A DNA stretch of 64,000 nucleotides from contig BMTG01000013.1 of assembly GCA_014649555.1 (NCBI GenBank), forward strand, positions 186,001-250,000. The letters are read 5' to 3'. Of this stretch, positions 1 through 64,000 are shown in pieces (position 1 is the stretch's first letter; every line of letters begins with the position of its first letter). Both the position numbers and the translations under genes were made by a program. Source of the stretch: Streptomyces globisporus. Its GTDB lineage: Bacteria; Actinomycetota; Actinomycetes; Streptomycetales; Streptomycetaceae. Under the pieces are notes generated by a model, which saw only the letters and a list, made by a program, of their open reading frames with translations, did not search any database and was not told the origin of the DNA.

Positions 1-250
1 GCTTCTTGCCGTCCAGCTCGTCCCACCACTCGTCGGACGTGGGGTCGCCGGAGGAGTCGTCCCACCAACGGTCCTCCGGGCCACGCCGGTTGGCGACCAT
101 CGCGGCGACCGGCGGGATCACCATGGCGACGACGCACATGGCGATCGCGACGGGCATGGACCACAGGCGCACCACGGCCCAGGCGGACACGAAGAGCACG
201 ACGCATCCGCCCATCATCAGGAAGTAGTTCCTCCTGCGTCGGGCGTACAT
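1..250 (-). CDS. Small membrane protein, DUF3099-like (partial, runs off left edge)
   Basis: Reading leftward from the ATG at 248-250, an open frame continues past the left edge for 83 codons. It begins MYARRRRNYF, followed by two hydrophobic stretches (about residues 11-30 and 36-54) separated by RLWSMP. The tail is acidic and Trp-rich (RRGPEDRWWDD ... DEWWDELDGKK). This is the layout of small DUF3099-type actinobacterial membrane proteins. Function is unknown; it probably sits in the cytoplasmic membrane with the Trp-rich tail inside. The C terminus lies outside the window. The family name is recalled, not searched. Confidence 0.7.
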   Translation of the reverse strand, partial: MYARRRRNYFLMMGGCVVLFVSAWAVVRLWSMPVAIAMCVVAMVIPPVAAMVANRRGPEDRWWDDSSGDPTSDEWWDELDGKK

Positions 251-389
251 GCTTCCAGCGTAGGACTCCCGCCGCCGGACGGCACGAAGGGCCGCACCCC
301 GCGTCAGGTGGCGTCCAACCCCCTGGGGTGCGGCCCTCCGGCCGTTCGGTGTGCCGTGGAAGACGGCGTGCCGCGGATCCCGCGAAGGA

Positions 390-677
390 TCAGACGGCGA
401 TGGCGACCTCGGAGAGTCCGCCGGTCTGCGCGACGACCGTGCGGTCGGCGCTGCCGCCCGGAACCAGGGCGCGGAGCGTCCAGGTGCCCTCGGCGGCGTA
501 GAACCGGAACTGGCCGGTCGCCGAGGTCGGGACCTCGGCGGTGAACTCACCGGTCGAGTCCAGGAGGCGCACGTAGCCGGTGACGGGCTCGCCGTCGCGG
601 GTCACGCTGCCCTGGATGGTGGTCTCACCGGGCTTGATCGTCGAAGCGTCGGGGCCACCGGCCTGTGCTCCACACAT
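390..677 (-). CDS. DUF1416 family protein
   Basis: 95-residue protein beginning MCGAQAGGPD, with a Cys at position 2 and a beta-rich body (GSVTRDGEPVTGYVRLLDSTGEF ... YAAEGTWTLRAL) that reads like a single beta-sandwich domain. DUF1416 proteins lie directly downstream of thiosulfate sulfurtransferase genes in actinomycetes. Here the gap to the upstream sulfurtransferase stop is only 39 bases, on the same strand, so the two are almost certainly co-transcribed. The function is not known; a role as sulfur acceptor or partner of the sulfurtransferase is inferred from context and the N-terminal Cys. Confidence 0.88.
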   Translation of the reverse strand: MCGAQAGGPDASTIKPGETTIQGSVTRDGEPVTGYVRLLDSTGEFTAEVPTSATGQFRFYAAEGTWTLRALVPGGSADRTVVAQTGGLSEVAIAV

Positions 678-716
678 GGTTCTGTCCTTCGGGTCGTCGC
701 GGTGCTGGTCGGTGGG

Positions 717-1556
717 TTACTTGTTGGCGCCGAGCTCGATCGGCACGCCGACGAGGGAGCCGTACTCGGTCCAGGAACCGTCGTAGTTCTTGACGTTCTC
801 CTGGCCGAGCAGCTCGTGGAGCACGAACCAGGTGAGCGCGGAGCGCTCACCGATGCGGCAGTAGGCGATGGTGTCCTTCGCCAGGTCGACCTGCTCGTCC
901 TCGTAGAGGGCCTTCAGCTCGTCGTCCGACTTGAAGGTGCCGTCGTCGTTGGCGTTCTTCGACCACGGGATGTTGCGGGCGCTCGGCACGTGGCCGGGGC
1001 GCTGCGACTGCTCCTGCGGGAGGTGGGCCGGGGCGAGCAGCTTGCCGCTGAACTCGTCGGGCGAGCGCACGTCGACCAGGTTCTGGCTGCCGATGGCCTT
1101 GACGACGTCGTCGCGGTAGGCGCGGATCGACTCGTCCTGCGGCTTGGCCGTGTACTGGGTGGCCGGGCGCGTGGGGACGACGTCAGTCAGGTCGCGGGAG
1201 TCGAGCTCCCACTTCTTGCGGCCGCCGTCGAGGAGCTTGACGTTCTCGTGGCCGTACAGCTTGAAGTACCAGTAGGCGTACGACGCGAACCAGTTGTTGT
1301 TGCCGCCGTAGAGCACGACCAGCGTGTCGTTGCCGATGCCCTTCTCGCTGAGCAGCTTCTCGAAGCCGGCCTGGTCGACGAAGTCACGGCGGACCGGGTC
1401 CTGGAGGTCCTTGGTCCAGTCGATCCGGATCGCGTTCTTGATGTGGTTCTTCTCGTACGCCGAGGTGTCCTCGTCCACCTCGACGATCGCGACCTGCGGG
1501 TCGTCGATGTGGGCCTCGACCCAGTCGGCGTCTACCAGGACGTCGCTGCGGCTCAT
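717..1556 (-). CDS. cysA: Thiosulfate sulfurtransferase (rhodanese family)
   Basis: 279-residue two-domain rhodanese. The N-terminal inactive domain (about 1-140) starts MSRSDVLVDADWVEAHIDD. The C-terminal catalytic domain carries the active-site loop CRIGERS, with the catalytic cysteine at residue 233 in DTIAYCRIGERS, typical of actinobacterial CysA/SseA enzymes. It transfers a sulfane sulfur from thiosulfate to a thiophilic acceptor such as cyanide or a protein thiol. A good ribosome site (GGAGGAG) precedes the ATG. Upstream lies a short cysteine-type leader peptide (1744-1824), and DUF1416 follows, suggesting a sulfur-responsive operon. In Streptomyces this symbol denotes the sulfurtransferase, not the sulfate transporter ATPase. 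Confidence 0.95.
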   Translation of the reverse strand: MSRSDVLVDADWVEAHIDDPQVAIVEVDEDTSAYEKNHIKNAIRIDWTKDLQDPVRRDFVDQAGFEKLLSEKGIGNDTLVVLYGGNNNWFASYAYWYFKLYGHENVKLLDGGRKKWELDSRDLTDVVPTRPATQYTAKPQDESIRAYRDDVVKAIGSQNLVDVRSPDEFSGKLLAPAHLPQEQSQRPGHVPSARNIPWSKNANDDGTFKSDDELKALYEDEQVDLAKDTIAYCRIGERSALTWFVLHELLGQENVKNYDGSWTEYGSLVGVPIELGANK

Positions 1557-1743
1557 GTTGTTCTCCTCCGGGGCAGTCTGCGGCGGGGTGGTGCGAGATG
1601 CGGAGTTGCTGGGTGCGGGTGTACGCGCGGAGGCACGGAACGCGGCGCGTACGGGGCACGGGGTCGGCCCTGGTGGACGGTCGGGGGACGACGGTCGGAG
1701 GGCCGGGGAAGCGGGGCGGCTGCGGTGGTGCGAGCGGTCCCGC

Positions 1744-1824
1744 TCAGAAGGTGCGACAGAGCATGGCGGCGACGCGGCACAGGTCTACTGCCCGCCGCTT
1801 CGTGAGATCCGCCTGTCGCTTCAT
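1744..1824 (-). CDS. Cysteine-type attenuation leader peptide upstream of cysA
   Basis: A 26-codon ORF opens at the ATG 1822-1824 and ends with TGA at 1744-1746. It encodes a basic N-terminus followed by VDLCRVAAMLC. The DLCRVA core is the signature of the 'putative leader peptide' family that precedes cysteine and sulfur genes throughout actinobacteria and is thought to couple ribosome stalling at Cys codons to downstream expression. Both Cys codons (TGC, TGT) lie near the 3' end. The roughly 190-base spacer to the sulfurtransferase is where the regulatory RNA structure would form. Too short for routine gene callers. No strong Shine-Dalgarno is visible. Confidence 0.75.
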   Translation of the reverse strand: MKRQADLTKRRAVDLCRVAAMLCRTF

Positions 1825-1865
1825 GCGTCCGATCGTAGGGAGGTACGGACGGAGATGTCACCGTC

Positions 1866-1884
1866 GTGTCGCATGGTGAGACAC
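1866..1884. promoter_or_regulatory. Inverted repeat GTGTC-N9-GACAC upstream of cys leader peptide
   Basis: GTGTC at 1866-1870 and GACAC at 1880-1884 form a dyad 42-60 bases upstream of the leader-peptide start. The 12-base half ATGGTGAGACAC (1873-1884) recurs inverted as GTGTCTCACCAT at 1980-1991. The position fits an operator for the sulfurtransferase operon. The cognate regulator is unknown. Confidence 0.4.
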
Positions 1885-2034
1885 GATCATCCGTGATGCG
1901 AGACGGAAGGGTGGTGATCCGGCCCGGGATCCGCCGCCTGGCCCCCCGGTCCTTCCCCGCATCTGCGGACCGGACGCCGGTGTCTCACCATCCGGATCGG
2001 AGGGGCGGATCAGCCGACCGGGGCGTCGTCCGAG

Positions 2035-2090
2035 CCGGTCGGCCGGTCAGCCGGTCGGCCCCGTCAGCCGGTCAGCCGGTCAGCCGGTCA
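2035..2090. repeat. Tandem 8-bp repeat CCGGTCAG/CCGGTCGG
   Basis: About seven imperfect tandem units of CCGGTCAG or CCGGTCGG run from the intergenic side into the last codons of the DUF2993 gene, whose stop complement lies at 2080-2082. It resembles a slippage-type microsatellite rather than a regulatory array. Confidence 0.7.
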
Positions 2091-2784
2091 GGGCGACGTC
2101 CGAGCCGGTCACCGAGATCTCCAGGCCCTTCTCGGTCACCTTGACCTCCTGGAGCTCCAGGCCCTCGGGCAGCCCGTCTATGTCGCCCTCGAAGTCGGTC
2201 CTGCTGCGGACCAGGTCCTCCACACCGGGGATTCCCGAGCCCGGCACCTCGTCCGCGCGCACCTTGATCGTGTGGCCGTCGACGCGGGTCACGGTGGACA
2301 GGACGCTGCGCGAGATCGGCCGGCCGAGGATCTCGACCGTGCCGGTGACCTTCGCCTTGCCCTTGCCGCCGTACTCCACGACGACGCCGTCGCTGGCCGC
2401 CGCCGTCAGGTCCTTGTACGTGACGAGCGCGGTGCCGGTGGCGCGGGAGGCGGTCGCGCTGCGGTAGCCGGAGCCGAGCTTCACGTCGTGCAGCCGGGCC
2501 CGGACCTCGCTGACCCGCATGGTGCGGCCCGCGGCGCTGGTCTTCATGCCGGTGAGGTTGACGTCGACCCGGTCCAGCTGCGATCCGGCGAGCTGGGTGA
2601 GGAAGGGGAAGCCCTTGATCGAGATCTCCGTCGTGGCGGGCCCGCCCCCGCTGATCGTGACCCGGTCCTCGACCTCGGACTCGGCGTACCAGAGGGCCGC
2701 GCGGTCGACGGCGAGGAAGAGGCCGCCGAGCACCACCACCAGGACCAGCAGTATTCGCAGTGCGCGCATGTCTCGATTCCCCAC
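2080..2784 (-). CDS. DUF2993 (LmeA-like) secreted or anchored lipid-binding protein
   Basis: 234 residues with an N-terminal signal or anchor helix (RALRILLVLVVVLGGLFLAVDRAALWYAE). The body is of DUF2993 type: repeated beta strands, the ISIKGFPFLTQ motif near the start and a GLPEGLELQEVKVTEKGLEI motif near the end. Mycobacterial LmeA, of the same family, binds phospholipids and assists cell-envelope mannan assembly; a similar envelope role here is inference. The listed start is GTG; the ATG five codons downstream (2767-2769) starts RALRIL and may be the true start. The gene lies alone between the cys operon and the membrane-protein/MoaD pair. Its 3' end overlaps a tandem 8-bp repeat. Confidence 0.8.
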   Translation of the reverse strand: MGNRDMRALRILLVLVVVLGGLFLAVDRAALWYAESEVEDRVTISGGGPATTEISIKGFPFLTQLAGSQLDRVDVNLTGMKTSAAGRTMRVSEVRARLHDVKLGSGYRSATASRATGTALVTYKDLTAAASDGVVVEYGGKGKAKVTGTVEILGRPISRSVLSTVTRVDGHTIKVRADEVPGSGIPGVEDLVRSRTDFEGDIDGLPEGLELQEVKVTEKGLEISVTGSDVALTG

Positions 2785-2916
2785 CCTGAGCCGACGGTCC
2801 CCCTGGCGCCCGTGAGCCTACTGCGGCAGAAGTGGACGCCCTGGATGATCGACGACCGACGGCCCCCCGGTGGTTCCCGAGGGGCCGTCAGCAGCCGTAC
2901 GAAGGAGGGGCGGCGG

Positions 2917-4305
2917 TCAGAGGAGGGCGCGGCCGACCAGGTAGACGGCCGGGGCCGCCAGGGTCAGCGGCAGCGCCACCCCGGCGGTCATGTGCACGAA
3001 CCGGGACGGGTAGTCGTAGCTCGCCACGCGCAGCCCGATCAGCGCGCAGCCGGCCGCCGCGAGACCGAGCAGCGTGCCCTGCTGGCCGACGTCGGTCGAG
3101 TTGCCGAAGACGAGCCCCGTGCCCAGCCCCGCGACCAGTGCCATCACGAGGGAGGCCGCGCCGGGCAGCGGAAGGGCGCGGACGAGCGTGGCCGCCGCGA
3201 CGGCCGCCCCGCCGACGACCACCGCGTCCGGAGCCGCCGCGAGGAATGCGCCCGCGAGCACCGCCAGGGACGCGGAGACGACGGTGGCCATCAGGCCGTA
3301 CATCCGCTCGTCGGCCCCCGCGTGGCTGCGGAGCTGGAGGACCACGGTGAGCAGGACCCAGACACCGAGGGTGCCCAGCAGGGCGGCGGGGCCGTGCTCC
3401 CGGCCCGCCACGAGCAGGGCGACATCGGCGACCAGGCCCCCGGCGAAGGCGAGCGCGATGCCCTGGCGGGCGGGCCACATGCCGTTGAGCCGGAACCAGC
3501 CGGCGGCCGTCACCGCCTGGAGGAGCACCACCGGGACGAGCAGGGCGTACGTCCCGATCGCCGCGCCGCCCGCGAGCAGCAGGCCGAGCGCGGCGGTGAG
3601 CGCCGCGGGCTGGATCCCCGGGGCGATGATCGGCGAGCGCCCCTCAGCGCGGGCCCGCTGGGCGTCGGTGATCCGGGCGTTGCCCAGGGTCGTGGGCGCG
3701 CTGTAGCCGGTGTCGCCGGGCCCCGGCTGCGCGGAGGCTTGCGCGGGTGCGGTCACCGGCTCGGATGCGGGGGCGGCCGGTGCGGCGGGCGTGGCCGGGA
3801 CCTCGGGCGGCAGCGGGTAGGAGCCCGAGGCGCCCTGGGGCGGCAGATAGGCGGTGTCGGCGGCCGAGGAGGGGTACGCCTGCTGCGGCTGCTGCCCCTG
3901 GTGGTGCGGGGGCTGCGGCTGCTGCTGCGCGTACGGCCCGGGCTGCGGCTGCCCGTACGGCTGGGGCTGCTGAGGCTGCTGTGCGTACGGCTCCGGCTGC
4001 CCGTGACCGTGCCCCTGCCCGTATCCCTGGCCCTGCCCGTAGCCGTCGCCCTGCCCGTAACCGTGCGCCTGGCCCTGTCCGTACCCCTGAGCCTGCCCTG
4101 GGTCCCCCTCCGGGCGGATCGTCGGCTGGTACTGCGTGTCCCAGGTCGGCGCCTGCCACGTCTGTGTGCCGCCCTGGTCGAAGGCGGCCGGCTCCTGGGG
4201 CCCGGCGTGCCGGCCGGCCGTGCCGTCGGGCCACTGCGGCGGCGCGGGCCGCTGCGGGTGCTCGGGGTCGTACGGATACGGGTACTGCTGATCGCTGCTG
4301 CTCAT
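2917..4305 (-). CDS. Multi-pass membrane protein with Gln/Tyr/Pro-rich N-terminal tail
   Basis: 462 residues counted from MSSSDQQYPY; this ATG (4303-4305) follows AGGAGGG by about 12 bases. Residues 1 to about 225 are low complexity, rich in Pro, Gln, Gly and Tyr, with repeated GYGQGQ-like units, probably disordered and cytoplasmic. The remainder contains about eight hydrophobic segments separated by short loops. It starts 10 bases after the stop of the MoaD-like gene on the same strand, so the two are probably translated from one message. No catalytic motif is recognised. Such proteins are conserved in Streptomyces without a known function. Confidence 0.75.
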   Translation of the reverse strand: MSSSDQQYPYPYDPEHPQRPAPPQWPDGTAGRHAGPQEPAAFDQGGTQTWQAPTWDTQYQPTIRPEGDPGQAQGYGQGQAHGYGQGDGYGQGQGYGQGHGHGQPEPYAQQPQQPQPYGQPQPGPYAQQQPQPPHHQGQQPQQAYPSSAADTAYLPPQGASGSYPLPPEVPATPAAPAAPASEPVTAPAQASAQPGPGDTGYSAPTTLGNARITDAQRARAEGRSPIIAPGIQPAALTAALGLLLAGGAAIGTYALLVPVVLLQAVTAAGWFRLNGMWPARQGIALAFAGGLVADVALLVAGREHGPAALLGTLGVWVLLTVVLQLRSHAGADERMYGLMATVVSASLAVLAGAFLAAAPDAVVVGGAAVAAATLVRALPLPGAASLVMALVAGLGTGLVFGNSTDVGQQGTLLGLAAAGCALIGLRVASYDYPSRFVHMTAGVALPLTLAAPAVYLVGRALL

Positions 4306-4315
4306 GGCCTGCGGT

Positions 4316-4570
4316 TCACCCTCCTGCGAACGGCGGGAGCACCTCGACCGTGCCGCCCTCGGCAAGGCGTACGGTCTCATGCTCGCGGGTCCCCACGGGG
4401 TCCCCGTCGATGAGGAACGAGCACCGCCGGAGCACCTGGCTCAGCTCGCCGGGGTGCCTCTCGCGCACCGCGTCGAGCGCCTCGGCGAGCGTCGCCGCCG
4501 CGTACGGCTCCTCCGCGGTGCCCGCGGCGGCCTTCGCCGCGGCCCAGTAGCGGATCGTCCCCGCTGCCAT
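4316..4570 (-). CDS. MoaD/ThiS-family sulfur-carrier protein
   Basis: 84 residues starting MAAGTIRYWAAAKAAAGT and ending PPFAGG. The C-terminal Gly-Gly is the hallmark of ubiquitin-like sulfur carriers, which are adenylylated and thiocarboxylated by a MoeB/ThiF-type enzyme. Length and the hydrophobic pattern fit MoaD, the small subunit of molybdopterin synthase, but no moaE is adjacent, so its pathway is open. AAGGAG sits 8 bases before the ATG (4568-4570). It is 10 bases from the downstream membrane-protein gene. The upstream hydrolase lies about 60 bases away on the same strand. Confidence 0.85.
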   Translation of the reverse strand: MAAGTIRYWAAAKAAAGTAEEPYAAATLAEALDAVRERHPGELSQVLRRCSFLIDGDPVGTREHETVRLAEGGTVEVLPPFAGG

Positions 4571-4632
4571 GGCGCCACTCCTTCGGTCGGTCGGTTCGTC
4601 GGACGCCTCGTGCGTCAGCTCTCCATGATGGG

Positions 4633-5583
4633 TCACGCGGGCGGTGTGCCCGTCGCCCAGTCGGCGATACGGGCCAGGAGGGCGTCGTCCGCCGCGTTCT
4701 CCGCGTGGCCCATCCCCCGCTCCACCCACAGCTCCGCGCCGCCGGGACCGGCCGCCTCCGCCAGCATCCTCGGGTGGTCCAGCGGGAAGTACGGGTCACG
4801 GTCGCCGTGCACGAGCAGCAGCGGGGCCGGGGCGATGAGCGGGACCGAGGCGACCGGGGAGAGCGGGACGGGGTCCCAGTCCTCGGTGGCGATGCGGGTC
4901 CGGAATCCGTAGCGGCCGACGAGGCGGCCCGAGGGGCGGGTGACCACCCAGTGCAGCCGGCGCATCGGGGCCGTCCCCCGGTAGTACCAACGGGCGGGCG
5001 CACTGACGGAGACCACCGCGTCCGAGTGCGCCCCTGTGCGCCGTATGCGCCCCTCGCGCTCCAGCACGCGAACGGGTGTAACCCCGGCCGCGGATTCCGC
5101 GCCCCCGGCGACGGGCTCCGCCGTATACAGGGCGCCGTGCCGGAGCACCACCGAGCCGCCCATCGAGAACCCGACCGTCACCACCCGGGTGTGCCCGAGC
5201 TGTCGCGCCCAGGCCACCGCCGCCGCCAGGTCCAGCACCTCGCGGTCGCCCACCGTGGAGCGCCCGCCGGACCGTCCGTGGCCCCGGAACGAGAACGTGA
5301 TCACCGCCGCACGCTGGGCGAACACCCGCGCGGCACGGCGTACGGCGGGACGGTCGACCGACCCGGTGAACCCGTGCGCGACGACGATCGCGGGGGTCGT
5401 CGCCGGGGACGCCGCGAGGGCCCCGGACGCCCCGTCGCCCGGCGCTCCGAAGCCCGCCGTACACGGCTCGTACACCGCCTCGACCGGCACGCCGTCATCC
5501 GTCAGCAATGTGGCGAATCGTGGGGGTGGCGTGAGCAAGGGAACAGAGGAACCCCGGAATCGACCCTCGGACACGGAACTCAT
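4633..5583 (-). CDS. Alpha/beta hydrolase
   Basis: 316 residues with a canonical alpha/beta-hydrolase core. The oxyanion region is AHGFTGS (about 69-75), the nucleophile elbow is GFSMGG (Ser140), the acid-containing strand is LLLVHGDRDPYFP, and the C-terminal His lies in GMGHAEN. The substrate cannot be deduced. No signal peptide is evident, so it is probably cytoplasmic. It is divergent from glnR and upstream of the MoaD-like gene on the same strand; whether the group is one operon is not certain. Confidence 0.88.
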   Translation of the reverse strand: MSSVSEGRFRGSSVPLLTPPPRFATLLTDDGVPVEAVYEPCTAGFGAPGDGASGALAASPATTPAIVVAHGFTGSVDRPAVRRAARVFAQRAAVITFSFRGHGRSGGRSTVGDREVLDLAAAVAWARQLGHTRVVTVGFSMGGSVVLRHGALYTAEPVAGGAESAAGVTPVRVLEREGRIRRTGAHSDAVVSVSAPARWYYRGTAPMRRLHWVVTRPSGRLVGRYGFRTRIATEDWDPVPLSPVASVPLIAPAPLLLVHGDRDPYFPLDHPRMLAEAAGPGGAELWVERGMGHAENAADDALLARIADWATGTPPA

Positions 5584-5604
5584 GTGGGCTATTCTGCTGC
5601 GAAG

Positions 5605-5637
5605 AGGATCCGGGCAATGCAGCCCCCGGGTCCTTTT
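5605..5637 (+). terminator. Terminator-like hairpin with T-tract upstream of glnR
   Basis: AGGATCCGGG (5605-5614) can pair with CCCGGGTCCT (5625-5634) with one G-T pair and a 10-base loop. TTTT follows at 5634-5637. It reads as an intrinsic terminator on the plus strand, about 215 bases before glnR and 20 bases outside the divergent hydrolase start. Confidence 0.45.
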
Positions 5638-5799
5638 GTGCTTTACGGGCGTTGTTACGACGACGTTTCCACAAGCTCAGCGGTCCCCGGGGCGCGGGAC
5701 CACACGCAATACCCGCTTGACGTACGAAGCAGTGCCGCATACTCCCCCGGGTCCGGCCCGGGAGTGCCCCTCTCGCAGGGAACGAGGAGGACCGACGTA

Positions 5800-5856
5800 A
5801 TGGGCGAGCGAACCGTGCAACACGATCGACCGAACCAGGCAGGTGGGCGGCGATGA
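5800..5856 (+). CDS. Short upstream ORF overlapping the glnR start codon
   Basis: An 18-codon ORF ([18 protein letters not shown]) opens at ATG 5800 behind a near-ideal GAGGAGG spaced 8 bases. It ends with TGA at 5854-5856, which overlaps the glnR ATG (5853-5855) as ATGA. It has the best ribosome site in this leader, better than that of glnR itself (AGGTGGG). It may translationally couple glnR. Evidence that it is a real peptide is limited to the ribosome site and the precise overlap. Confidence 0.4.
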
Positions 5857-6659
5857 GTTCACTGCTGCTTCTGACGAACGCACTCCAGCCGTCGACGGAG
5901 GTGCTCCCCGCACTCGGTCTTCTGCTCCACAGCGTGCGGGTGGCCCCCGCCGAGGGCCCGGCCCTCGTGGACACCCCGGGTGCCGACGTGATCCTCGTCG
6001 ACGGGCGGCGCGACCTTCCGCAGGTCCGCTCGCTCTGTCAGCTCCTGCGGTCCACGGGCCCCGGCTGCCCGCTGATCCTCGTCGTCACCGAGGGCGGTCT
6101 CGCGGCCGTCACCGCCGACTGGGGCGTGGACGACGTCCTGCTGGACACGGCGGGACCGGCGGAGGTCGAGGCGCGGCTGCGCCTGGCCATGGGCCGCCAG
6201 CAGATCACCTCGGACGACTCCCCGATGGAGATCCGCAACGGTGATCTCTCCGTCGACGAGGCGACGTACAGCGCGAAACTCAAGGGCCGGGTCCTGGACC
6301 TGACCTTCAAGGAATTCGAACTGCTGAAATACCTCGCCCAGCACCCGGGCCGGGTGTTCACCCGCGCCCAGCTCCTCCAGGAGGTCTGGGGCTACGACTA
6401 CTTCGGCGGTACGCGGACGGTCGACGTCCACGTACGGCGGCTCCGCGCCAAGCTCGGCCCCGAGCACGAGTCGCTGATCGGGACCGTGCGTAACGTCGGC
6501 TACCGCTTCGTCGTGCCGGAGAAGGTCGAGCGCGCGGCGGAGGAGGCGAAGGAGCGCGCGGGCGGGCGGCCGAAGGCCGACGGACCCGTCGCCCGATCGG
6601 AGCAGTCCTCTTCGGCCACGGAGACGGAAGAAGCCCCGGTGGAGGCTGCCAAGAGGTAG
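5853..6659 (+). CDS. glnR: GlnR, global nitrogen response regulator (OmpR family)
   Basis: 268 residues, the usual GlnR length. The receiver-like N-terminus [17 protein letters not shown] matches actinobacterial GlnR and carries the conserved Asp50 (VILVDGR). GlnR receivers lack the full phosphorylation pocket and work as orphan dimers. The C-terminal winged helix runs from about 125 to 225 ([19 protein letters not shown] ... [24 protein letters not shown]). GlnR activates glnA, amtB and nitrite genes under nitrogen limitation. The tail after residue 225 is charged and low complexity. No histidine kinase is adjacent. The start overlaps the stop of an 18-codon upstream ORF. It corresponds to S. 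coelicolor SCO4159 by sequence memory. Confidence 0.96.
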
Positions 6660-6683
6660 GTCCATCCGCGTAGACTGCCGCGC

Positions 6684-7724
6684 GTGGCCAAGGTGACGCG
6701 GGACGATGTGGCGAGACTGGCGGGGACGTCGACCGCGGTCGTCAGCTACGTCATCAACAACGGACCCCGGCCGGTCGCCCCGGCCACGCGCGAGCGGGTG
6801 CTCGCCGCGATCAAGCAGTTGGGCTACCGGCCCGACCGGGTCGCCCAGGCCATGGCCTCGCGCCGCACGGACCTCATAGGCATGATCGTGCCGGACGCCC
6901 GGCAGCCGTTCTTCGCGGAGATGGCGCACGCGGTCGAACAGGCCGCCGCCGAGCGCGGGAAGATGGTGCTCGTCGGCAATTCCGACTACCGCGACGAGCG
7001 CGAGGTCCACTATCTGCGGGCCTTCCTCGGCATGCGGGTCTCCGGGCTGATCCTGGTCAGCCAGGGCCCCAGCGAGCGCGCCGCCGCCGAGATCGAGGCC
7101 TGGGACGCCCGGGTCGTCCTGCTGCACGAGCGCCCCGAGGCGATCGACGACGTCGCCGTCGTCACCGACGACGTGGGCGGCGCCCAGCTCGCCACCCGGC
7201 ATCTGCTGGAGCACGGCCACCCGTACGTGGCCTGCCTCGGCGGTACGGAGGAGACCCCGTCGGTCGGCGACCCGGTCGCCGACCACGTCGAGGGCTGGCG
7301 GCGGGCGATGCACGAGTCGGGCCGCTCCACGGAGGGCCGGCTGTTCCAGGCCCCGTACAACCGCTACGACGCCTACCAGGTCGCCCTCGGTCTGCTGGCG
7401 GGCCCCGACCGGCCGCCGGCGATCTTCTGCGCCACGGACGACCAGGCCTTCGGTGTACTGCGGGCCGCCCGTGAGCTGCGCATCGACGTGCCGGGCGAGC
7501 TGGCGGTGGCGGGCTTCGACGACGTGAAGGAGGCGGGTCTCACCGATCCGCCGCTGACCACGGTCTACTCCGACCGCCCGGCGATGGCCCGGGCGGCCGT
7601 GGACCTGGTGCTGGACGACGCGCTGCGGGTCACCGGATCGCGGCGGGAGCGGCTGAAGCAGTTCCCCTCGGCGCTGGTGGTCCGGCGCTCCTGCGGCTGC
7701 GGGGAGCCCTCCGCGTCCGCCTGA
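6684..7724 (+). CDS. LacI-family transcriptional regulator
   Basis: 346 residues from a GTG start. The N-terminal helix-turn-helix is [30 protein letters not shown], followed by the hinge [22 protein letters not shown]. The rest is a periplasmic-binding-like effector domain, including [16 protein letters not shown] and [21 protein letters not shown]. It ends in a Cys-containing tail, [10 protein letters not shown]. The ligand is unknown; no sugar transporter is adjacent. It starts 24 bases after glnR, so some co-transcription is possible. A strong terminator follows at 7739-7763. Confidence 0.93.
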
Positions 7725-7738
7725 CCCGCTCACCGCCT

Positions 7739-7763
7739 GCCCGCTGTGGTCTTTACAGCGGGC
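7739..7763 (+). terminator. Intrinsic terminator after LacI-family gene
   Basis: GCCCGCTGT (7739-7747) and ACAGCGGGC (7755-7763) form a perfect 9-bp stem with a 7-base loop, 15 bases after the stop codon at 7724. Confidence 0.75.
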
Positions 7764-7784
7764 ATACGCGGTTCTTCCGGGCTT

Positions 7785-7812
7785 CTCAGGACGTACTCAG
7801 GCCGTTCTCATC
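7785..7812. promoter_or_regulatory. Three CTCAG direct repeats in front of the HtrA-like gene
   Basis: CTCAGG at 7785 and 7796 and CTCATC at 7807 repeat with an exact 11-base period, immediately before the protease ATG at 7829. Direct repeats at 10-11 bp are the usual DNA target of OmpR-family response regulators. The response regulator gene two loci downstream is the obvious candidate. Confidence 0.6.
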
Positions 7813-7828
7813 TTCGCCGACCAGCCTG

Positions 7829-8893
7829 ATGGACATGACGGAGAACCTTCGCCCGAGCGGCGCGCACCCGACGGACCAGGACCCGACCTCGTACCCGTAC
7901 GCCTCCTCCTACGGAACGGCGTACGACAGTGCTCCGGGCGGTTACCCGCCGCCCCCCGCGTACGCCCCCACCACGGGCCGGCGCAAGGCGAAGCGGCCGG
8001 TGGCGCTGCTGGCGGCGGTGGCGATCGCGGCGGGCGTGATCGGCGGCGGCACCGCCACCCTCGTCGGCCAGCTGAACGGCCAGAACTCCGCCGCCACCGG
8101 TCCGGGCGGCGCGGTCAACGGCACGACCGTCTCGCAGAGCAGCAAGGGCACCGTGGCGGGCGTCGCGGAGGCGGTCTCCCCCGCGATCGTGGAGATCGGC
8201 GCGGCCTCCTCCGCGGGCAAGTCCACCGGGTCCGGTGTGGTGATCACCGAGGACGGCGAGATCGTCACCAACAACCACGTCATCTCGGGCGCGCAGCAGA
8301 TCGAGGTCACCCTCTCCACCGGCAGGACGTACACCGCCGACGTCGTGGGCACCGACCCCGACAAGGACCTGGCGCTCATCAAGCTGCGGAACGCCAGCGG
8401 GCTGAAGACGGCGACGCTGGGCGACTCCTCCAAGGTCAAGGTCGGTGAGCAGGTCGTGGCCATCGGCTCGCCCGAGGGCCTGACCGGCACCGTCACCAGC
8501 GGCATCGTCTCCGCGCTCGACCGGGACGTCACCGTCGCCAAGGACGACTCCGGCGGCTCCGGACAGGGGCAGGGCCAAGGCCAGGGTGGGCAGGGCGGCG
8601 GCCAGGAGTGGCCGTTCGAGTTCGGCGGGCAGCAGTTCAACGGCGACACGGGCGAGGAGACCACCACGTACAAGGCGCTCCAGACCGACGCCTCGCTCAA
8701 CCCCGGCAACTCCGGCGGCGCGCTGATCAACATGGACGGCGAGATCATCGGCATCAACTCCGCGATGTACGCACCCAGTTCCTCGGCGGCGGGCAGTGGT
8801 TCCTCGGCGGGCAGCGTGGGCCTCGGCTTCGCGATCCCGGTGAACACGCTCAAGGCCGACCTGGACACCCTGCGCGCGGGGAACGGCTCCTGA
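7829..8893 (+). CDS. HtrA/DegP-like trypsin-like serine protease, membrane anchored
   Basis: 354 residues. A Pro/Tyr-rich cytoplasmic N-terminus (1-50) is followed by one transmembrane helix (about 57-80), then an S1C protease domain. The catalytic triad reads His150 (TNNHVI), Asp180 (DPDKDLALIKL) and Ser295 (SLNPGNSGGAL). A Gly/Gln insertion (about 241-260) lies between the barrels. Unlike full HtrA, no PDZ domain follows; the protein stops soon after the protease domain. It likely degrades misfolded proteins outside the membrane. No clear ribosome site precedes the ATG; a second ATG lies two codons in. The next two genes encode a two-component system resembling CssRS, which controls htrA genes in S. 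lividans, and CTCAG repeats precede this gene. Confidence 0.92.
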   Translation: MDMTENLRPSGAHPTDQDPTSYPYASSYGTAYDSAPGGYPPPPAYAPTTGRRKAKRPVALLAAVAIAAGVIGGGTATLVGQLNGQNSAATGPGGAVNGTTVSQSSKGTVAGVAEAVSPAIVEIGAASSAGKSTGSGVVITEDGEIVTNNHVISGAQQIEVTLSTGRTYTADVVGTDPDKDLALIKLRNASGLKTATLGDSSKVKVGEQVVAIGSPEGLTGTVTSGIVSALDRDVTVAKDDSGGSGQGQGQGQGGQGGGQEWPFEFGGQQFNGDTGEETTTYKALQTDASLNPGNSGGALINMDGEIIGINSAMYAPSSSAAGSGSSAGSVGLGFAIPVNTLKADLDTLRAGNGS

Positions 8894-8964
8894 CCGTGCA
8901 AGGCTGAGAGCGCCCCCGCAGGGCGGACGGACCCAGGTCGACACGAGAAGAGGACGAGACAGCG

Positions 8965-9705
8965 ATGAGCCCCGCCGAAGACGATCCCCAGCGCATCCTG
9001 ATCGTCGACGACGAGCCGGCCGTGCGCGAAGCGCTGCGGCGCAGCCTCGCCTTCGAGGGGTACGGGACGCAGGTCGCGGTCGACGGGTACGACGCCCTGG
9101 CGATGACCGAGGCGTACGCCCCCGACCTCATCGTCCTGGACATCCAGATGCCCCGGATGGACGGGCTCACCGCCGCCCGCCGCATCCGGGCCACCGGCTC
9201 CACCACGCCCATCCTGATGCTCACCGCCCGCGACACCGTCGGGGACCGGGTCACCGGACTCGACGCCGGGGCGGACGACTACCTGGTCAAGCCGTTCGAG
9301 CTGGACGAGCTGTTCGCCCGGATCCGGGCCCTGCTGCGCCGCAGCAGTTACGCGTCGGCAGCGGCGGCGGGCGCGGAGGCCCCCGACGACGACGTGCTGT
9401 CCTTCGGGGACCTGCGGATGGACCTGGCCACCCGCGAGGTCACCCGGGGCGAGCGGCGGGTGGAGCTGACCCGTACGGAATTCACGCTGCTGGAGATGTT
9501 CCTGTCGCACCCGCGCCAGGTGCTGACCCGGGAGCAGATCCTCAAGGCCGTCTGGGGCTTCGACTTCGAGCCGAGCTCCAACTCCCTGGACGTGTACGTG
9601 ATGTACCTGCGCCGCAAGACGGAGGCGGGCGGCGAGCCGCGCCTCGTCCACACCGTGCGCGGGGTGGGCTACGCGCTGCGGACGGGCGGGAGCGGAGAGG
9701 CGTGA
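8965..9705 (+). CDS. OmpR-family response regulator (CssR-like)
   Basis: 246 residues. The receiver domain has the acidic pair in ILIVDDEP, phosphoacceptor Asp59 (LIVLDIQMP), Thr87 and Lys109 (DDYLVKPFE). The winged-helix DNA-binding domain occupies about 145-240 ([35 protein letters not shown] ... VRGVGYALR). It overlaps the downstream kinase gene by four bases (GTGA), so the pair is translationally coupled. Placement directly after an HtrA-like protease, itself preceded by 11-bp direct repeats, suggests the pair senses secretion or envelope stress. That role is inferred from synteny with CssRS. Confidence 0.93.
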
Positions 9706-11213
9706 GCGGGTCGACGCCCGTCGCGGACGGGCGGGAGCAGGGTGGTGTCGGCGGGTCGACGGCCGTCGCGGGCGGGCGGCGGCGGGGCCTGCACCCGCTG
9801 CGCCGGTTCCGGTCGCTGCCGCTGCGCTCCCGGCTGGCCCTGCTGGTGGCCACGGCGGTCGCGGTGGCGGTCGCGGCGGTGGCGGTGGCGTGCTGGTTCG
9901 TGACCCGGGAGCAGCTGGAGGACCAGCTCGACGACTCGCTGCGCAACGCGAAGATGGACAACGCGCCGATGCGCGACCTGCTGTCCTCGTGCCTGAGCGG
10001 CGGGCAGTTGCCCGCCCAGGAGTTCCCCGGCCAGTACACGGTGCAGATCGTCGCGGCGAACGGCGACTACTGCACGGCCCCGAACACGACGCCCGTCCCC
10101 GCCCAGCCCAGCGACATCGCGGTGGCGGCGGGGCGGGAGGCCGACGCCCTGCACACGACGGAGAACGACGCCGGGGAGGACATGCGGGTCTACACCCGCA
10201 AGCTGCCGCCGGTGGTCAGCTCCGGCCAGGCCAACAACGAGCTGGCCGTCTCGGTGGCCCGCCCGCTCAGCGAGATCGACGCACCGCTGTCCACGCTCGC
10301 CTGGGTGCTGGCCCTGGTCGGCGGCATCGGCGTCGTCGGCGCGGGCGCGGCCGGACTGTGGGTCGCGCGGGCGGGGCTGCGACCGGTGGACGAACTCACC
10401 GAGGCGGTCGAGCACGTGGCGCGCACGGAGGACCTGACGGTGCGCATCCCGGTCGACGGCGAGGACGAGATCGCCCGGCTGTCGAACTCCTTCAACTCGA
10501 TGGCCGCCCAGCTCGCCTCCTCCCGCGACCGCCAGTCCCAACTGATCGCGGACGCGGGCCACGAGCTGCGCACCCCGCTGACCTCGCTGCGGACGAACGT
10601 GGAGCTGCTGGCCCGCAGCGACGAGACGGGCCGGGTGATCCCGCCGGAGGACCGCAAGGCGCTGATGGCATCGGTGAAGGCGCAGATGACGGAGCTGGCC
10701 GCGCTGATCGGCGACCTTCAGGAGCTGGCCCGCCCGGACGCGGCCGAGCCGGGCCCGCTCCAGGTGGTGGCCCTGCACGAGATCACCCGCTCCGCCCTGC
10801 GCCGCGCCCGCCTGCGCGGCCCGGAGCTGACGATCACGGAGGACCTGGCCCCCTGGTACGTACGGGCGGAGCCGGCCGCGCTGGAGCGGGCGATCGTCAA
10901 CGTCCTGGACAACGCGGTGAAGTTCAGCCCGCCGCGCGCCACGATCGACGTGCGGCTGCACCGGGGCGAGCTGACGGTCCGGGACCGGGGCCCCGGCATC
11001 CCGGCCGAGGAACTCCCCCACGTCTTCGAACGCTTCTGGCGCTCCCCGACCGCCCGCCAGCTCCCCGGCTCGGGCCTGGGCCTCTCGATCGTGGCCCGTA
11101 CGGTGCACCAGGCGGGCGGCACGATCGCCCTGCGCCCGGCCCCGGACGGGGGCCCCGGCACGGTGGCGGCGCTGACGCTGCCGGGAGCACCGACACCGCC
11201 ACCGGGGAGGTGA
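9702..11213 (+). CDS. Sensor histidine kinase (CssS-like)
   Basis: 503 residues from GTG. Transmembrane helix 1 spans about 43-67 and helix 2 about 200-222, enclosing an extracytoplasmic sensor domain of roughly 130 residues with two cysteines (SSCLSG, GDYCTAP). A HAMP linker (about 222-275) leads to the HisKA domain with His287 in [12 protein letters not shown]. The HATPase domain has [16 protein letters not shown] and GSGLGLSIV. It would autophosphorylate and pass phosphate to the coupled regulator upstream. The two extracellular Cys could form a disulfide sensitive to envelope redox or misfolding; this is inference. Confidence 0.93.
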
Positions 11214-11369
11214 GCACAGGCGTCCAGGACGACGCGCTGCCCCGCCCCGGCCACCGTGCGTGCGCCCCTGCCCCTTCGGGCGGTGGTCTCTGCCCCTGGG
11301 GACCTCGCCGTTCGGGGTGCCGTCCCTGTATCCAGAAAGGTACGTCGCTGATCGAGGGAAGGGCTCTCC

Positions 11370-12839
11370 GTGCGGGCACAGGGCAAGGACAGGACAGGTC
11401 ACTCCGGCGACAGGCCGGAACGGGCCGTCGCCACCCCCACGAAGGAGTCGGCGACGGCCCGGCAGGGGGCGGCCCCCTCGGGGGCTCAGCCGCTCCTCGC
11501 CCTCCAGGCCACCGTGGGTAACGCCGTCGCCGTCCAGATGCTGCGCCGGGCCGCGGACCAGGAGCGGGAGCAGAGCCAGGACCAAGGCCAGGAGCGGCAT
11601 CGGCACGGTGCGGGCTGCGGTCATGAGGAGGCCCAGCGGCCCGCCGTGCAGCGCTCCACCGTGCACGACGTCCTGCGGACCTCGGGCCGTCCCCTGGAGG
11701 ACACCGTCCGCACGGACATGGAGTCGCGGCTCGGCGCGGACTTCTCCGACGTACGCGTCCACGACGACAGCGCCGCGAAGGCCTCCGCGGCCGAGGTCGG
11801 CGCCCGCGCCTACACCTCCGGCAGCCATGTCGTCATCGGCGACGGCGGCGGGGACCGGCACACCCTCGCCCATGAGCTCACCCACGTCATCCAGCAGCGC
11901 CAGGGGCAGGTCGCGGGCACCGACAACGGCGGCGGGCTGAGAGTGTCCGACCCCTCCGACCGGTTCGAGCGGGCCGCCGAGGCCAACGCGCGCCGGGTGA
12001 TGGCCGCCCCGGCCCGTACGGACGTGCAACGGGCGCCGGACCCTTCCGGCCGCCCCGCTCCGGCGACGGCGTCGGTGACGGCGGTGCAGCGGGTGGGCGG
12101 TCCTCAGGAGATGCTCGGGGCAAGTCACTGGAAGGGCGAGATGGAAACGGCGGGCCATCCGCTGCTTCCGCCGAAACAGAAGGGCAAGAAGAAGAAGGCG
12201 AAGGCGCCCGTTCGGAAGCTGGAGGACATCCTGGCCTCGGTGGGCCCCGGGCTCCTGGCGGAGCTGAAGGCACTCGCCGAGAAGGGCGAGACCGGCCGCC
12301 TGAAGCTCTACCGCACGATGATGGCGGAAGAAGCGAACGCCATCATGGAGTGGAAGGGCCTGGCCGCGCTCACCGAGGAGTGGATCACCTCCCAAGAGGA
12401 CACCGAGGGAATCTCCAAACGCTTCCGGGGGGCCGTGGCGAAGGGCGAGGCCGGCATCATGCCGATCAGCAACCACCTGGGCGACGCAGGCCAGGCCGAC
12501 GAGTACTTCACCAACGAGGACACCCAGGTGACCATGGAGTTCACGCTCAAGCCCGGCGCCCACGAACTCCTCTTCTCGCCGGACTACATGGCCATCTCCG
12601 GGGACAAGGGAACCCCTTACCACATCAGGAAGACCCGGGAGAGCGCCGACAACCCGTTCCCGGAGGCAGCCGCCGGCGAGGGCGCGCTCGCGGGGTACAT
12701 CGGCCTGAAGCCCGAGGAGAAGGAGCCGTTCAGCCTCTCCATCGGCAAGACCGACATCACGCGACTCCTCTTCCAACTGTTCGTCGAGGACATGCGCGCG
12801 GTGCGGGGTGAGAAGAACCTGACGTCCGGCACCGCCTGA
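11370..12839 (+). CDS. DUF4157 (eCIS-core) protein with unassigned C-terminal domain
   Basis: 489 residues from GTG, behind GGGAAGGG. The middle (about 105-180) is a DUF4157 domain with the metalloprotease-like HELTH motif at 168-172 (LAHELTHVIQQ). Such proteins accompany contractile injection systems and polymorphic toxins. A Lys-rich linker (about 268-282) leads to a C-terminal domain (about 310-489) with LKLYRTMMAEEANAI, PISNHLGDAGQADEYFT and EFTLKPGAHELLFSP. The pattern is compatible with an ADP-ribosyltransferase-like fold, but I cannot confirm it. No sheath or tube genes are nearby, so if it is an effector the machine lies elsewhere. No signal peptide is present, consistent with loading in the cytoplasm. 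Confidence 0.82.
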   Translation: MRAQGKDRTGHSGDRPERAVATPTKESATARQGAAPSGAQPLLALQATVGNAVAVQMLRRAADQEREQSQDQGQERHRHGAGCGHEEAQRPAVQRSTVHDVLRTSGRPLEDTVRTDMESRLGADFSDVRVHDDSAAKASAAEVGARAYTSGSHVVIGDGGGDRHTLAHELTHVIQQRQGQVAGTDNGGGLRVSDPSDRFERAAEANARRVMAAPARTDVQRAPDPSGRPAPATASVTAVQRVGGPQEMLGASHWKGEMETAGHPLLPPKQKGKKKKAKAPVRKLEDILASVGPGLLAELKALAEKGETGRLKLYRTMMAEEANAIMEWKGLAALTEEWITSQEDTEGISKRFRGAVAKGEAGIMPISNHLGDAGQADEYFTNEDTQVTMEFTLKPGAHELLFSPDYMAISGDKGTPYHIRKTRESADNPFPEAAAGEGALAGYIGLKPEEKEPFSLSIGKTDITRLLFQLFVEDMRAVRGEKNLTSGTA

Positions 12840-12861
12840 CATTCCGCCCGGTGCGGCCGAG

Positions 12862-12897
12862 GGGGCGGGCGCGCCGGGGCTCCGGCCCGCCCGCCCC
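12862..12897. terminator. GC-rich terminator between convergent genes
   Basis: GGGGCGGGC (12862-12870) pairs with GCCCGCCCC (12889-12897). It lies between the convergent DUF4157 and phospholipase genes and can serve both. There is no T-tract, as is common in Streptomyces. Confidence 0.5.
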
Positions 12898-12902
12898 GCA
12901 CC

Positions 12903-13838
12903 TCACCCCGCGGGGTTGTGCCGGATCAGCGACTCGACGAGCCCGGACCGCTGGTTCGGGTAGTCCAGCGGGACGATGCCGAGCCCGGTCCACCCGGCGG
13001 TCTCCGCGCGCTCCAGGAAGGAGTGCACCTGCGGGTTGAGCCGGTCGGCGTTCCAGCGGGGCGGCATCAGGGCGGCCGTGGAGACGTAGTTCATGTAGAA
13101 CTTGCCGGGCTGCGCCGCCGCCTTGCGGAACTGGGCCTCGATCTTGGGGTACTTGGCGAACGGCTCCGCCATGTAGTCGTCCTGGATGTCGAAAAGCGCC
13201 GGGTCCGCGTACCGCACCCCGGGCAGCCCGCCGTTGTCCGCGAGCAGCACCACCTTGCCGCGGGCCCCGCCGAGGTCGGGGAGCGTGGAGTCGAGGCGGA
13301 ACAGGGACCGCCAGCCCCGCCGGTCCAGGTAGTCGTCGAAGACCGCCCGGAACGCGGTGTCGCTCTCGGAGGAGTACTCCTGCTTGACCCGCATCAGCAC
13401 GGTCTCGGTCGGGCGGGTGGCGAGGAAGTCCCGGCAGGCGATGAGGACATCGCCGAACATCATGTTCTGGAACGACGCCCCGTGGTGGATCGCGAACGAG
13501 CCGTCGATGAGCCGGCACCGTACGTCGAGGAAGCGGATGCCGCTGGTCAACTGCTGGGCGATCGTGGTGTTCTGGCACTCCGACCAGGGCCCGCCGAACC
13601 GGGCGCCCGAGTCGTGCGTCCCCGGGATGGTCAGCCGCTGGAGCGCGGTGCCGTCGGGCAGGGCGGCCATCCAGTCCTGCGTGCCCCGGACCGCCCGGGC
13701 CTTCTCCCGGGTGGCGGCGACGGCGGGTGCCGTGCCCACGATCGCGGTGGCGGATACGGCGAGGGCACCGGCCAGAAAGCCTCTGCGGGAGGGCCGGGAC
13801 GGGGACGCGGACTCGGGCGTGCGCGCGGGGGTGGACAT
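12903..13838 (-). CDS. Secreted phosphatidylinositol-specific phospholipase C (PLC-X domain)
   Basis: 311 residues from the ATG at 13836-13838, which follows GGAGG. A twin-arginine signal (SRRGFLAGALAVSATAIVG, ending near AVAA) indicates Tat export. The mature part is a PI-PLC X-type barrel with the catalytic His in IPGTHDSG (about 79) and a second His in IHHGASFQNM. LDVRCR and VLMRVKQEYSS also fit the family. It would cleave phosphatidylinositol or GPI-type lipids to the inositol phosphate. It is single-gene, convergent with the DUF4157 gene and divergent from a secreted beta-trefoil protein. Confidence 0.9.
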   Translation of the reverse strand: MSTPARTPESASPSRPSRRGFLAGALAVSATAIVGTAPAVAATREKARAVRGTQDWMAALPDGTALQRLTIPGTHDSGARFGGPWSECQNTTIAQQLTSGIRFLDVRCRLIDGSFAIHHGASFQNMMFGDVLIACRDFLATRPTETVLMRVKQEYSSESDTAFRAVFDDYLDRRGWRSLFRLDSTLPDLGGARGKVVLLADNGGLPGVRYADPALFDIQDDYMAEPFAKYPKIEAQFRKAAAQPGKFYMNYVSTAALMPPRWNADRLNPQVHSFLERAETAGWTGLGIVPLDYPNQRSGLVESLIRHNPAG

Positions 13839-13961
13839 GCGGGTGCCTCCAGGGGCCGTGGGGGGTCGGACCGGGCGGTAACCCTTGGATTCTGTCGGGT
13901 GCACGTCACGCAGGAAAGAGGACGTACGCCGCTGTCCGGCGGCGGAGAGCCGCGTCCAGGT

Positions 13962-14009
13962 GAACGGAATACCTCGGAACGGAATATTCACCATGTCGCC
14001 GAACGGAAT
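13962..14009. promoter_or_regulatory. Three GAACGGAAT direct repeats in an AT-rich divergent spacer
   Basis: GAACGGAAT occurs at 13962-13970, 13977-13985 and 14001-14009. They lie in the 355-base divergent region between the phospholipase and the beta-trefoil gene, next to a conspicuously A/T-rich stretch (about 14020-14065) likely to hold a promoter. The identical spelling of three copies within 48 bases suggests a regulator site. Confidence 0.45.
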
Positions 14010-14193
14010 TACCGAAGCCCCATAAAAAGATTGCCGGAAATAACGAAAAACCCTTATTCTGGGCCCACTTGGCCGGTCCATTCGACCGGCACCGCCGCGA
14101 AGAAAAGGCGTTTTCCGGCAAGCCCCCGAGCAGCGGCCGACGCCTTCATTTCTCTCCGTCGCGGAATCCATCGACACCTTGCGAGGAAGACCT

Positions 14194-14868
14194 GTGCGAC
14201 GTATGACCTCCGCGCTGCTTTCCCTGAGCGCCCTGCTGGCCGCCTCCGCCCTTGCCGTCCCCGCGGCGGGCGCCGCACCGAGGAACGACAAGCCGGCCGC
14301 CGCGCCCGCCGGGTGGGAGACGGTGGACGGGCCCGAACTGGCGAGATTCGCCGGGGCCGACGGAAGAGCCCAGGCCCCGGCCGCCGCGGGCCGCAGCGCC
14401 TCCGCGCGGGCGGACGACTCCGGAACGTTCGCCCTCAAGTCGGTCCGCAACGGAAAGTTCACGGCCACCGAGAAGAACTACGCCGCCCCCAACACCGGTG
14501 TCCTGCGGGCACGTTCCGCCGCGGTCACCGGCGCCTGGGAAGGCTTCGCCTTCGAATGGCACGAGGCCACCCAGACGTACGCGCTGAAGTCCCTGGCGAA
14601 CAACCGCTATGTCGCGGTCGAGGGGAACTACACCGGCAACGCACAGAACATCCTGCGCGCCCGTTCGACCGGCGCGGGCACCTGGGAGCGGTTCACGCTC
14701 TACTACAACGAGGACCTGGACCGCTGGGCGCTCCAGTCCGCGCTGAACGGCCGCTTCGTCGCCATGGAGAACAGCTACACGGGTTCGCTCCAGTACGCGC
14801 TGCGCGCCCGGTCCCTCGAAGTCACCGGATCCTGGGAGCAGTTCGAGCTCTTCGAGATCACCGGCTGA
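14194..14868 (+). CDS. Secreted beta-trefoil (fascin-like) protein
   Basis: 224 residues from the GTG at 14194, chosen because GAGGAAG precedes it; a TTG start 15 bases upstream is also open. A Sec signal peptide ends near AAGAAP. After a linker, three repeats of about 40 residues follow, each with an ALKS.x.NGKF.A.E..Y opening and a VLRARS close. They have the spacing of a beta-trefoil with fascin or actin-crosslinking-like repeats. Such folds usually bind carbohydrate or other ligands; no catalytic domain is attached. It is a stand-alone gene. Function unknown, perhaps a secreted lectin. Confidence 0.8.
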   Translation: MRRMTSALLSLSALLAASALAVPAAGAAPRNDKPAAAPAGWETVDGPELARFAGADGRAQAPAAAGRSASARADDSGTFALKSVRNGKFTATEKNYAAPNTGVLRARSAAVTGAWEGFAFEWHEATQTYALKSLANNRYVAVEGNYTGNAQNILRARSTGAGTWERFTLYYNEDLDRWALQSALNGRFVAMENSYTGSLQYALRARSLEVTGSWEQFELFEITG

Positions 14869-14882
14869 CACCACGGGGCCCC

Positions 14883-15524
14883 TCAGGCAGCGGTCCCCGC
14901 GAGCGGCCCGACCCCCGGCCCGTCCAGGTCGTCGAGCGCCACCCGGCGGCCGGACACGGCCAGCAGCAGGGAAAGGGCGGGACCGGCCACCTCCGCCCCC
15001 TCCCCGATCGACAGGTCGGCGTCCGTCGCCGTCAGCCGGACGGGCGCCACCGCCTCCTTCGCCCCGCCGAACGACGCCGGAGTCCGCACCTGGAGACGCA
15101 GCGCCCGGACCACCGCCTTCGGCGGATAGGAGCGGACCAGGCCCACCGCCCGCCGGATGTCCTCACCGTGCACGACCTCCTCGACCAGCCGGGTGTCGAG
15201 GGAGGCCGGAGGCGTGGTCGTCCGCGACACCACCCGTCGCAGCCGCTCCAGCGTCTCCGCGGGCGACGCCCCGCGCCGGAGCTCCACGCCGCGCGCGTTC
15301 TGCAGATCGAAGTCGAACCGCGCCCGTACGAGTCCGGCGACGAAGCCGGTACGGGTCGTGAGCGCGGTGTCCACGAGATGGGCGGCCACATCGTGCACGG
15401 TCCACCCCGCGCAGAGCGACGGTGTCGCCCACCGGTCGGCCTCCAGCCCCGCGAGGTCCTCGACCAGCGCCGCGCGCTCGGCGTGCACCATGCGCCAGAT
15501 CCCGCGCTTCTCGTCGCTCTTCAC
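14883..15524 (-). CDS. Maleylpyruvate isomerase-type, mycothiol-dependent (DinB-fold) protein
   Basis: 213 residues from the GTG at 15522-15524, selected because GGAGG precedes it by 5 bases (VKSDEKRGIW). The N-terminal half is a DinB-like four-helix domain with the family motif SLCAGWTVHDVAAHLVDTA. The metal-ligand pattern includes His of VHDVAAH and a later VVHGEDIRR. The C-terminal part is a small alpha/beta domain. Members use mycothiol in isomerisation or conjugation, but most paralogs in Streptomyces have no assigned substrate. It is convergent with the beta-trefoil gene, with a 14-base gap. Confidence 0.85.
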   Translation of the reverse strand: MKSDEKRGIWRMVHAERAALVEDLAGLEADRWATPSLCAGWTVHDVAAHLVDTALTTRTGFVAGLVRARFDFDLQNARGVELRRGASPAETLERLRRVVSRTTTPPASLDTRLVEEVVHGEDIRRAVGLVRSYPPKAVVRALRLQVRTPASFGGAKEAVAPVRLTATDADLSIGEGAEVAGPALSLLLAVSGRRVALDDLDGPGVGPLAGTAA

Positions 15525-15815
15525 GGCTGCCTCCACTCGACTGCGTCCTGACCGGGTCTGCCGTATGAGACCCCGGGCACGCCCGAAACTCATCGCCACC
15601 GGCCACCGGCCACCGGGCGTCGGCCACCGGGCAACTGATCAATAAAGGTGATCTTGTCACCCCGTGTCATGAATTCGTAACAGCGCGCAAACAGCACAAC
15701 TCCTCCGCGTCACGACCTGTCCGACAGGGTGTGACTCACACCACTTCGAGGCGTGAGGAGCCGGGCGCCCGACCAGGCGTCGCGCAGTGAACGCATCAAG
15801 AAACCGGGGAACGAC

Positions 15816-16289
15816 ATGATCGACATCCGACGCGCGGCAGCCATCGGCGCCGCTGTCACCGCCACCGCCTGCGCCGCGGTCGCGCTCGCACCGGCCGCCG
15901 TCGCGGCCGAGCCGGCCGCCCAGCGGGCCACCGCGGCGCCGAAGGCCGCCGCCGCGCAGTACAACGGGGTCTGCGGCAGCGGCTACACCGTGGTGAACTC
16001 CGCCCAGATCGGCACCAAGGGCACGGTCTTCCTCACGTACAACTCCGCCACCGGCAAGAACTGCGTGGTGACCGTCCGCAACAAGCCCGGAAAGGCCGTG
16101 CACATGACGGCCTCGCTCGGCTTCGCCTCGCCCACCACGACGGTCACGGACACGGGGTACTTCACCACGTACGCGGGCCCGGTCCACCTCGACGCACGCG
16201 GCCTGTGCGTGACCTGGCGCGGCGAGATCTCCGGTGAGGTGGCGGGCAAGAACGGCACCAACTGCGGCTCCCGGGCCGCGAACCGGTGA
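15816..16289 (+). CDS. SapA-like spore-associated secreted protein
   Basis: 157 residues from ATG 15816 after a GGGGA site. A Sec signal peptide of about 32 residues precedes an Ala-rich linker. The mature domain is YNGVCGSGYTVVNSAQIGTKGTVFLTYNSATGKNCVVTVRNK, closely matching what I recall of spore-associated protein A of S. coelicolor. Four Cys (GVCGSG, KNCVV, GLCVTW, TNCGS) probably form two disulfides. SapA coats spores; a structural role on spores or aerial hyphae is inferred. A perfect hairpin follows directly. Confidence 0.78.
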   Translation: MIDIRRAAAIGAAVTATACAAVALAPAAVAAEPAAQRATAAPKAAAAQYNGVCGSGYTVVNSAQIGTKGTVFLTYNSATGKNCVVTVRNKPGKAVHMTASLGFASPTTTVTDTGYFTTYAGPVHLDARGLCVTWRGEISGEVAGKNGTNCGSRAANR

Positions 16290-16310
16290 CGGTCCCGCAC
16301 TGACCATCTG

Positions 16311-16350
16311 CGGCTCGTCGTGTGGTGTGCGCACACCACACGACGGGCCG
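16311..16350 (+). terminator. Loop-less 40-bp palindrome after the SapA-like gene
   Basis: The arms 16311-16330 and 16331-16350 are complementary over 20 bp with one G-T mismatch and no spacer; the centre reads GTGTGCGCACAC. It starts 21 bases after the stop codon. It probably terminates transcription, though zero-loop palindromes can also bind dimeric proteins. Confidence 0.6.
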
Positions 16351-16594
16351 CGGCGCATTCACTCCCGGAGCCGGGACCGGGTCGCCGTGGATGACGGACG
16401 AGGGCGCGACCGCGGTGCGTCATGGGGCCTCGTGGGCGACACCGCCGGGACGCAGGCTCCGGGAAGGTCCGGCGTGGCACAGCGAGGCGGAAGATCGGGG
16501 GTGAGCAGTTGGCGTGCGGTCATGGGTCCCACCTGCCGTACGAGGAGCCGGTCGGTCTCTCAGCAGTGATTCGTAGCCGTACGGCAGGAGGATT
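16351..16594. other. Intergenic stretch without a convincing gene
   Basis: The only short frames here have poor codon bias and no family resemblance. One structural element is visible: CCTGCCGTACG (16532-16542) repeats inverted as CGTACGGCAGG (16578-16588), with 35 bases between. Confidence 0.5.
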
Positions 16595-16645
16595 GGGCCC
16601 GCCCCGCCCGTCCGGTCCCCTGTTCCGGACGGGCGGGGCGGGCCC
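16595..16645 (-). terminator. Strong terminator after cupin gene
   Basis: A perfect 21-bp stem: 16595-16615 (starting GGGCCCGCCCCG) pairs with 16625-16645, leaving a 9-base loop. It lies about 50 bases past the stop of the leftward cupin gene. Confidence 0.75.
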
Positions 16646-16694
16646 CGGGCTCAGGCAGCGCGATGCTCAGGCCCCAGCTCAGGCGCTCAGGCGC

Positions 16695-17036
16695 TCAGGC
16701 GCTCATCAGGGAGATCCCCAGCATCCGCGCCCCCTTCTCCGTACGCGGTCGGTGTTCACTGCCCGGCGCGAACACGACGTACGCCCCCGGCCCGTGGCGC
16801 TCGCCGCCGTCGATGACCTCGCCGCTCAGGACGAAGTACCGCTCCTCCGTGGCGTGTTCGTCGACCTCGGGCCACTCCGTGCCCGCCGCGAAGTCGATCA
16901 GCCAGCCCCGGGCGTACGCCGTGGCCGGCAGCCTTCGGCGCACGATGCCCGGGGCCACCTCGTGCGCCTCGACGTCGTCGACCTGGACAACGGTCTTCAG
17001 GTGGCCCGCCTCGTCCGTTCGCATGTCCTCGCTCAT
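16695..17036 (-). CDS. Cupin-domain protein
   Basis: 113 residues from the ATG at 17034-17036, with a second possible ATG four codons in. The single cupin barrel shows motif 1-like residues (EVDEHATEERYFVLSGEV) and motif 2 (GPGAYVVFAPGSEHRP), with His and Glu ligands for one metal. No enzyme family can be named. It is divergent from a GlxA-type regulator whose start is 71 bases away, so the regulator may control it. Downstream of the stop are three copies of CAGGCGCT and a strong terminator. Confidence 0.82.
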   Translation of the reverse strand: MSEDMRTDEAGHLKTVVQVDDVEAHEVAPGIVRRRLPATAYARGWLIDFAAGTEWPEVDEHATEERYFVLSGEVIDGGERHGPGAYVVFAPGSEHRPRTEKGARMLGISLMSA

Positions 17037-17107
17037 GCCTCCACCGTCGCGCGGGACGATCACCCGGGACGAGTGTCTGCCCTGACATCCTGGGGTACTT
17101 TCCTGCC

Positions 17108-18085
17108 ATGCCCGTATCCCGGCATCACCATGTGGTGGCACTGCTCAACTATCCGCAGTCGCCTTTCGAACTCGCCTGCGCGGCCGAGGTGTTCGGCGTC
17201 CACGCGGAACTGCCCCCGCACTACACCTTCGAGGTCTGCGCGCGGCGGCCCGGCCCCCTGCCGACCACCGCCGGCTACCCGCTGCTCGTCGAGAGCGGCC
17301 TCGACGCCCTGCGGAGGGCGGACACCGTCGTCGTACCGGGCTGGCAGCCGCCCGGCGGACCGGTGCCGGACGACGTCCTCGACGCGCTGCGGGCGGCCCA
17401 CCGGCGCGGGGCGCGCACCGTGTCGATCTGCACGGGCGCGTTCGTCCTCGCACAGGCCGGGCTGCTGGGCGGGCGGCGCGCGACCACGCACTGGCGGCGG
17501 ACCGGACAACTGGCCGCCGCCTTCCCCGAGGTGAGCGTCGCCGAGGACGTGCTGTACGTCGACCACGGCGATGTGGCGACCAGCGCGGGAAGCGGCGCGG
17601 GCATCGACCTCTGCCTCCACCTCGTACGGTCCGACCTGGGCTCCTCCTACGCCGCCCAGGTGGCCCGGAGCATGGTGCTGCCGCCGCACCGGGACGGCAG
17701 CCAGCTGCAGTACGCTCCCCCGCCCACCCCGGCGGGCCCGGGCACCGACGCGTCGCTGGCCCCCGTCCTGGAATGGGCCCTGACCCGGCTGGCGGCGGAC
17801 CTCTCCGTCGGTCGGCTGGCCGCGTACGCCGGACTCTCCCCACGCACCTTCGCCCGCAGGTTCGTCCGTCAGGTCGGCGTCAGCCCCGGGCAGTGGCTGC
17901 TCCAGCAGCGCATCGACGCGGCCCGGTCCCTGCTGGAGCGGACCGATCTGCCCGTCGAGACGGTCGCGGCCCGGGTGGGCCTGTCGTCGGCGGTCAACCT
18001 GCGGCGGCGGTTCCGTACCGCTGTCGGGACGACGCCCGGAGCGTACCGCCGCCTCTTCGGCGAGCGGCGACAGCCCGACTCCTGA
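17108..18085 (+). CDS. GlxA-family transcriptional regulator (DJ-1/PfpI + AraC)
   Basis: 325 residues. The N-terminal DJ-1/PfpI-like domain (about 8-195) carries the nucleophile-elbow Cys in VSICTGAFVLAQAGLL and the ATTHWRR motif. The C-terminal AraC HTH domain (about 215-320) includes LSVGRLAAYAGLSPRTFARRFVRQVGVSPGQWLLQQRIDAAR and PVETVAARVGLSSAVNLRRRFR. GlxA-type proteins of this family are usually DNA-binding regulators without amidase activity. Divergent from the cupin gene. A long terminator follows at 18087-18144. Confidence 0.92.
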   Translation: MPVSRHHHVVALLNYPQSPFELACAAEVFGVHAELPPHYTFEVCARRPGPLPTTAGYPLLVESGLDALRRADTVVVPGWQPPGGPVPDDVLDALRAAHRRGARTVSICTGAFVLAQAGLLGGRRATTHWRRTGQLAAAFPEVSVAEDVLYVDHGDVATSAGSGAGIDLCLHLVRSDLGSSYAAQVARSMVLPPHRDGSQLQYAPPPTPAGPGTDASLAPVLEWALTRLAADLSVGRLAAYAGLSPRTFARRFVRQVGVSPGQWLLQQRIDAARSLLERTDLPVETVAARVGLSSAVNLRRRFRTAVGTTPGAYRRLFGERRQPDS

Positions 18086-18086
18086 C

Positions 18087-18144
18087 GGAATGCCACGCTC
18101 CGCCCGGCCCGCAGGGTCCGCAACCGGGCGGAGCGCGGCATTCC
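18087..18144 (+). terminator. Terminator after GlxA-type regulator
   Basis: 18087-18107 (GGAATGCCACGCTCC...) pairs with 18124-18144 over 21 bp with one mismatch and a 16-base loop, starting immediately after the stop codon. Confidence 0.7.
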
Positions 18145-18432
18145 CGCATGGCCTTCATCACAGCGAAAACACAGAAAGCGTGCGCAACTGCACGCTTTGA
18201 CGACGTCTGTCCGCTCCGCGTGACACCGTCCCGCCCCCGGCCCTCCGGATATTCACCCGTCACCATCACAGAATCCCCATACGATCAACGCAGGCAGCCC
18301 GCGTGATCCGTACCGCCGTGGCAGCCGCCCTTTTCCGTGCTCACGCACCCGATACCTCACCCTCCGCACCGCCGGAACGCCGCTCGCCGCACCGCCGCTC
18401 CACCTCTGTCCGGAGCCGACCCAAGGGAACCT

Positions 18433-19749
18433 GTGAAGATTCGCCGCGTACTCGCCACCGCTGTCGCCCTCGCCGTGACCACCCCCGCCGCGCTGCTCTC
18501 CGTGAGCCCCGCGTACGCCGACGCCAAGCCGGCGGCGCAGACGCAGGAGAAGCAGAGCAAGCCGACCATCGAGGAGCTGGAGGAGGCGGCCGCCGAAGCG
18601 CAGAAGGCGTACGACAAGGCAGCCCAGGCGAAGGCCGCCGGCATCATCGAGACGCGGAAGACGCTCGACGAGCTCCGCAACGGCACCCACCCCCTCGCGG
18701 TGGCCTTGGCCGCCGCCAAGCAGACCGCCAAGGACGCCGCCGCGGCGAAGGCCACCGCCGACCAGGCCGTGACCGACGCGAAGGCCGCCCTGGAGGCCCT
18801 GCCCGGCACCGCCACGGAGGAGGAGAAGGCCGCCGCCAAGACCGCACTCGCCGAGGCCGAGGCGACCGCGGCGACAGCCGCCACCGCCCAGACCGCCGCC
18901 GACACCGCGGCCACCGAAGCCGGCAAGAAGGTCCAGGACGCGCGGGTCGCGGCGGTCAACGCCCAGAGCGTGCTCGACAAGGCGGCGGAGGACGCGCTCG
19001 CCGTGAAGACCGCGGCCGACGCCGCGCTGGCCAAGGCCATCAAGGAGGCCGAAGAAGGCGAGGAGGGCGGGGAAGGCGAGGACTGCGAGCCCGAGCTCGA
19101 CCTCACCTCCAAGGTCACCGGCCTGCCGGACACGCTCGTCGCGGGGACGTCCACCGACTTCTCCCTCCGGGTCACCAACGGCTCCGACCGGCACATGGAC
19201 GAGGTCCTCACGTTCGTCTCGGTCCACGCGACCGACAAGAGCGGCCTCAAGGACACGGAGAAGTTCTTCCGCCTCCAGTGGTCCACCAAGTCCGCCCCGA
19301 AGTGGCAGAACGCCGACGCGGACGACTACATCGAAGGCGTGGGCGCGCTGAAGCCCGGCGCGCACGCCGATGTGAAGCTGCGCCTCACCCTCGACAAGGC
19401 CACCCCGGCCGGCAACGGCGTCGCGTTCTTCGCGGCCGACTTCTTCAACGAGGACGGCAGCTGCGGCGGAGCGCCCGACCTGGACATGTACGAGTTCGAC
19501 GTCAAGGCGGCCGGCAGCAAGCCCGGCAAGACGGAGGACGTCAAGCCCTCCACGACCCCGAGGCCCGGCAACACCGGCACCACTCCGCAGGGTTCGGCGT
19601 CGGGCACCCCGGCGAGCACCGGCAGCCTCGCCGCCACGGGTTCGTCCTCCGCCACCACCTCGATCGCCCTTGCGGGCGGTGCGGCCGTGCTGCTGGGCGC
19701 GGCGGCGGTGTTCGTCGTCCGCCGCCGGAAGACGGGCGCGGACGCCTGA
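18433..19749 (+). CDS. LAxTG-anchored surface protein with Ala-rich coiled coil
   Basis: 438 residues from the GTG at 18433 after AAGGGAA. A signal peptide ends near SPAYADA. Residues from about 35 to 210 are almost entirely Ala, Lys, Glu and Thr in heptad-like order, predicting a long coiled coil (AAAEAQKAYDKAAQAKAA...). A beta-rich domain with two Cys (EDCEPELDLTSKV, DGSCGGAPDL) follows. A Thr/Pro/Ser spacer leads to LAATG, 40 residues from the end, then a hydrophobic helix and RRRKTG. LAxTG is the motif for class E sortases of streptomycetes, so the protein should be covalently attached to the cell wall. Probably a rod-like spacer or adhesin. Confidence 0.87.
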   Translation: MKIRRVLATAVALAVTTPAALLSVSPAYADAKPAAQTQEKQSKPTIEELEEAAAEAQKAYDKAAQAKAAGIIETRKTLDELRNGTHPLAVALAAAKQTAKDAAAAKATADQAVTDAKAALEALPGTATEEEKAAAKTALAEAEATAATAATAQTAADTAATEAGKKVQDARVAAVNAQSVLDKAAEDALAVKTAADAALAKAIKEAEEGEEGGEGEDCEPELDLTSKVTGLPDTLVAGTSTDFSLRVTNGSDRHMDEVLTFVSVHATDKSGLKDTEKFFRLQWSTKSAPKWQNADADDYIEGVGALKPGAHADVKLRLTLDKATPAGNGVAFFAADFFNEDGSCGGAPDLDMYEFDVKAAGSKPGKTEDVKPSTTPRPGNTGTTPQGSASGTPASTGSLAATGSSSATTSIALAGGAAVLLGAAAVFVVRRRKTGADA

Positions 19750-19772
19750 TCGCGAGAGCCCTAGGAGGGCGG

Positions 19773-19812
19773 TGAGGGGGCGGGGTCCTGCTGTACGGAC
19801 CCCGCCCCCTCA
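19773..19812. terminator. Bidirectional terminator between convergent genes
   Basis: A 16-bp perfect stem, 19773-19788 (TGAGGGGGCGGGGTCC) with 19797-19812, and an 8-base loop. It separates the surface-protein gene from the leftward GlxA regulator and can serve both. Confidence 0.8.
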
Positions 19813-19817
19813 GCCTG

Positions 19818-20807
19818 TCAGCGAGAGGCCCGGAACCGGCTCCGGTACTCCGTGGGCGTCGCGTTCAGCCGCCGCCGGAACGCCCGTACCAGCGTGTCCA
19901 CGGTCCCGAACCCGCAGACGGACGCGATGCGTTCAAGGGTGGCGTCGGAGGACTCCAGCTCGTTACGGGCCTTCTCGACCCGGACGGATTCGATGTAGGC
20001 GTGCGGGGTCGTCCCGAGCTCGGTCTTGAAGATCCGGGTCAGGTGGCGGTCGCTGACATGCGCGTACTCCGCGAGGTCCACGACGGTGAGCCGGCGCCCG
20101 ATGTTGCGCAGGATGTGGTGCCGAAGATCCTCGATGCGCCGCGTCGCCGAGATCTGCTCCAGCGGAACGCTGAACTGGCTCTGCCCGCTCTGCCGCTTCA
20201 GGTACATCACGAGCTGCCGGGCGACGCGCAGCGCGACGGCCTCGCCGAGGTCGTCGGCGATCAGGGCGAGCGAGAGATCGAGGCAGGCGCTGATTCCCGC
20301 GCCGGTCCACACATCGCCCTCGCGGATGAAGATCGGGTCCGCGTCGACCTCGATCTCCGGGTGCTCGTCGGCCAGTTGCCGCGCGGTCGACCAGTGCGTG
20401 GTGGCGCGCTTGCCGTCGAGCAGCCCGGCGGCGGCCAGCAGATGGGCCCCGACGCAGACGGAGGTGGTCCGCCGCGTGCGCGCGGCGAGCGTCTTCACCC
20501 GTTCCACCAGCTCGGGATCGACGAGGGCGTGCACGCGCCGCTCGCTGTCGACCTCCACCGAGCCGGGCACGATGAGGGTGTCGATGCTCCGCCCGGCGGC
20601 CTCCTCAAAGGTGAGATCCGGCAGGATGCGCACCCCGGCCCCGGTGGTGACGGGCTCCAACGTCTCGGCAGCCAGGACGACTTCATACCCTGCGGCGTCG
20701 TCGGTCTCACGTCGCGCGAGCGAGAAGACCTCCGGAGGCCCGGTGACGTCGAGCAGGTCGACGCCGCCGAAGAGCACGATGACGACGAGCCGTCGGACAG
20801 TATCCAT
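19818..20807 (-). CDS. GlxA-family transcriptional regulator (DJ-1/PfpI + AraC)
   Basis: 329 residues from the ATG at 20805-20807, which follows AGGAGGG by 6 bases. The DJ-1/PfpI-like domain has the elbow Cys in TTSVCVGAHLLAAAGLL and the ATTHWSTARQLA motif. The AraC domain carries LTVVDLAEYAHVSDRHLTRIFKTELGTTPHAYIESVRVEKAR and LERIASVCGFGTVDTLVRAFRRRL. It is divergent from the isochorismatase-fold hydrolase at 20966, a pairing common in actinomycetes, and probably regulates it. It is a second, distinct member of the same family as the gene at 17108. Confidence 0.92.
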   Translation of the reverse strand: MDTVRRLVVIVLFGGVDLLDVTGPPEVFSLARRETDDAAGYEVVLAAETLEPVTTGAGVRILPDLTFEEAAGRSIDTLIVPGSVEVDSERRVHALVDPELVERVKTLAARTRRTTSVCVGAHLLAAAGLLDGKRATTHWSTARQLADEHPEIEVDADPIFIREGDVWTGAGISACLDLSLALIADDLGEAVALRVARQLVMYLKRQSGQSQFSVPLEQISATRRIEDLRHHILRNIGRRLTVVDLAEYAHVSDRHLTRIFKTELGTTPHAYIESVRVEKARNELESSDATLERIASVCGFGTVDTLVRAFRRRLNATPTEYRSRFRASR

Positions 20808-20965
20808 GGGTTGCCCTCCTGACTCCGGTACACCGCTCCCCATGTCGGTATCTGCATGCTAGACGTCATTGTGGACATGCGGAACGGCTCCTAGCGTGGA
20901 GAACAGCTCGCCGCACGGAACCGGCGAGCACTTCCCCGACGTACGACTCCCGAGGCGGTCCACCC

Positions 20966-21550
20966 ATGTCCCGAACCACCCTGCGCGAACTCAACGGCTT
21001 CGACGCGACCCCGGCCACGCTGACCGGATCGACGCTGATCCTCGTCGACTACCAGAACACCTACACCCAGGGCGTCATGGAACTCGACGGCTGGCAGCCC
21101 TCGTTGGACGCCGCCGCACACCTGCTGGCCCGGGCCCGCGAGGCGGGGACGAAGGTCGTGCACGTCATCAACGACGGCGGCGAGGGCACCCCGTACGACA
21201 TCCGGGCCGAGATCGGACAGATCCACCCGGCCCTCGCCCCGGCCGCCGGAGAGCACGTCGTCGTCAAGCAGGTCCCGAACGCCTTCCACGGCACGGACCT
21301 GGGCGAGCATGTGCCCGCCGACCAGGACGTGATCATCGCGGGCTGGATGACGCACATGTGCGTGGCGTTCACCGCCGAGGGCGCGTTCCTGCGCGGCAAC
21401 CGCCCCACGGTCGTCGCCGACGCCTGCGCGACGAGGTCTCTGCCGGTGCTCGGTTCCGATCTCGACGCCGCCCAGGTGCACGGTGGCGCGCTGGCGACCA
21501 TCGGCGACCTGTACGGGGTGGTCGTCGCGACGCAGAAGTCCCTGAAGTAG
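20966..21550 (+). CDS. Cysteine hydrolase of the isochorismatase superfamily
   Basis: 194 residues. The catalytic triad positions of the family are visible: Asp in LILVDYQNTYTQG, Lys in HVVVKQVPNAFHGTDL and Cys in AGWMTHMCVAFTAEGAFLRG. Members hydrolyse amides such as nicotinamide, N-carbamoylsarcosine or biuret, or isochorismate; the substrate here cannot be named. The divergent GlxA-type regulator at 19818-20807 is its likely controller. The predicted enzyme is soluble and cytoplasmic. Confidence 0.9.
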   Translation: MSRTTLRELNGFDATPATLTGSTLILVDYQNTYTQGVMELDGWQPSLDAAAHLLARAREAGTKVVHVINDGGEGTPYDIRAEIGQIHPALAPAAGEHVVVKQVPNAFHGTDLGEHVPADQDVIIAGWMTHMCVAFTAEGAFLRGNRPTVVADACATRSLPVLGSDLDAAQVHGGALATIGDLYGVVVATQKSLK

Positions 21551-21639
21551 CTGGGGCGTTCACTCGCCCACGGGGCCGCAGGGTGGCACCCCGAAATCCC
21601 CGCGCACCCCACCCGGACCGCGTGATACACCTCCCTGCC

Positions 21640-22134
21640 ATGGACAACCTGGTGACCGAGCGGCTCGTGCTGCATCCGATGTCCGTGGGCGAGGCCGAGC
21701 GGACGGTGACGGGCGAGCCGGACGCCGACGTCCGCTGGGAGCAGGGGTATCCCACCGAGGGAGACGTGGCGGTGGCCCGGCGCTTCCTGGAGCGCTGCGC
21801 GAGCACGGGCGATCCCCAGCCGTTCGGCCCGTACGTGGTCCGCCGCCGCTCGGACCACCGGGCGATCGGCGGCATGGGCTTCCACGGCCCGCCGGACGAA
21901 CACGGCAGCGTCACGGTGGGCTACGGCCTCGTCCCGTCGGCCCAGGGCAAGGGGTACGCCTCCGAAGCGCTCCGCGCCCTGCTGCCGTTCGCGCGGGACC
22001 AGGGCGTCGCCTCGGTGAAGGGCGACGCCGACCACGACAACACGGCGTCCCAGCACGTGATGACAGCGGCGGGCATGCGGCAGATCGGCGAGGACGAACG
22101 CGTCAAGTACTACGTGATCTCCTGGGGTCGGTGA
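21640..22134 (+). CDS. GNAT acetyltransferase (RimJ/RimL type)
   Basis: 164 residues from ATG 21640. Opens TERLVLHPMSVGEAERT, the usual RimJ/RimL-like start. The acetyl-CoA binding segment is VGYGLVPSAQGKGYASEALRALLPFA, and DHDNTASQHVMTAAGMRQIGE is the conserved C-terminal motif. It acetylates an amino group of an unknown small molecule or protein N-terminus. It follows the cysteine hydrolase by 89 bases on the same strand. Confidence 0.88.
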   Translation: MDNLVTERLVLHPMSVGEAERTVTGEPDADVRWEQGYPTEGDVAVARRFLERCASTGDPQPFGPYVVRRRSDHRAIGGMGFHGPPDEHGSVTVGYGLVPSAQGKGYASEALRALLPFARDQGVASVKGDADHDNTASQHVMTAAGMRQIGEDERVKYYVISWGR

Positions 22135-22277
22135 AACCTGGATCCCGTGGCACTACGTCCTCGGCGCGTGCTGAGCTTCCGCCGACCTGAAATCGGAGGT
22201 CAAGGGGCTGGTGTGGCCAGCCTTCGGGGTACTCGTGCGTGCTGGGGAGGGTGGTTCGCGCCTGGAATCATGGGCGC

Positions 22278-23078
22278 ATGTCCGAAGAGTCGAACCCGAT
22301 ATCAAGCCTGTGGCCGCTCGTGCCCTCCGAGGCCGCCGATTGGCTGCTGGAGCTGTGCGGCGACGGCATCACCGGGTTCATGCCTCCAGCGATGCCCGAC
22401 GCCGTCTGGGTGCTCAACGCCATGTACGAGCACAAGCAGGGGCCGGCCGATGTGTCGTACCACGAGTACCACCAGGCGCGGCTGGCGGATGGGAGTGTCC
22501 AACCGCACGTCGTTGGAGGCATCGACTTCGATTCCGTGGGCATCGCCACGGGGGGAGGTCTGGGCCGTTCCCAGCACCCGGGCCCCGGCTGGCGGCGGCT
22601 GCGCTGGGCCGAGCTGGCCCGGCGGACCGGCGACGCGGTCGTGCCCGACGGGCTGATGCCCTCCTACCTCTGCTTTCCCACGGCCAAGAAGGAGGGCAGC
22701 TGGCCGCTGGGTATGGTCCCGCCGACCGAGGGGAGCCTGGACCGTGAGACCTGGAATCGCCTGATCGCTATCCTCACCCAGTTCAGCCCCGCAGGCCCGG
22801 ACACCCGCTGCTTGGCCTACTACAACCCGATGACGCTCGGGGCCATCGACCTCGACAACCGCCACGCGCGTGCGGGCCGGATCGGCGACGCCGAGATCCT
22901 GTACGGCCGGTCCGAGGCCGACTTCAGCCCGTCCAACCTCTGGGCCGAGGACCGCTCGTGGGTCCTGTGCACCGACTACGACCTGTGGGGCACCAAGGTC
23001 GCCGGGCCCCCAGCCCTCATCAACGCATTGCTGAACGACATGGACATCGAGGCGGTTCGTCTGCCTTGGGCGCACTGA
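22278..23078 (+). CDS. Conserved hypothetical protein, unknown function
   Basis: 266 residues from ATG 22278 (MSEESNPIS). No signal peptide or membrane helix. It is rich in Trp and acidic residues (LWPLVPSEAADWLLELCGDGITGF, SWVLCTDYDLWGTKVAGPP), a composition often seen in immunity or small-ligand proteins, but I recognise no family with confidence. Codon use is normal for the genome. It lies at the left edge of a stretch of gene fragments (23149-24297), so it may be the surviving member of a variable locus. Confidence 0.7.
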   Translation: MSEESNPISSLWPLVPSEAADWLLELCGDGITGFMPPAMPDAVWVLNAMYEHKQGPADVSYHEYHQARLADGSVQPHVVGGIDFDSVGIATGGGLGRSQHPGPGWRRLRWAELARRTGDAVVPDGLMPSYLCFPTAKKEGSWPLGMVPPTEGSLDRETWNRLIAILTQFSPAGPDTRCLAYYNPMTLGAIDLDNRHARAGRIGDAEILYGRSEADFSPSNLWAEDRSWVLCTDYDLWGTKVAGPPALINALLNDMDIEAVRLPWAH

Positions 23079-23148
23079 CGACGAGCTGCTTGAAACCTTC
23101 TCCAGCACGGTGTGCGGGCTCGTTCCAGATCCTGACCGCGCAAGCCCG

Positions 23149-23247
23149 ATGGCCCCTACGATTCTGCCCATACTGGATCCGGAACTGCTGGAACGGATCA
23201 CCACGCGCCGTGCGGAACTGGACGACTTCGAAGAACAGCTGGCCTGA
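23149..23247 (+). pseudogene. N-terminal fragment of a transposase-linked helper ORF
   Basis: 32 codons starting MAPTILPILDPELLERITTR and RAELDDFEEQLA, then TGA. I recall this opening from longer coiled-coil proteins found beside transposases in Streptomyces, where EEQLA continues into KQL. The frame is cut precisely where a transposase fragment begins in another frame. Confidence 0.55.
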
Positions 23248-23318
23248 TCTGGATATCCGCCGCCCGGCCCGGCCGCACCCACGACAACACCGCCGCCCGC
23301 CACGACCACATCCTGGCC
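23244..23318 (+). pseudogene. Fragment of an IS5-like DDE transposase
   Basis: In the frame starting 23244 the sequence reads LIWISAARPGRTHDN, then TAARHDHILA, a characteristic internal stretch of IS5/DDE_Tnp_4-type transposases of actinomycetes. Neither a start nor the flanking catalytic regions survive, and no terminal inverted repeats are visible. It abuts the helper fragment directly, indicating a deletion junction. Confidence 0.65.
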
Positions 23319-23513
23319 CCTGGCTGCTCTCCGACTGACCAGACGCCCACACCGCCTGTGGGCTCCCTCTGCGCCATCCACCAGCCCCATCTCTTCCCCC
23401 GCCTGCTCTCACGGCCGGGAAGGGCACGCCAGGATCTCCCATCCCGCGTAACTGCCGGTCCTGATGGTTCCCAGGCCGCCCCCTGCGGCCGCCCGCCGGA
23501 CCCCGTGTTCACG

Positions 23514-24058
23514 TCAGCCGCCGGCACCGCCATGGGTCCGCAGGACGTTCACGGCCCTGTCGAAGGCCGAGTCCTTCCCCCGGTCGAACTCCTCCTTCGT
23601 GTAGACCGGTTCGGTGAGATGCGCCGGAATGCCGGTGCCGTCGAAGGTCCGTCCCGAGCTGGTCAGGAACTCCTCGTTCGGCAGGAAAGCCGACATGCCG
23701 TTGGGGAGCTTGCGCACCATGACGTCCGAGAAGACTCCCTGGGTGGGCTGCCCGATCCGGACCGTTCTGCCGGGCCGGTCCATAAGGGCCTGCGTGAAGG
23801 TCTCTCCCGCGCTGAAGGTCGAGCCGCCGGTCAGCACGGCGATCGGGCCGGTGTAGCGGGGGCCAGGGGCAGGTGTGGCGTACGCCGGCTGGGGGCGGGT
23901 GTGCCGGGCCGGGTCGGCGGGGTCGTTGCGGGCCCGCTTGGCGTAAGCGACGTACGGGGTGCCGGTGAGCCGCTCGGCGATGTGGATGCCCAGGGCGTCG
24001 GAGCCACCGCCGTTGATCCGCAGGTCGATGATCAGGCCGTTCGGACGCCGGGGGCGAT
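23514..24058 (-). pseudogene. C-terminal fragment of an S41-family peptidase
   Basis: Reading leftward from about 24058: PNGLIIDLRINGGGSDALG, then IAVLTGGSTFSAGETFTQAL with the catalytic-Ser region of C-terminal processing proteases, and PNEEFLTSSGRTFDGTGIPA near the end. This is the core and C terminus of an S41 (tricorn/Ctp-like) peptidase of about 180 residues. The N-terminal half, PDZ region and start are missing. Upstream the frame runs directly into a HAD-phosphatase fragment, so the 5' part was replaced by deletion or recombination. Confidence 0.75.
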
Positions 24059-24297
24059 CCTCGATGCGGGGACCCCGAGCCGGGAGGCGGCCAGGGCGAA
24101 GCGGTCCGGGGCGGGCTTCGCGTGGTGTACGTCGCTGCCGTAGACCTGTACGGCGGGGAGGGCCAGGCCCGTCACGGCGAACCTGGCCTCCATGAAGTCC
24201 CTGGCGCCGGAGGTCACGCGTCCCAGACCCTGCGGTGCGCGCCCGCCGAGTCCAGCAGGACCCCGTCCACGTCGAAGAGCACCGCAGAGATTCTCAT
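24056..24297 (-). pseudogene. Internally deleted HAD-superfamily phosphatase
   Basis: The N-terminus is intact from ATG 24295-24297: MRISAVLFDVDGVLLDSAG with the DxDG nucleophile motif, then RRVWDA and a stop at 24214-24216. The middle of a HAD enzyme continues in another frame from 24217: VTSGARDFMEARFAVTGLAL and GSDVHHAKPAPDRFALAASR, including the motif-III Lys. About 70-80 residues, including the cap domain, are missing between them. The sequence then changes to the S41 peptidase at about 24056. Two deletions therefore produced this remnant. Confidence 0.75.
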
Positions 24298-24317
24298 ACG
24301 GGCATGCTCCCAGAGGT

Positions 24318-24764
24318 CTACTTGAGCTTGTACGAGCAGGGCTTACCCGAGCCTTCCTCGCTCTCCACGACCTTCTTGCCGTCGACGGTGATCGAGCACT
24401 GCCCTGCCCCGAGCTTGCCGTCCGGGAGAGTTACGTGGCCGGGCGTGAGGATCACCAGCCGGCCGACCTCGCGCTCCGCGCCCCGTGCGGCGATGGTGGC
24501 CGTCTTCTTCCAGGGCAGGGTGATCTGCTCGAAGTCGGAGTCGTCGAGGGTGTACATGACGGTGCTCGCGCCTGTGCCCTTGACCTCGATCGTCACCTCG
24601 TGCGGGGCGCCTTCACCGTTTCCGCCGGATTCCTCGGGCTTCCCGGTGGCCTCCGCGGCCGGGCCTTTCGCCTTGCTGTCCTTCGCAGGCTCCTCCGCAC
24701 CGCCGCATCCCGTCAGCAGGACCGCGGCCATGGCGAAGCTCGCCCCGATAAGTATCTTGCGCAT
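24318..24764 (-). CDS. Lipoprotein, MmpS-like
   Basis: 148 residues from the ATG at 24762-24764, preceded by GGGGGAA. A lipoprotein signal peptide ends at LLTGC (Cys20). A charged Gly/Ala/Lys linker (20-50) is followed by a small beta-sandwich-like domain: HEVTIEVKGTGASTVMYTLDDSDFEQITLPWKKTATI, then GQCSITVDGKKV. The VxGTG ... YTLD ... LPWxK pattern resembles MmpS accessory proteins of mycobacterial RND transporters, although no mmpL gene is adjacent. It lies next to the HAD/S41 fragment cluster and is intact. Confidence 0.72.
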   Translation of the reverse strand: MRKILIGASFAMAAVLLTGCGGAEEPAKDSKAKGPAAEATGKPEESGGNGEGAPHEVTIEVKGTGASTVMYTLDDSDFEQITLPWKKTATIAARGAEREVGRLVILTPGHVTLPDGKLGAGQCSITVDGKKVVESEEGSGKPCSYKLK

Positions 24765-24773
24765 CAATTCCCC

Positions 24774-25168
24774 CGTGCTGGGCATTTCCGGCGGCACTCG
24801 GGCCCGCCAAGGTTTCCCGAACAACCCTATAAGGCCGATGGATCGCGCCTCGCCATCCCCTCCATCCGCGCAGCTCCTGCCGGGTCGTGCGCCGCCACGA
24901 CCCGGTAATCCCCCGTAAAGCCCCCACCGGATCGTTCGCCACCGCGAGCCGGTGCGGCACGACATTAACTACTAAAGAAACAAGAGAAATAACCCAACCC
25001 GACCCAACCGGACCCGGTGTGAACCTGACGCGTCCCAGCGCGCCTGGGCCGGCTTCCGAGGGAATTCGCGGCTCCGTCACTCACACGGGTGACATTCCCC
25101 AACTCAGCTCGCTTTCGGGCAGGTTGCCCGGCATATGCTCACGCCAGACCACATCCCACACATACGTC
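24774..25168. other. Long intergenic region with an A-rich island
   Basis: About 400 bases without a supported gene. At 24961-25000 lies a conspicuously A/T-rich patch (ACATTAACTACTAAAGAAAC...) inside otherwise GC-rich DNA, followed by short AACCCGACC-type iterations. It is the likely promoter zone for the HTH gene at 25233 and could also mark an old insertion edge. Confidence 0.4.
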
Positions 25169-25204
25169 GGCCCTCGACCGGGACTGCAATCCCAACCGAG
25201 GGCC
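25169..25204 (+). promoter_or_regulatory. Two-tier hairpin in front of the HTH gene
   Basis: GGCCCTCG (25169-25176) pairs with CGAGGGCC (25197-25204), and inside it GGGA pairs with TCCC around CTGCAA. It ends 28 bases before the ATG at 25233, where it could affect translation or bind the encoded protein. Confidence 0.45.
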
Positions 25205-25232
25205 TGGCCAACAAGGAAGAGCACACTTCCCG

Positions 25233-26330
25233 ATGGATACCCAGCACCATACTGCCCTCACCCGCGCCCTGGCGGAGGTTCCCGGACCTCTCCCCACCTC
25301 CGGCGTCATCCACATCACCCTCCCCCACACCGACCGCTTCACCGTCGTCGGCAACCACCTCGCCCAGCACCCCGACCTCAGCTGCACCGCCGTCGGACTC
25401 GCCGTGCGCATCCAGTCCCTGCCCCGAGGGACCGAGATCAGCATCAAGGCGCTCACCGCCCGCTGCCAGGAAGGCGAGAGGCGCATCTCCGCCGCCCTGC
25501 GCGAACTCGAAGCCCACGGCTACCTGCAGCGCTTCCGCGACCGGCTGCCCGGCCAGAGAGTCATCACCCGCACCGTCTTCTGCAACCAGCCCGCCGCGCT
25601 GCTGTGCCCTCGCAGCCAGAGCAGCCAGACACCCGTAGCGGCCCCAGGCCCGCAGGCCGCCCCCGGCCCGTCCCAGACCCACGTGCCGGACCCGGACCCT
25701 GCCCCGGTGCCTGTGCCGCCCGTTCCGCCGGTGCCGCCCGTTCCGCCGGTGCCGCCCGTTCCGCCGGTGCCTCCCGTACCCCCCGGAACCTCCGCGCCGG
25801 AAACTCCCGTACCCCTTCCCGTAGCGCCCCCGCCGCCACCCGCCCCGCCCTTCGTACCGCTCGTGCCGCCCCCGACCGCCCCCAAGCCGCCGCGCCCGCC
25901 CCTCCCCCAGCCCGGCGCCCTCACCCCGGAGCTCGACCGCGCCGCCACCGCGCTCCTCAGCGATCTACGCCGCCACGCACCCCAGTTCACGCTCTCCGAG
26001 GGCGACATCCGCCACCTCGCGCCCGCAGTCGCCACCTGGCTGGAACGCGACGCGCACCCCGACACCATCCGTCGCACGCTCACCGACGACCTGCCGCAGC
26101 CCCTCCGCCACCCCGTCAAACTCCTCAAGCACCGGCTGACAGCGCTCCTGCCCCCACCGCTCCCCGGGGCATGCGAACTCGTCGCCCCCGCCCGGCCCCG
26201 CTTCGTCGTCTCGCCCTTCCAGACCTGCGACGACTGCGACCGCGCCTTCCGCTCAGCCGACCCCGGGTGCTGCCGCGACTGCCGCGAGACCCGCGCGCAC
26301 CGGGGCGAGGACGTACGCGCCGCCGCATGA
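25233..26330 (+). CDS. Helix-turn-helix protein with Pro-rich linker and Cys-rich tail
   Basis: 365 residues from ATG 25233. A winged-helix-like N-terminus (about 20-115: LAVRIQSLPRGTEISIKALTARCQEGERRISAALRELEAHGYLQR) resembles replication-initiator or phage-type regulators. A proline-rich linker of about 100 residues contains PPVPPVPP iterations encoded by an 18-bp DNA repeat. A helical domain (about 235-310) follows. The C-terminus holds CDDCDRAF ... CCRDCRETR, a likely zinc-binding cluster. Several paralogs per genome are usual in Streptomyces; their role is unknown. The best upstream purine tract (AAGGAAG) is about 15 bases from the start. It is convergent, 14 bases apart, with the next gene. 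Confidence 0.75.
   Translation: MDTQHHTALTRALAEVPGPLPTSGVIHITLPHTDRFTVVGNHLAQHPDLSCTAVGLAVRIQSLPRGTEISIKALTARCQEGERRISAALRELEAHGYLQRFRDRLPGQRVITRTVFCNQPAALLCPRSQSSQTPVAAPGPQAAPGPSQTHVPDPDPAPVPVPPVPPVPPVPPVPPVPPVPPVPPGTSAPETPVPLPVAPPPPPAPPFVPLVPPPTAPKPPRPPLPQPGALTPELDRAATALLSDLRRHAPQFTLSEGDIRHLAPAVATWLERDAHPDTIRRTLTDDLPQPLRHPVKLLKHRLTALLPPPLPGACELVAPARPRFVVSPFQTCDDCDRAFRSADPGCCRDCRETRAHRGEDVRAAA
25721..25774. repeat. 18-bp coding repeat, three copies
   Basis: CGTTCCGCCGGTGCCGCC occurs at 25721, 25739 and, with one substitution, 25757. Each unit encodes PPVPPV in the linker of the HTH protein. Copy number is likely to vary between strains. Confidence 0.85.
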
Positions 26331-26344
26331 TCCGCCGGACTGCT

Positions 26345-26677
26345 CTAGCGCTGCCGCTCCCGCAGTCGCCGCCGCATGCGCGCAGCGGGGATCGCGATGG
26401 CCAGCAGGACCGGGGCTGCGGCGGCGATTCCGACCCAGAGGACGAGGGCGAGATAGCCGTAGGCCGCGTTCCTCGTGTCCTGGTCCGCCCGTACGAGGAA
26501 GACGACGCTCACCACGAGCGCCACCGCCATGAGGGCCCCCACGACGATCGCGGACCAGGTGAGAAGGCGGGCCCGGCGCCGGTAGGCAGCCGTGATCTCC
26601 CCGGGCTGCGGCGGCACGAACCAAGGCCCGCCGGGGGGATGGGGTCGGTGCGGGGGCGGCGGCTGCTGGGCGGACAT
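26345..26677 (-). CDS. Small two-TM membrane protein
   Basis: 110 residues. A Pro/His-rich N-terminus (MSAQQPPPPHRPHPPGG) is followed by EITAAYRRRARLL and two transmembrane helices (about 40-62 and 74-98), ending in RMRRRLRERQR. The basic termini suggest both ends face the cytoplasm. No domain is recognised. It follows the leftward gene at 26726 by 48 bases and may be co-transcribed with it. Confidence 0.7.
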   Translation of the reverse strand: MSAQQPPPPHRPHPPGGPWFVPPQPGEITAAYRRRARLLTWSAIVVGALMAVALVVSVVFLVRADQDTRNAAYGYLALVLWVGIAAAAPVLLAIAIPAARMRRRLRERQR

Positions 26678-26725
26678 GGGGCCAGTTCTACGCCGCGCCG
26701 TCCCGAAACACCACCCCGTCCCGGG

Positions 26726-27409
26726 TCACGTCTTGTGGCCGTCCCAGTTCACCGCGCTGAAGCTCCGCACCAGGGCGACCAGCGCCGCGCCCAGCCGCCA
26801 GTCGACCTCCGGTGCGTGCAGATGCAGCTTGTCGCCCCGCGACCGGAACTCCAGCGGCATCCGCCCGGCCGCACGCCAACGGATGCGCCGAGGAGCACGC
26901 GCGGCCCCGGCCTCGTTCCCCGGGACGCTGTCGAACACCGTGATGAGGACGAGCACCACCATCAGCGGCAGGCACAGCCACCACAGGAACCACCACACGA
27001 TCCGCCCCTTGTAGCCCACCATCTCGGGGCCGCCGGGCTGGGTCACGGTCCAGCGAGTGCGCAGGCCCCGTCCCCGGAGCGCCTTCTCGCGCACGATCGT
27101 GCCGATCAACTCGCCCTGGGGGCCCAGCACCTGGAAGGTGGCGACCCCGCCGCCGGCGGACCGGGTCACCACGGTCGCCACCCGTTCCCGGCGGTGCTCG
27201 TCGGTCCACAGCACGAAGGAGCGGACACCGGTCTTTCGGGCCTCCAGGTAGGCGGGGACGCCGCCCGGGGGCAGTTCGCGCTCGGGGCGGGCCACCACGC
27301 TGTGCGTCCCCGATCCGTCGAAGAAGTCGATGGTGTCCTCGACCGTCGGCGGCGGGGTGAGGCTCCGGACCTTTCTCCGGCCGCTGTTCATCCTCAGTAC
27401 GTTGCTCAC
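26726..27409 (-). CDS. Membrane-associated hypothetical protein
   Basis: 227 residues with one hydrophobic segment (about 138-160, WWFLWWLCLPLMVVLVLITVF). The N-terminal 130 residues are mixed alpha/beta (FFDGSGTHSVVARPERELPPGG, FQVLGPQGELIGTIVREKAL), reminiscent of LURP1/Tubby-like scramblase folds in which a last hydrophobic segment embeds in the barrel. That resemblance is tentative. Codon bias supports a real gene. No partner is suggested other than the downstream small membrane protein. Confidence 0.65.
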   Translation of the reverse strand: MSNVLRMNSGRRKVRSLTPPPTVEDTIDFFDGSGTHSVVARPERELPPGGVPAYLEARKTGVRSFVLWTDEHRRERVATVVTRSAGGGVATFQVLGPQGELIGTIVREKALRGRGLRTRWTVTQPGGPEMVGYKGRIVWWFLWWLCLPLMVVLVLITVFDSVPGNEAGAARAPRRIRWRAAGRMPLEFRSRGDKLHLHAPEVDWRLGAALVALVRSFSAVNWDGHKT

Positions 27410-27494
27410 CCGGGATTCTCCTTGGTGGGTCCGACAACCGGCCGCCTACTTTAAGGGTCAACAAGCTTCGCCAGAGGCTGACAGGAGGACCAAC

Positions 27495-27544
27495 GGGGAG
27501 GGGCGACCGGCCCGCAGGCCCGCCGCCCCTCCCCCACACGTCCA
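27495..27544 (-). terminator. Terminator downstream of the 5'-nucleotidase gene
   Basis: GGGGAGGGGCG (27495-27505) pairs with CGCCCCTCCCC (27534-27544). A smaller GGCC/GGCC hairpin lies inside the loop. It lies just past the leftward stop at 27553. Confidence 0.6.
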
Positions 27545-27552
27545 CACGGTGC

Positions 27553-29376
27553 CTACTGGATGACCGTGATCCGGTCCGTCGCCGGCGGGGCCAGCGGCGC
27601 GGCAGCCGTGGAGTGGGCCGCCAGGTAGGCGTTGAACAGGTCCAGGTCGGACGCGCCGACCAGCTTGTTCGTGCCCTGGCCGAGGGCCGGGAAGCCGTCG
27701 CCGCCGCCCGCGAGGAACTCGTTCATCGCGACCCGGTAGGTGCGCGCCGGGTCGATCGCCTCGCCGTTCAGCTTGATGGTGCCGGCCACCACGCGGTCCG
27801 CGCCGCTCTTCGTCAGATCGAGCGTGTAGGTGAGGCCCTTGGAGACCTGGAGGATCTTCGGGCTGGCCTCGTTGGGCCCGCTGACCTGCTGCTGGAGTGC
27901 GGAGACCAGCTGGGCGCCCGTGAGGTCGACGACGTTCATCATGTTGGTGAACGGCTGCACGGTGAACGCCTCGCCGTAGGTGACGACCCCGTCGCCCTCA
28001 CTGCCGGACGCCTTGTGCACCAGGTCCGCGCGGATACCGCCCGGGTTCATGAACGCGACTTCCGCGCCACCCTTGTCGGCCGGGGCGAGCCCTTCGAGCT
28101 GGGCGTCGGCGATGACGTTGCCGAGCGGCTTCTCGGGGGCCGTGGAGCCGCGGCCGTTGATGTCGGCGCTGATCCAGCCCTGCGGCTTGTTCGCGATCGG
28201 GGCCGCGAGCTTGTTCCAGCGGTCGATCAGACGGGTCATGTCGGGGGCCTTGGGCTGGTCCCGGGTCACGACGTGGTTGGCGGACTTCACCGACGTACGC
28301 ACGATGTCGTTCGTGCGGCGGTCGTAGGTCAGCGTGGTGTCCGTGTAGAGCTTGCCGAACGACGACGCCGACGTGACCATGCGCGGCTTGCCGGACGGGT
28401 CCGGGACCGTGCACACGTACGCCTGGTGGGTGTGGCCCGTGACCAGGGCGTCCACCTTCGGCGTGATGCCCTTGGCGATGTCGACGATCGGGCCGGAGAT
28501 GCCGTCGCCCGCGCCGGGACTGTCGCAGTCGTAGTTGTACGAGGTGGAGGCCGGGGCCCCGCCCTCGTGGATCAGGGCCACGATCGACTTGACGCCCTTG
28601 CGGTCCAGCTCACGGGCGTACTTGTTGATCGTCTCGACCTCGTCGTGGAACTTCAGGCCCTTGACGCCGTTGGCCGTGACGATGTCCGGGGTGCCCTCCA
28701 GGGTCACTCCGATGAAGCCGATCTTGACGCCGTTCTTCTTCCAGACGGTGTACGGCTTCAGCAGCGGCTTGCCGGTCTTCTCCTTGGTCACGTTGGCCGC
28801 GAGGTAGGGGAAGTCCGCCCCCTTGAACTTCTTGCCCTTCTCGTAACAGCCCTCGACCGGGTGGCAGCCGCCGTTCTGGAGGCGGGCCAGCTCGGTGGCG
28901 CCCTCGTCGAACTCGTGATTGCCGACCGCCGTGACGTCCAGGTCGAGACCGTTCAGCGCCTCGATCGTCGGCTCGTCGTGGAAGAGGCCCGACAGCAGCG
29001 GACTCGCGCCGACCATGTCACCACCGGCCGCCGTGACGGAGTACGGGTTGCCCTTGCGCGCGGTGCGCAGCGAGGTCGCCAGGTACTCGACGCCACCGGC
29101 CGGGATCGCCTTCACCGTGCCGTCGGGCTGCGTCTCGGAGACGTTGCCCGCCGAACCGGCCGGCGGCTCCAGGTTGCCGTGCAGGTCGTTGAACGACAGC
29201 AACTGCACGTCGACGGTACGGGGCTTGTGGCCGTGCCCGTGTCCGCCGCCGTGCCCGTGGCCCCGGTCATGGGCCCCGGCCGGCATCGCGGCGACGAGCG
29301 CGCCCACGGTGGCCAGACCGGCCGCGGCGGCGAGCACCCGCCGAGACGCGCGGTTCTTCTGTGGAGTCGCTGACAT
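27553..29376 (-). CDS. Secreted 5'-nucleotidase/UDP-sugar hydrolase
   Basis: 607 residues. A signal peptide ends near MPAGAHD, followed by a His/Gly-rich segment (HDRGHGHGGGHGHGH, 36-50) that could bind metal. The calcineurin-like phosphoesterase domain shows the di-metal motifs: Asp64/His66 (NDLHGN), Asp120 (GGDMVG), Asn153/His154 (GNHEFDEG) and GHTHQAY. The 5'-nucleotidase C-terminal domain (about 385-585) includes GGIRADL and NEFLAGGGDGF. It would release phosphate from nucleotides or UDP-sugars outside the cell, which fits a genome region rich in phosphate acquisition genes. Divergent from mshD. Confidence 0.95.
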   Translation of the reverse strand: MSATPQKNRASRRVLAAAAGLATVGALVAAMPAGAHDRGHGHGGGHGHGHKPRTVDVQLLSFNDLHGNLEPPAGSAGNVSETQPDGTVKAIPAGGVEYLATSLRTARKGNPYSVTAAGGDMVGASPLLSGLFHDEPTIEALNGLDLDVTAVGNHEFDEGATELARLQNGGCHPVEGCYEKGKKFKGADFPYLAANVTKEKTGKPLLKPYTVWKKNGVKIGFIGVTLEGTPDIVTANGVKGLKFHDEVETINKYARELDRKGVKSIVALIHEGGAPASTSYNYDCDSPGAGDGISGPIVDIAKGITPKVDALVTGHTHQAYVCTVPDPSGKPRMVTSASSFGKLYTDTTLTYDRRTNDIVRTSVKSANHVVTRDQPKAPDMTRLIDRWNKLAAPIANKPQGWISADINGRGSTAPEKPLGNVIADAQLEGLAPADKGGAEVAFMNPGGIRADLVHKASGSEGDGVVTYGEAFTVQPFTNMMNVVDLTGAQLVSALQQQVSGPNEASPKILQVSKGLTYTLDLTKSGADRVVAGTIKLNGEAIDPARTYRVAMNEFLAGGGDGFPALGQGTNKLVGASDLDLFNAYLAAHSTAAAPLAPPATDRITVIQ

Positions 29377-29616
29377 CGGTCCCCTTGTGTGTCAGTTCAG
29401 TGGTGTCAGTACTGCGTCCTGCGAGCCGCAGCCTAGAGTCAACGCGCGTAGCGCAACAGGTGTTCGGGGTTACGGACTGGTTGCCATCCGGCCACATGGC
29501 TCCAAATGGCTCCTTTGCGTGCCGCAGAGGGCCGAACTCCCCGCTGCAGGCGCCCCGCCCGCTCACCCGCCCCGCCGCGCCCCGCCCGGCGTGCCCACCG
29601 CCGTACGCTCGGAGGC

Positions 29617-30540
29617 ATGACGACTGACGCACCCCTCCCCGCTCCCGGACGCGAGATTCAGGCCCTCGACGCACTCGACCCCGCACAGGCCGAGGCCGTC
29701 CTCGCCCTGCTCTCCGAAGCGTCCGCGTCCGACGCCCGGCAGGCGGTCTCCGAGCAGGGCAGGCTCCGGATCCGGGGCGGACACCGCGACGGCGTACGGC
29801 ACTTCCTCCTCACCGTGGACGGCACGCTCGCCGGATACGCCCAGCTGGAGGACACCGATCCGGTCGAGGCCCCGGCCGCCGAGCTGGTCGTCCACCCCGA
29901 CCGGCGCGGCAACGGACACGGCCGGGCGATCGGCGCCGCCCTCCTCGCCGCGACCGGCAAGCGGCTGCGGGTCTGGGCGCACGGCGGCACCTCCGCGGCC
30001 CGCCACCTGGCCCAGGTGCTCGGCCTCTCCCTCTTTCGCGAACTGCGCCAGCTGCGGCGGAGCCTGATCCCGCTCGACCTCGCCGAGCCGGTCCTGCCCG
30101 AGGGCGTCACCGTACGGACCTTCGAGCCGGGGCGGGACGACGCCGCCTGGCTCGCCGTGAACCGCGCCGCTTTCGCTCATCACCCGGAGCAGGGGTCGCT
30201 GACCCAGCAGGACCTGGACGACCGCAAGGCGGAGCCCTGGTTCGACCCGAAGGGCTTCTTCCTGGCCGAGCGGGACGGGGAGATCGTCGGCTTCCACTGG
30301 ACGAAGGTGCACGCCGAGGAGCAGCTCGGCGAGGTGTACGTCGTCGGGGTGCTGCCCGAGGCCCAGGGCGGGGGCCTCGGCAAGGCGCTGACCTCGGTCG
30401 GCCTGCACCACCTGGCCGCCCAGGCGCTGCCCACCGCGATGCTCTACGTGGACGCGGACAACACGGCGGCCGTGACGGTGTACGAGCGCATCGGCTTCAC
30501 CACGCACGAGGTGGACCTGATGTACCGCACGGAGTCCTGA
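29617..30540 (+). CDS. mshD: Mycothiol synthase (MshD), double GNAT
   Basis: 307 residues from ATG 29617 behind GGAGG (spacing 1). Two tandem GNAT domains are visible. The first has the acetyl-CoA signature VVHPDRRGNGHGRAIGAALL, the second VVGVLPEAQGGGLGKALTSVGLHHL, followed by MLYVDADNTAAVTVYERIGFTTHEVDLMY at the end, which is diagnostic for MshD. It acetylates Cys-GlcN-Ins to mycothiol, the main thiol of actinobacteria. Length is typical. It is divergent from the 5'-nucleotidase gene. Confidence 0.95.
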   Translation: MTTDAPLPAPGREIQALDALDPAQAEAVLALLSEASASDARQAVSEQGRLRIRGGHRDGVRHFLLTVDGTLAGYAQLEDTDPVEAPAAELVVHPDRRGNGHGRAIGAALLAATGKRLRVWAHGGTSAARHLAQVLGLSLFRELRQLRRSLIPLDLAEPVLPEGVTVRTFEPGRDDAAWLAVNRAAFAHHPEQGSLTQQDLDDRKAEPWFDPKGFFLAERDGEIVGFHWTKVHAEEQLGEVYVVGVLPEAQGGGLGKALTSVGLHHLAAQALPTAMLYVDADNTAAVTVYERIGFTTHEVDLMYRTES

Positions 30541-30680
30541 GGCCTCTCGCCACACCAGCTTCCGGGGCTCCTACGCCATAGAAGTGCCCCGTCCGACTCG
30601 GCAGAAAATCTATCGCGGCGGGAGTAGACATCCGCCTCTCGGCGGGGTTAACGTTTTCCTCGTAGCCGGAAGAAAAGAGG

Positions 30681-30705
30681 GCACGGCAGACACGAACTGC
30701 CGTGC
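30681..30705 (+). promoter_or_regulatory. Leader hairpin 1 upstream of MerR-like gene
   Basis: GCACGGCAG (30681-30689) pairs perfectly with CTGCCGTGC (30697-30705) around a 7-base loop. It lies just after the likely promoter region (TTAACGTTTTCC, about 30649). It could be an attenuator; no T-tract follows. Confidence 0.45.
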
Positions 30706-30806
30706 ATGCAGGTCAGAGCAGTAAGCGGAACGGCAGTGGAGCGAGGGAGCCGGAAACGGTGGGTTCCCCCACTGGCTGCCGGGCCGGGTGGCCCCAGGGG
30801 CCGCAT

Positions 30807-30859
30807 GCAGTACCGCAACATCCGCAGTACCGAGCAGTACCCGCAGTACCCGCAGTACC
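30807..30859. repeat. Five GCAGTACC direct repeats in the leader of the MerR-like gene
   Basis: Exact GCAGTACC copies start at 30807, 30824, 30834, 30843 and 30852, giving spacings of 17, 10, 9 and 9 bases. They lie in the 583-base gap between mshD and the MerR-like gene. The near-helical spacing suggests protein binding. Read as codons they would give Q-Y repeats, but no convincing gene covers them. Confidence 0.6.
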
Positions 30860-30906
30860 GAAAGAGTGAAAGCGAACGAGGTAAGGAGCAGACGCCATCA
30901 GGATCG

Positions 30907-30932
30907 CCCGAGCGAGGAGGATTCCGCTCGGG
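30907..30932 (+). promoter_or_regulatory. Leader hairpin 2 with AGGAGG in its loop
   Basis: CCCGAGCG (30907-30914) pairs with CGCTCGGG (30925-30932). The 10-base loop AGGAGGATTC presents a consensus Shine-Dalgarno, unusual for a sequence with no start codon directly after it. Confidence 0.45.
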
Positions 30933-31063
30933 TACCGCAGAGACCCCGGAACGGAAGGTGGTCCCCGGTCACGCATTCGCGATCCCCGCTTCCCCGCCCC
31001 CTCGGGCGGACCGGCGGAACAGATGAGCCGGCGCAGTCGGCCGGCAGATGGTGTTGAAAGCTC

Positions 31064-31095
31064 GGGGCCCGAGCACCGCAAGGTGCTCGGGCCCC
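31064..31095 (+). promoter_or_regulatory. Leader hairpin 3 with GNRA tetraloop
   Basis: GGGGCCCGAGCACC (31064-31077) and GGTGCTCGGGCCCC (31082-31095) form a perfect 14-bp stem closed by GCAA, a GNRA tetraloop. It ends 28 bases before the ATG at 31124. It could be a terminator without T-tract, an attenuator or an mRNA stabiliser. Confidence 0.55.
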
Positions 31096-31123
31096 CCGAC
31101 GTGTCCCCGAAAGAAGAGGTGCT

Positions 31124-31462
31124 ATGCCCCCTCGCAGTACCCGCCCCGCCGACAAGTTCGACGATGACGACTACCCCGCCTACACCATGGGCCGGGCCGC
31201 CGAGATGCTCGGCACCACCCCCGCCTTCCTCCGCGCGCTCGGCGAGAACCGCCTGATCACCCCGCTGCGCTCCGACGGAGGCCACCGCCGTTACTCCCGC
31301 TACCAGCTGCGCATCGCGGCCCGCGCCCGTGAACTGGTCGACCAGGGCACGAAGATCGAGGACGCCTGCCGCATCGTCGTCCTCGAGGACCAGCTGGAAG
31401 AGGCACAGCGCATCAACGAGGAGCTGCGGGCCGACCACACCCCGGCCCCGCCGGCCGCGTAA
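31124..31462 (+). CDS. MerR-like DNA-binding regulator
   Basis: 112 residues from ATG 31124 after AGAGGTG. The winged HTH reads YTMGRAAEMLGTTPAFLRALGENRLITPLRSDGGHRRYSRYQLRIAARARELV, with the MerR-type GGHRRYS wing. A C-terminal helix (IEDACRIVVLEDQLEEAQRINEELRAD) probably dimerises. It has no effector domain. Close paralogs are widespread in Streptomyces. A leader of more than 500 bases with three hairpins and five direct repeats precedes it, pointing to elaborate control. A classic terminator follows. Confidence 0.88.
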   Translation: MPPRSTRPADKFDDDDYPAYTMGRAAEMLGTTPAFLRALGENRLITPLRSDGGHRRYSRYQLRIAARARELVDQGTKIEDACRIVVLEDQLEEAQRINEELRADHTPAPPAA

Positions 31463-31518
31463 CCGCGCATCCGCGCAAGCGCCCGGCCGGCCGGCAAGCT
31501 CTCCTCCGAACACCTCCC

Positions 31519-31544
31519 GGGGCGGCGTCACTTGACGCCGCCCC
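31519..31544 (+). terminator. Intrinsic terminator after MerR-like gene
   Basis: GGGGCGGCGTCA (31519-31530) and TGACGCCGCCCC (31533-31544) form a perfect 12-bp stem followed by TTCTTT, a textbook terminator. Confidence 0.85.
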
Positions 31545-31554
31545 TTCTTTGCAT

Positions 31555-31586
31555 CACCCTTTCACTACTCAATTAGTGAAAGGGTG
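31555..31586. promoter_or_regulatory. GntR operator, 13-bp-arm palindrome
   Basis: CACCCTTTCACTA (31555-31567) is repeated inverted as TAGTGAAAGGGTG (31574-31586) around CTCAAT, with no mismatch. It lies immediately upstream of, and overlaps, the start region of the GntR/ABC operon, as expected for autoregulation by a YtrA-type repressor. Confidence 0.75.
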
Positions 31587-31595
31587 GTTCTGCGC

Positions 31596-32051
31596 ATGGC
31601 AACCGAGTCCGCAGCGGTCGAGTTCCGTATCGACCGGCGCAGCGGCGTCGCCACCTACCTCCAGATCGTCCAGCAGACGAAGCAGGCCCTGCGCCTGGGC
31701 GTGCTCGAACCGGGCGACCGGCTGCCGACCGCCCGCGAGGTCGTGGAAGCCACCGCGATCAACCCGAACACCGTCCTCAAGGCCTACCGGGAGCTGGAGC
31801 GCGAAGGGCTCGTCGAGGCCCGGCGGGGGCTCGGCACCTTCGTCCGCCGGACGCTGGGCGGCGCGCCCGACGCGACCGCAGCAGACGCGCCGCTGCGCAC
31901 CGAACTCGCCGACTGGGCCCGCCGGGCCCGGGCGGCCGGGCTGGAGAAGGACGACGTAGGGGCGCTCTTCACCGCCGTACTGGACAGCACGTACAGCACG
32001 AACGGCACGGATCCCGTAGGCCGTTCACACAAGGGGGACCAGAAACGATGA
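31596..32051 (+). CDS. GntR-family (YtrA-type) repressor
   Basis: 151 residues from ATG 31596; a GTG 12 bases upstream inside the operator is also open. The N-terminal winged HTH is GVATYLQIVQQTKQALRLGVLEPGDRLPTAREVVEATAINPNTVLKAYRELEREGLVEARRGLGTFV. A short C-terminal helical tail replaces the large effector domain, as in the YtrA subfamily. It overlaps the ABC ATPase start by four bases (ATGA). YtrA-type regulators normally repress their own ABC exporter operon until envelope-active drugs appear. The perfect palindrome at 31555-31586 is its likely site. Confidence 0.92.
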   Translation: MATESAAVEFRIDRRSGVATYLQIVQQTKQALRLGVLEPGDRLPTAREVVEATAINPNTVLKAYRELEREGLVEARRGLGTFVRRTLGGAPDATAADAPLRTELADWARRARAAGLEKDDVGALFTAVLDSTYSTNGTDPVGRSHKGDQKR

Positions 32052-32956
32052 CCGGCGTCGCGATCGAGGCACACGGCCTCGGAAAGACCTACGGGCGCAG
32101 AGGCGGCGGCCACCGCGCCCTGCACGACTGCTCGTTCCGGCTGCCCGCCGGACGCGTCTGCGCCCTCGTCGGCCCCAACGGCGCGGGCAAGTCGACCCTG
32201 TTGAACCTGGCGGCTGGTCTGGACCGCCCCGGCGCCGGATCCCTCGCCGTCCTCGGCTCCACCGAACCGGCCGCCGTCCGCGACCGGATCGCGTACGTCG
32301 CCCAGGACAAGCCGCTGTACCCGCAGCTCACCGTCGCGGACACGCTCTGGGCCGGCGCCGAGCTGAACCCCGGCCGCTGGGACCGCGCCACCGCCGACCG
32401 GATCGCCGGAACGCTTCCGCGCACGGCCCGCGTCCGTACGCTCTCCGGCGGGCAGCGCACCCGGCTCGCGCTGGCCCTCGCGCTCGGCAAGCGGCCCGAA
32501 CTGATGCTGCTGGACGAGCCGATGGCCGATCTCGACCCGCTCGCCCGGCACGAGCTGATGGGCGCCCTGATGGCGGAGACCGCCGAGCACGGCACCACGA
32601 TCGTGATGTCCTCGCACATCCTCACCGAGCTGGAGGGCGCCTGCGACTACCTCCTGTTCGTCGACGGCGGCCGCGTCCGGCTCGGCGGCGAGGCCGAGGA
32701 CATCGTCGACGCGCACGCCCTGCTCACCGGCCAGGCCCGCGATCTGGCCCCGCACACCGTCGTCGAATCCCGTACGACGGGGCGTCAACTCACCGCGCTC
32801 GTCAGAAAGGAGGGCCCCGTGGACACCGCCGCCTGGGCCGTCACCCAGCCCTCCCTGGAGGAGCTGCTGCTCGCCCACCTCCGCTCCCCGGACGCGCCGC
32901 CGCTGCTGACGCCGAGCGCGTCGGCCGGGGTGCGGGCGGAGGGGGTGTCGGCATGA
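32048..32956 (+). CDS. ABC transporter ATP-binding protein
   Basis: 302 residues. Walker A is GPNGAGKST, the signature is LSGGQRTRL, Walker B is LMLLDEPMADLDP, and the switch His lies in VMSSHILTELE. It is of the bacitracin/YtrB exporter type with an extra C-terminal regulatory stretch (about 215-300). It is translationally coupled on both sides (ATGA overlaps with the GntR gene and the permease). With the permease it probably forms an export or lipid-handling ABC unit. Confidence 0.93.
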   Translation: MTGVAIEAHGLGKTYGRRGGGHRALHDCSFRLPAGRVCALVGPNGAGKSTLLNLAAGLDRPGAGSLAVLGSTEPAAVRDRIAYVAQDKPLYPQLTVADTLWAGAELNPGRWDRATADRIAGTLPRTARVRTLSGGQRTRLALALALGKRPELMLLDEPMADLDPLARHELMGALMAETAEHGTTIVMSSHILTELEGACDYLLFVDGGRVRLGGEAEDIVDAHALLTGQARDLAPHTVVESRTTGRQLTALVRKEGPVDTAAWAVTQPSLEELLLAHLRSPDAPPLLTPSASAGVRAEGVSA

Positions 32957-33954
32957 GCACACTCACCCGACCGAAGACCGAGGCCGTCGCCACCGCGCCC
33001 GGCACCCTCCGCGGGTCCGCCCGCGTCCTGCTCCGCGTGCACCGCAAGGCCCTGTGGGCGGGGGCCGCCCTGCTGGTCACCGGCATCGGCATCGTCGTCG
33101 CGCTCCGTGTCTGGGTGGCGTCCTCGGAAGCGCTGTGCGGCGGAGGCGACGTCACCCCGTGCGGCGACGAGATCTACGTCCCCAACTACGCCTACACCTC
33201 CGCCGAGGGCTATCTGGCCAACGGCGGCACGGTACTGATCCTCCTGGCCGCGCTCATCGGCCTCTTCGTAGCGGGCCCGCTGATCGCCCGTGAACTGGAG
33301 AGCGGCACCTTCCGGCCGGCCTGGGCGCAGTCGGTCTCGCCCGCCCACTGGCTGGCCGCCCGGCTGGCCGTGCCCGCAGCTCTCACGGTCAGCGGCCTGA
33401 CGATCCTGGTCATCGTCTACCGCTGGGGGCTCTGGGCCTTCCGGTCGGGCCCGGAGCGCTACGGGACCAGATGGCACTCCACCGGCGTGTTCCCCGGCAC
33501 CGGGCCCTCGGTCCTCGGCTACGCGCTGCTGGCCGTGGCGGTCGGCGCGCTGTGCGCGGTACTCGTCCGCCGCACTCTGCTGGCCATGTCCCTGACCGCG
33601 CTCGTCTTCGGGGCGGTGGCCGCCTGTCTGAGCGCCTGGCGCTACGAGCTGTGGCCTTCCTCCTTCCGCAAGAGCACCGACGTCTTGGGCCACGCCCCCG
33701 GTGACTGGCCGATCGATTCCGGGATGCTCACCGCCTCGGGCGAGAAGCTGTACTGGCAGGACTGCTTCGAGGCCGACATGACGCAGGGGGTCGAGGCCTG
33801 CATGCGCGACCGGGGCGGCATCGGCTATTTCTCCGAGTACCACCCCGCCTCCCACTACTGGCCCCTCCAGCTCGTCGAGACCGGCATCCTCCTCGCCCTC
33901 GCCGCCCTCGCCGTGTTCGCCGCCTTCCGGGTCCTGCGCCGCCTGCACGGCTGA
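32953..33954 (+). CDS. ABC transporter permease (ABC-2 like)
   Basis: 333 residues with about six transmembrane segments: near 37-56, 92-115, 135-156, 180-200, 205-225 and 307-327. Loops carry the extracytoplasmic Cys-containing stretches SEALCGGGDVTPCGDE and WQDCFEADMTQGVEACMRDRGG, four Cys that could form disulfides. It partners the ATPase upstream through a four-base overlap. The substrate is unknown. Last gene of the GntR/ABC operon; a strong terminator follows. Confidence 0.88.
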   Translation: MSTLTRPKTEAVATAPGTLRGSARVLLRVHRKALWAGAALLVTGIGIVVALRVWVASSEALCGGGDVTPCGDEIYVPNYAYTSAEGYLANGGTVLILLAALIGLFVAGPLIARELESGTFRPAWAQSVSPAHWLAARLAVPAALTVSGLTILVIVYRWGLWAFRSGPERYGTRWHSTGVFPGTGPSVLGYALLAVAVGALCAVLVRRTLLAMSLTALVFGAVAACLSAWRYELWPSSFRKSTDVLGHAPGDWPIDSGMLTASGEKLYWQDCFEADMTQGVEACMRDRGGIGYFSEYHPASHYWPLQLVETGILLALAALAVFAAFRVLRRLHG

Positions 33955-33975
33955 GCACGCCCGCCCGGTTCAAGC

Positions 33976-34013
33976 CGTCGTCCGGGCCCCGCGGGGGGCG
34001 GGCCCGGACGACG
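33976..34013 (+). terminator. Terminator after ABC permease
   Basis: CGTCGTCCGGGCCC (33976-33989) pairs perfectly with 34000-34013, leaving a 10-base loop, 22 bases after the stop. Confidence 0.75.
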
Positions 34014-34023
34014 AACACGTACA

Positions 34024-34097
34024 GTGACCGCGAGACTCACCCGCAGGCACACCGCTTCCTGTACGTCATGTCGCCGTTACCGGCCATTCAGACGCTC
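34024..34097 (+). promoter_or_regulatory. Putative PHO-box array upstream of ppk
   Basis: Two sets of three 11-base direct-repeat units: GTGACCGCGAG, ACTCACCCGCA, GGCACACCGCT (34024-34056) and GTCATGTCGCC, GTTACCGGCCA, TTCAGACGCTC (34065-34097). They partly match the PhoP repeat GTTCACC-N4. ppk is a known PhoP target in Streptomyces. The match is weaker than at pstS. Confidence 0.45.
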
Positions 34098-34239
34098 TTG
34101 CGACCCTCACGGGATGCAGCCAGCTGTGCCCGCCCCCCGCCGCAACGGGAGAGCCCGTGACCCGGGGTTTCCCGGGCCTTCCGCGATCTTTCCGGGCTCC
34201 GACGCGCCTGAGGGGCGCTCCGCGCGGAACAATAGGTCC

Positions 34240-36489
34240 ATGAGCCAGCAGCCCAGCTCCGAGGTCCCCGTCCAGCCCGCCGCCCAGCCGTCGGTCGGCT
34301 CGCTCGCCGCGCACCGGCCGCACGCCACCCCGGCGGCGGGCGGGGTCAGCTTCTCCACCGCCGCCGACCTGGATCCCGACCTCGACGCCGACGCGGACGC
34401 CTACGAGCCCGACCGGGACGGCGACGAACTGCCCCAGGGGCGCTTCCTGGACCGCGAACGCAGCTGGCTCGCGTTCAACGAACGGGTCCTGGAGCTCGCC
34501 GAGGACCCGGCCACGCCCATCCTGGAGCGGGCCAACTTCCTCGCCATCTTCGCCTCGAACCTGGACGAGTTCTTCATGGTCCGGGTGGCCGGCCTCAAGC
34601 GCCGCATCGCCACGGGCGTCGCCACCCGCTCCGCCTCCGGCCTCCAGCCCCGCGAGGTCCTGGACCTCATCTGGACCCGCTCGCGCGAGCTCATGGCCCG
34701 GCACGCCGCCTGCTTCCAGCAGGACATCGCCCCGGACCTGTCCGACGAGGGCATCCAGCTGATCCGCTGGCCGGACCTGACCGAGAAGGAGCAGGCCCGG
34801 CTGTTCACCTTCTTCCGGCAGCGCGTCTTCCCGGTCCTGACCCCGCTGGCCGTCGACCCCGCGCACCCCTTCCCGTACATCTCCGGGCTCTCGCTCAACC
34901 TCGCCGTCGTCGTCCGCAACCCGGTCAGCGGCCACCGCCACTTCGCCCGGGTCAAGGTCCCGCCGCTGCTGACCCGCTTCCTGGAGGCCTCGCCCCAGCG
35001 GTACGTCCCCATCGAGGACGTCATCGCGGCCCACCTGGAAGAGCTGTTCCCGGGGATGGAGGTGCTGGCGCACCACATGTTCCGGGTCACCAGGAACGAG
35101 GACCTGGAGGTCGAGGAGGACGACACGGAGAACCTGCTCCAGGCACTGGAGAAGGAGCTCATGCGCCGCCGCTTCGGCCCGCCGGTCCGGCTGGAGGTCG
35201 AGGAGTCCATCGACCCGTACGTGCTGGACCTGCTGGTCCGCGAGCTGAAGGTGTCCGACGCGGAGGTCTACCCGCTGCCCGGCCCGCTCGACCTGACCGG
35301 GCTCTTCGCGATCGCCTCGCTGGACCGGCCGGAGCTGAAGTTCCCGAAGTTCGTCGCGGGCACCCACCGGGACCTGGCCGAGGTGGAGTCCGCGTCCGCG
35401 CCCGACATCTTCGCCGCCCTGCGCGAGCGGGACGTGCTGCTCCACCACCCGTACGACTCGTTCTCCACCTCCGTCCAGGCGTTCCTGGAGCAGGCGGCGG
35501 GCGACCCGGACGTGCTGGCCATCAAGCAGACGCTGTACCGGACCTCCGGCGACTCCCCGATAGTGGACGCCCTGATCGACGCGGCCGAGTCCGGCAAGCA
35601 GGTCCTCGTCCTCGTCGAGATCAAGGCCCGCTTCGACGAGCAGGCCAACATCAAGTGGGCCCGCAAGCTGGAGGAGGCGGGCTGCCATGTCGTCTACGGG
35701 CTCGTCGGGCTGAAGACCCACTGCAAGCTCTCGCTCGTCGTCCGCCAGGAGGGCGACACCCTGCGCCGCTACTCCCACGTCGGCACGGGCAACTACCACC
35801 CCAAGACGGCCCGGCTGTACGAGGACCTCGGCCTGCTCACGGCGGACCCGCAGGTCGGGGCGGACCTCTCCGACCTGTTCAACCGGCTCTCCGGCTACTC
35901 CCGCCGCGAGACCTACCGCCGCCTCCTGGTCGCCCCGAAGTCCCTGCGCGACGGGCTGATCGCCCGGATCAACAAGGAGATCGCCCACCACCGGGCCGGC
36001 CGCCCCGCCTACGTCCGGTTCAAGGTCAACTCGATGGTCGACGAAGCCATCATCGACGCCTGCTACCGGGCGGCCCAGGCGGGCGTCCCCGTCGACATCT
36101 GGGTGCGCGGGATCTGCGCGATCCGCCCCGGGGTCGCCGGGCTCTCCGAGAACATCCGGGTCCGCTCCATACTCGGCCGCTTCCTCGAACACTCCCGGAT
36201 CTTCGCCTTCGGCAACGGCGGCGAGCCCGAGGTCTGGTTCGGCAGCGCCGACATGATGCACCGCAACCTCGACCGCCGGATCGAAGCCCTGGTCCGGGTC
36301 ACCGACCCCGCCCACCGCGCCGCACTCAGCCGACTCCTGGAGACCGGTATGGCCGACACCACCACCTCCTGGCACCTGGGCCCCGACGGGAACTGGACCC
36401 GGCACTCCACGGACGCGGACGGCCAGCCGCTGCGGCACGTCCAGGAAATGCTCATCGACGCCCGGAGGCGCAGGCGTGCGACGCCCTGA
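34240..36489 (+). CDS. ppk: Polyphosphate kinase
   Basis: 749 residues from ATG 34240. A disordered acidic N-terminus (1-65) precedes PPK1 domains: N domain ([21 protein letters not shown] ... [15 protein letters not shown]), head domain, and two phospholipase D-like catalytic domains. The phosphorylated His lies in [13 protein letters not shown], and the second catalytic His in [17 protein letters not shown]-binding residues in [14 protein letters not shown] are present. It reversibly makes polyphosphate from ATP. It overlaps the CHAD gene by 14 bases; the operon continues to a Nudix hydrolase. PHO-box-like repeats upstream suggest induction by phosphate starvation through PhoP. Confidence 0.97.
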
Positions 36490-37573
36490 CCAGCAGACGA
36501 CGACCCGGCCCCCGTCGGATCCCGCCCCGGGGGGCGGCTCCGGCGCCGACGCCACGGCGGAGACGCCGCCGGACAAGGCCGGAGAGCAAGGCCACCCCGC
36601 CGGGGACCTGACCACGGAGGCGGTCCTCGCGCCCTACCTCCGCGGGCAGGCCGCCGACTTCCTGCGCAGCCTGCGCCTGCACCACGAGCACAGCTCCCCC
36701 GCCGAATCCGGCGGCCACGACGCAGCGGCCGCCACCCGCGCACTGCGCCGCGCGGCCCGCCGGATCAGCGGCTCCCTGCACACCTTCCGGGCCGCCCTCG
36801 ACCCGCACTGGGCCGACCAGCTCCGCGCCGAGCTGGCCTGGCTCTCCGGCGTACTCGCCCGGGAACACGCCTACGCCGGCCGGCTCACCCGGCTCGTCGA
36901 GGCCCTGCACCAGCTCTCCGGACCCGCCCTCCCCGCCGCCCGGGGGGCCAGGGCCGCCGGGGAGGCCGCCGCGTCCGACGCCCAGGGCCGCGCCGCCCTC
37001 GGGGTCGGGGCCGCGCGCGCCGGGGCGCTGCTGGAGCGCCGCCTCACCCTCGCCCGGACCCGGTCGCACTCCGCGGCCCTCCAGGCGCTCGGCTCCTCCC
37101 GGTTCCACGCGGTCGCCGACGCCGTCGCGCTCCTGGCCTCCGACGTACCGCTGGCCCCCGGCACCACGGGCCGGACCGCCGAGGCCCTGCTGGAGCCCGC
37201 CGAACGCGCCGAGCAACGCCTCCTTGCCGCGGTGGCCGCCCTCCCGCCCGCCGACTCCGAGCCGTACAACGAGGCACAGGACGCGGCGTGGCACCAGGCC
37301 CGCCTGCTGCTGCGGCTCCACCGGTACGCCCACGAGGTCGTGCTCGGCGCCGCAGCCCCGGCCCTCGCCTCCTGCGGGCACGCCCTCGACCTGCACCGGG
37401 ACGCGGTGGAGGCGGCCGCGGCGGCGGCAGCGGCGGCCCGCACCCCCCGGATCGCCCCGGCCACGGCGTACGCGCTGGGCGTGCTCCACGCGGACCAGCG
37501 CCACGAGGTGGAGGCGGCGCGGGCGGTGTTCCGCGAGACCTGGCCGTACGCCACGGCCCTGACGGCACCATGA
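36476..37573 (+). CDS. CHAD-domain protein (polyphosphate-associated)
   Basis: 365 residues from GTG 36476, overlapping ppk. After a disordered stretch (1-45) a CHAD domain runs to the end: helical, rich in conserved His and Arg/Lys ([69 protein letters not shown]). CHAD domains bind polyphosphate with their basic surface; the ppk-CHAD-Nudix order agrees. Ala-rich low-complexity tracts ([11 protein letters not shown]) occur near the end. No catalytic activity is expected. The Nudix gene starts inside its stop (ATGA). Confidence 0.9.
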
Positions 37574-38019
37574 ACGGGGCCCCGCACGGCCCCGGGAACG
37601 GGGACCCTCGCGGCCCGGTGATCCGCGCCGCGGGCTGCGTGCTGTGGCGCCGCGGCCCGGGCGGCGGCAGCGTGGAGGTGTGCCTGGTCCACCGCCCGAA
37701 GTACGGCGACTTCTCCTTCCCGAAGGGCAAGCTGAAGCGCCACGAGGAGCCGCTGGCCGCCGCCGTACGGGAGGTGCTGGAGGAGACCGGGCACCACTGC
37801 GCCCCCGGCCCCCGCCTCCCCACCTCGCGTTACGTGGTGGACGGCCGCCCCAAGGTCGTCGACTACTGGGCGGCCGAGGCGACCGGCGGCGCGTTCACCG
37901 CCAACGACGAGGTGGACCGCATCCTGTGGCTGGCCCCCGACGCCGCCCGCGCCCGGCTCACCCAGCCCCGGGACGTCCGGCAGCTGACCGCGTTCCTGGA
38001 CGTCCTGCCCGCGTCCTGA
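37570..38019 (+). CDS. Nudix hydrolase (MutT-like)
   Basis: 149 residues from ATG 37570, overlapping the CHAD stop by four bases. The Nudix box is complete: GKLKRHEEPLAAAVREVLEETG (GX5EX7REUXEEXGU, with Glu ligands). The N-terminal RAAGCVLWRRGPGGGSVEVCLVHRPKYGDFSFPKGKL is typical of the MutT/dinucleoside-polyphosphate group. Likely substrates are oxidised or unusual nucleoside triphosphates or Ap4A-like compounds. Co-transcription with ppk suggests a link to polyphosphate or nucleotide turnover. It is shorter than two-domain MutT1 proteins. Confidence 0.92.
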   Translation: MNGAPHGPGNGDPRGPVIRAAGCVLWRRGPGGGSVEVCLVHRPKYGDFSFPKGKLKRHEEPLAAAVREVLEETGHHCAPGPRLPTSRYVVDGRPKVVDYWAAEATGGAFTANDEVDRILWLAPDAARARLTQPRDVRQLTAFLDVLPAS

Positions 38020-38060
38020 GCCGCACTCCGGACCGGCTCCGCACCCGCCTGCCCGACACG

Positions 38061-38114
38061 GTTCACCTGCCGTTCACTCTCCCCCGTCGGCGGCTTCACC
38101 TGTTCTGCCTAATT
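38061..38114 (+). promoter_or_regulatory. PHO box upstream of pstS
   Basis: Direct-repeat units GTTCACCTGCC (38061-38071), GTTCACTCTCC (38072-38082), then GCTTCACCTGT (38093-38103) and TCTGCCTAATT (38104-38114). The first two match the Streptomyces PhoP consensus GTTCACC-N4 almost perfectly, about 105-155 bases before the pstS start. Confidence 0.85.
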
Positions 38115-38217
38115 TCGGACGTACAAGGTGCGCGGCGGCAAGCCACAGCACCCCTCCTCATCGCACGCCGTCGTAGAACGAAACGACCACGGCGGCTCCT
38201 GGAAGGAACACCCGAAA

Positions 38218-39351
38218 GTGAAGCTTCAGCGCAAGAACCGGCTTCGTGCCACCGCGCTCGGTGCCCTCGCCGTCTCCGGCGCCCTGGTCCTCACGGCGTG
38301 CGGTTCGGACGACAACACGGGCGGCGCCACCGGCACCGGCGAGAAGACGACCGCCGCGTCGAACGTCGACTGCGGCAAGGCCAAGGGCCAGCTGCGTGCT
38401 TCGGGCTCCAGCGCGCAGAAGAACGCGATGGACCTCTGGGTCAAGAACTACATGGCCGCCTGTTCCGGTGTGGAGATCAACTACAACTCGTCCTCCTCCG
38501 GCGAGGGCATCGTCGCCTTCAACCAGGGCACCGTCGGCTTCGCCGGCTCCGACTCGGCGCTGAAGCCCGAGGAGGTCGCCGACTCCAAGAAGATGTGCAA
38601 GACCGGCCAGGGCATCAACCTGCCGATGGTCGGCGGCCCGGTCGCCATCGGCTTCAAGCTGGAGGGTGTCGACAAGCTCACGCTGGACGCCCCGACCCTC
38701 GCCAAGATCTTCGACAGCAAGATCAAGAAGTGGAACGACCCGGCGATCGCCAAGCTGAACGACGGCGTCGACCTCCCGGACAAGGCCATCCAGGCCTTCC
38801 ACCGCTCCGAGGACTCCGGCACCACGCAGAACCTCGGCAAGTACCTCGGCGCCGCGGCTCCGGACGACTGGAAGTACGAGGCCGAGAAGAAGTGGCCGGC
38901 CCCCGGTGGCCAGGCCGCGTCCGGTTCGTCCGGCGTCGCCGCCCAGGTGAAGCAGGTCGACGGCGCGATCGGCTACTTCGAGCTCTCCTACGCCAAGTCC
39001 CAGTCGATCCCGACCGTGGACATCAACACCGGTGGCGCCGCCCCGGTCCAGGCCACCTCGGAGAACGCCTCCAAGGCCATCGCCGCCGCCAAGATCAAGG
39101 GCACCGGCAAGGACCTGGCGCTCGACCTCGACTACACCACCAAGGCCGAGGGCGCCTACCCGCTGGTCCTCGTGACCTACGAGGTCGTCTGCGACAGCGG
39201 CAACAAGCCCGAGACGCTCGACACCGTCAAGTCCTTCCTCTCCTACGCCGCCTCCGACGACGGCCAGAAGATCCTGACCGACGCCGGCTACGCCCCGATC
39301 CCGGCCGAGATCAACGCCAAGGTCCGCGAGACCATCGGCACCCTCTCGTAA
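38218..39351 (+). CDS. pstS: Phosphate ABC transporter substrate-binding lipoprotein PstS
   Basis: 377 residues from GTG 38218 after GGAAGGA. A lipoprotein signal has its lipobox LTAC at Cys28. The mature protein opens with a Gly/Thr linker, then the PstS fold: LRASGSSAQKNAMDLWVKNY (phosphate-binding SGSSAQ), SSSSGEGIVAFNQGTVGFAGSDSAL, and FHRSEDSGTTQNLGKYL. It captures phosphate outside the membrane for PstCAB. It is first in pstS-pstC-pstA-pstB and preceded by clear PHO boxes. It corresponds to S. coelicolor SCO4142, among the most strongly PhoP-controlled proteins. Confidence 0.97.
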   Translation: MKLQRKNRLRATALGALAVSGALVLTACGSDDNTGGATGTGEKTTAASNVDCGKAKGQLRASGSSAQKNAMDLWVKNYMAACSGVEINYNSSSSGEGIVAFNQGTVGFAGSDSALKPEEVADSKKMCKTGQGINLPMVGGPVAIGFKLEGVDKLTLDAPTLAKIFDSKIKKWNDPAIAKLNDGVDLPDKAIQAFHRSEDSGTTQNLGKYLGAAAPDDWKYEAEKKWPAPGGQAASGSSGVAAQVKQVDGAIGYFELSYAKSQSIPTVDINTGGAAPVQATSENASKAIAAAKIKGTGKDLALDLDYTTKAEGAYPLVLVTYEVVCDSGNKPETLDTVKSFLSYAASDDGQKILTDAGYAPIPAEINAKVRETIGTLS

Positions 39352-39453
39352 CACCCCGGGGCGGCCGGGTCCCCACCCGGACCCGGCCGCCCCGGCCATC
39401 CGGTGCACCGCCGCCAGGGGAGCCACGGCTCCCCCACACAGACCGGAAAGACC

Positions 39454-40455
39454 ATGGCTTCCACCACACCCATAGACATGCCACCGGCCCCGCCGGCCCC
39501 GCCCGAACGGGCCGGGCGCCCCCGGTCCACCGGGCGCGCGGGCGACAAGATCTTCCTGGGCCTCTCCCGCGGCTCGGGCATCCTGCTGCTCGTGATCATG
39601 GCGTCGATCGCCGTGTTCCTCACCTACCGCTCGGTGCTCGCCATCTCGAAGGACGAGGGCAACTTCCTCACCACCTTCGACTGGAACCCGGCCGGGGACC
39701 CCCCGGTCTTCGGCATCGCGGTCCTGCTCTTCGGCACGGTCGTCAGCTCGATCATCGCGATGCTCATCGCGGTTCCGATCGCTGTCGGCATCGCCCTGTT
39801 CATCTCGCACTACGCGCCGCGCAAGCTGGCCGCCCCGATCGCGTACGTGGTCGACCTGCTCGCCGCCGTGCCCAGCATCGTCTACGGCATCTGGGGCGCC
39901 CTCGTCCTCGTGCCGTACCTGGAGGGCCTCAACCTCTGGCTCGACCAGTTCTTCGGCTGGACGTACATCTTCGAGAAGACCGAGGTCGGCGTCGCCCGCT
40001 CGCTCTTCACCGTCGGCATCCTGCTCGCGATCATGATCCTGCCGATCGTGACCAGCGTCAGCCGCGAGGTCTTCCTCCAGGTCCCGAAGATGAACGAGGA
40101 GGCCGCGCTCGCGCTCGGCGCCACCCGCTGGGAGGTCATCCGCCTCTCCGTGCTGCCCTTCGGCCGCTCCGGCATCATCTCCGCCTCGATGCTGGGCCTC
40201 GGCCGCGCGCTCGGCGAGACGATGGCCGTCGCCACGGTCCTCTCCCCGAACTTCCTGATCTCGCTGCACCTGCTCAACCCGGGCGGCGGCACGTTCGCCC
40301 AGAACATCGCGGCCAAGTTCGGCGAGGCCGACGCGTTCGGGCGGGACGCCCTGATCGCCTCCGGTCTCGTCCTCTTCGTCCTCACCCTGCTGGTCAACGG
40401 CGCGGCCCGGCTCATCATCGCCCGCCGCAAGGAGTACTCGGGGGCCAACGCATGA
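39454..40455 (+). CDS. pstC: Phosphate ABC transporter permease PstC
   Basis: 333 residues from ATG 39454. A Pro-rich cytoplasmic N-terminus (1-30) precedes six transmembrane helices beginning at ILLLVIMASIAVFLTY. The permease EAA loop reads KMNEEAALALGATRWEVIRLSVLPFGRSGIISASMLGLGRALGETMAV, typical of PstC. It pairs with PstA, forming the channel for phosphate. It ends in a four-base overlap with pstA (ATGA). The spacing of 102 bases from pstS can allow a processing or attenuation site giving more PstS than permease, though I see no strong hairpin. Confidence 0.96.
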   Translation: MASTTPIDMPPAPPAPPERAGRPRSTGRAGDKIFLGLSRGSGILLLVIMASIAVFLTYRSVLAISKDEGNFLTTFDWNPAGDPPVFGIAVLLFGTVVSSIIAMLIAVPIAVGIALFISHYAPRKLAAPIAYVVDLLAAVPSIVYGIWGALVLVPYLEGLNLWLDQFFGWTYIFEKTEVGVARSLFTVGILLAIMILPIVTSVSREVFLQVPKMNEEAALALGATRWEVIRLSVLPFGRSGIISASMLGLGRALGETMAVATVLSPNFLISLHLLNPGGGTFAQNIAAKFGEADAFGRDALIASGLVLFVLTLLVNGAARLIIARRKEYSGANA

Positions 40456-41534
40456 GCCACGCACCCACCGGCGTCATGGAACGCCCGTCGCCCGCCTCGC
40501 CCTCCCCGAAGAGCAGCCTCGGCAGCCGCTCCCTGCCCCGCCTCGCTCCGCTCGGCTTCGCCGTCGTCTCGATCGCGCTCGGCGTCGGGCTCTCGCTGGC
40601 CGCCGGCTGGGAGAGCCGCATCCAGTGGGGCATGATCTCGGCCCTGCTCTTCCTGGCCATCTCCTACGTCGCCACGACGGTCGTGGAGAACCAGCGCCAG
40701 GCCAAGGACCGCCTCGCCACCAGCGTGATGTGGGTCTGCTTCCTGATCGCCGTCGTCCCGCTCGCCTCGCTGCTCTGGACGACGATCGTCCGCGGCGCGG
40801 AGCGCCTCGACGGCTACTTCCTCACCCACTCGATGGCCGGTGTGCTCGGCTCCGAGGCCAGCGGCGGCGTCTACCACGCGCTGATCGGCACCCTGGAGCA
40901 GGTCGGTATCGCCACGGTGATCTCCGCCCCGCTCGGCCTGCTGACCGCCGTCTACCTCGTCGAGTACGGCAAGGGCTCGCTGGCCAGGGCCGTCACCTTC
41001 TTCGTCGACGTGATGACGGGCATCCCGTCCATCGTGGCCGGTCTCTTCATCCTGTCGATCATGCTGATCGCCAACCTGGAGCCGTCCGGCCTGATGGGCG
41101 CGCTCGCCCTGACGATCCTGATGATCCCCGTCGTGGTCCGCTCCACCGAGGAGATGCTCAAGCTCGTCCCCAACGAGCTGCGCGAGGCCTCCCTCGCCCT
41201 CGGCATCCCGAAGTGGCGCACCATCCTGAAGGTGGTCCTGCCGACCGCGATCGGCGGCATCACCACGGGCGTCATGCTCGCCATCGCCCGTATCGCCGGT
41301 GAGACGGCCCCGATCATCCTGCTGGTCTTCGGCAGCCAGCTGATCAACACGAACCCCTTCGAAGGCGCCCAGTCCTCGCTGCCGTTCTACATCTACGAGC
41401 AGTACAAGATCGGCGAGGCCGCGTCCTACGACCGCGCCTGGGCAGCGGCCCTGGTGCTGATCGCCTTCGTCATGATCCTCAACCTCGTGGCCCGCGGCAT
41501 CGCCCGCTGGAAGGCCCCGAAGACCGGTCGCTGA
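40452..41534 (+). CDS. pstA: Phosphate ABC transporter permease PstA
   Basis: 360 residues from ATG 40452, overlapping pstC. Hydrophobic segments begin near residue 32. The N-terminal pair ([18 protein letters not shown] and [18 protein letters not shown]) is extra compared with enteric PstA, followed by the standard permease core. The EAA loop is [53 protein letters not shown]. Together with PstC it forms the membrane channel. pstB follows after 40 bases. Confidence 0.96.
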
Positions 41535-41574
41535 CGCGGCCATCAGCGACCTCCCGAAAGAAGCAGTGATTCCC

Positions 41575-42351
41575 ATGGCCAAGCGCATCGACATCAGCGG
41601 CCTCACCGCCTACTACGGCAGCCACAAGGCCATCGAGGACATCTCGATGACCGTGGAGCCCCGCTCCGTGACGGCCTTCATCGGCCCGTCCGGCTGCGGC
41701 AAGTCCACCTTCCTGCGCACCCTGAACCGGATGCACGAGGTCACCCCCGGCGGCCGCGTCGAGGGCAAGGTGCTGCTGGACGACGAGAACCTCTACGCCT
41801 CCAACGTCGACCCGGTCACCGTGCGCCGCACGGTCGGCATGGTCTTCCAGCGCCCGAACCCGTTCCCCACCATGTCGATCTTCGACAACGTGGCGGCGGG
41901 CCTCCGGCTGAACGGCAGCTACCGCAAGAGCGAGCTGAACGACGTCGTCGAGAAGTCCCTGCGCGGCGCGAACCTCTGGAACGAGGTCAAGGACCGGCTC
42001 AACAAGCCCGGCTCCGGCCTCTCCGGCGGCCAGCAGCAGCGCCTGTGCATCGCCCGCGCCATCGCGGTCGAGCCGCAGGTCCTGCTGATGGACGAGCCGT
42101 GCTCGGCGCTCGACCCGATCTCGACGCTCGCCATCGAGGACCTGATCGGCGAGCTGAAGGAGCGCTTCACGATCGTCATCGTGACGCACAACATGCAGCA
42201 GGCGGCCCGCGTCTCGGACCGCACCGCGTTCTTCAACCTCGCGGCGGTCGGCAAGCCCGGCCGGCTCATCGAGATAGACGAGACGGAGCGGATCTTCTCC
42301 AACCCGTCGGTCCAGGCCACGGAGGACTACATCTCCGGCCGCTTCGGCTGA
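41575..42351 (+). CDS. pstB: Phosphate ABC transporter ATPase PstB
   Basis: 258 residues from ATG 41575 (a GTG nine bases upstream is also open). Walker A is GPSGCGKST, the Q-loop is [17 protein letters not shown], the signature is [14 protein letters not shown], Walker B is [13 protein letters not shown], and the switch His lies in [15 protein letters not shown]-type and [11 protein letters not shown] endings are diagnostic for PstB. It powers phosphate uptake. The operon ends here at a perfect 40-bp palindrome shared with convergent pitH. No phoU follows directly; a PhoU-like gene lies beyond pitH on the other strand. Confidence 0.97.
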
Positions 42352-42419
42352 GCCCACCGGGCTCCACGCCCCCGATACGGCCTTGCGGTGCTGCATGGCG
42401 GTGCCACCACAAGGCGAAA

Positions 42420-42459
42420 GGGTCCGCCCCCGTACTCGTACGAGTACGGGGGCGGACCC
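42420..42459. terminator. Perfect 40-bp palindromic terminator between pstB and pitH
   Basis: The halves 42420-42439 (GGGTCCGCCCCCGTACTCGT) and 42440-42459 are exact reverse complements with no spacer. It sits between the convergent stops of pstB and pitH and can terminate both directions. Confidence 0.8.
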
Positions 42460-42483
42460 ACACGTGTCACCACCCGGAGCCGC

Positions 42484-43482
42484 TCAGCCGAAGAGCAGCA
42501 GGACGGCCCCGTAGCTCAGCGCGGCGACCAGGGCCGCGGCGGGCATGGTGATGAACCAGCCCAGGATGATGTTCTTCGCGACACCCCAGCGCACGGCGTT
42601 CACACGCTTGGTCGCGCCGACGCCCATGATCGCGGAGGTGATGACGTGCGTGGTCGAGATCGGCGCGTGGAAGAGGAACGCCGAACCGAACATGATCGAG
42701 GCGCCGGTCGTCTCCGCCGCGAAACCCTGCGGCGGGTCCAGCTCGATGATCTTGCGGCCGAGGGTACGCATGATGCGCCAGCCACCCGCGTACGTACCCA
42801 GCGAGAGCATCACGGCACAGGCGACCTTGACCCAGACCGGAATCTCGTCGTTCGGGCCCTCGACATCGGCGATGACCAGGGCCATCACCACGATGCCCAT
42901 GGTCTTCTGCGCGTCCTGGAGGCCGTGGCCGAGCGCCATGCCCGCCGCCGAGACCGTCTGCGCGATCCGGAAGCCGCGCTTGGCCTTGTGCGGGTTGGCG
43001 TTCCGGAATATCCACATGATGCCGACCATCACCAGATAGCCGACGATCAGGCCGACGAACGGGGAGATGAACATCGGGATGACGATCTTCTCCAGCACGC
43101 CGGTCCAGATGACGTCCGTGCCGCCGGCCAGCGCCGCCCCGACCATGCCGCCGAACAGGGCGTGCGAGGACGAGGAGGGGAGGCCGTAGTACCAGGTGAT
43201 CAGGTTCCAGATGATCGCGCCGACCAGCGCCGCGAACAGGATCCCCATCCCCTTCTGCCCGACGGGCGTGGCGATGAGGCCTTCGCTGACGGTCTTGGCG
43301 ACCCCCTGGCCCAGGAAGGCGCCGGCGAGGTTCATCACCGCCGCCATCGCCAGAGCCGCACGCGGGGTCAGCGCCCGGGTGGAGACCGAGGTGGCGATGG
43401 CGTTCGCGGAGTCGTGGAAGCCGTTCGTATACGTGAAGCCGAGCGCGACACCGATGGTCACGATCAGCGCAAAGGTGTCCAC
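42484..43482 (-). CDS. pitH: Low-affinity inorganic phosphate transporter PitH
   Basis: 332 residues, about ten transmembrane helices. The PHO-4/Pit duplicated signatures are present: GFTYTNGFHDSANAIATSVSTRALTPRAAL near the N-terminus and STTHVITSAIMGVGATKRVNAVRWGVAKNIILGWFITMPAAALVAAL near the C-terminus. It moves phosphate (as metal-phosphate) with protons. It is co-transcribed with, and 5 bases downstream of, a PhoU-like DUF47 gene, the usual pit-phoU arrangement. It is convergent with pstB; both phosphate systems therefore meet at one terminator. It corresponds to SCO4138. Confidence 0.95.
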   Translation of the reverse strand: MDTFALIVTIGVALGFTYTNGFHDSANAIATSVSTRALTPRAALAMAAVMNLAGAFLGQGVAKTVSEGLIATPVGQKGMGILFAALVGAIIWNLITWYYGLPSSSSHALFGGMVGAALAGGTDVIWTGVLEKIVIPMFISPFVGLIVGYLVMVGIMWIFRNANPHKAKRGFRIAQTVSAAGMALGHGLQDAQKTMGIVVMALVIADVEGPNDEIPVWVKVACAVMLSLGTYAGGWRIMRTLGRKIIELDPPQGFAAETTGASIMFGSAFLFHAPISTTHVITSAIMGVGATKRVNAVRWGVAKNIILGWFITMPAAALVAALSYGAVLLLFG

Positions 43483-43487
43483 GAGGT

Positions 43488-44108
43488 TCAGGACTCCTTG
43501 ACCGCGATGGTCTCCACGGTGTTCGCGACGTGCTCGAACGCGTCAGCCGCCTCTTCCAGCACATCCACGATCTGCTTGAGCTTCAGCACCTCCATGGCGT
43601 CGTACTTGCCGTTGAAGAGCTGGGCCAGCAGCTTGCGGTGGATCTGGTCGGCCTGGTTCTCCAGCCGGTTGACCTCGATCCAGTACTCGGTGAGGTTGTC
43701 CATGGTCCGCAGCCCCGGCATGGCCTCGGCGGTCAGTTCCGCCGCCCGGGCCAGCACCTCGATCTGCTGCTCGACGCCCTTGGGGAGCTCCTGGACCTGG
43801 TAGAGGACGACCAGGTCGACGGCCTCCTCCATGAAGTCCATGATGTCGTCGAGCGAGGACGCCAGGTTGTAGATGTCCTCGCGGTCGAACGGCGTGATGA
43901 AGGAGGAGTTCAGCTGGTGGAAGATCGCGTGGGTCGCATCGTCCCCCGCGTGCTCCGCTGCCCGCATACGCTCCGCGATCTCGACTCGGGAGGCAGAATC
44001 CGCCCCGAGCAGTTCCATCAGGAGTTTCGAGCCCGTGACAATGTTGTCCGCGGAGGCGGAGAACATGTCGTAGAAGCTCGTCTCCCTGGGGGTCAGACGA
44101 AAGCGCAC
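43488..44108 (-). CDS. PhoU-like DUF47 regulator of Pit transport
   Basis: 206 residues, all helical: SFYDMFSASADNIVTGSKLLMELL, RAAEHAGDDATHAIFHQLNSSFITPFDREDIYNLASSLDDIMDFMEEAVDLV, and EYWIEVNRLENQADQIHRKLLAQLFN. The ExxxD-type metal-binding repeats typical of PhoU/DUF47 (E..GD..TH and E..AD..H) are visible. DUF47 proteins pair with Pit transporters and probably gate them or sense phosphate. The stop lies 5 bases before the pitH start, so translation is tightly linked. It is distinct from classic phoU. Confidence 0.92.
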   Translation of the reverse strand: MRFRLTPRETSFYDMFSASADNIVTGSKLLMELLGADSASRVEIAERMRAAEHAGDDATHAIFHQLNSSFITPFDREDIYNLASSLDDIMDFMEEAVDLVVLYQVQELPKGVEQQIEVLARAAELTAEAMPGLRTMDNLTEYWIEVNRLENQADQIHRKLLAQLFNGKYDAMEVLKLKQIVDVLEEAADAFEHVANTVETIAVKES

Positions 44109-44252
44109 GTGGGGTCCTCGGGATGCTTTGGATTCGGTCAGGCTGATGCTAGGCGCATCATCCGGCCACGGCTAACCGGCGTTCTTCAGTGTCGCCCATC
44201 GGAGACGGCGATCAGCACGGACCCCCGGTCACGTTTCGGCAGGATTCGTTAC

Positions 44253-44275
44253 GATATACCCGGCAGGGGTATATC
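44253..44275. promoter_or_regulatory. CsoR operator
   Basis: GATATACC (44253-44260) and GGTATATC (44268-44275) form a perfect 8-bp inverted repeat with a 7-base spacer, 20 bases before the csoR start. It matches the ATACCC...GGGTAT pattern of CsoR operators and supports autoregulation. Confidence 0.8.
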
Positions 44276-44295
44276 AGGACAACGGGAGGACGCAG

Positions 44296-44697
44296 ATGAC
44301 CACGACCGGAACCGGGGCCGGGGCCGGAATCACGGGGGCGGAAGCGGCAGGCGTGACCGCTCCGGACCCGGCGGCGACCGCACCTGTGGACATCGTCACG
44401 GACCACGACCGCGGCATCCACGGCTACCACCACCAGAAGGACGAGCACCTCAAACGGCTGCGCCGGATCGAGGGCCAGATCCGCGGCCTCCAGCGCATGG
44501 TCGACGAGGACGTCTACTGCATCGACATACTCACCCAGGTATCGGCTTCCACGAAGGCCCTGCAGTCCTTCGCCCTCCAGCTGCTGGAGGAGCACCTGCG
44601 CCACTGCGTCGCCGACGCGGCCGTCAAGGGCGGCGAGGAGATCGACGCGAAGGTCGAGGAGGCCACGAAGGCGATCGCCCGGCTGCTCCGCACGTGA
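44296..44697 (+). CDS. csoR: CsoR copper-sensing repressor
   Basis: 133 residues. A variable 45-residue N-terminus (Gly/Thr/Ala-rich) is followed by the all-helical CsoR core: HLKRLRRIEGQIRGLQRMVDEDVYCIDILTQVSASTKALQ and LLEEHLRHCV. The Cu(I) ligands Cys75, His100 and Cys104 are present, distinguishing it from RcnR/FrmR. Copper binding releases the protein from its operator. The operator-like dyad directly upstream indicates autoregulation; copper exporters would be regulated elsewhere in the genome. It corresponds to SCO4136. Confidence 0.95.
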   Translation: MTTTGTGAGAGITGAEAAGVTAPDPAATAPVDIVTDHDRGIHGYHHQKDEHLKRLRRIEGQIRGLQRMVDEDVYCIDILTQVSASTKALQSFALQLLEEHLRHCVADAAVKGGEEIDAKVEEATKAIARLLRT

Positions 44698-44715
44698 TGC
44701 GCGGCCGCGCGGGCG

Positions 44716-44919
44716 TCACCCCCGGCGGGCGGCCTGCCGGGGGACCGTCGCCCAGGACTCGGCACCCCGGACGTCGAGCACCTCGTCGATACGGTCGGGA
44801 CTGAGGCGCTCCTCGTCCGCGGCCGACGCGGCGATCATCAGCTCGCCGCACAGCTCGATCTCGGCGAGGGCCATACAGTCCTGAGCGTTCGGAGCGCTGA
44901 GCGTCACCACGTGCGTCAC
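44716..44919 (-). CDS. Small conserved hypothetical protein
   Basis: About 67 residues, acidic (LSAPNAQDCMALAEIELCGELMIAASAADEERLSPDRIDEVL). The first GTG (44917-44919) touches the purine-rich GAGAGG, so the GTG three codons in (44908-44910), at 8 bases, is the better start, giving about 64 residues. I recall conserved copies at this place beside csoR in Streptomyces. Two Cys (DCMA, LCGE) lie close together. Function unknown. Convergent with csoR. Confidence 0.7.
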   Translation of the reverse strand: MTHVVTLSAPNAQDCMALAEIELCGELMIAASAADEERLSPDRIDEVLDVRGAESWATVPRQAARRG

Positions 44920-45104
44920 CTCTCTCTGCCGTCCTCCCGGCCGTCACCGGCCTCTGGCAACACCGACATCCCAGCCTAGGGAGCACGACACGTGCCGCGC
45001 ATGGCACGGACGGACCATTTTGAGCCCCCTCCCAACCGGCCCCACCCCCCGGCCCGTCCCGGTACCCGCGCCTCCCCCACCCCGCCCGACGCCCCCGGCA
45101 CAGC

Positions 45105-45983
45105 TCAGCCCTGCCGGATCTCACCGGTGTAGATGGCGTCCTCGTCCGGCAGCGTCACCGTGACCGGCAGCCCGAACCCGTACAGCAGCAGCGTCGAGAC
45201 CACCGACACCTCCGGGCCCCGGGCGTCGGAGGAGAAGGTGAAGCGGTGCCGGACCTTCCGCAGCCGGCCGTCCTCGTCGAGGTAGGCGTCGAAGGGCACG
45301 GCGTCCTTGCTGAACCCTTTCGCCGCCGCGCTCAGCGCCCCGCGCGACTGCGGCGAGGCGGCCCGGGCCGCCCGGCCCAGGTCGGCGACGCCCCGGTAGT
45401 GGTGCACGGTCACCCCGGCCAGCTCGGTCTTCCCCGCGTACGTCACACCGGCCGCGCCGCGCAGCAGCTCGGCCGCCGCCATCGGGTCGGTGACCCCGCC
45501 GGTGACGAGGTTGCCGTCCTTCAGCCCGGTCGTGTCGATCCTGACCCACTTGTCGTCGGGCACCCCGGCGCCGCGGTTCTTCATGTAGAGCGCCCCGGGG
45601 GCCAGCAGCTCGGTGATCGGCCGGTGGCCCTCCGCCCCCGCGGCGTCCTTGCCCGCCGGGTCCTTGGGCAGCACCACCCGGAGCCGCCCCATCTGCTTGC
45701 GGAAGTCGTACGCGCCCTGCCCCCGGATCGTCACCCGGGTGCCGCCGGCCGCCGTCTCCATCGACGTACGGGTCTCCGCGCCGCCCGCCGCGACGAGGAC
45801 GTCCGCCGCCTGCCCGAGCAGATCGAGCGGCCGGTCGGCGGCCACGGAACGCTGCCCGGATCCGTCGGCCGCGCCACCCCCGTCCACGCCGAGGCACCCG
45901 GCGGTGACCGCGATCACCCCGGCCGCGGCGAGGGCGCGGACAGCACGGGCCCCGCCTCCGTCTCTGTGCTGCTGCACCACCAT
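45105..45983 (-). CDS. Lipoprotein, LolA/LppX-like fold
   Basis: 292 residues from the ATG at 45981-45983; an ATG 54 bases upstream (46035-46037) is also open. A lipoprotein signal ends at VTAGC. The body (about 50-290) has the layout of LppX/LprG or LolA-type half-barrels that carry lipids: AADVLVAAGGAETRTSME, ARVTIRGQGAYDFRKQMGRLRVVLP, and KVRHRFTFSSDARGPEVSVVSTLLLYGFGLPVTVTLP. The fold is assigned by pattern only. Single gene, divergent from a small Cys-containing protein. Confidence 0.75.
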   Translation of the reverse strand: MVVQQHRDGGGARAVRALAAAGVIAVTAGCLGVDGGGAADGSGQRSVAADRPLDLLGQAADVLVAAGGAETRTSMETAAGGTRVTIRGQGAYDFRKQMGRLRVVLPKDPAGKDAAGAEGHRPITELLAPGALYMKNRGAGVPDDKWVRIDTTGLKDGNLVTGGVTDPMAAAELLRGAAGVTYAGKTELAGVTVHHYRGVADLGRAARAASPQSRGALSAAAKGFSKDAVPFDAYLDEDGRLRKVRHRFTFSSDARGPEVSVVSTLLLYGFGLPVTVTLPDEDAIYTGEIRQG

Positions 45984-46096
45984 CGCCTGCCAACCCCCAA
46001 CGACTGCCGCCCGGCCGATCCCTGACCCGCTCCGCATAACGAGTGCCGCCGTCCCCCGTCACGCCACGGGGGCCCAGCGGCCAGTACCGTGGACGG

Positions 46097-46369
46097 GTGC
46101 ATGAGGATTCCCCCGCCGCGGCCCGCACCACCGCCGCCCCGCGCACCCCCGTCCGGATTACCCCCGCCCTCACGGAATCGCTGACCGAACCGCTGTCCGC
46201 GTCCCTGCCGGAGGCTCCCCCTCCGGGCCCGCCCGCCGGGCACAGCGCCACGACGATCGAACGGGGCTCGTTCTGCCTGGCCCGCTGCAGCTGCGGCTGG
46301 TCGGGCCCGGCGCGCAGATCCCGGGACCGGGCCCGCACCGACGCCGCCGAACACCTCACCGCCCCCTGA
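46097..46369 (+). CDS. Small hypothetical protein with C-terminal CxC motif
   Basis: About 90 residues from GTG 46097. A disordered Pro/Thr/Ala N-terminus (1-50) leads to a conserved end: HSATTIERGSFCLARCSCGWSGPARRSRDRARTDAAEHL. The CLARCSCGW part has three Cys and could bind zinc with a His. I recall homologs in the same position in other Streptomyces, but without function. A strong hairpin follows. Confidence 0.65.
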   Translation: MHEDSPAAARTTAAPRTPVRITPALTESLTEPLSASLPEAPPPGPPAGHSATTIERGSFCLARCSCGWSGPARRSRDRARTDAAEHLTAP

Positions 46370-46406
46370 CCCACCGCTCGGGTCCGCCGCACCCGACCCC
46401 GTACAG

Positions 46407-46445
46407 CACGAACCCCCAGGCGCCGGGAGCACCTGGGGGTTCGTG
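46407..46445. terminator. Bidirectional terminator
   Basis: CACGAACCCCCAGG (46407-46420) pairs with CCTGGGGGTTCGTG (46432-46445) around an 11-base loop, between the convergent small gene and the PAP2 phosphatase gene. Confidence 0.8.
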
Positions 46446-46550
46446 GCAGGAATCAAGGGGTCAGGGGCCGGGGAGGGACCCAGGGACCGGGGAGGGATAC
46501 CGGGGCCGTCGGGCGGCCGGGCGCGGCCCCTCAAGCAGCCGGGCCGGCCG

Positions 46551-47282
46551 TCAGGCGGCCAGGTCCTTCTCCCCCGGGTCGCCCCGCCGGGAACCGGGCC
46601 GCGGCTCGGGGATGCCGACCGCCTCGCCGCGCTCGTCCGCGTACGCGACGGCCGCGCTCTTCGACCGGACGAACCAGCCGACGCGCGGCGAGCGGGCGAC
46701 CGCCGCCATCAGCGGGGTCAGCAGCGCCATGGCGAGCGGGGCCAGCAGCAGGGTGACGGCCGTACCGAGGGCGAAGCCGCCGATCACGTCGGTCGGGTAG
46801 TGGACGCCCATGTAGATCCGGCTGAAACCGGCGAAGAGCGCGAGGCCGATCGCGTAGAGGCCGAACTTCCGGTTCGCCACGAAGATGCCGACGGCGATGC
46901 CCATGGCCAGGGTGGAGTGGTCGCTGACGAACGAGAAGTCCGTCTTGCCGTGGATCAGGACCTCAAGACCGTCGTGGTCGTTGAAGGGGCGTGGCCGTTC
47001 GACGAAGCCGCGGATGGGGATGTTGATGAGGATCGCGATGGCGGCGGCGAGCGGCGCCCAGACGATGGCGGCGGCAGCCGTCACGGCGTCCTCGGCCGTC
47101 CCGCGCCCCCGCATGCTCCACCAGCACCACAGGCCCACCAGAACGAGGCCGACCATGATCCCGTACTCGCCGACGTACTCCATGACCCGGTCGAACCAGG
47201 TGGGAGCGGCCTTCGCGAGGCCGTTGATGTCGTAGAGCAGACTGACGTCCGGGTTCGACCCGTCGAGTTCGAGTCCAGCCAT
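46551..47282 (-). CDS. PAP2-family membrane phosphatase
   Basis: 243 residues from the ATG at 47280-47282. About five or six transmembrane helices. The PAP2 phosphatase motifs are present: KxxxxxxRP-like in INIPIRGFVERPRP, the SGH-equivalent SDHS in FSFVSDHSTLAMG, and SRIYMGVHYPTDVIGG with the catalytic His and Asp. It probably dephosphorylates undecaprenyl-pyrophosphate or phosphatidate. The second motif has Asp instead of Gly (SDHS), a variant worth noting. The upstream 333-base region holds a CGTTCCCTG palindrome. Confidence 0.9.
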   Translation of the reverse strand: MAGLELDGSNPDVSLLYDINGLAKAAPTWFDRVMEYVGEYGIMVGLVLVGLWCWWSMRGRGTAEDAVTAAAAIVWAPLAAAIAILINIPIRGFVERPRPFNDHDGLEVLIHGKTDFSFVSDHSTLAMGIAVGIFVANRKFGLYAIGLALFAGFSRIYMGVHYPTDVIGGFALGTAVTLLLAPLAMALLTPLMAAVARSPRVGWFVRSKSAAVAYADERGEAVGIPEPRPGSRRGDPGEKDLAA

Positions 47283-47615
47283 CTGCTGCGGCCCCTTGCC
47301 TTGTCTGCTTCTCTGCTGCGACGCGCGTCCTTGCGCGCCGCCTTGGTCGAACCCCCGTATCCGGTGCGATCCGTTGCCGCACTGCACCGCACAGCTTCAC
47401 TGCGACGCATGGTCAGTGCGTATGGCGTTCCGTTCCCTGTCCAGGGAACGGCCCCGGCGTCGCGTGCGTTCCGTTCTCCACCGAATGATCACTATGACGT
47501 TATCGAAGAGTGACTCGTCGTCGCAGCTCAGGGCCCAGGCTTCACGGAGAGTTCCCGCCAGGGCCGACTGCCCGTCAGCACCCTTCGCCACTCACGGAGC
47601 CCGTCGAGACGTACG
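47283..47615. promoter_or_regulatory. Upstream region of the PAP2 gene with a 20-bp palindrome
   Basis: 333 bases without a supported gene. CGTTCCCTG (47431-47439) repeats inverted as CAGGGAACG (47442-47450) with two bases between. A lower-GC stretch follows (about 47485-47520). Probably promoter and operator of the PAP2 gene. Confidence 0.45.
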
Positions 47616-48626
47616 TCACCCCGTGGGCAGATCGGTCGGAAGGGCGGCGGCACCGTCCTTGGTGACCCGGGTCGCACCGAAGTAGTCCGGCGTATCGATC
47701 TTGTCGAACCGAATGACCGCCCCGGTGAACGGCGCATTGATCATATAGCCGCCCCCGACGTACAACCCGACGTGCCGGATGGCCCGCGAATTGGTGAGGT
47801 CGTCGGAGAAGAACACCAGATCCCCCGGAAGCAGCTCGTCCCGCGAGGGGTGCGGCCCGGCGTTGTACTGGTCGTTGGCAACACGCGGCAGCTCGATCCC
47901 GACCGTCCGGTACGCGGCCTGGGTCAGCCCGGAACAGTCGAACCGCCCCTGCTGCTCGGGCGTACCGTTGCCGCCCCACAGATAGGGCGTGCCGAGCTTC
48001 TTCTGGGCGAAGTAGATGGCCCCGGCGGCCTGCCGGGAGGGCGCGACCCGGCCGACGGGCCGGGCGAAGCTCTTCTCCAGGGAACGGATGATCTTGACGT
48101 AGTTCTGCGTCTCTTTATAAGGAGGCACGCCGCCGTACTTGATCACCGCGTAGGCACCGGCGTTGTACGCGGCGAGCATGTTGTTCGTCGGGTCGCCCGG
48201 CACCTTCTTCACGTACCCGGCGATCTCGCAGTCGTACGAAGCGGCCGAGGGGATCGCGTCGGCGGGATCCCACACGTCCCGCTTGCCGTCGCCGTTGCCG
48301 TCGATCCCGTGCGTGGCCCAGGTGCCGGGGATGAACTGGGCGATGCCCTGCGCGGCGGCAGGGCTCTGCGCCCTCGGGTTCCAGCCGCTCTCCTGGTACA
48401 ACTGCGCGGCGAGCAGCGCCGGGTTGATGGCGGGACAGAGGTTGCCCCATTTCTGCACCAGCGGCTGGAAGCGCGCGGGCACCGCCCCCTTGGCCAGCGC
48501 GACGGCACCGCCGCCCCCCGACCCGGCGAGCCCGGCTGCGGCGGAGTACGTACCGACGACGAGCAGCGCCAGGAAGCACATGACCATGCCGACGCCGATG
48601 CCACCGAACACCCAGAATTTCCGCAC
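47616..48626 (-). CDS. Lytic transglycosylase/NlpC-P60 endopeptidase (VirB1-like)
   Basis: 336 residues. An N-terminal membrane anchor (about 5-30) is followed by an SLT domain (about 55-190: Glu in LYQESGWNPRAQS, AQGIAQFIPGTW, AAYNAGAYAVIKYGG). An NlpC/P60 domain (about 200-330) has Cys in RFDCSGLTQAAYRT and His in IRHVGLYVGGG. The first domain cuts glycan strands, the second peptide stems. Two-domain wall hydrolases of this type accompany type IV secretion systems in Gram-positives. Here the T4SS-like genes begin 8 kb to the right, and two hydrolase/lipoprotein pairs lie between. No terminator follows within 100 bases. Confidence 0.93.
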   Translation of the reverse strand: MRKFWVFGGIGVGMVMCFLALLVVGTYSAAAGLAGSGGGGAVALAKGAVPARFQPLVQKWGNLCPAINPALLAAQLYQESGWNPRAQSPAAAQGIAQFIPGTWATHGIDGNGDGKRDVWDPADAIPSAASYDCEIAGYVKKVPGDPTNNMLAAYNAGAYAVIKYGGVPPYKETQNYVKIIRSLEKSFARPVGRVAPSRQAAGAIYFAQKKLGTPYLWGGNGTPEQQGRFDCSGLTQAAYRTVGIELPRVANDQYNAGPHPSRDELLPGDLVFFSDDLTNSRAIRHVGLYVGGGYMINAPFTGAVIRFDKIDTPDYFGATRVTKDGAAALPTDLPTG

Positions 48627-48762
48627 CCCTCAACCATCCCCCATCGGGACGCGCTTCAGTGGTGTTTTCGACGGTGTGTACGAGTCATCCGCGGCACACC
48701 ACCGGCGCACCCGAAGCACACGGGGGCGCCGACGGCTCACCGGCACCAGAGCCGACGCGACG

Positions 48763-49350
48763 TCACGGTCCTTTCCCGGACCAGAAGTCGGAACGGACGT
48801 TGGGCCGGGGCAGCGGATAGACGTCCTTGTAGGCGGGACCGTTGGGCTCGGTGGTGGGGTCGGCGACCTTCGACTCCTTCACGCAGGGGCTGTCGGCCTC
48901 CAGGAAGGCCTGCCCCTTCCCCCGGAAGGAGACGCTGACACCGAATCCGCTCCTGGTGACCGCGTAGACCGCGGGGAACTTCTCGTCCTTGTTGACGGCC
49001 TTGATCCGGTAGCCGTTCTTCCGCCAGAAGTTCTCCGCCCGGTCGAGGAACGTCTGCCGGCGCTCGGGGGAGACGACGGTCATGACGGTACGCCGACGGG
49101 TCACCCCGCAGGCCCGGGTGGTGGTGGGCCCATGGGCCCACTGCACATCGGGATCGATGCCCTTGAGGACGGCATCGAGCATGGCGTCGGACTGCTCGGC
49201 GGCTTCCTGCATATCCACGCCCTTCTCCTTCCCGGCGCTCACACCGTCACCCCGCGCGCCGCTCTCACTTCCGCACCCGGCCAGCGGAACCCCGAGGGCC
49301 AGGACCAGGACCACCGCGACGGGGGGCAGGGCCCGCTTCGCTCGCCTCAC
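48763..49350 (-). CDS. Lipoprotein A, partner of DUF1023 hydrolase
   Basis: 195 residues from a GTG that overlaps the stop of the upstream hydrolase (GTGA). The lipobox is LAGC with Cys26. The mature part is a small alpha/beta domain with two conserved Cys: HGPTTTRACGVTRRRTVMTVVSPERR and LEADSPCVKESKVADP, ending PRPNVRSDFWSGKGP. It is clearly paralogous to the lipoprotein at 51974-52513. Both are coupled to a DUF1023 hydrolase gene, so each lipoprotein probably anchors, folds or inhibits its hydrolase. Function otherwise unknown. Confidence 0.82.
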   Translation of the reverse strand: MRRAKRALPPVAVVLVLALGVPLAGCGSESGARGDGVSAGKEKGVDMQEAAEQSDAMLDAVLKGIDPDVQWAHGPTTTRACGVTRRRTVMTVVSPERRQTFLDRAENFWRKNGYRIKAVNKDEKFPAVYAVTRSGFGVSVSFRGKGQAFLEADSPCVKESKVADPTTEPNGPAYKDVYPLPRPNVRSDFWSGKGP

Positions 49351-51740
49351 TTCGGTTCCTCCATCTTGAGCCGGTCGGCGTTGCCCGACACGATCAGGGC
49401 GATGCTGTCCGCGGACACGGCGTCGCGTTCCGGGCTGAAGTAGTTCGAGTGCGAGTCCAGACTGATGCCGCTCCCGCTGACGAGGGGCGGCCCGTCGGCC
49501 ACCGGGAAGCGCCGGGCCCCGAACGCCTTGCTCGCGGGATCCTTCCCGAACCAGAGGTCGTCGTCACCCGGATCGGCGAGATCGCCGGCGACGTACGCCC
49601 CGCCGGGTCCGCCCAGGGCCAGCCCGAGCCCGCCCACCACGACCTGGGTCTTCGAAGGCAGTTTGGTCACCGGGTCGTTGGCGGCGGCCCCCACGAAGAC
49701 GTGCTCGCTGCCGACGCCGAGATCCACGGCGTGATCGACGCCGACCCCCGGGCTGCCGACGAGGATGATGTCGTCGACCCCGGGGATCCCCCCGGGCCGG
49801 GCGGCCGCGGCGCCCACGGTGCGGGACCCGTAGGAGTGCCCGATGGCCGTCAGATGCGGGTCCTTGTTCTGGTTGGTGACGGAGATCCCGCCCATGAAGT
49901 CGCGGTAGGCCGCCCCGCCCTTCTCGGCACGCCCGGTCCCCATGACGGCGAAGTAGCCGGCCGCCCCGTCCTTGTCCGGCAGCTGCGGGGCGTCGTACCC
50001 GAGCCAGACGATGGACGCCGTGGACTCGTCGTACCCCTGGGCCCCGATCGCGGTGTCGCGGGCCCGCCCGAGGTCGTTCTTGGCGAACTCCTCGTCGAGG
50101 GAGGTGTTGAGCCCCGGCACATAGGCGGACACGTGCTGCGAGGCATCAGGATTCCCGAACGACACGATCGCCCGCCCGTTCCCCTCATTCCCGATCCCGA
50201 TGAGATACATGGGCGGCTTCCCGTTCTCGTTCAACTGCCGCTCGATCTCGCGCAGCCCGGCCAGCTGGTCGCGGGCCTTGTCGGTGTCGACGCCCTCCAG
50301 CTTGTCGATGAGCGCCGGAAGGTTGCGGCGGTTGGCGGCGTCCCGGGCGAGAACGGGGATGCCGTCGAGGTTGCCGATCCGCTCCGGGACGAGCTCGATG
50401 TACCGCTCCCGCTCCTCCGGCGAGAGCCCGTCCCACCAGGCCTTGCGCTGGGCGGGCGTGGCGTTCTGCGGGATCCGCTCACTGAGGTGCGCCCGCTCGG
50501 CGTCCCGCACCTCGGCGTCGACCCGCGCCCCGGACCCGGGTATCGCCAGCCCGGCGCCGGCACCGCCGACAGCCTTGTTCCAGTCCCAGGCCGCACCGAT
50601 GTAGTCACCCCGCGCCCACTTCTGCTCCGCGCCGCGGGTGTCGCGCCCCCACTGACCGGCGATGCGCTGCCCGGTCTCCCCCGGCCGCAGCACCGCACCG
50701 ACGACCCCGCGGACGTCACCCCCGACCCCGTCCCCGAGAAACCCGTCGATGAACCCGCCGCCGTGCGGACCTGAGGGTCTACTCGCGTCGACCGGTGCGA
50801 TGGGGTCGTTTGGGGGGAAGGGGGTGGTGCCTTGGGGAGTATTGGGGGATCCAGTGGTGTCGCCGGTGGTGCCGGAGGTGCTGGTGCCGCCGGAGGTGTT
50901 GGGGGCTCCAGAGGTGGCGATGTCGCCGGGGCGGCCGCTGGTGCCGCTGGTCGCGCTGGTGCCGCTGGTGCCGCTGGTGGCGCTGGTGGCGTCCTCACCC
51001 GTGGTACCGGTGCTGCCGGTACCACCGGTAAGGCTGGACTCGCCCTCTCCACCCCCTCCGTCGGCACCGGCGCCCGGGGTGTCACGGGCCCCGCTGCCAC
51101 TGCCATCGGCACCCCCGTCACCGCTCCCGCCGGTGCCTCCACCGCCGGCCACGACGTCGCGTCCCGGCGCCGGGCACGAACTGCCGGTCAGTTCACAGAT
51201 CGCGCTGCGGATCTCCGCGGTGAGCTGCTGCCCGGTCCCCGTGGCCATGAGCCCGCCGACGAGTGCGACGACGACCAGGACGAGGCCGAGGTACTCCAGC
51301 GCGGTCTGCCCGCCGTCGCGGCGGAGCTTCATCATCCGGGCGAAGCTGAACAGCCGCTGCTCGGCCCGTTGCTCCGGGCCGCTGCGGAACCACCGCCGGC
51401 TCTCCGGCCGGCAGAGGAGCACGATGACGGCCACGGGCACGGCCAACCGCGCGACGCCTTGCCCCGCGGCCCCACCGCTCAGCTCGGCGAGGGCGCCGAG
51501 GACGATCCAGGCCAGCACGGCGAGGAGCCCGTACCAGACGCGAATCCCGCCATGCCGGACGTACAGCGACAGCACGAAGACGGCGACCCCGGGTAACGAC
51601 GCGTAGAGCAGCAGCCCGAGGAGGTACCCGTCGACCGCGTCCACCGAGGAGGCGGTCGACAGGGCCCGGATCGCGCCCACCAGGGTGGCCACGAAGAGAA
51701 CGTGAAGCAGGATCAGGGCCGCCTGCAACGGCCGGGGCAT
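49347..51740 (-). CDS. DUF1023 alpha/beta hydrolase with membrane domain and Flp-prepilin motif
   Basis: 797 residues from the ATG at 51738-51740; a TTG start 78 bases upstream (51816-51818) behind GTAGGGGA is an alternative. Residues 1-110 contain three to four hydrophobic segments. After FARMMKLRRDGG comes G|QTALEYLGLVLVVVALVG (Gly144 | Gln145), an exact Flp-type prepilin site (G, then Glu+5 and Tyr+6) ahead of a hydrophobic helix, then AICELTGSSC with two Cys. A Gly/Ser/Thr-rich linker (about 195-330) follows, and the C-terminal DUF1023 hydrolase (about 400-797) has nucleophile Ser636 in GHSYGSR and candidate catalytic His in LDSHSNYF. Coupled to lipoprotein A. Confidence 0.85.
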   Translation of the reverse strand: MPRPLQAALILLHVLFVATLVGAIRALSTASSVDAVDGYLLGLLLYASLPGVAVFVLSLYVRHGGIRVWYGLLAVLAWIVLGALAELSGGAAGQGVARLAVPVAVIVLLCRPESRRWFRSGPEQRAEQRLFSFARMMKLRRDGGQTALEYLGLVLVVVALVGGLMATGTGQQLTAEIRSAICELTGSSCPAPGRDVVAGGGGTGGSGDGGADGSGSGARDTPGAGADGGGGEGESSLTGGTGSTGTTGEDATSATSGTSGTSATSGTSGRPGDIATSGAPNTSGGTSTSGTTGDTTGSPNTPQGTTPFPPNDPIAPVDASRPSGPHGGGFIDGFLGDGVGGDVRGVVGAVLRPGETGQRIAGQWGRDTRGAEQKWARGDYIGAAWDWNKAVGGAGAGLAIPGSGARVDAEVRDAERAHLSERIPQNATPAQRKAWWDGLSPEERERYIELVPERIGNLDGIPVLARDAANRRNLPALIDKLEGVDTDKARDQLAGLREIERQLNENGKPPMYLIGIGNEGNGRAIVSFGNPDASQHVSAYVPGLNTSLDEEFAKNDLGRARDTAIGAQGYDESTASIVWLGYDAPQLPDKDGAAGYFAVMGTGRAEKGGAAYRDFMGGISVTNQNKDPHLTAIGHSYGSRTVGAAAARPGGIPGVDDIILVGSPGVGVDHAVDLGVGSEHVFVGAAANDPVTKLPSKTQVVVGGLGLALGGPGGAYVAGDLADPGDDDLWFGKDPASKAFGARRFPVADGPPLVSGSGISLDSHSNYFSPERDAVSADSIALIVSGNADRLKMEEPK

Positions 51741-51973
51741 CGACCGCCCGCCCGAACCCGCTACGGCAGCGCTTACATCGACGCCAACAGGGACCGCGCT
51801 TCTTCGTATGCCGGACAAGAGCAGTCCCCTACCTCGTGAGTGGGCGGAACGGGCGACAGGTCAGTCACTCCGCGTATGCGACCACACGGGCAGGGGGCAC
51901 GACATGGGCCCCAGGACCCAATACAGGGCTCAAAGCCCGCGCGTGTCAGTTGAGTTGAGCCACCGTGGCCCGA

Positions 51974-52513
51974 TCACGACCCGGTTGCCGACCAGAAGTC
52001 GGAGTGGATGTTGGGGCGGGGGATGAACTCCGCGTCGGGCGCGAGGAACGCGGTGGCCTGGCTGGTGGAATCGGCTACCTCGGAGTGGCGGACGCAGGGG
52101 CTGTCCACGTCGAAGTGCACTTGGCCTTTGTCGGCGACGATCAGGGCAACTTGAAACCCATCCTGCGTCCTCGCGTAGATCGCGGGGACGTCTACATCAT
52201 TATTGATGGCTGTCATACGGTAGTCGCTCTTCCGCCAGAAACGGTCCACCACACCAAGAAGGCTCCCCCTCCGCTGAGCGGAGACAACAGTCATGACTGT
52301 CCTCCGTCGAGTAACAGTGCAACTGCCCGTGGTCGTAGGGCCATGCACCCAATCCACACTCGGTTCGATCTCGGCGAGAATTCCATCCAGGATCTCGTCC
52401 GCACGTTCCGCAGCCCCCTGCATGTCCATATTCCCCCCTCGCGTTTCAATACAGCCGGCCAGCAACGCCCCAACGAGCACCATCAGAATTTGTGATGAAC
52501 CTCGGAAATTCAC
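51974..52513 (-). CDS. Lipoprotein B, partner of DUF1023 hydrolase
   Basis: 179 residues from a GTG that overlaps the stop of the hydrolase at 52510 (GTGA). The lipobox is LLAGC with Cys21. It shares HGPTTTGSCTVTRRRTVMTVVS, VDSPCVRHSEVAD and PRPNIHSDFWSATGS with lipoprotein A, in the same order and spacing. DNA here is visibly richer in A/T than its neighbours. The pair arose by duplication of a hydrolase-lipoprotein cassette, then diverged. Confidence 0.82.
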   Translation of the reverse strand: MNFRGSSQILMVLVGALLAGCIETRGGNMDMQGAAERADEILDGILAEIEPSVDWVHGPTTTGSCTVTRRRTVMTVVSAQRRGSLLGVVDRFWRKSDYRMTAINNDVDVPAIYARTQDGFQVALIVADKGQVHFDVDSPCVRHSEVADSTSQATAFLAPDAEFIPRPNIHSDFWSATGS

Positions 52514-54330
52514 CGCGCGTCTTCCGTCTTGATTTTGTGCGAACGACCTGCAGCGATCAGCGCCATATTGTCAACCGACGCCTTATCCAACTCCGGGTCA
52601 AAATATTCGGAATGCGCGTCAATCGTCGGCTTCCCTCTCCCGATCAGGGGCGGACCATCCCCCACCTCGAACCGCCTCGCCCTGAACGCTTCACTGGCCG
52701 GGTCCCTGCCGAACCAGACATCATCGTTCCGCCGGTCGACCAGGTCACCAAAGGCGTAGGCGGCCGCGGGGCCCCCGAAACCCACTCCAGCCATCCCCAG
52801 CACTGATTCAGCCTTGGACGGAAGCTTGGTCACCACGTCGTTTGCAGCAGCCCCGACAAAGACATGGTCCCGCCCTACTCCCAAGTCATCGGCACTGTCG
52901 ACACCCACTCCCGGGCTTCCGACGAACACGATTTCATCAACACCGGGAATTCCCCCAGGGTGTTGCGCAGCGCCGCCCACCGCCCGGGACCCGTAGGAGT
53001 GCCCGATGGCCGTCATATGAGGATCCTCATGGTCGTTAGTCGCTGTAATCCCTCCCATGAACTCATGGAATGCTCTAGCGCCCTCCTCTGCCCTGCCATC
53101 CACAGCGACAGCTAGGCTCCGGAGCCCGTCAGGCGACTGGGGCGCGTCATAACCGAGCCAGGTAATGGCAGCGGTCGGCGCTCCATGACGATTGGACGCG
53201 ATAGACAGATCCCGCGCCCGCTTCAAATCCCCCTCCGCAAACTCCTTATCCAACGACGTATTCAACCCCGGCACATAAGCCGCCACATTCCGCGCCGCAT
53301 CCGGATTCCCATACGAAACGATCGCCCGACCATTCCCCTGGTCCCCGATCCCGAGCAGATACATCGGCGGCTCCCCCGCCTTCGGCCCCGCCCGCAACTG
53401 CCGGTCGATCTCTCGCAGCGCCGCAAGCTTGGTCGCCGAATCGTCGTCGTCCCGACCCTCCAGCTTCCCCATCAGCAACTGAAGGTTGTCCCGGTTCGCC
53501 GCGTCCCGCACCAGGGCCGGAATCCCGTCCAGGTTGCCGATCCGGTCCGGGTACACCGCGAGGTACTCCTCGCGCTGTTCGTCCGTCAGGCCGGCCCACC
53601 ACGCCTTCCGCTCCGCCGGACTCGCATCGTGCGGGATCGCGTCCCTCAGGTATCCGCGCGCCGCATCCCGCACCGCCGCCGCATCGGCCGCCGCGTCCGT
53701 CCACGTCGCCACCGGAACGCCCAGCCCCTCGTGCGCTTTCAGCGACCGCAGGATCCTGGTGTACCGCCAGTCCGCATCGGCCGCCGCCCGCACCGCCTGC
53801 GCCACCCGGTCCGCGATGTCCTGGGCCTTCCCCGCGTTCGGGTTGGGTGCGACGAGACCCGAGGGCGGGACCATGCCCGGGTTCGGCACCCCCGACGCCG
53901 TCCCGCCCGCCGGTGGCTTCCCGTCGACCAGGCCCTCGCCCGCCGCCGGATACGTCACCGATCCATCCGCGTGCACCGTGAAATTCAACGCCGCCGCATC
54001 ATCCAGCGCCCCCTGCAACACCCGCTGCTGGGCCTTGATCTCATGGGCCAGGCTGTTCAGCGCGGTCCGCAGCAGCCCGCACTCGGTGTAGATGTACTGG
54101 AAGTTCGTCCCCAGCCGCCGTAACCCCCGCACGGCCGCGTCCGGCGCCTCCCCCCTCTGCGTATCGCGCAGGCCCGGCAGGAGCTGCCCCTCGATACGGT
54201 CCCGGGCCGCGTCCGCCCGGTTGCCGACCCGCCCCCAACCGTCCGCCGCCTGCTCCAGTTCGGCGCACTTCACCTCACGTAACACCGACCAGGTCAGGCC
54301 GGAACCCGCCCCACCGCTCCGCCCTCTCAC
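52510..54330 (-). CDS. DUF1023 alpha/beta hydrolase with WXG-like N-terminal domain
   Basis: 606 residues from the GTG at 54328-54330, overlapping the upstream gene (GTGA). N-terminal helical domain (about 12-125: LTWSVLREVKCAELEQAADGWGRVGNRADAARDRIEG ... FQYIYTECGLLRTALNSLAHEIKAQQ) resembles the WXG/ESX-type segment of many Streptomyces secreted proteins, and ends in LNFTVHADGSVTYP. The C-terminal DUF1023 hydrolase has Ser445 in GHSYGSR, Asp498 in AAAND and His573 in IDAHSEYF as likely triad. It shares long stretches with the hydrolase at 49347. The 3' half (below about 53,250) is A/T-richer than the 5' half. Probably an exported lipase or esterase. Confidence 0.85.
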   Translation of the reverse strand: MRGRSGGAGSGLTWSVLREVKCAELEQAADGWGRVGNRADAARDRIEGQLLPGLRDTQRGEAPDAAVRGLRRLGTNFQYIYTECGLLRTALNSLAHEIKAQQRVLQGALDDAAALNFTVHADGSVTYPAAGEGLVDGKPPAGGTASGVPNPGMVPPSGLVAPNPNAGKAQDIADRVAQAVRAAADADWRYTRILRSLKAHEGLGVPVATWTDAAADAAAVRDAARGYLRDAIPHDASPAERKAWWAGLTDEQREEYLAVYPDRIGNLDGIPALVRDAANRDNLQLLMGKLEGRDDDDSATKLAALREIDRQLRAGPKAGEPPMYLLGIGDQGNGRAIVSYGNPDAARNVAAYVPGLNTSLDKEFAEGDLKRARDLSIASNRHGAPTAAITWLGYDAPQSPDGLRSLAVAVDGRAEEGARAFHEFMGGITATNDHEDPHMTAIGHSYGSRAVGGAAQHPGGIPGVDEIVFVGSPGVGVDSADDLGVGRDHVFVGAAANDVVTKLPSKAESVLGMAGVGFGGPAAAYAFGDLVDRRNDDVWFGRDPASEAFRARRFEVGDGPPLIGRGKPTIDAHSEYFDPELDKASVDNMALIAAGRSHKIKTEDAR

Positions 54331-54761
54331 CGCACACCACCGACGCTCGGCGTCTCCACCCCGTCGAAGCCGCTCTTCACCGCCTCGTTGGCCTGCGTCT
54401 GGCCCTGGACGACCGCCCGCATCTTCCCGCCGAGGCTCCCGCACTCCTTACGCGCGTCCTCGATCCGGCGCTCCCACGAGGCTCGCACGGCGCCCAGTTC
54501 CGCCAGCGCGGACAGCGCCCCGGCCCCGGCGGTCACGCCCTGGTGCGCCACCTCCAGTTCGCCTTTCACCGGACCGAGGAGCGTGACCAGTTGGTCGGCC
54601 CCACCGGCGGCCCGCAGCCAAGGACCACGGCTGTGCCGGAGATCCCCGCCCCCGGCCGCCCCCGACGATCCCGCAGCACCCGCCGGTCCGGCCCACCCCG
54701 CCGCCCGCTCCCGGTCCCCGTCCGGCTGCCCGACCACGGTCACTCCGCCCACACCGCTCAC
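54327..54761 (-). CDS. Small helical WXG100-like protein upstream of DUF1023 hydrolase
   Basis: 144 residues from GTG 54759-54761 behind AGGAG. A Gly/Ala-rich N-terminus (1-45) is followed by two predicted helices (LRAAGGADQLVTLLGPVKGELEVAHQGV and ASWERRIEDARKECGSLGGKMRAVVQGQTQANEAVKSGFDGV). Size, helix pattern and position directly in front of, and coupled to, a hydrolase with a WXG-like domain suggest a T7SS/ESX-type partner. The classic central WXG turn is not evident, so the assignment is tentative. Confidence 0.6.
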   Translation of the reverse strand: MSGVGGVTVVGQPDGDRERAAGWAGPAGAAGSSGAAGGGDLRHSRGPWLRAAGGADQLVTLLGPVKGELEVAHQGVTAGAGALSALAELGAVRASWERRIEDARKECGSLGGKMRAVVQGQTQANEAVKSGFDGVETPSVGGVR

Positions 54762-54947
54762 CCCGTTCTCCTGATCTCTTGATCGTGGAGCGGCACTGTG
54801 CCAAATCGGCGATACACGACATGCCGTACGTCAGCACGCGAGGCCCCAGCGCCCTCCGCACTCGGTCCCCGTGATTCCCGGCCGGGCGAAGCGGAGGCCC
54901 CGTTTCCGTGGCGCCCGCCCGGTTCACCCGAACGAAGGGAGGCGGAC

Positions 54948-55079
54948 ATGGGCGCACATACCGGCGCACGGCGGCGGTCGCCGCACGGTGCCCCGGGCGG
55001 AGGGCCTCTCCGCCGCACGGCGGAGTTCCGCGCCCCGGGCCTCGTACCGGAGAACCGAGGACTCGGGAACAGAAGCTGA
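54948..55079 (+). CDS. Possible small basic ORF (low confidence)
   Basis: 43 codons (MGAHTGARRRSPHG...) behind a good GGGAGG spaced 5 bases, ending 26 bases before the next gene. The composition is Gly/Arg/Pro-rich and unlike a known family. It contains a hairpin, CTCCGCCG (55008-55015) with CGGCGGAG (55018-55025). The remainder of the 344-base divergent gap (54762-55105) shows no gene. Confidence 0.25.
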   Translation: MGAHTGARRRSPHGAPGGGPLRRTAEFRAPGLVPENRGLGNRS

Positions 55080-55105
55080 CGCCCCGCCACACCCCACGAA
55101 CCACG

Positions 55106-55681
55106 ATGGAACGCATGCGAACCCGAAAGGAACACCCCACCGGCCCCGCCCCCACTCCCACCCCCGCACCGTCCATCCCTCCGCCCCGGTGGGCAGTTCG
55201 CGCCGCGCAACTGATCACGCTGCTCGCGCTGCCGACCGGACTGTGGCGGCTGGCCATGGTGTGCGGGTTCCCGTCCGGGTACACCGAGGCCGGCTTCGTA
55301 CCGTTCGACACCCCGGGCTCCAAGCTGTGGATGCTGACGCTGAGCGTGGCCTGCGAGCTGCTCGCCCTGCTCTCCCTCGGCCTGGTCCGGCCGTGGGGCG
55401 AAACGGTGCCCCGCTGGATACCCGTCATCGGTGGCCGCCCCGTTCGCCCCCTGGCCGCCGTCGTACCGGCCGCCGCCGGGGCCCTCGCGCTGACGGCGAT
55501 CTGGGCCGCCATGCCCCTGTGGTGGACGTACCCCCACCCGGACCTGACCCCCACCGGCCGTCTGCTGGTCGGTCTCATCTACCAGCCGCTCGTCCTCTGG
55601 GGCCCGCTCCTGGGGGCCGTCACCGTTTCCTACTACCGGCGCACCAAGGGCTCTCGAACGGCGCATACGAACACGCCGTGA
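55106..55681 (+). CDS. Four-TM membrane protein
   Basis: 191 residues from ATG 55106; another ATG three codons on is possible, and neither has a clear ribosome site. A Pro/Thr-rich N-terminus precedes four hydrophobic segments (about 33-50, 76-97, 118-138, 157-177). No motif is recognised; GFPSGYTEAGFVPFDTPGSKLW is an extracellular loop. It lies between the hydrolase cassettes and the T4SS-like operon, divergent from the former. Its link to either is not shown. Confidence 0.65.
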   Translation: MERMRTRKEHPTGPAPTPTPAPSIPPPRWAVRAAQLITLLALPTGLWRLAMVCGFPSGYTEAGFVPFDTPGSKLWMLTLSVACELLALLSLGLVRPWGETVPRWIPVIGGRPVRPLAAVVPAAAGALALTAIWAAMPLWWTYPHPDLTPTGRLLVGLIYQPLVLWGPLLGAVTVSYYRRTKGSRTAHTNTP

Positions 55682-55943
55682 CCCGCGAACGCTGCGACCG
55701 CATCAGAACCCATGGCCACCGTCGTTGCTCCTGGTCACAGCGCATGATACACAGAGTAACCAGTCATCTGCGCGAGGATCGGACGATCCGCAGGTCAGGG
55801 CGACCGCCCCGGTCAAACGTGCGAGATCCGGGTAAAGAGACCCGGGAAGGCGTCGTGCGAGCACGGTTTCATCAGCGAAGATAGAAGGCGACCCATGCCG
55901 GACGGCACGGGCAGCGAACTACCCAACAGGGGCGGTGACTTAC

Positions 55944-56252
55944 ATGATCCTGGCAGCAGAGAAGGGCGACATCACCACCATCATCGGCGGAATCGCTCCG
56001 GACTGGGGGCCGTTCGGGACGCTGGGCAACGAGGCGCGCATCATGATCGAGGTGGTGATGGCCATCGCCATCCTGCTCTGCCTCGGCATCGCGATCTGGG
56101 GTGCTGCGAAGCAGCGCATCGGAGCGACGGCACTGCGCGACACGTTCAGCGCGGAGCAGGGCAAGGGCCTGATCGTGGCAGGGCTGACAGGGGTCTTCAT
56201 CATCGGCTCCCTGGGGACCCTGTTCACCATCGTGTACGGAATGGCCGTCTGA
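55944..56252 (+). CDS. Small two-TM protein, VirB2-like position in T4SS-like operon
   Basis: 102 residues from ATG 55944, chosen because GGGGCGG lies about 8 bases upstream; a GTG nine bases earlier is also open. Two hydrophobic helices (IMIEVVMAIAILLCLGIAIWGAAK and GLIVAGLTGVFIIGSLGTLFTIVYGMAV) are joined by a short charged loop containing KQRIGATALRDTFSAEQGKG. The size and topology match VirB2/TrbC-like pilin or core subunits of type IV secretion. First gene of the rightward operon 55944-63259. It corresponds to one of the cmd genes in S. coelicolor by position. Confidence 0.75.
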   Translation: MILAAEKGDITTIIGGIAPDWGPFGTLGNEARIMIEVVMAIAILLCLGIAIWGAAKQRIGATALRDTFSAEQGKGLIVAGLTGVFIIGSLGTLFTIVYGMAV

Positions 56253-56433
56253 CCCACCATCGGCCGGCTCCCACCTGGCCGTCCCGGACCGTTCCCCACC
56301 ATCCGCCCGTCGTGCTCACCGGCTGAGGTTGCGTCTCCCTGATGTCGAGTCACCACACCGCGCTCAAGCGGCAACCAGCACAGCTACCGTCGTCCTGCGC
56401 GGAACCGCACACGACCGAGGGAGCGAACGCGGC

Positions 56434-57303
56434 ATGAGTCCCGGTGACGAGCACGAGTACCGCGGCAAGGACCAGGGGGGCCGTGCGGACGACCCGTACA
56501 GCACGCTCGGCGGCACCCGTCAGACCCGTACCCGTCTTCCCGACGGCGACCCGGGCAACCCCAACGCGCGCCGCCCCGTCCGCAACTCCCGGTCCCTCGT
56601 GACGATCACCGGCATCGTCGTCCTCCTCGTCGCCGCCATCGCCTTCGCCAACCGGGGCGGTGGCAGCGACGACGACGCGTCCCCGGGAACCAAGAGCTCC
56701 GGAGCCTCGGGAAGCGCCCCCACCGCGGCCACCGGCACCAAGCCCGTCGAGGGCAAGAACGGCACGATCCCCTCAGGCTTCGCCCACGATGAGCAGGGGG
56801 CGCAGAGTGCGGCGGCGAACTACGCCGTGGCGCTGGGGTCGGCGGAGATGTTCACGAAGGAAAGCCGCCACCGAATCCTCGACACGGTCTACTCGCCCAC
56901 GGCAGCGGACAAACTGCGGTCGCCTCAAGATCGGGCCTACTCGGCCGATTTCCTCTCACGCCTCGGTCTCGACCCCGACGGCAATGCCCCGCAGGGCAGC
57001 ACCTTCATCTCACGGACCGTTCCGGTGGGCACGAAGGTGCTGGCGTTCGATGACGACACCGCAAAGGTAGCTGTCTGGTACACGGGACTCCTCGGCATGT
57101 CCGGCGAGGACTCCACAAAGCCCGTGAGCACCACCTGGAAGACATGGACCGCGCAACTGTCATGGTCGGACGGCGACTGGAAGGTGACCAGCGCTTCAGA
57201 GAGCGACGGCCCGGCACCCGTCCCCGGCGATGTGGCGGCTTCGAAGTCCGACACGATCAGCAAGGCCGTTGAAGAGTACGGAGGCTTCACTTATGCCAGG
57301 TGA
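56434..57303 (+). CDS. VirB8/TcpC-like single-TM protein
   Basis: 289 residues from ATG 56434. The N-terminus is cytoplasmic and disordered, with a single TM helix at about 54-72 (LVTITGIVVLLVAAIAFA). A Ser/Gly/Thr linker leads to an extracytoplasmic domain (about 115-270) with the alpha+beta order expected of NTF2-like VirB8/TcpC domains: SAAANYAVALGSAEMF ... AKVAVWYTGLLGM ... TWTAQLSWSDGDWKVTSASES. The resemblance is by pattern only. It overlaps the next gene by 11 bases. Confidence 0.72.
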   Translation: MSPGDEHEYRGKDQGGRADDPYSTLGGTRQTRTRLPDGDPGNPNARRPVRNSRSLVTITGIVVLLVAAIAFANRGGGSDDDASPGTKSSGASGSAPTAATGTKPVEGKNGTIPSGFAHDEQGAQSAAANYAVALGSAEMFTKESRHRILDTVYSPTAADKLRSPQDRAYSADFLSRLGLDPDGNAPQGSTFISRTVPVGTKVLAFDDDTAKVAVWYTGLLGMSGEDSTKPVSTTWKTWTAQLSWSDGDWKVTSASESDGPAPVPGDVAASKSDTISKAVEEYGGFTYAR

Positions 57304-58681
57304 CCCCAAGTGCCGCTTCCGTTCGGTGGCAGCCTCGCTGATCGGACTGCAGGCAGCCGCGCTGGTGTTCGCCGGACGCGCGGCGGCGGAGCCGACTCCA
57401 ACCCCGACGCCTACGCCTACGCCTTCACCGAGCGCCAACGAAGACTGCAGTCTGCTGTTCGGCGAGGTCAAGAAGTTCTGCGAGGAAGGAGAGGGTGCGA
57501 GCAGTCCCGGCAGCGTGCCCGGGTCGCCCGACCCCGCGGAGTCCCTCGACCCCCTCTCCTCCCTAGCCCAAGGCTGCGCCGACGCCGCCTCCTGGATCGT
57601 CGGCAAGCTCAGCGAGGCCGTCGAGTCCACGGCCAACGTCGACTTCACCAACCCCAAGTTCCTCCAGCAGTACGCCGTCATCTTCGCGGCCTCCACCATC
57701 CTCACCCTCGTCCTCTGGCTCCTCGCCGTCGCCAAGCGCGCCATCCGCGGCGTCCCCCTCACCACCGCGATCTCCGAAGCCGTCGGCTTCCTCTGGCTCA
57801 CCGTCCTCGCCTCGGCCTTCACCCCGCTGATCCTCTACACGATCGTCTCCGCCACCGACGGCGTCACCGAGATCATCGCCTCCGCCACCGGCGGCCAGAC
57901 GGACGTCTTCTTCGGCTCGTTCGCCGAAGCCCTCAAGAAGGGCGAGGACATCGGCGGCGGCCCGATCATGCTGATCGTCGTCTCGCTCGTCTCGATCCTC
58001 GCCGCCGGCATCCTGTGGCTGGAGCTCGTCATCCGCGCCGCCCTGCTCTACGTCGGCGCGCTCCTCGGGATCGTCGTCTACGCCGGGCTCGTCGACAAGA
58101 ACATGTGGGGCCACGTCCGCCGCTGGGCCGGCATCATGATCGCGGTCATCATGGTCAAGCCGGTCATCGTCATCGTCCTCGGCCTCGCCGGCGCACTCTC
58201 CTCGGGCGACGGACCCGACGCCTTCTCCGCCGTCGTCTCCGGCCTCTCCATCATCCTGCTGGCCATCTTCGCCTCCGCCATGATCTACCGCTTCGTCCCC
58301 GGCTTCGGCGACGAGATCCAGGGCGCCCGCACCAACCGCAAGCAGGCCACCGACGGCTCCCAGGCCGCCGCCCTCATCAGCTCCCCGGCCGCCCTCGTCT
58401 CCCAGGGCATCAAGACCCACAGCGGCCGCAACGACCAGAACAGCGGCGGAGGCGGCGCCCGCCCCGCCAACCCGGCCAGCGGCGGCGTCGCCGCCCACAG
58501 CTCCCGCACCTCCGGCGGAGGCGGCGGCGGGGTCGGCGGCGGATCTGTCCCCTCCGCCGCACCCTCGCCCCGCAGCGGCTCCGCACCCACCTCCGCCACC
58601 CCCCACAGCAGCCGCTCCTCCCGAGGCGGAAGCGGCTTCGGCAGCACAGGTAACTCGAGCACAGGAGGTGGAGGGCGTTGA
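57293..58681 (+). CDS. VirB6/TrbL-like polytopic membrane protein
   Basis: 462 residues from ATG 57293 behind GGAGG. A signal peptide (1-32) precedes a PTPTPTPTPTPSPS spacer and two Cys (EDCSLLFGEVKKFCEEG). Six hydrophobic helices follow between about 130 and 350 (VIFAASTILTLVLWLLAV, VGFLWLTVLASAFTPLILYTI, IMLIVVSLVSILAAGILWLELV, AGIMIAVIMVKPVIVIVLGL ...), then a 110-residue Gly/Ser-rich cytoplasmic tail. Topology fits the VirB6/TrbL channel component. It overlaps the next gene by four bases (TTGA). Confidence 0.8.
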   Translation: MPGDPKCRFRSVAASLIGLQAAALVFAGRAAAEPTPTPTPTPTPSPSANEDCSLLFGEVKKFCEEGEGASSPGSVPGSPDPAESLDPLSSLAQGCADAASWIVGKLSEAVESTANVDFTNPKFLQQYAVIFAASTILTLVLWLLAVAKRAIRGVPLTTAISEAVGFLWLTVLASAFTPLILYTIVSATDGVTEIIASATGGQTDVFFGSFAEALKKGEDIGGGPIMLIVVSLVSILAAGILWLELVIRAALLYVGALLGIVVYAGLVDKNMWGHVRRWAGIMIAVIMVKPVIVIVLGLAGALSSGDGPDAFSAVVSGLSIILLAIFASAMIYRFVPGFGDEIQGARTNRKQATDGSQAAALISSPAALVSQGIKTHSGRNDQNSGGGGARPANPASGGVAAHSSRTSGGGGGGVGGGSVPSAAPSPRSGSAPTSATPHSSRSSRGGSGFGSTGNSSTGGGGR

Positions 58682-60228
58682 CGACCCAGTCCCACACGAT
58701 GACGCCCCGCCGCACGTATCTCATCGGCCGCGCCCGGCCGAACGCGATCGTCGGCAAGAACCGCGAGACCGGCGAGATCGCCCTGATCATCGTCGGCGCG
58801 TTCCTCGGCATGATGAGCGGACTCCTCGTCCCCGTCCTCTCCCTCCGGATCGTCTGCCTCGTCGGCTTCCCGATGCTGGCCCTCGCCGTCGTGTACGTCC
58901 CGTACAAGGGCCGCACCTTCTACAAGTGGTTCGAGATCAACCGCACCTTCAAGCGCTCCCTCCGCCGCGGCACCGCCTACCGCTCGGGCGCCATGGAAGC
59001 CGGCGTCAGCGCCGACGGCCGCGAGGTCGAGATCGGCCCGCCCCCCGGCATCGGCCGGATCAGCTGGCTCGCCGCCCCCTTCGGCCCCGACGAGATCGCC
59101 GTACTCCTCCACGCCGACCGGCGCACCGTCACCGCCGCCATCGAGATCGAGGGCCCCGGCGTCGGCCTCCGCGACAGCGAGGACCAGGAAGCCCTCGTCG
59201 ACCGCTTCGGCACCCTCCTCAAGCACGTGGCCAACGGCGACGGCTTCGTCACCCGCCTCCAGATGCTCGCCCGCACCCTCCCCGCCGACCCCGACGCCCA
59301 CGCCAAGGACGTCACCCAGCGCGGCGACAAGACGTCCCCGGCCTGGCTCCAGGACTCCTACGACCAGCTGCAGTCCATGGTCTCCACCTCCAGCGAGCAG
59401 CACCGCGCCTACCTCGTCGCCTGCATGCACTACAGCCGTGAACTCGCCGCCGAGGCCAACGCCATGGCCCGCGCCGCCCGCCCCCACGGCGGCCGCAAGC
59501 TCGACCGCGACGCCGGCCTCGCCGTCGTCATGGCCCGCGAGCTCACCGACATCTGCGCCCGCCTCGCCGAGGCCGACATCCGGGTCCGCCAGCCGCTCGG
59601 CCAGAGCCGCGTCGCCTCCCTCGTGCACTCCATGTACGACCCCGACCACCCCATCGACCACATCCAGGCCATGACCAAGCGCAACGCCTGGCCCGCCGAA
59701 CTGGACGCGGTCGAGCCCACGTTCCTCCAGGCCAAGACCCGCGAGTCCACCACCCGCGCCCCCTGGTGCCACGCCACCGCCTGGGTGAAGGAGTGGCCGA
59801 TGACCCCCGTCGGCGTCAACTTCCTCGCCCCGCTCCTCGTCCACACCCCCGACGTCATCCGCACCGTCGCCGTCTGCATGGACCTCGAACCCACCGAGGT
59901 CGCCATCGAACGCATGCTGACCGAGAAGACCAACGACGACGCCGAGGCCAGCCGCCAGGCCAAGATGAACCGCACCGTCGACCCCCGCGACATCGCCGCC
60001 CACGGCCGGCTCGACCAGCGGGGTGAAGATCTCGCCAGCGGTGCGGCCGGAGTGAACCTGGTGGGGTACATCACGGTGTCGTCCCGCTCACCCGAGGCGC
60101 TCGCCCGCGACAAGCGCACGATCCGTGCCTCGGCCGGCAAGTCGTATCTCAAGCTGGAGTGGTGCGACCGCGAACACCACCGCGCCTTCGTGAACACCCT
60201 CCCGTTCGCCACCGGCATCCGCCGCTGA
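58678..60228 (+). CDS. SCO6880-family protein (VirB3-like TMs plus VirB4 N-terminal-like domain)
   Basis: 516 residues from TTG 58678, supported by GGAGGTGGAGGG and the four-base overlap with the preceding gene; an ATG at 58699 is an alternative. Two TM helices at about 33-75 (IALIIVGAFLGMMSGLLVPV, IVCLVGFPMLALAVVYV) resemble PrgI/VirB3. The large soluble part (about 100-516) has no nucleotide-binding motif but resembles the N-terminal domain of VirB4/TraC ATPases. It would pair with the ATPase encoded next. NCBI names such proteins SCO6880 family. Confidence 0.82.
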   Translation: MTTQSHTMTPRRTYLIGRARPNAIVGKNRETGEIALIIVGAFLGMMSGLLVPVLSLRIVCLVGFPMLALAVVYVPYKGRTFYKWFEINRTFKRSLRRGTAYRSGAMEAGVSADGREVEIGPPPGIGRISWLAAPFGPDEIAVLLHADRRTVTAAIEIEGPGVGLRDSEDQEALVDRFGTLLKHVANGDGFVTRLQMLARTLPADPDAHAKDVTQRGDKTSPAWLQDSYDQLQSMVSTSSEQHRAYLVACMHYSRELAAEANAMARAARPHGGRKLDRDAGLAVVMARELTDICARLAEADIRVRQPLGQSRVASLVHSMYDPDHPIDHIQAMTKRNAWPAELDAVEPTFLQAKTRESTTRAPWCHATAWVKEWPMTPVGVNFLAPLLVHTPDVIRTVAVCMDLEPTEVAIERMLTEKTNDDAEASRQAKMNRTVDPRDIAAHGRLDQRGEDLASGAAGVNLVGYITVSSRSPEALARDKRTIRASAGKSYLKLEWCDREHHRAFVNTLPFATGIRR

Positions 60229-60291
60229 CGCGGCCCCCCGCAGAGCACACCGAACCGACCCGACCCGCAACCAGAGAGGGCACCCCCAACC

Positions 60292-61719
60292 ATGCGAGAC
60301 CCCCTGTCCGCATTGTCGGATGCCTTCACCTCCTTCCTCTTCGGCAAGGTGGAGACGACCCGCCTCCCCGTCCGTACGTCCACGGGCCAGGCCCAGGCCG
60401 TCTACCTCCCCACCGCCGCCCCCGGCCTCGGCGACTCCGGCGTGATCATCGGCCGCGAGGTCTACAGCGGCAAGGGCTACATCTACGACCCCTTCCAGCT
60501 GTACGGACAGCAGCTCCCCGCCCCCCACTGGCTGGTCCTCGGCGAGTCCGGCAACGGCAAGTCGGCGCTGGAGAAGACCTACGTCCTGCGCCAGCTCCGC
60601 TTCCGCGACCGCCAGGTCGTCGTCCTCGACGCCCAGGGCGAGGACGGCGTCGGCGAGTGGAACCTCATCGCCCAGGAGCTGGGCATAACCCCCATCCGCC
60701 TGGACCCGACCGCAGCCCTCAACGGCGGCATCCGCCTCAACCCCCTCGACCCCTCCATCACCACCACCGGCCAGCTCGCCCTGCTCCGCACGATCATCGA
60801 AGTCGCGATGGGCCACGGCCTCGACGAGCGTTCCGGCTTCGCGCTCAAGGTCGCCCACGCCTACGTCACCGCGACCATCACCGACCGCCAGCCGGTCCTG
60901 ATGGACATCGTCGAGCAGCTGCGCCACCCCGAGCCCGAGTCCGCCGAGGCGATGAACGTCGACATAGACGATGTACGGGCCTGGGGCCTGGACGTCGCCC
61001 TCGTCCTGGACCGCCTCGTCGACGGTGACCTGCGCGGCATGTTCGACGGGCCGACCAGCGTCGGCATCGACCTCGACGCGCCCCTCATCGTCTTCGACCT
61101 CTCGCACATCGACCGCAACTCGATCGCGATGCCGATCCTGATGGCGATCGTCGGCGTCTGGCTGGAGCACACCTGGATCAGGCCCGACCGCAAGAAGCGC
61201 ATCTTCCTGGTCGAGGAGGCGTGGCACATCATCAACTCGCCCTTCGTCGCGCAGCTCTTCCAGCGCCTGCTGAAGTTCGGACGCCGCCTCGGCCTCTCGT
61301 TCGTCGCCGTCGTCCACCACCTCAGCGACGTGGTGGACGGAGCAGCGGCGAAGGAAGCGGCGGCGATCCTCAAGATGGCCTCCACCCGCACGATCTACGC
61401 CCAGAAGACGGACGAGGCCAGAGCGACCGGCCGGGTCATCGGCCTGCCCCGCTGGGCCGTCGAGATCATCCCGACCCTCACCCCCGGCATCGCCGTCTGG
61501 GACGTCAACGGCAACGTCCAGGTCGTCAAACACCTGATCACCGAGGCCGAACGCCCCCTGGTCTTCACCGACCGCGCCATGACCGAGGGATCGGCCATGG
61601 ACCCGGACGACCTGCTCCCCGAGGACATCCGCGCCGCCGAACGGGAGGCGGAGCAACGGGCGGCCCGGATCGAGCACCAGCAACGGATGAACGAGTCGTC
61701 AGAGTCAACGGTGGCCTGA
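60292..61719 (+). CDS. VirB4/TraC-like secretion ATPase
   Basis: 475 residues. Walker A is GESGNGKS at 84-91; Walker B is KRIFLVEEAWHII with Glu308/Glu309. RTIYAQKTDEARATGRVIGL and an Arg-finger-like VHHLSDVVDGAA segment match the VirB4/TraC/TraE C-terminal ATPase. The protein lacks the usual N-terminal half, which seems to be encoded separately by the upstream SCO6880-family gene. It should power assembly or substrate transfer of the T4SS-like apparatus at the membrane. Confidence 0.92.
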   Translation: MRDPLSALSDAFTSFLFGKVETTRLPVRTSTGQAQAVYLPTAAPGLGDSGVIIGREVYSGKGYIYDPFQLYGQQLPAPHWLVLGESGNGKSALEKTYVLRQLRFRDRQVVVLDAQGEDGVGEWNLIAQELGITPIRLDPTAALNGGIRLNPLDPSITTTGQLALLRTIIEVAMGHGLDERSGFALKVAHAYVTATITDRQPVLMDIVEQLRHPEPESAEAMNVDIDDVRAWGLDVALVLDRLVDGDLRGMFDGPTSVGIDLDAPLIVFDLSHIDRNSIAMPILMAIVGVWLEHTWIRPDRKKRIFLVEEAWHIINSPFVAQLFQRLLKFGRRLGLSFVAVVHHLSDVVDGAAAKEAAAILKMASTRTIYAQKTDEARATGRVIGLPRWAVEIIPTLTPGIAVWDVNGNVQVVKHLITEAERPLVFTDRAMTEGSAMDPDDLLPEDIRAAEREAEQRAARIEHQQRMNESSESTVA

Positions 61720-61720
61720 C

Positions 61721-63259
61721 ATGGCACGCCGACCACCGCGAGGCCGGGGCAACGGCCCCGCCCATCACGACGGGTACGACGACCGGCCCCAGGCCAGCGG
61801 CGGCATTCCGGACGGCCTGCTGATCGGCCTCCTGGCCCTCTTCCTCGCGGCCACCCTGGTCGCCTGGACGGCCACCGGTCTGGCCGGACTGTTCGCCCAC
61901 GGGGCCTGGCCGGACGGCGTGACGTTCACCCGCTCCCCGCTCGCCCTGCGCGAACTGGCCACCGCACCCCAGGATCTCCCCACGGCCTGGCCGGAGACCC
62001 CCGCGGCCCAGCTCTCCGGATACGGCCTGTTCTGGGGCCTGTTCATCGGCGAACTGATGGTGCTGCTGGTCCTCACGGTGTTCACGCTCGGGGTGGTGTC
62101 CCGTGGTCGTGCCGTACGGGAACAGCGGCGCGAGGAACAGGCCTTCACCGCATACGAGCCACATCTCCCGACGGACAAGCCGACACCGACACCACCCCAA
62201 GAGCAACCACAGCCGCAGGCGCAGGCGCAGGCACACCCCGAAGCCCCACCAGTCGCCGAGGAGACACCCTCTCCCCCCGAACCGAGCGAACCGAGCGCGG
62301 CCCTGCTCCCCTCCCCCCGCACCCCCCTCCTCGTCTACGCCCCCGCCCACGCCCGGCGCCCCACCGTCGTCCAGGCGATCCACGACGCCGAGGGCCCCGC
62401 GCTGGTCGTCACATCGGACCCCACGGTCTGGGCCGAGACGAAGGACGCCCGGGCCAAGCTCGGCCCCGTCCTCGTCTACGACCCGGGCCACCTCTGCGAC
62501 ACCCCCGCCCGCCTCCACTGGCCGCCCACCGCAGGCTGCGAGCTGCCCGACACCGCCGCCGTACGCGCAGCCGCCCTGCTCGCCCCGGTCCGCCCGCAGG
62601 CCAGGATCGACGCGGCGGTGGCCGACACGGCGCAGACACTCCTCCAGTGCTGGCTGCACGCGGCGGCGGTGGACGGCCGCCCGTTCCGCCAGGTGGCCCG
62701 CTGGGCCTCGGGGTCCGCCGCCCACGAACCGGTACGCCTCCTCCGTACCCACCCCAAGGCCGCGTCCGGACTCGCCGGGCTCCTGGAGTCCGCGCTCACG
62801 GCCTATCCGGAACGGCGCGAGATGGCGCAGGAGTTGACCGTACAGGCCTTCTCGGCGCTCTCCTCGGTGCACATCCGCGAGGCCTGCACGCCCAACCGAT
62901 CGGATGCGGCCGCACTGGAATCTTTTGCCCGCGAGGGGGGAACGCTCTACCTGGTGGGCGAACCCATCGAGGATCCCCGCTCACACCCGGGCGCGATGCC
63001 CCTCCTCACCGCGCTCGCCGCAGACGTGGTCGAGCACGGCCGCCGCATGGCCGCACGGTCAACCGACGGTCGGCTCGACCCACCAATGACGCTCGTCCTG
63101 GACGACGTCGCAGCCGTGGCGCCCCTTCCCCAGCTCCCGGAACTGCTGGCGACCGGCGAGATGCGGGGCATGCCCGCCCTGGTGCTGCTCCGCTCCCAGG
63201 AACAGGGCCGAGCCCGCTGGCGGGAAACCCTGCAGACACCGGCCCCGGGCATCGGCTAG
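61721..63259 (+). CDS. T4CP (VirD4/TraG)-like membrane protein without a P-loop
   Basis: 512 residues starting one base after the ATPase stop. Two TM helices (about 31-55 and 101-124) and a Pro/Gln-rich linker (150-198) lead to a coupling-protein-like RecA fold: GPALVVTSDPTVWAETKDARAKLGPVLVYDPGHL, where coupling proteins have 'VTSTKPDLL ... VFDP', and MTLVLDDVAAVAPLPQLPELLATGEMRGMPALVLLRSQEQGRARW as Walker B and sensor. The expected Walker A region (about 200-220, LLVYAPAHARRPTVVQAI) lacks GxxxxGK[ST]. It probably cannot hydrolyse ATP and may be a structural or adaptor remnant. Confidence 0.78.
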   Translation: MARRPPRGRGNGPAHHDGYDDRPQASGGIPDGLLIGLLALFLAATLVAWTATGLAGLFAHGAWPDGVTFTRSPLALRELATAPQDLPTAWPETPAAQLSGYGLFWGLFIGELMVLLVLTVFTLGVVSRGRAVREQRREEQAFTAYEPHLPTDKPTPTPPQEQPQPQAQAQAHPEAPPVAEETPSPPEPSEPSAALLPSPRTPLLVYAPAHARRPTVVQAIHDAEGPALVVTSDPTVWAETKDARAKLGPVLVYDPGHLCDTPARLHWPPTAGCELPDTAAVRAAALLAPVRPQARIDAAVADTAQTLLQCWLHAAAVDGRPFRQVARWASGSAAHEPVRLLRTHPKAASGLAGLLESALTAYPERREMAQELTVQAFSALSSVHIREACTPNRSDAAALESFAREGGTLYLVGEPIEDPRSHPGAMPLLTALAADVVEHGRRMAARSTDGRLDPPMTLVLDDVAAVAPLPQLPELLATGEMRGMPALVLLRSQEQGRARWRETLQTPAPGIG

Positions 63260-63318
63260 CAGGACAAGCGGGCAGGCCGAAAACAGACAAACAAGCCAAC
63301 CAGCCGACCAGGGCCTCC

Positions 63319-63879
63319 CTACCCCTCCCGCCCGAGGACGTACTCCAGCTCCTGCTCACCCCGGTCGCCCGGCGCCGGAATCCGCCGGCCGGAGGGCACG
63401 AAGCCGAACTTCCGGTAGAACGCGGCGGCCCGCGGGTTCTTCTCGTGCACGTAGAGGCGCACCCGCTCCATCCGGGGCGCGGACAGCGACCAGGCCCACA
63501 CGACGGCCTCGCGGAACAACACCTCGGCCACCCCGGTCCCCCGCGCCTCGGGCCGGACGAACACACCGACCAGGTGCGCCTGGTCCACCGGTGAGGCCTC
63601 CCCGAAGCGCACCTCGTCGTCCGGGCTCTCGACGAGTACGGTGACCGACCCCACCCACTCCCCGTCGGGCGACTCCGCGACGAACTGACGGACCCGGCCC
63701 GGCCCGTCCTCGGCGGCATCGGCGGCACGCTGCTGCCAGAACACGTCCGGCTTCGCGGCAGCGTCCTCGTACGACTCCAGGAACGCCACCGGGGCCGCCG
63801 GATCCCGCAGAGCGTCCAGCCGAAACTGCCTGACCTGCGGCCATTCGTCGGCCCGCACCACGCGCATCACATAGTCCAT
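63319..63879 (-). CDS. GNAT acetyltransferase
   Basis: 186 residues starting MDYVMRVVRADEWPQVRQFRLDALRD. The acetyl-CoA site is VDQAHLVGVFVRPEARGTGVAEVLFREAVVWAW and the C-terminal motif is VHEKNPRAAAFYRKFGFVPSGRR. It acetylates an unknown amine. It is convergent with the T4SS-like operon, with a 59-base gap, and unrelated to it by content. The remaining 121 bases to the window edge hold no gene. Confidence 0.9.
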   Translation of the reverse strand: MDYVMRVVRADEWPQVRQFRLDALRDPAAPVAFLESYEDAAAKPDVFWQQRAADAAEDGPGRVRQFVAESPDGEWVGSVTVLVESPDDEVRFGEASPVDQAHLVGVFVRPEARGTGVAEVLFREAVVWAWSLSAPRMERVRLYVHEKNPRAAAFYRKFGFVPSGRRIPAPGDRGEQELEYVLGREG

Positions 63880-64000
63880 ACCGCGATCCTCGCCGCCACC
63901 GGCCCCACGCTCAACCGAGTACTCGCCGAACCGGGACCCCGTCGTACCCCGGTACTACGCCCGCCTCCATGTCCCGCCCCCGGTCGGACGACCGACCGCC

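Follow-up and report, generated by a model that had tools for sequence, protein, structure and literature searches.

The window (the whole stretch of DNA analyzed, 64,000 nucleotides of a Streptomyces globisporus contig) very probably encodes two polymorphic toxin-immunity cassettes, in which module-borne DUF1023 lipase toxins and their lipoprotein antidotes serve in antagonism of neighboring cells. This reading draws on fixed pairing of hydrolase and lipoprotein, exchange of N-terminal modules, hydrolase remnants and tandem lipoprotein copies, joint replacement of catalytic half and partner, a conserved catalytic triad, and predicted folds. In each toxin, a targeting module at the N-terminus would be joined to a DUF1023 hydrolase of esterase/lipase fold at the C-terminus, and we infer that the exported enzyme attacks membrane lipids of neighbors outside the cell. 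The lipoprotein, encoded by the directly downstream gene, would be tethered to the cytoplasmic membrane on its outer side, where it may bind and block its cognate catalytic domain and thus protect the producer and its kin from toxicity.

Both cassettes are on the reverse strand. In the first, hyd1 (49347-51818, TTG start) precedes lip1 (48763-49350), which encodes its predicted immunity lipoprotein of 195 aa. In the second, hyd2 (52510-54330, GTG start, in an open frame extending to 54444) precedes lip2 (51974-52513), which encodes a predicted immunity lipoprotein of 179 aa, and is itself preceded by a gene for a small helical (WXG100-like) partner of 144 aa (54327-54761). GTGA overlaps join hyd1 and lip1 (49347-49350), hyd2 and lip2 (52510-52513), and the small gene and hyd2 (54327-54330). 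The coordinates and Pfam matches agree with the initial annotation, which had described two leftward cassettes with a DUF1023 hydrolase directly before a lipoprotein and GTGA overlaps.

Both hydrolases match Abhydrolase_8/DUF1023 (PF06259) in Pfam above the gathering cut-off of 20.5 (hyd1, E = 4e-33, 115 bits; hyd2, E = 2.5e-33, 115.7 bits), and their identity of 60% over 383 residues (E = 9e-159) marks them as paralogous. The DUF1023 hydrolase is C-terminal in hyd1 (aa 444-823), and in hyd2 the DUF1023 alpha/beta-hydrolase (aa 227-606) follows a helical (WXG/LXG-like) N-terminus of approximately aa 1-226. The domain models as an esterase/lipase with a Ser-Asp-His triad in an alpha/beta-hydrolase fold; the triad of hyd2 is S445, D498, and H573. 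Each of the three residues is conserved at 1.00 among 164 aligned domains, near-duplicates included; the hydrolase alignment (A5) comprised 41 of 52 candidates and the window protein. The fold assignment comes from a separate structural comparison and not from the scores of Foldseek itself, which were modest for the whole hydrolase model (best E = 2.9e-4, TM 0.19-0.26).

Identity between the two lipoproteins is 46% over 181 columns (E = 4e-60), and, as had been proposed from the sequence, they share the motifs HGPTTT-x2-C-x-VTRRRTVMTVVS, DSPCV, and PN-x2-SDFWS, arranged in a common order; their likeness is therefore not due to chance. A lipobox (LAGC, read by eye) follows a hydrophobic stretch in both. 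Neither protein, nor any of the relatives scanned, has a match above the curated cut-off in Pfam or NCBIfam, and no known immunity or lipoprotein family was recognized in PADLOC and no sequence match was found against the PDB. The lipoprotein model is predicted to have the same fold as mycobacterial LppA over most of the domain. LppA (PDB 2v7s) and DUF4853 (PDB 4mjg) are 12-14% identical to the model, with no sequence match; to our knowledge neither has a known function, and the shared LppA-like fold gives no indication of one. Homologs fall into families A and B, and since the iterated family B model pulled in family A, the relation was tested separately by hhalign, which linked the two in a single comparison (probability 96.2, E = 2.1e-9). 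Among family B genes, at least L257 lacks the lipobox cysteine, a point against the toxin-immunity reading. The lipoprotein alignment (A3) comprised 81 of 86 candidate rows and the two window proteins, and the lipoprotein was less conserved than the hydrolase in 99.4% of 5671 pairs.

Across genomes, hydrolase and lipoprotein occur together. A hydrolase sequence is located just upstream of the lipoprotein in 44 of 44 lipoprotein loci. Conversely, all 46 WXG-type hydrolases that were found by N-terminus or hydrolase search, without use of the lipoprotein, have a family A or B gene downstream. The family A model recognized 29 of these genes, and the other 17 were recognized by a model with the two lipoproteins of locus L120 as its only seeds (one of the 17 is the seed locus); an earlier family B model had drawn on rows from some of the same loci, and the count was repeated with the L120-only seed. 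Plain DUF1023 loci had no lipoprotein of this kind (0 of 31), in a survey that took in loci fetched via the lipoprotein, which the survey of 46 excludes, and none of the 31 had a WXG-type or Flp-type N-terminus. That DUF1023 enzymes often occur without lipoproteins, and then need not be toxins, counts against the toxin reading.

The presence of DUF1023 in 16 of the 16 genomes of the genus examined would suit a housekeeping or nutritional surface lipase that the lipoprotein tethers or regulates, its duplication being ordinary paralogy, and the invariant triad says only that the protein is an enzyme. Such a role is very unlikely, however, as the lipoprotein is missing from the plain loci, and patchy cassettes, N-terminal exchange, and alleles crossing species do not fit it.

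Among 148 distinct lipoprotein-family genes, 125 follow a largely complete DUF1023 hydrolase at a distance of no more than 700 nt, a second lipoprotein at up to 700 nt being scored likewise as having the full hydrolase. Seven are behind a hydrolase fragment, one is behind another lipoprotein, and 15, which count against the toxin-immunity reading, are without a hydrolase, 11 of them forming a branch that lacks the lipobox in one other genus. The proposed check for homologs standing mostly apart from DUF1023 hydrolases thus found the opposite. Some lipoproteins stand in tandem or behind hydrolase remnants, and in other genera two relatives sometimes follow one hydrolase, several of these pairs consisting of one protein with and one without a lipobox. 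Polymorphic toxin systems are marked by orphan remnants of toxins and by additional immunity genes, which the genes behind fragments and the tandem copies resemble.

A lipase with a dedicated membrane-tethered chaperone of the foldase type, which helps the exported hydrolase to fold beyond the membrane and then releases it without any antagonism, would also explain the constant gene order and the overlap-type context (ATGA, GTGA, or TTGA) that 102 of 107 cassettes show where the hydrolase ends, presumably at the lipoprotein start. It would likewise explain why the partners diverge together (Spearman 0.93, 107 cassettes), although shared ancestry alone also yields such a correlation. We consider a chaperone quite unlikely, as a foldase without a client should be lost, whereas these lipoproteins persist behind fragments and as tandem copies.

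The toxin-immunity reading is further suggested by the N-terminal module of hyd1 (51174-51818, reverse strand), which is common to other polymorphic toxins. Four hydrophobic segments are followed by a Flp-pilin-like segment, a Gly/Ser/Thr linker, the middle domain, and the hydrolase, and a fifth hydrophobic segment lies within the QTALEYLG segment of Flp-pilin type. Modules of this type were found in 44 of 199 genomes of the genus, and one with 46% identity is carried by a Tox-REase-5 protein of 870 aa encoded in the same genome. Thirty chosen non-hydrolase proteins with such a module include seven with Tox-REase-5, seven with PT-HINT, and two with ADPrib_exo_Tox domains. As in polymorphic toxins, a trafficking module is thus common to unrelated C-terminal toxin domains, and its nuclease- and ADP-ribosyltransferase-bearing relatives speak against a chaperone. 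The N-terminus of hyd1, membrane plus Flp-pilin-like, is of a kind used by other polymorphic toxins. Pfam gave no match for this N-terminus, Flp_Fap (PF04964) included, and Flp_Fap matched 3 of 30 proteins with a module like that of hyd1, weakly (best E = 0.0014). Export of hyd1 by a Tad route is unproven, because a search of the whole genome with PF04964 at E 0.001 found nothing and only a two-component pair was recognized in the six neighboring frames scanned around a free-standing Flp-like gene.

hyd2 has no hydrophobic segments, and its N-terminus is modeled as a long helical hairpin (helices 22-57 and 61-114). When a profile of hyd2 relatives was compared with the PDB, the top six matches to the N-terminus were EsxA/EsxB, all weak (E = 0.27-0.49). 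The terms "WXG-like" and "prepilin-like" in the initial annotation are apt in character, although the sequence resemblance is weak, as neither N-terminus nor the small gene has a Pfam match, WXG families included. All 36 loci whose WXG-type hydrolase is intact have a relative of the small gene, as does one of five Flp-only loci (L022), which also keeps a hydrolase remnant. The hyd2-type N-terminus is on DUF1023 in 28 of 29 loci, the remaining one (L237) being cut by a contig end, and it was not seen on other toxin domains in these loci, a point against the toxin reading. EccD, the component searched, occurs twice in the genome (E = 4.9e-72 and 4.7e-51). From its ESX-type helical N-terminus and small helical partner gene, hyd2 would most likely be exported by a type VII secretion system. 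The suggestion of an undescribed export or surface system was rejected, since domain searches recognized no translocase in the cassettes and the N-termini resemble modules that target cargo.

The flanks are fixed, but the cassettes between them are gained and lost. Of the loci at the NlpC/P60 site, 18 have both WXG and Flp cassettes, 10 have WXG only, and five have only Flp, a hydrolase remnant being present in one of these; the other three are broken or run into a contig end. The fixed flank in the window is a cell-wall hydrolase with SLT and NlpC/P60 domains (VirB1-like, identified by domain search; 47616-48626, reverse strand), and the other flank is a type-IV-secretion-like cluster (55935-63259, forward strand) with an SCO6880 family protein, a VirB4-like ATPase, and a weak TraG-like match. 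In L010, relatives of the first genes of this cluster border the Flp cassette, and the WXG cassette is absent. Given this position, and a relative of the VirB1-like flank in 36 of 44 loci, the toxins might be delivered by the neighboring type-IV-secretion-like apparatus and not by an ESX or pilus-like route. This is unlikely, as the other eight of the 44 loci sit elsewhere, two further cassettes of the same genome are outside the NlpC/P60-flanked site, and the N-terminus of hyd2 looks ESX-like and is accompanied by the small WXG-like gene. In the third cassette of this genome, the hydrolase is split over two frames, which counts against the toxin reading.

Allelic replacement was found in a segment (52130-53220, reverse strand) covering the hyd2 catalytic half, with all three triad residues, and most of lip2. 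Nucleotide identity to L002, L003, L004, L006, L007, and L012 drops there from 83-98% to 50-72% at sharp breakpoints and recovers toward the lip2 end, least clearly in L007. Among 13 sequences (the window and 12 of the 18 loci with both cassettes, omitting L014, L016, L017, L019, L021, and L023 as more distant), distances of the catalytic half and lip2 were correlated (Mantel r = 0.947, p = 0.0002), whereas those of the hyd2 N-terminus were scarcely so with lip2 (r = 0.097, p = 0.16) or with the catalytic half (r = 0.156, p = 0.047). The hyd2 N-terminus instead followed the hyd1 catalytic domain (r = 0.877). The nearest neighbor by catalytic half and by lip2 differed in three of the 13 (L002, L011, and L039), always within one allele class, and alleles are common to different species. 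Allele classes include the window with L005, L002 with L006 and L012, and L003 with L004 and L007. No allelic replacement was seen at hyd1/lip1 among 11 sequences compared, a point against the toxin-immunity reading. The hyd2 catalytic half and lip2 share one history, unlike the rest of the locus, although one recombination tract takes both neighbors whatever their function. Replacement of a catalytic half together with its partner is typical of toxin-immunity pairs, which speaks against a chaperone. By position and joint exchange, lip2 thus behaves as a predicted immunity gene directly downstream of its toxin domain. The proposal that one enzyme is borne by two delivery modules, and has in each case its own lipoprotein as inhibitor or immunity protein, is well supported.

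It is somewhat probable that actinobacteria have a large unrecognized lipase toxin-immunity system, made up of ESX- and Flp-type DUF1023 proteins and an LppA-fold lipoprotein superfamily that diverges fast, its specificity re-set among relatives by recombination of catalytic half and lipoprotein as a block. Many LppA-type lipoproteins, tandem or orphan, would then be immunity proteins, some with a second, signal-less cytosolic copy. The analysis predicts a function for a widespread group of hydrolases and for a lipoprotein family with no name, and it offers a candidate for ESX-dependent antagonism in harmless Streptomyces. It becomes possible to test which antibacterial cargo is carried by ESX and Flp-like modules in Streptomyces and whether lipoproteins of the LppA type act as antidotes, and the allelic series at one site offers a natural experiment on joint change of toxin and immunity specificity.

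A literature search, with most subscription journals outside its coverage, found no description of DUF1023 toxins with lipoprotein partners. DUF1023 has no occurrence in the available text of a polymorphic-toxin survey, in which alpha/beta-hydrolases (Tox-ABhydrolase-1/2/3) likewise form C-terminal domains of modular toxins and Imm65, partner of a JAB peptidase, is the only lipobox immunity protein collected (PMC3482391). Flp pilins are named among modules fused to a toxin domain in a paper on an ADP-ribosyl cyclase, whose examples include a Streptomyces mirabilis protein; the available text has neither a lipase nor a lipoprotein partner (PMC12605009). The closest known system in working appears to be TslA/TilA of Staphylococcus aureus, a phospholipase A of the type VII secretion system and its immunity lipoprotein; in the accessible portion of that report, it combines, much as predicted here, a Ser/Asp/His serine lipase, an ESX-type helical region, small helical partner genes, and an adjacent lipoprotein, with lipoprotein genes in variable copy number (PMC10730906). 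TilA belongs to DUF576 (PMC10730906), whereas lip1 and lip2 have no Pfam family above cut-off, DUF576 included, and their model is closest to LppA; no DUF576 or TilA structure was recognized by title among the 50 PDB fold matches listed. In TslA the lipase comes first and tilA heads the cluster (PMC10730906), whereas here the lipase is C-terminal, the lipoprotein gene comes after it, and the same lipase also rides on a Flp-like module.

The window carries a five-gene cluster on the minus strand, in which two paralogous hydrolases with Abhydrolase_8/DUF1023 matches, hyd1 (49347-51818) and hyd2 (52510-54330), are each directly followed by a lipoprotein gene, lip1 (48763-49350) and lip2 (51974-52513), and a small helical gene (54327-54761) precedes hyd2. 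The C-terminal 383 residues of hyd1 and hyd2 are 60% identical, and the N-termini gave nothing of note in the BLASTP alignment of the two proteins. The lipoproteins share 46% identity, and no curated family was reached above its cut-off by either.

A search of genome contigs with this lipoprotein family (family A) returned 44 loci, 43 from Streptomyces and one from [Kitasatospora] papulosa, and all 44 have hydrolase sequence directly upstream on the same strand (cut by a contig end in two and broken in one). The lipoprotein profile matches 84 of 297 genomes of the window's family, and sorting 148 distinct lipoprotein-family genes by what lies upstream gave 125 with a largely complete hydrolase, 7 with a hydrolase fragment, 1 with another lipoprotein, and 15 with no hydrolase; 11 of these 15 form a lipobox-less offshoot in another genus. 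Excluding loci fetched via the lipoprotein, a lipoprotein-family gene follows 46/46 WXG-type hydrolases (hyd2-like helical N-terminus), 1/1 Flp-type hydrolases (hyd1-like membrane and Flp-pilin-like N-terminus), and 2/7 others, both resemblances being weak by sequence; the 46-locus count was repeated with a less circular lipoprotein model. When all loci are pooled, these figures become 93/93, 19/19, and 44/50, respectively. Plain DUF1023 loci have neither the lipoprotein (0/31) nor a WXG-type or Flp-type N-terminus (0/31). The same division is seen among the seven DUF1023 genes of the window's own genome, four with a long N-terminus and a lipoprotein and three plain without a lipoprotein.

The N-terminus of hyd1 consists of four hydrophobic segments followed by a QTALEYLG-type segment, and a search of 199 genomes of the genus found this module in 44. 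In the same genome, a hyd1-like N-terminus is also found on an 870-aa protein with a C-terminal Tox-REase-5 domain (E 9.9e-20), and among 30 non-hydrolase proteins picked for carrying such a module or one related to it, there were matches to Tox-REase-5 (7), PT-HINT (7), ADPrib_exo_Tox (2), and Flp_Fap (3). Because the module recurs on Tox-REase-5, PT-HINT, and ADPrib_exo_Tox proteins, hyd1 has the build of a polymorphic toxin. A 1036-aa protein without a Pfam domain elsewhere in this genome (C1, L151:2540-6308) has an inner Flp-like segment, and the next gene downstream encodes a 216-aa lipoprotein-like protein that likewise has no Pfam match; these two make another possible pair. The hyd2-like N-terminus has DUF1023 as its sole partner domain in 28 of 29 loci, the remaining one being cut by a contig end, and is accompanied by a counterpart of the small helical gene in 36/36 loci. 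Its predicted structure is a long helical hairpin, and EsxA/EsxB rank first, below significance, in a profile comparison; the genome has two copies of EccD.

Compared with close relatives, hyd2 shows 83-98% nucleotide identity up to ~53260. Beyond that point, identity in six loci (L002, L003, L004, L006, L007, and L012) drops to 50-72% and stays low almost to the end of lip2, after which it recovers, least clearly in L007. Identity to the window remains 92-100% throughout this segment in L005 and is intermediate in L009, L011, and L013. The exchanged segment, which holds all three triad residues, has a lower G+C content than its flanks in the window, and its three allele classes do not follow the relationships given by the flanks. 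For example, in the N-terminal part L002 shares 93-94% identity with the window, L003, L004, and L005, but its segment is 85% identical to that of L006 and 62-67% to those of the other four. In Mantel tests of 13 sequences, distances of the catalytic half agreed with those of lip2 (r 0.947, p 0.0002), and lip2 agreed with neither the hyd2 N-terminus (r 0.097, p 0.16) nor the hyd1 catalytic domain (r -0.003, p 0.44). The hyd2 N-terminus correlated with the hyd1 catalytic domain (r 0.877) and weakly with its own catalytic half (r 0.156, p 0.047). Allele classes of the catalytic half and the lipoprotein were mismatched in none of the 13 sequences; as the two adjoin, a single tract would move them together regardless. 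Comparable replacement of hyd1/lip1 was absent in the 11 sequences compared.

The cassettes lie between a VirB1-like SLT-NlpC/P60 gene (47616-48626) and a type-IV-secretion-like cluster (55935-63259; SCO6880 family, E 8.5e-57; VirB4-like AAA_10, E 7.9e-13; a weak TraG-like match). The site next to the VirB1-like gene is occupied in 36 of the 44 loci (the other 8 are elsewhere), by both cassette types in 18, WXG only in 10, Flp only in 5 (one keeping a hydrolase remnant), and a broken or contig-cut cassette in 3. Judging from these loci, cassettes come and go at the marked site. Most fetched loci end before reaching the type-IV-like flank; in locus L010, relatives of the first genes of that cluster directly adjoin the Flp cassette.

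Another cassette of the genome (L120, on C9) combines a small WXG-like gene and a hydrolase with two lipoproteins in tandem, both from a second family (family B). According to profile alignment, this family is probably related to family A (one hhalign comparison, probability 96.2, E 2.1e-9). All 21 loci checked that hold a WXG-type hydrolase of this sort have a family A or B gene downstream; in one of them (L257), that gene shows no lipobox cysteine. A class-wide sample of 345 genomes gave 17 with a match, including 10 from outside the window's family. Among those 10, a DUF1023 hydrolase precedes the lipoprotein relative in 8, one contig starts inside the hydrolase, and in the last neither gene was recognized by the models used. 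Tandem lipoproteins also occur among these relatives, and one hydrolase (L307) has its own pilin-like N-terminus, judged by eye.

Several further arrangements were observed. In a third cassette of the genome (L119, C1:1307000-1320000), the hydrolase is split over two frames; the cassette also holds a small WXG-like gene and an intact family A lipoprotein. Lipoproteins behind WXG-type hydrolases in L254, L258, and L264 appear to have two tandem immunity-like domains. In L097, L099, L103, L104, L139, and L140, two relatives come after the hydrolase, only one of them bearing a lipobox, and lipobox-less relatives in another genus (L094, L095, L096, L112, L114, and L131-L136) have no recognized hydrolase upstream. 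An orphan family A lipoprotein (L124:1240-5047), perhaps in an immunity island, is the second gene downstream of an unassigned 763-aa frame.

The initial annotation was titled as a candidate export or surface system, which is not upheld as the best reading; its guess of a lipase plus immunity protein is preferred. By analogy, the gene arrangement fits an exported lipase that would act as a toxin and an outward-facing lipoprotein that would act as its antidote, as in TslA/TilA of Staphylococcus aureus, for which TilA is described as binding the TslA lipase domain 1:1 and protecting cells (PMC10730906). The paired lipobox-bearing and lipobox-less relatives per hydrolase in some loci of other genera would match a need for protection at both faces of the membrane. 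There are precedents for alpha/beta-hydrolase toxins and for T7SS lipase-lipoprotein pairs; as far as our searches reached, the combination of putative DUF1023 toxins with predicted LppA-fold lipoproteins, on two modules that can be exchanged, is a new variation on them.
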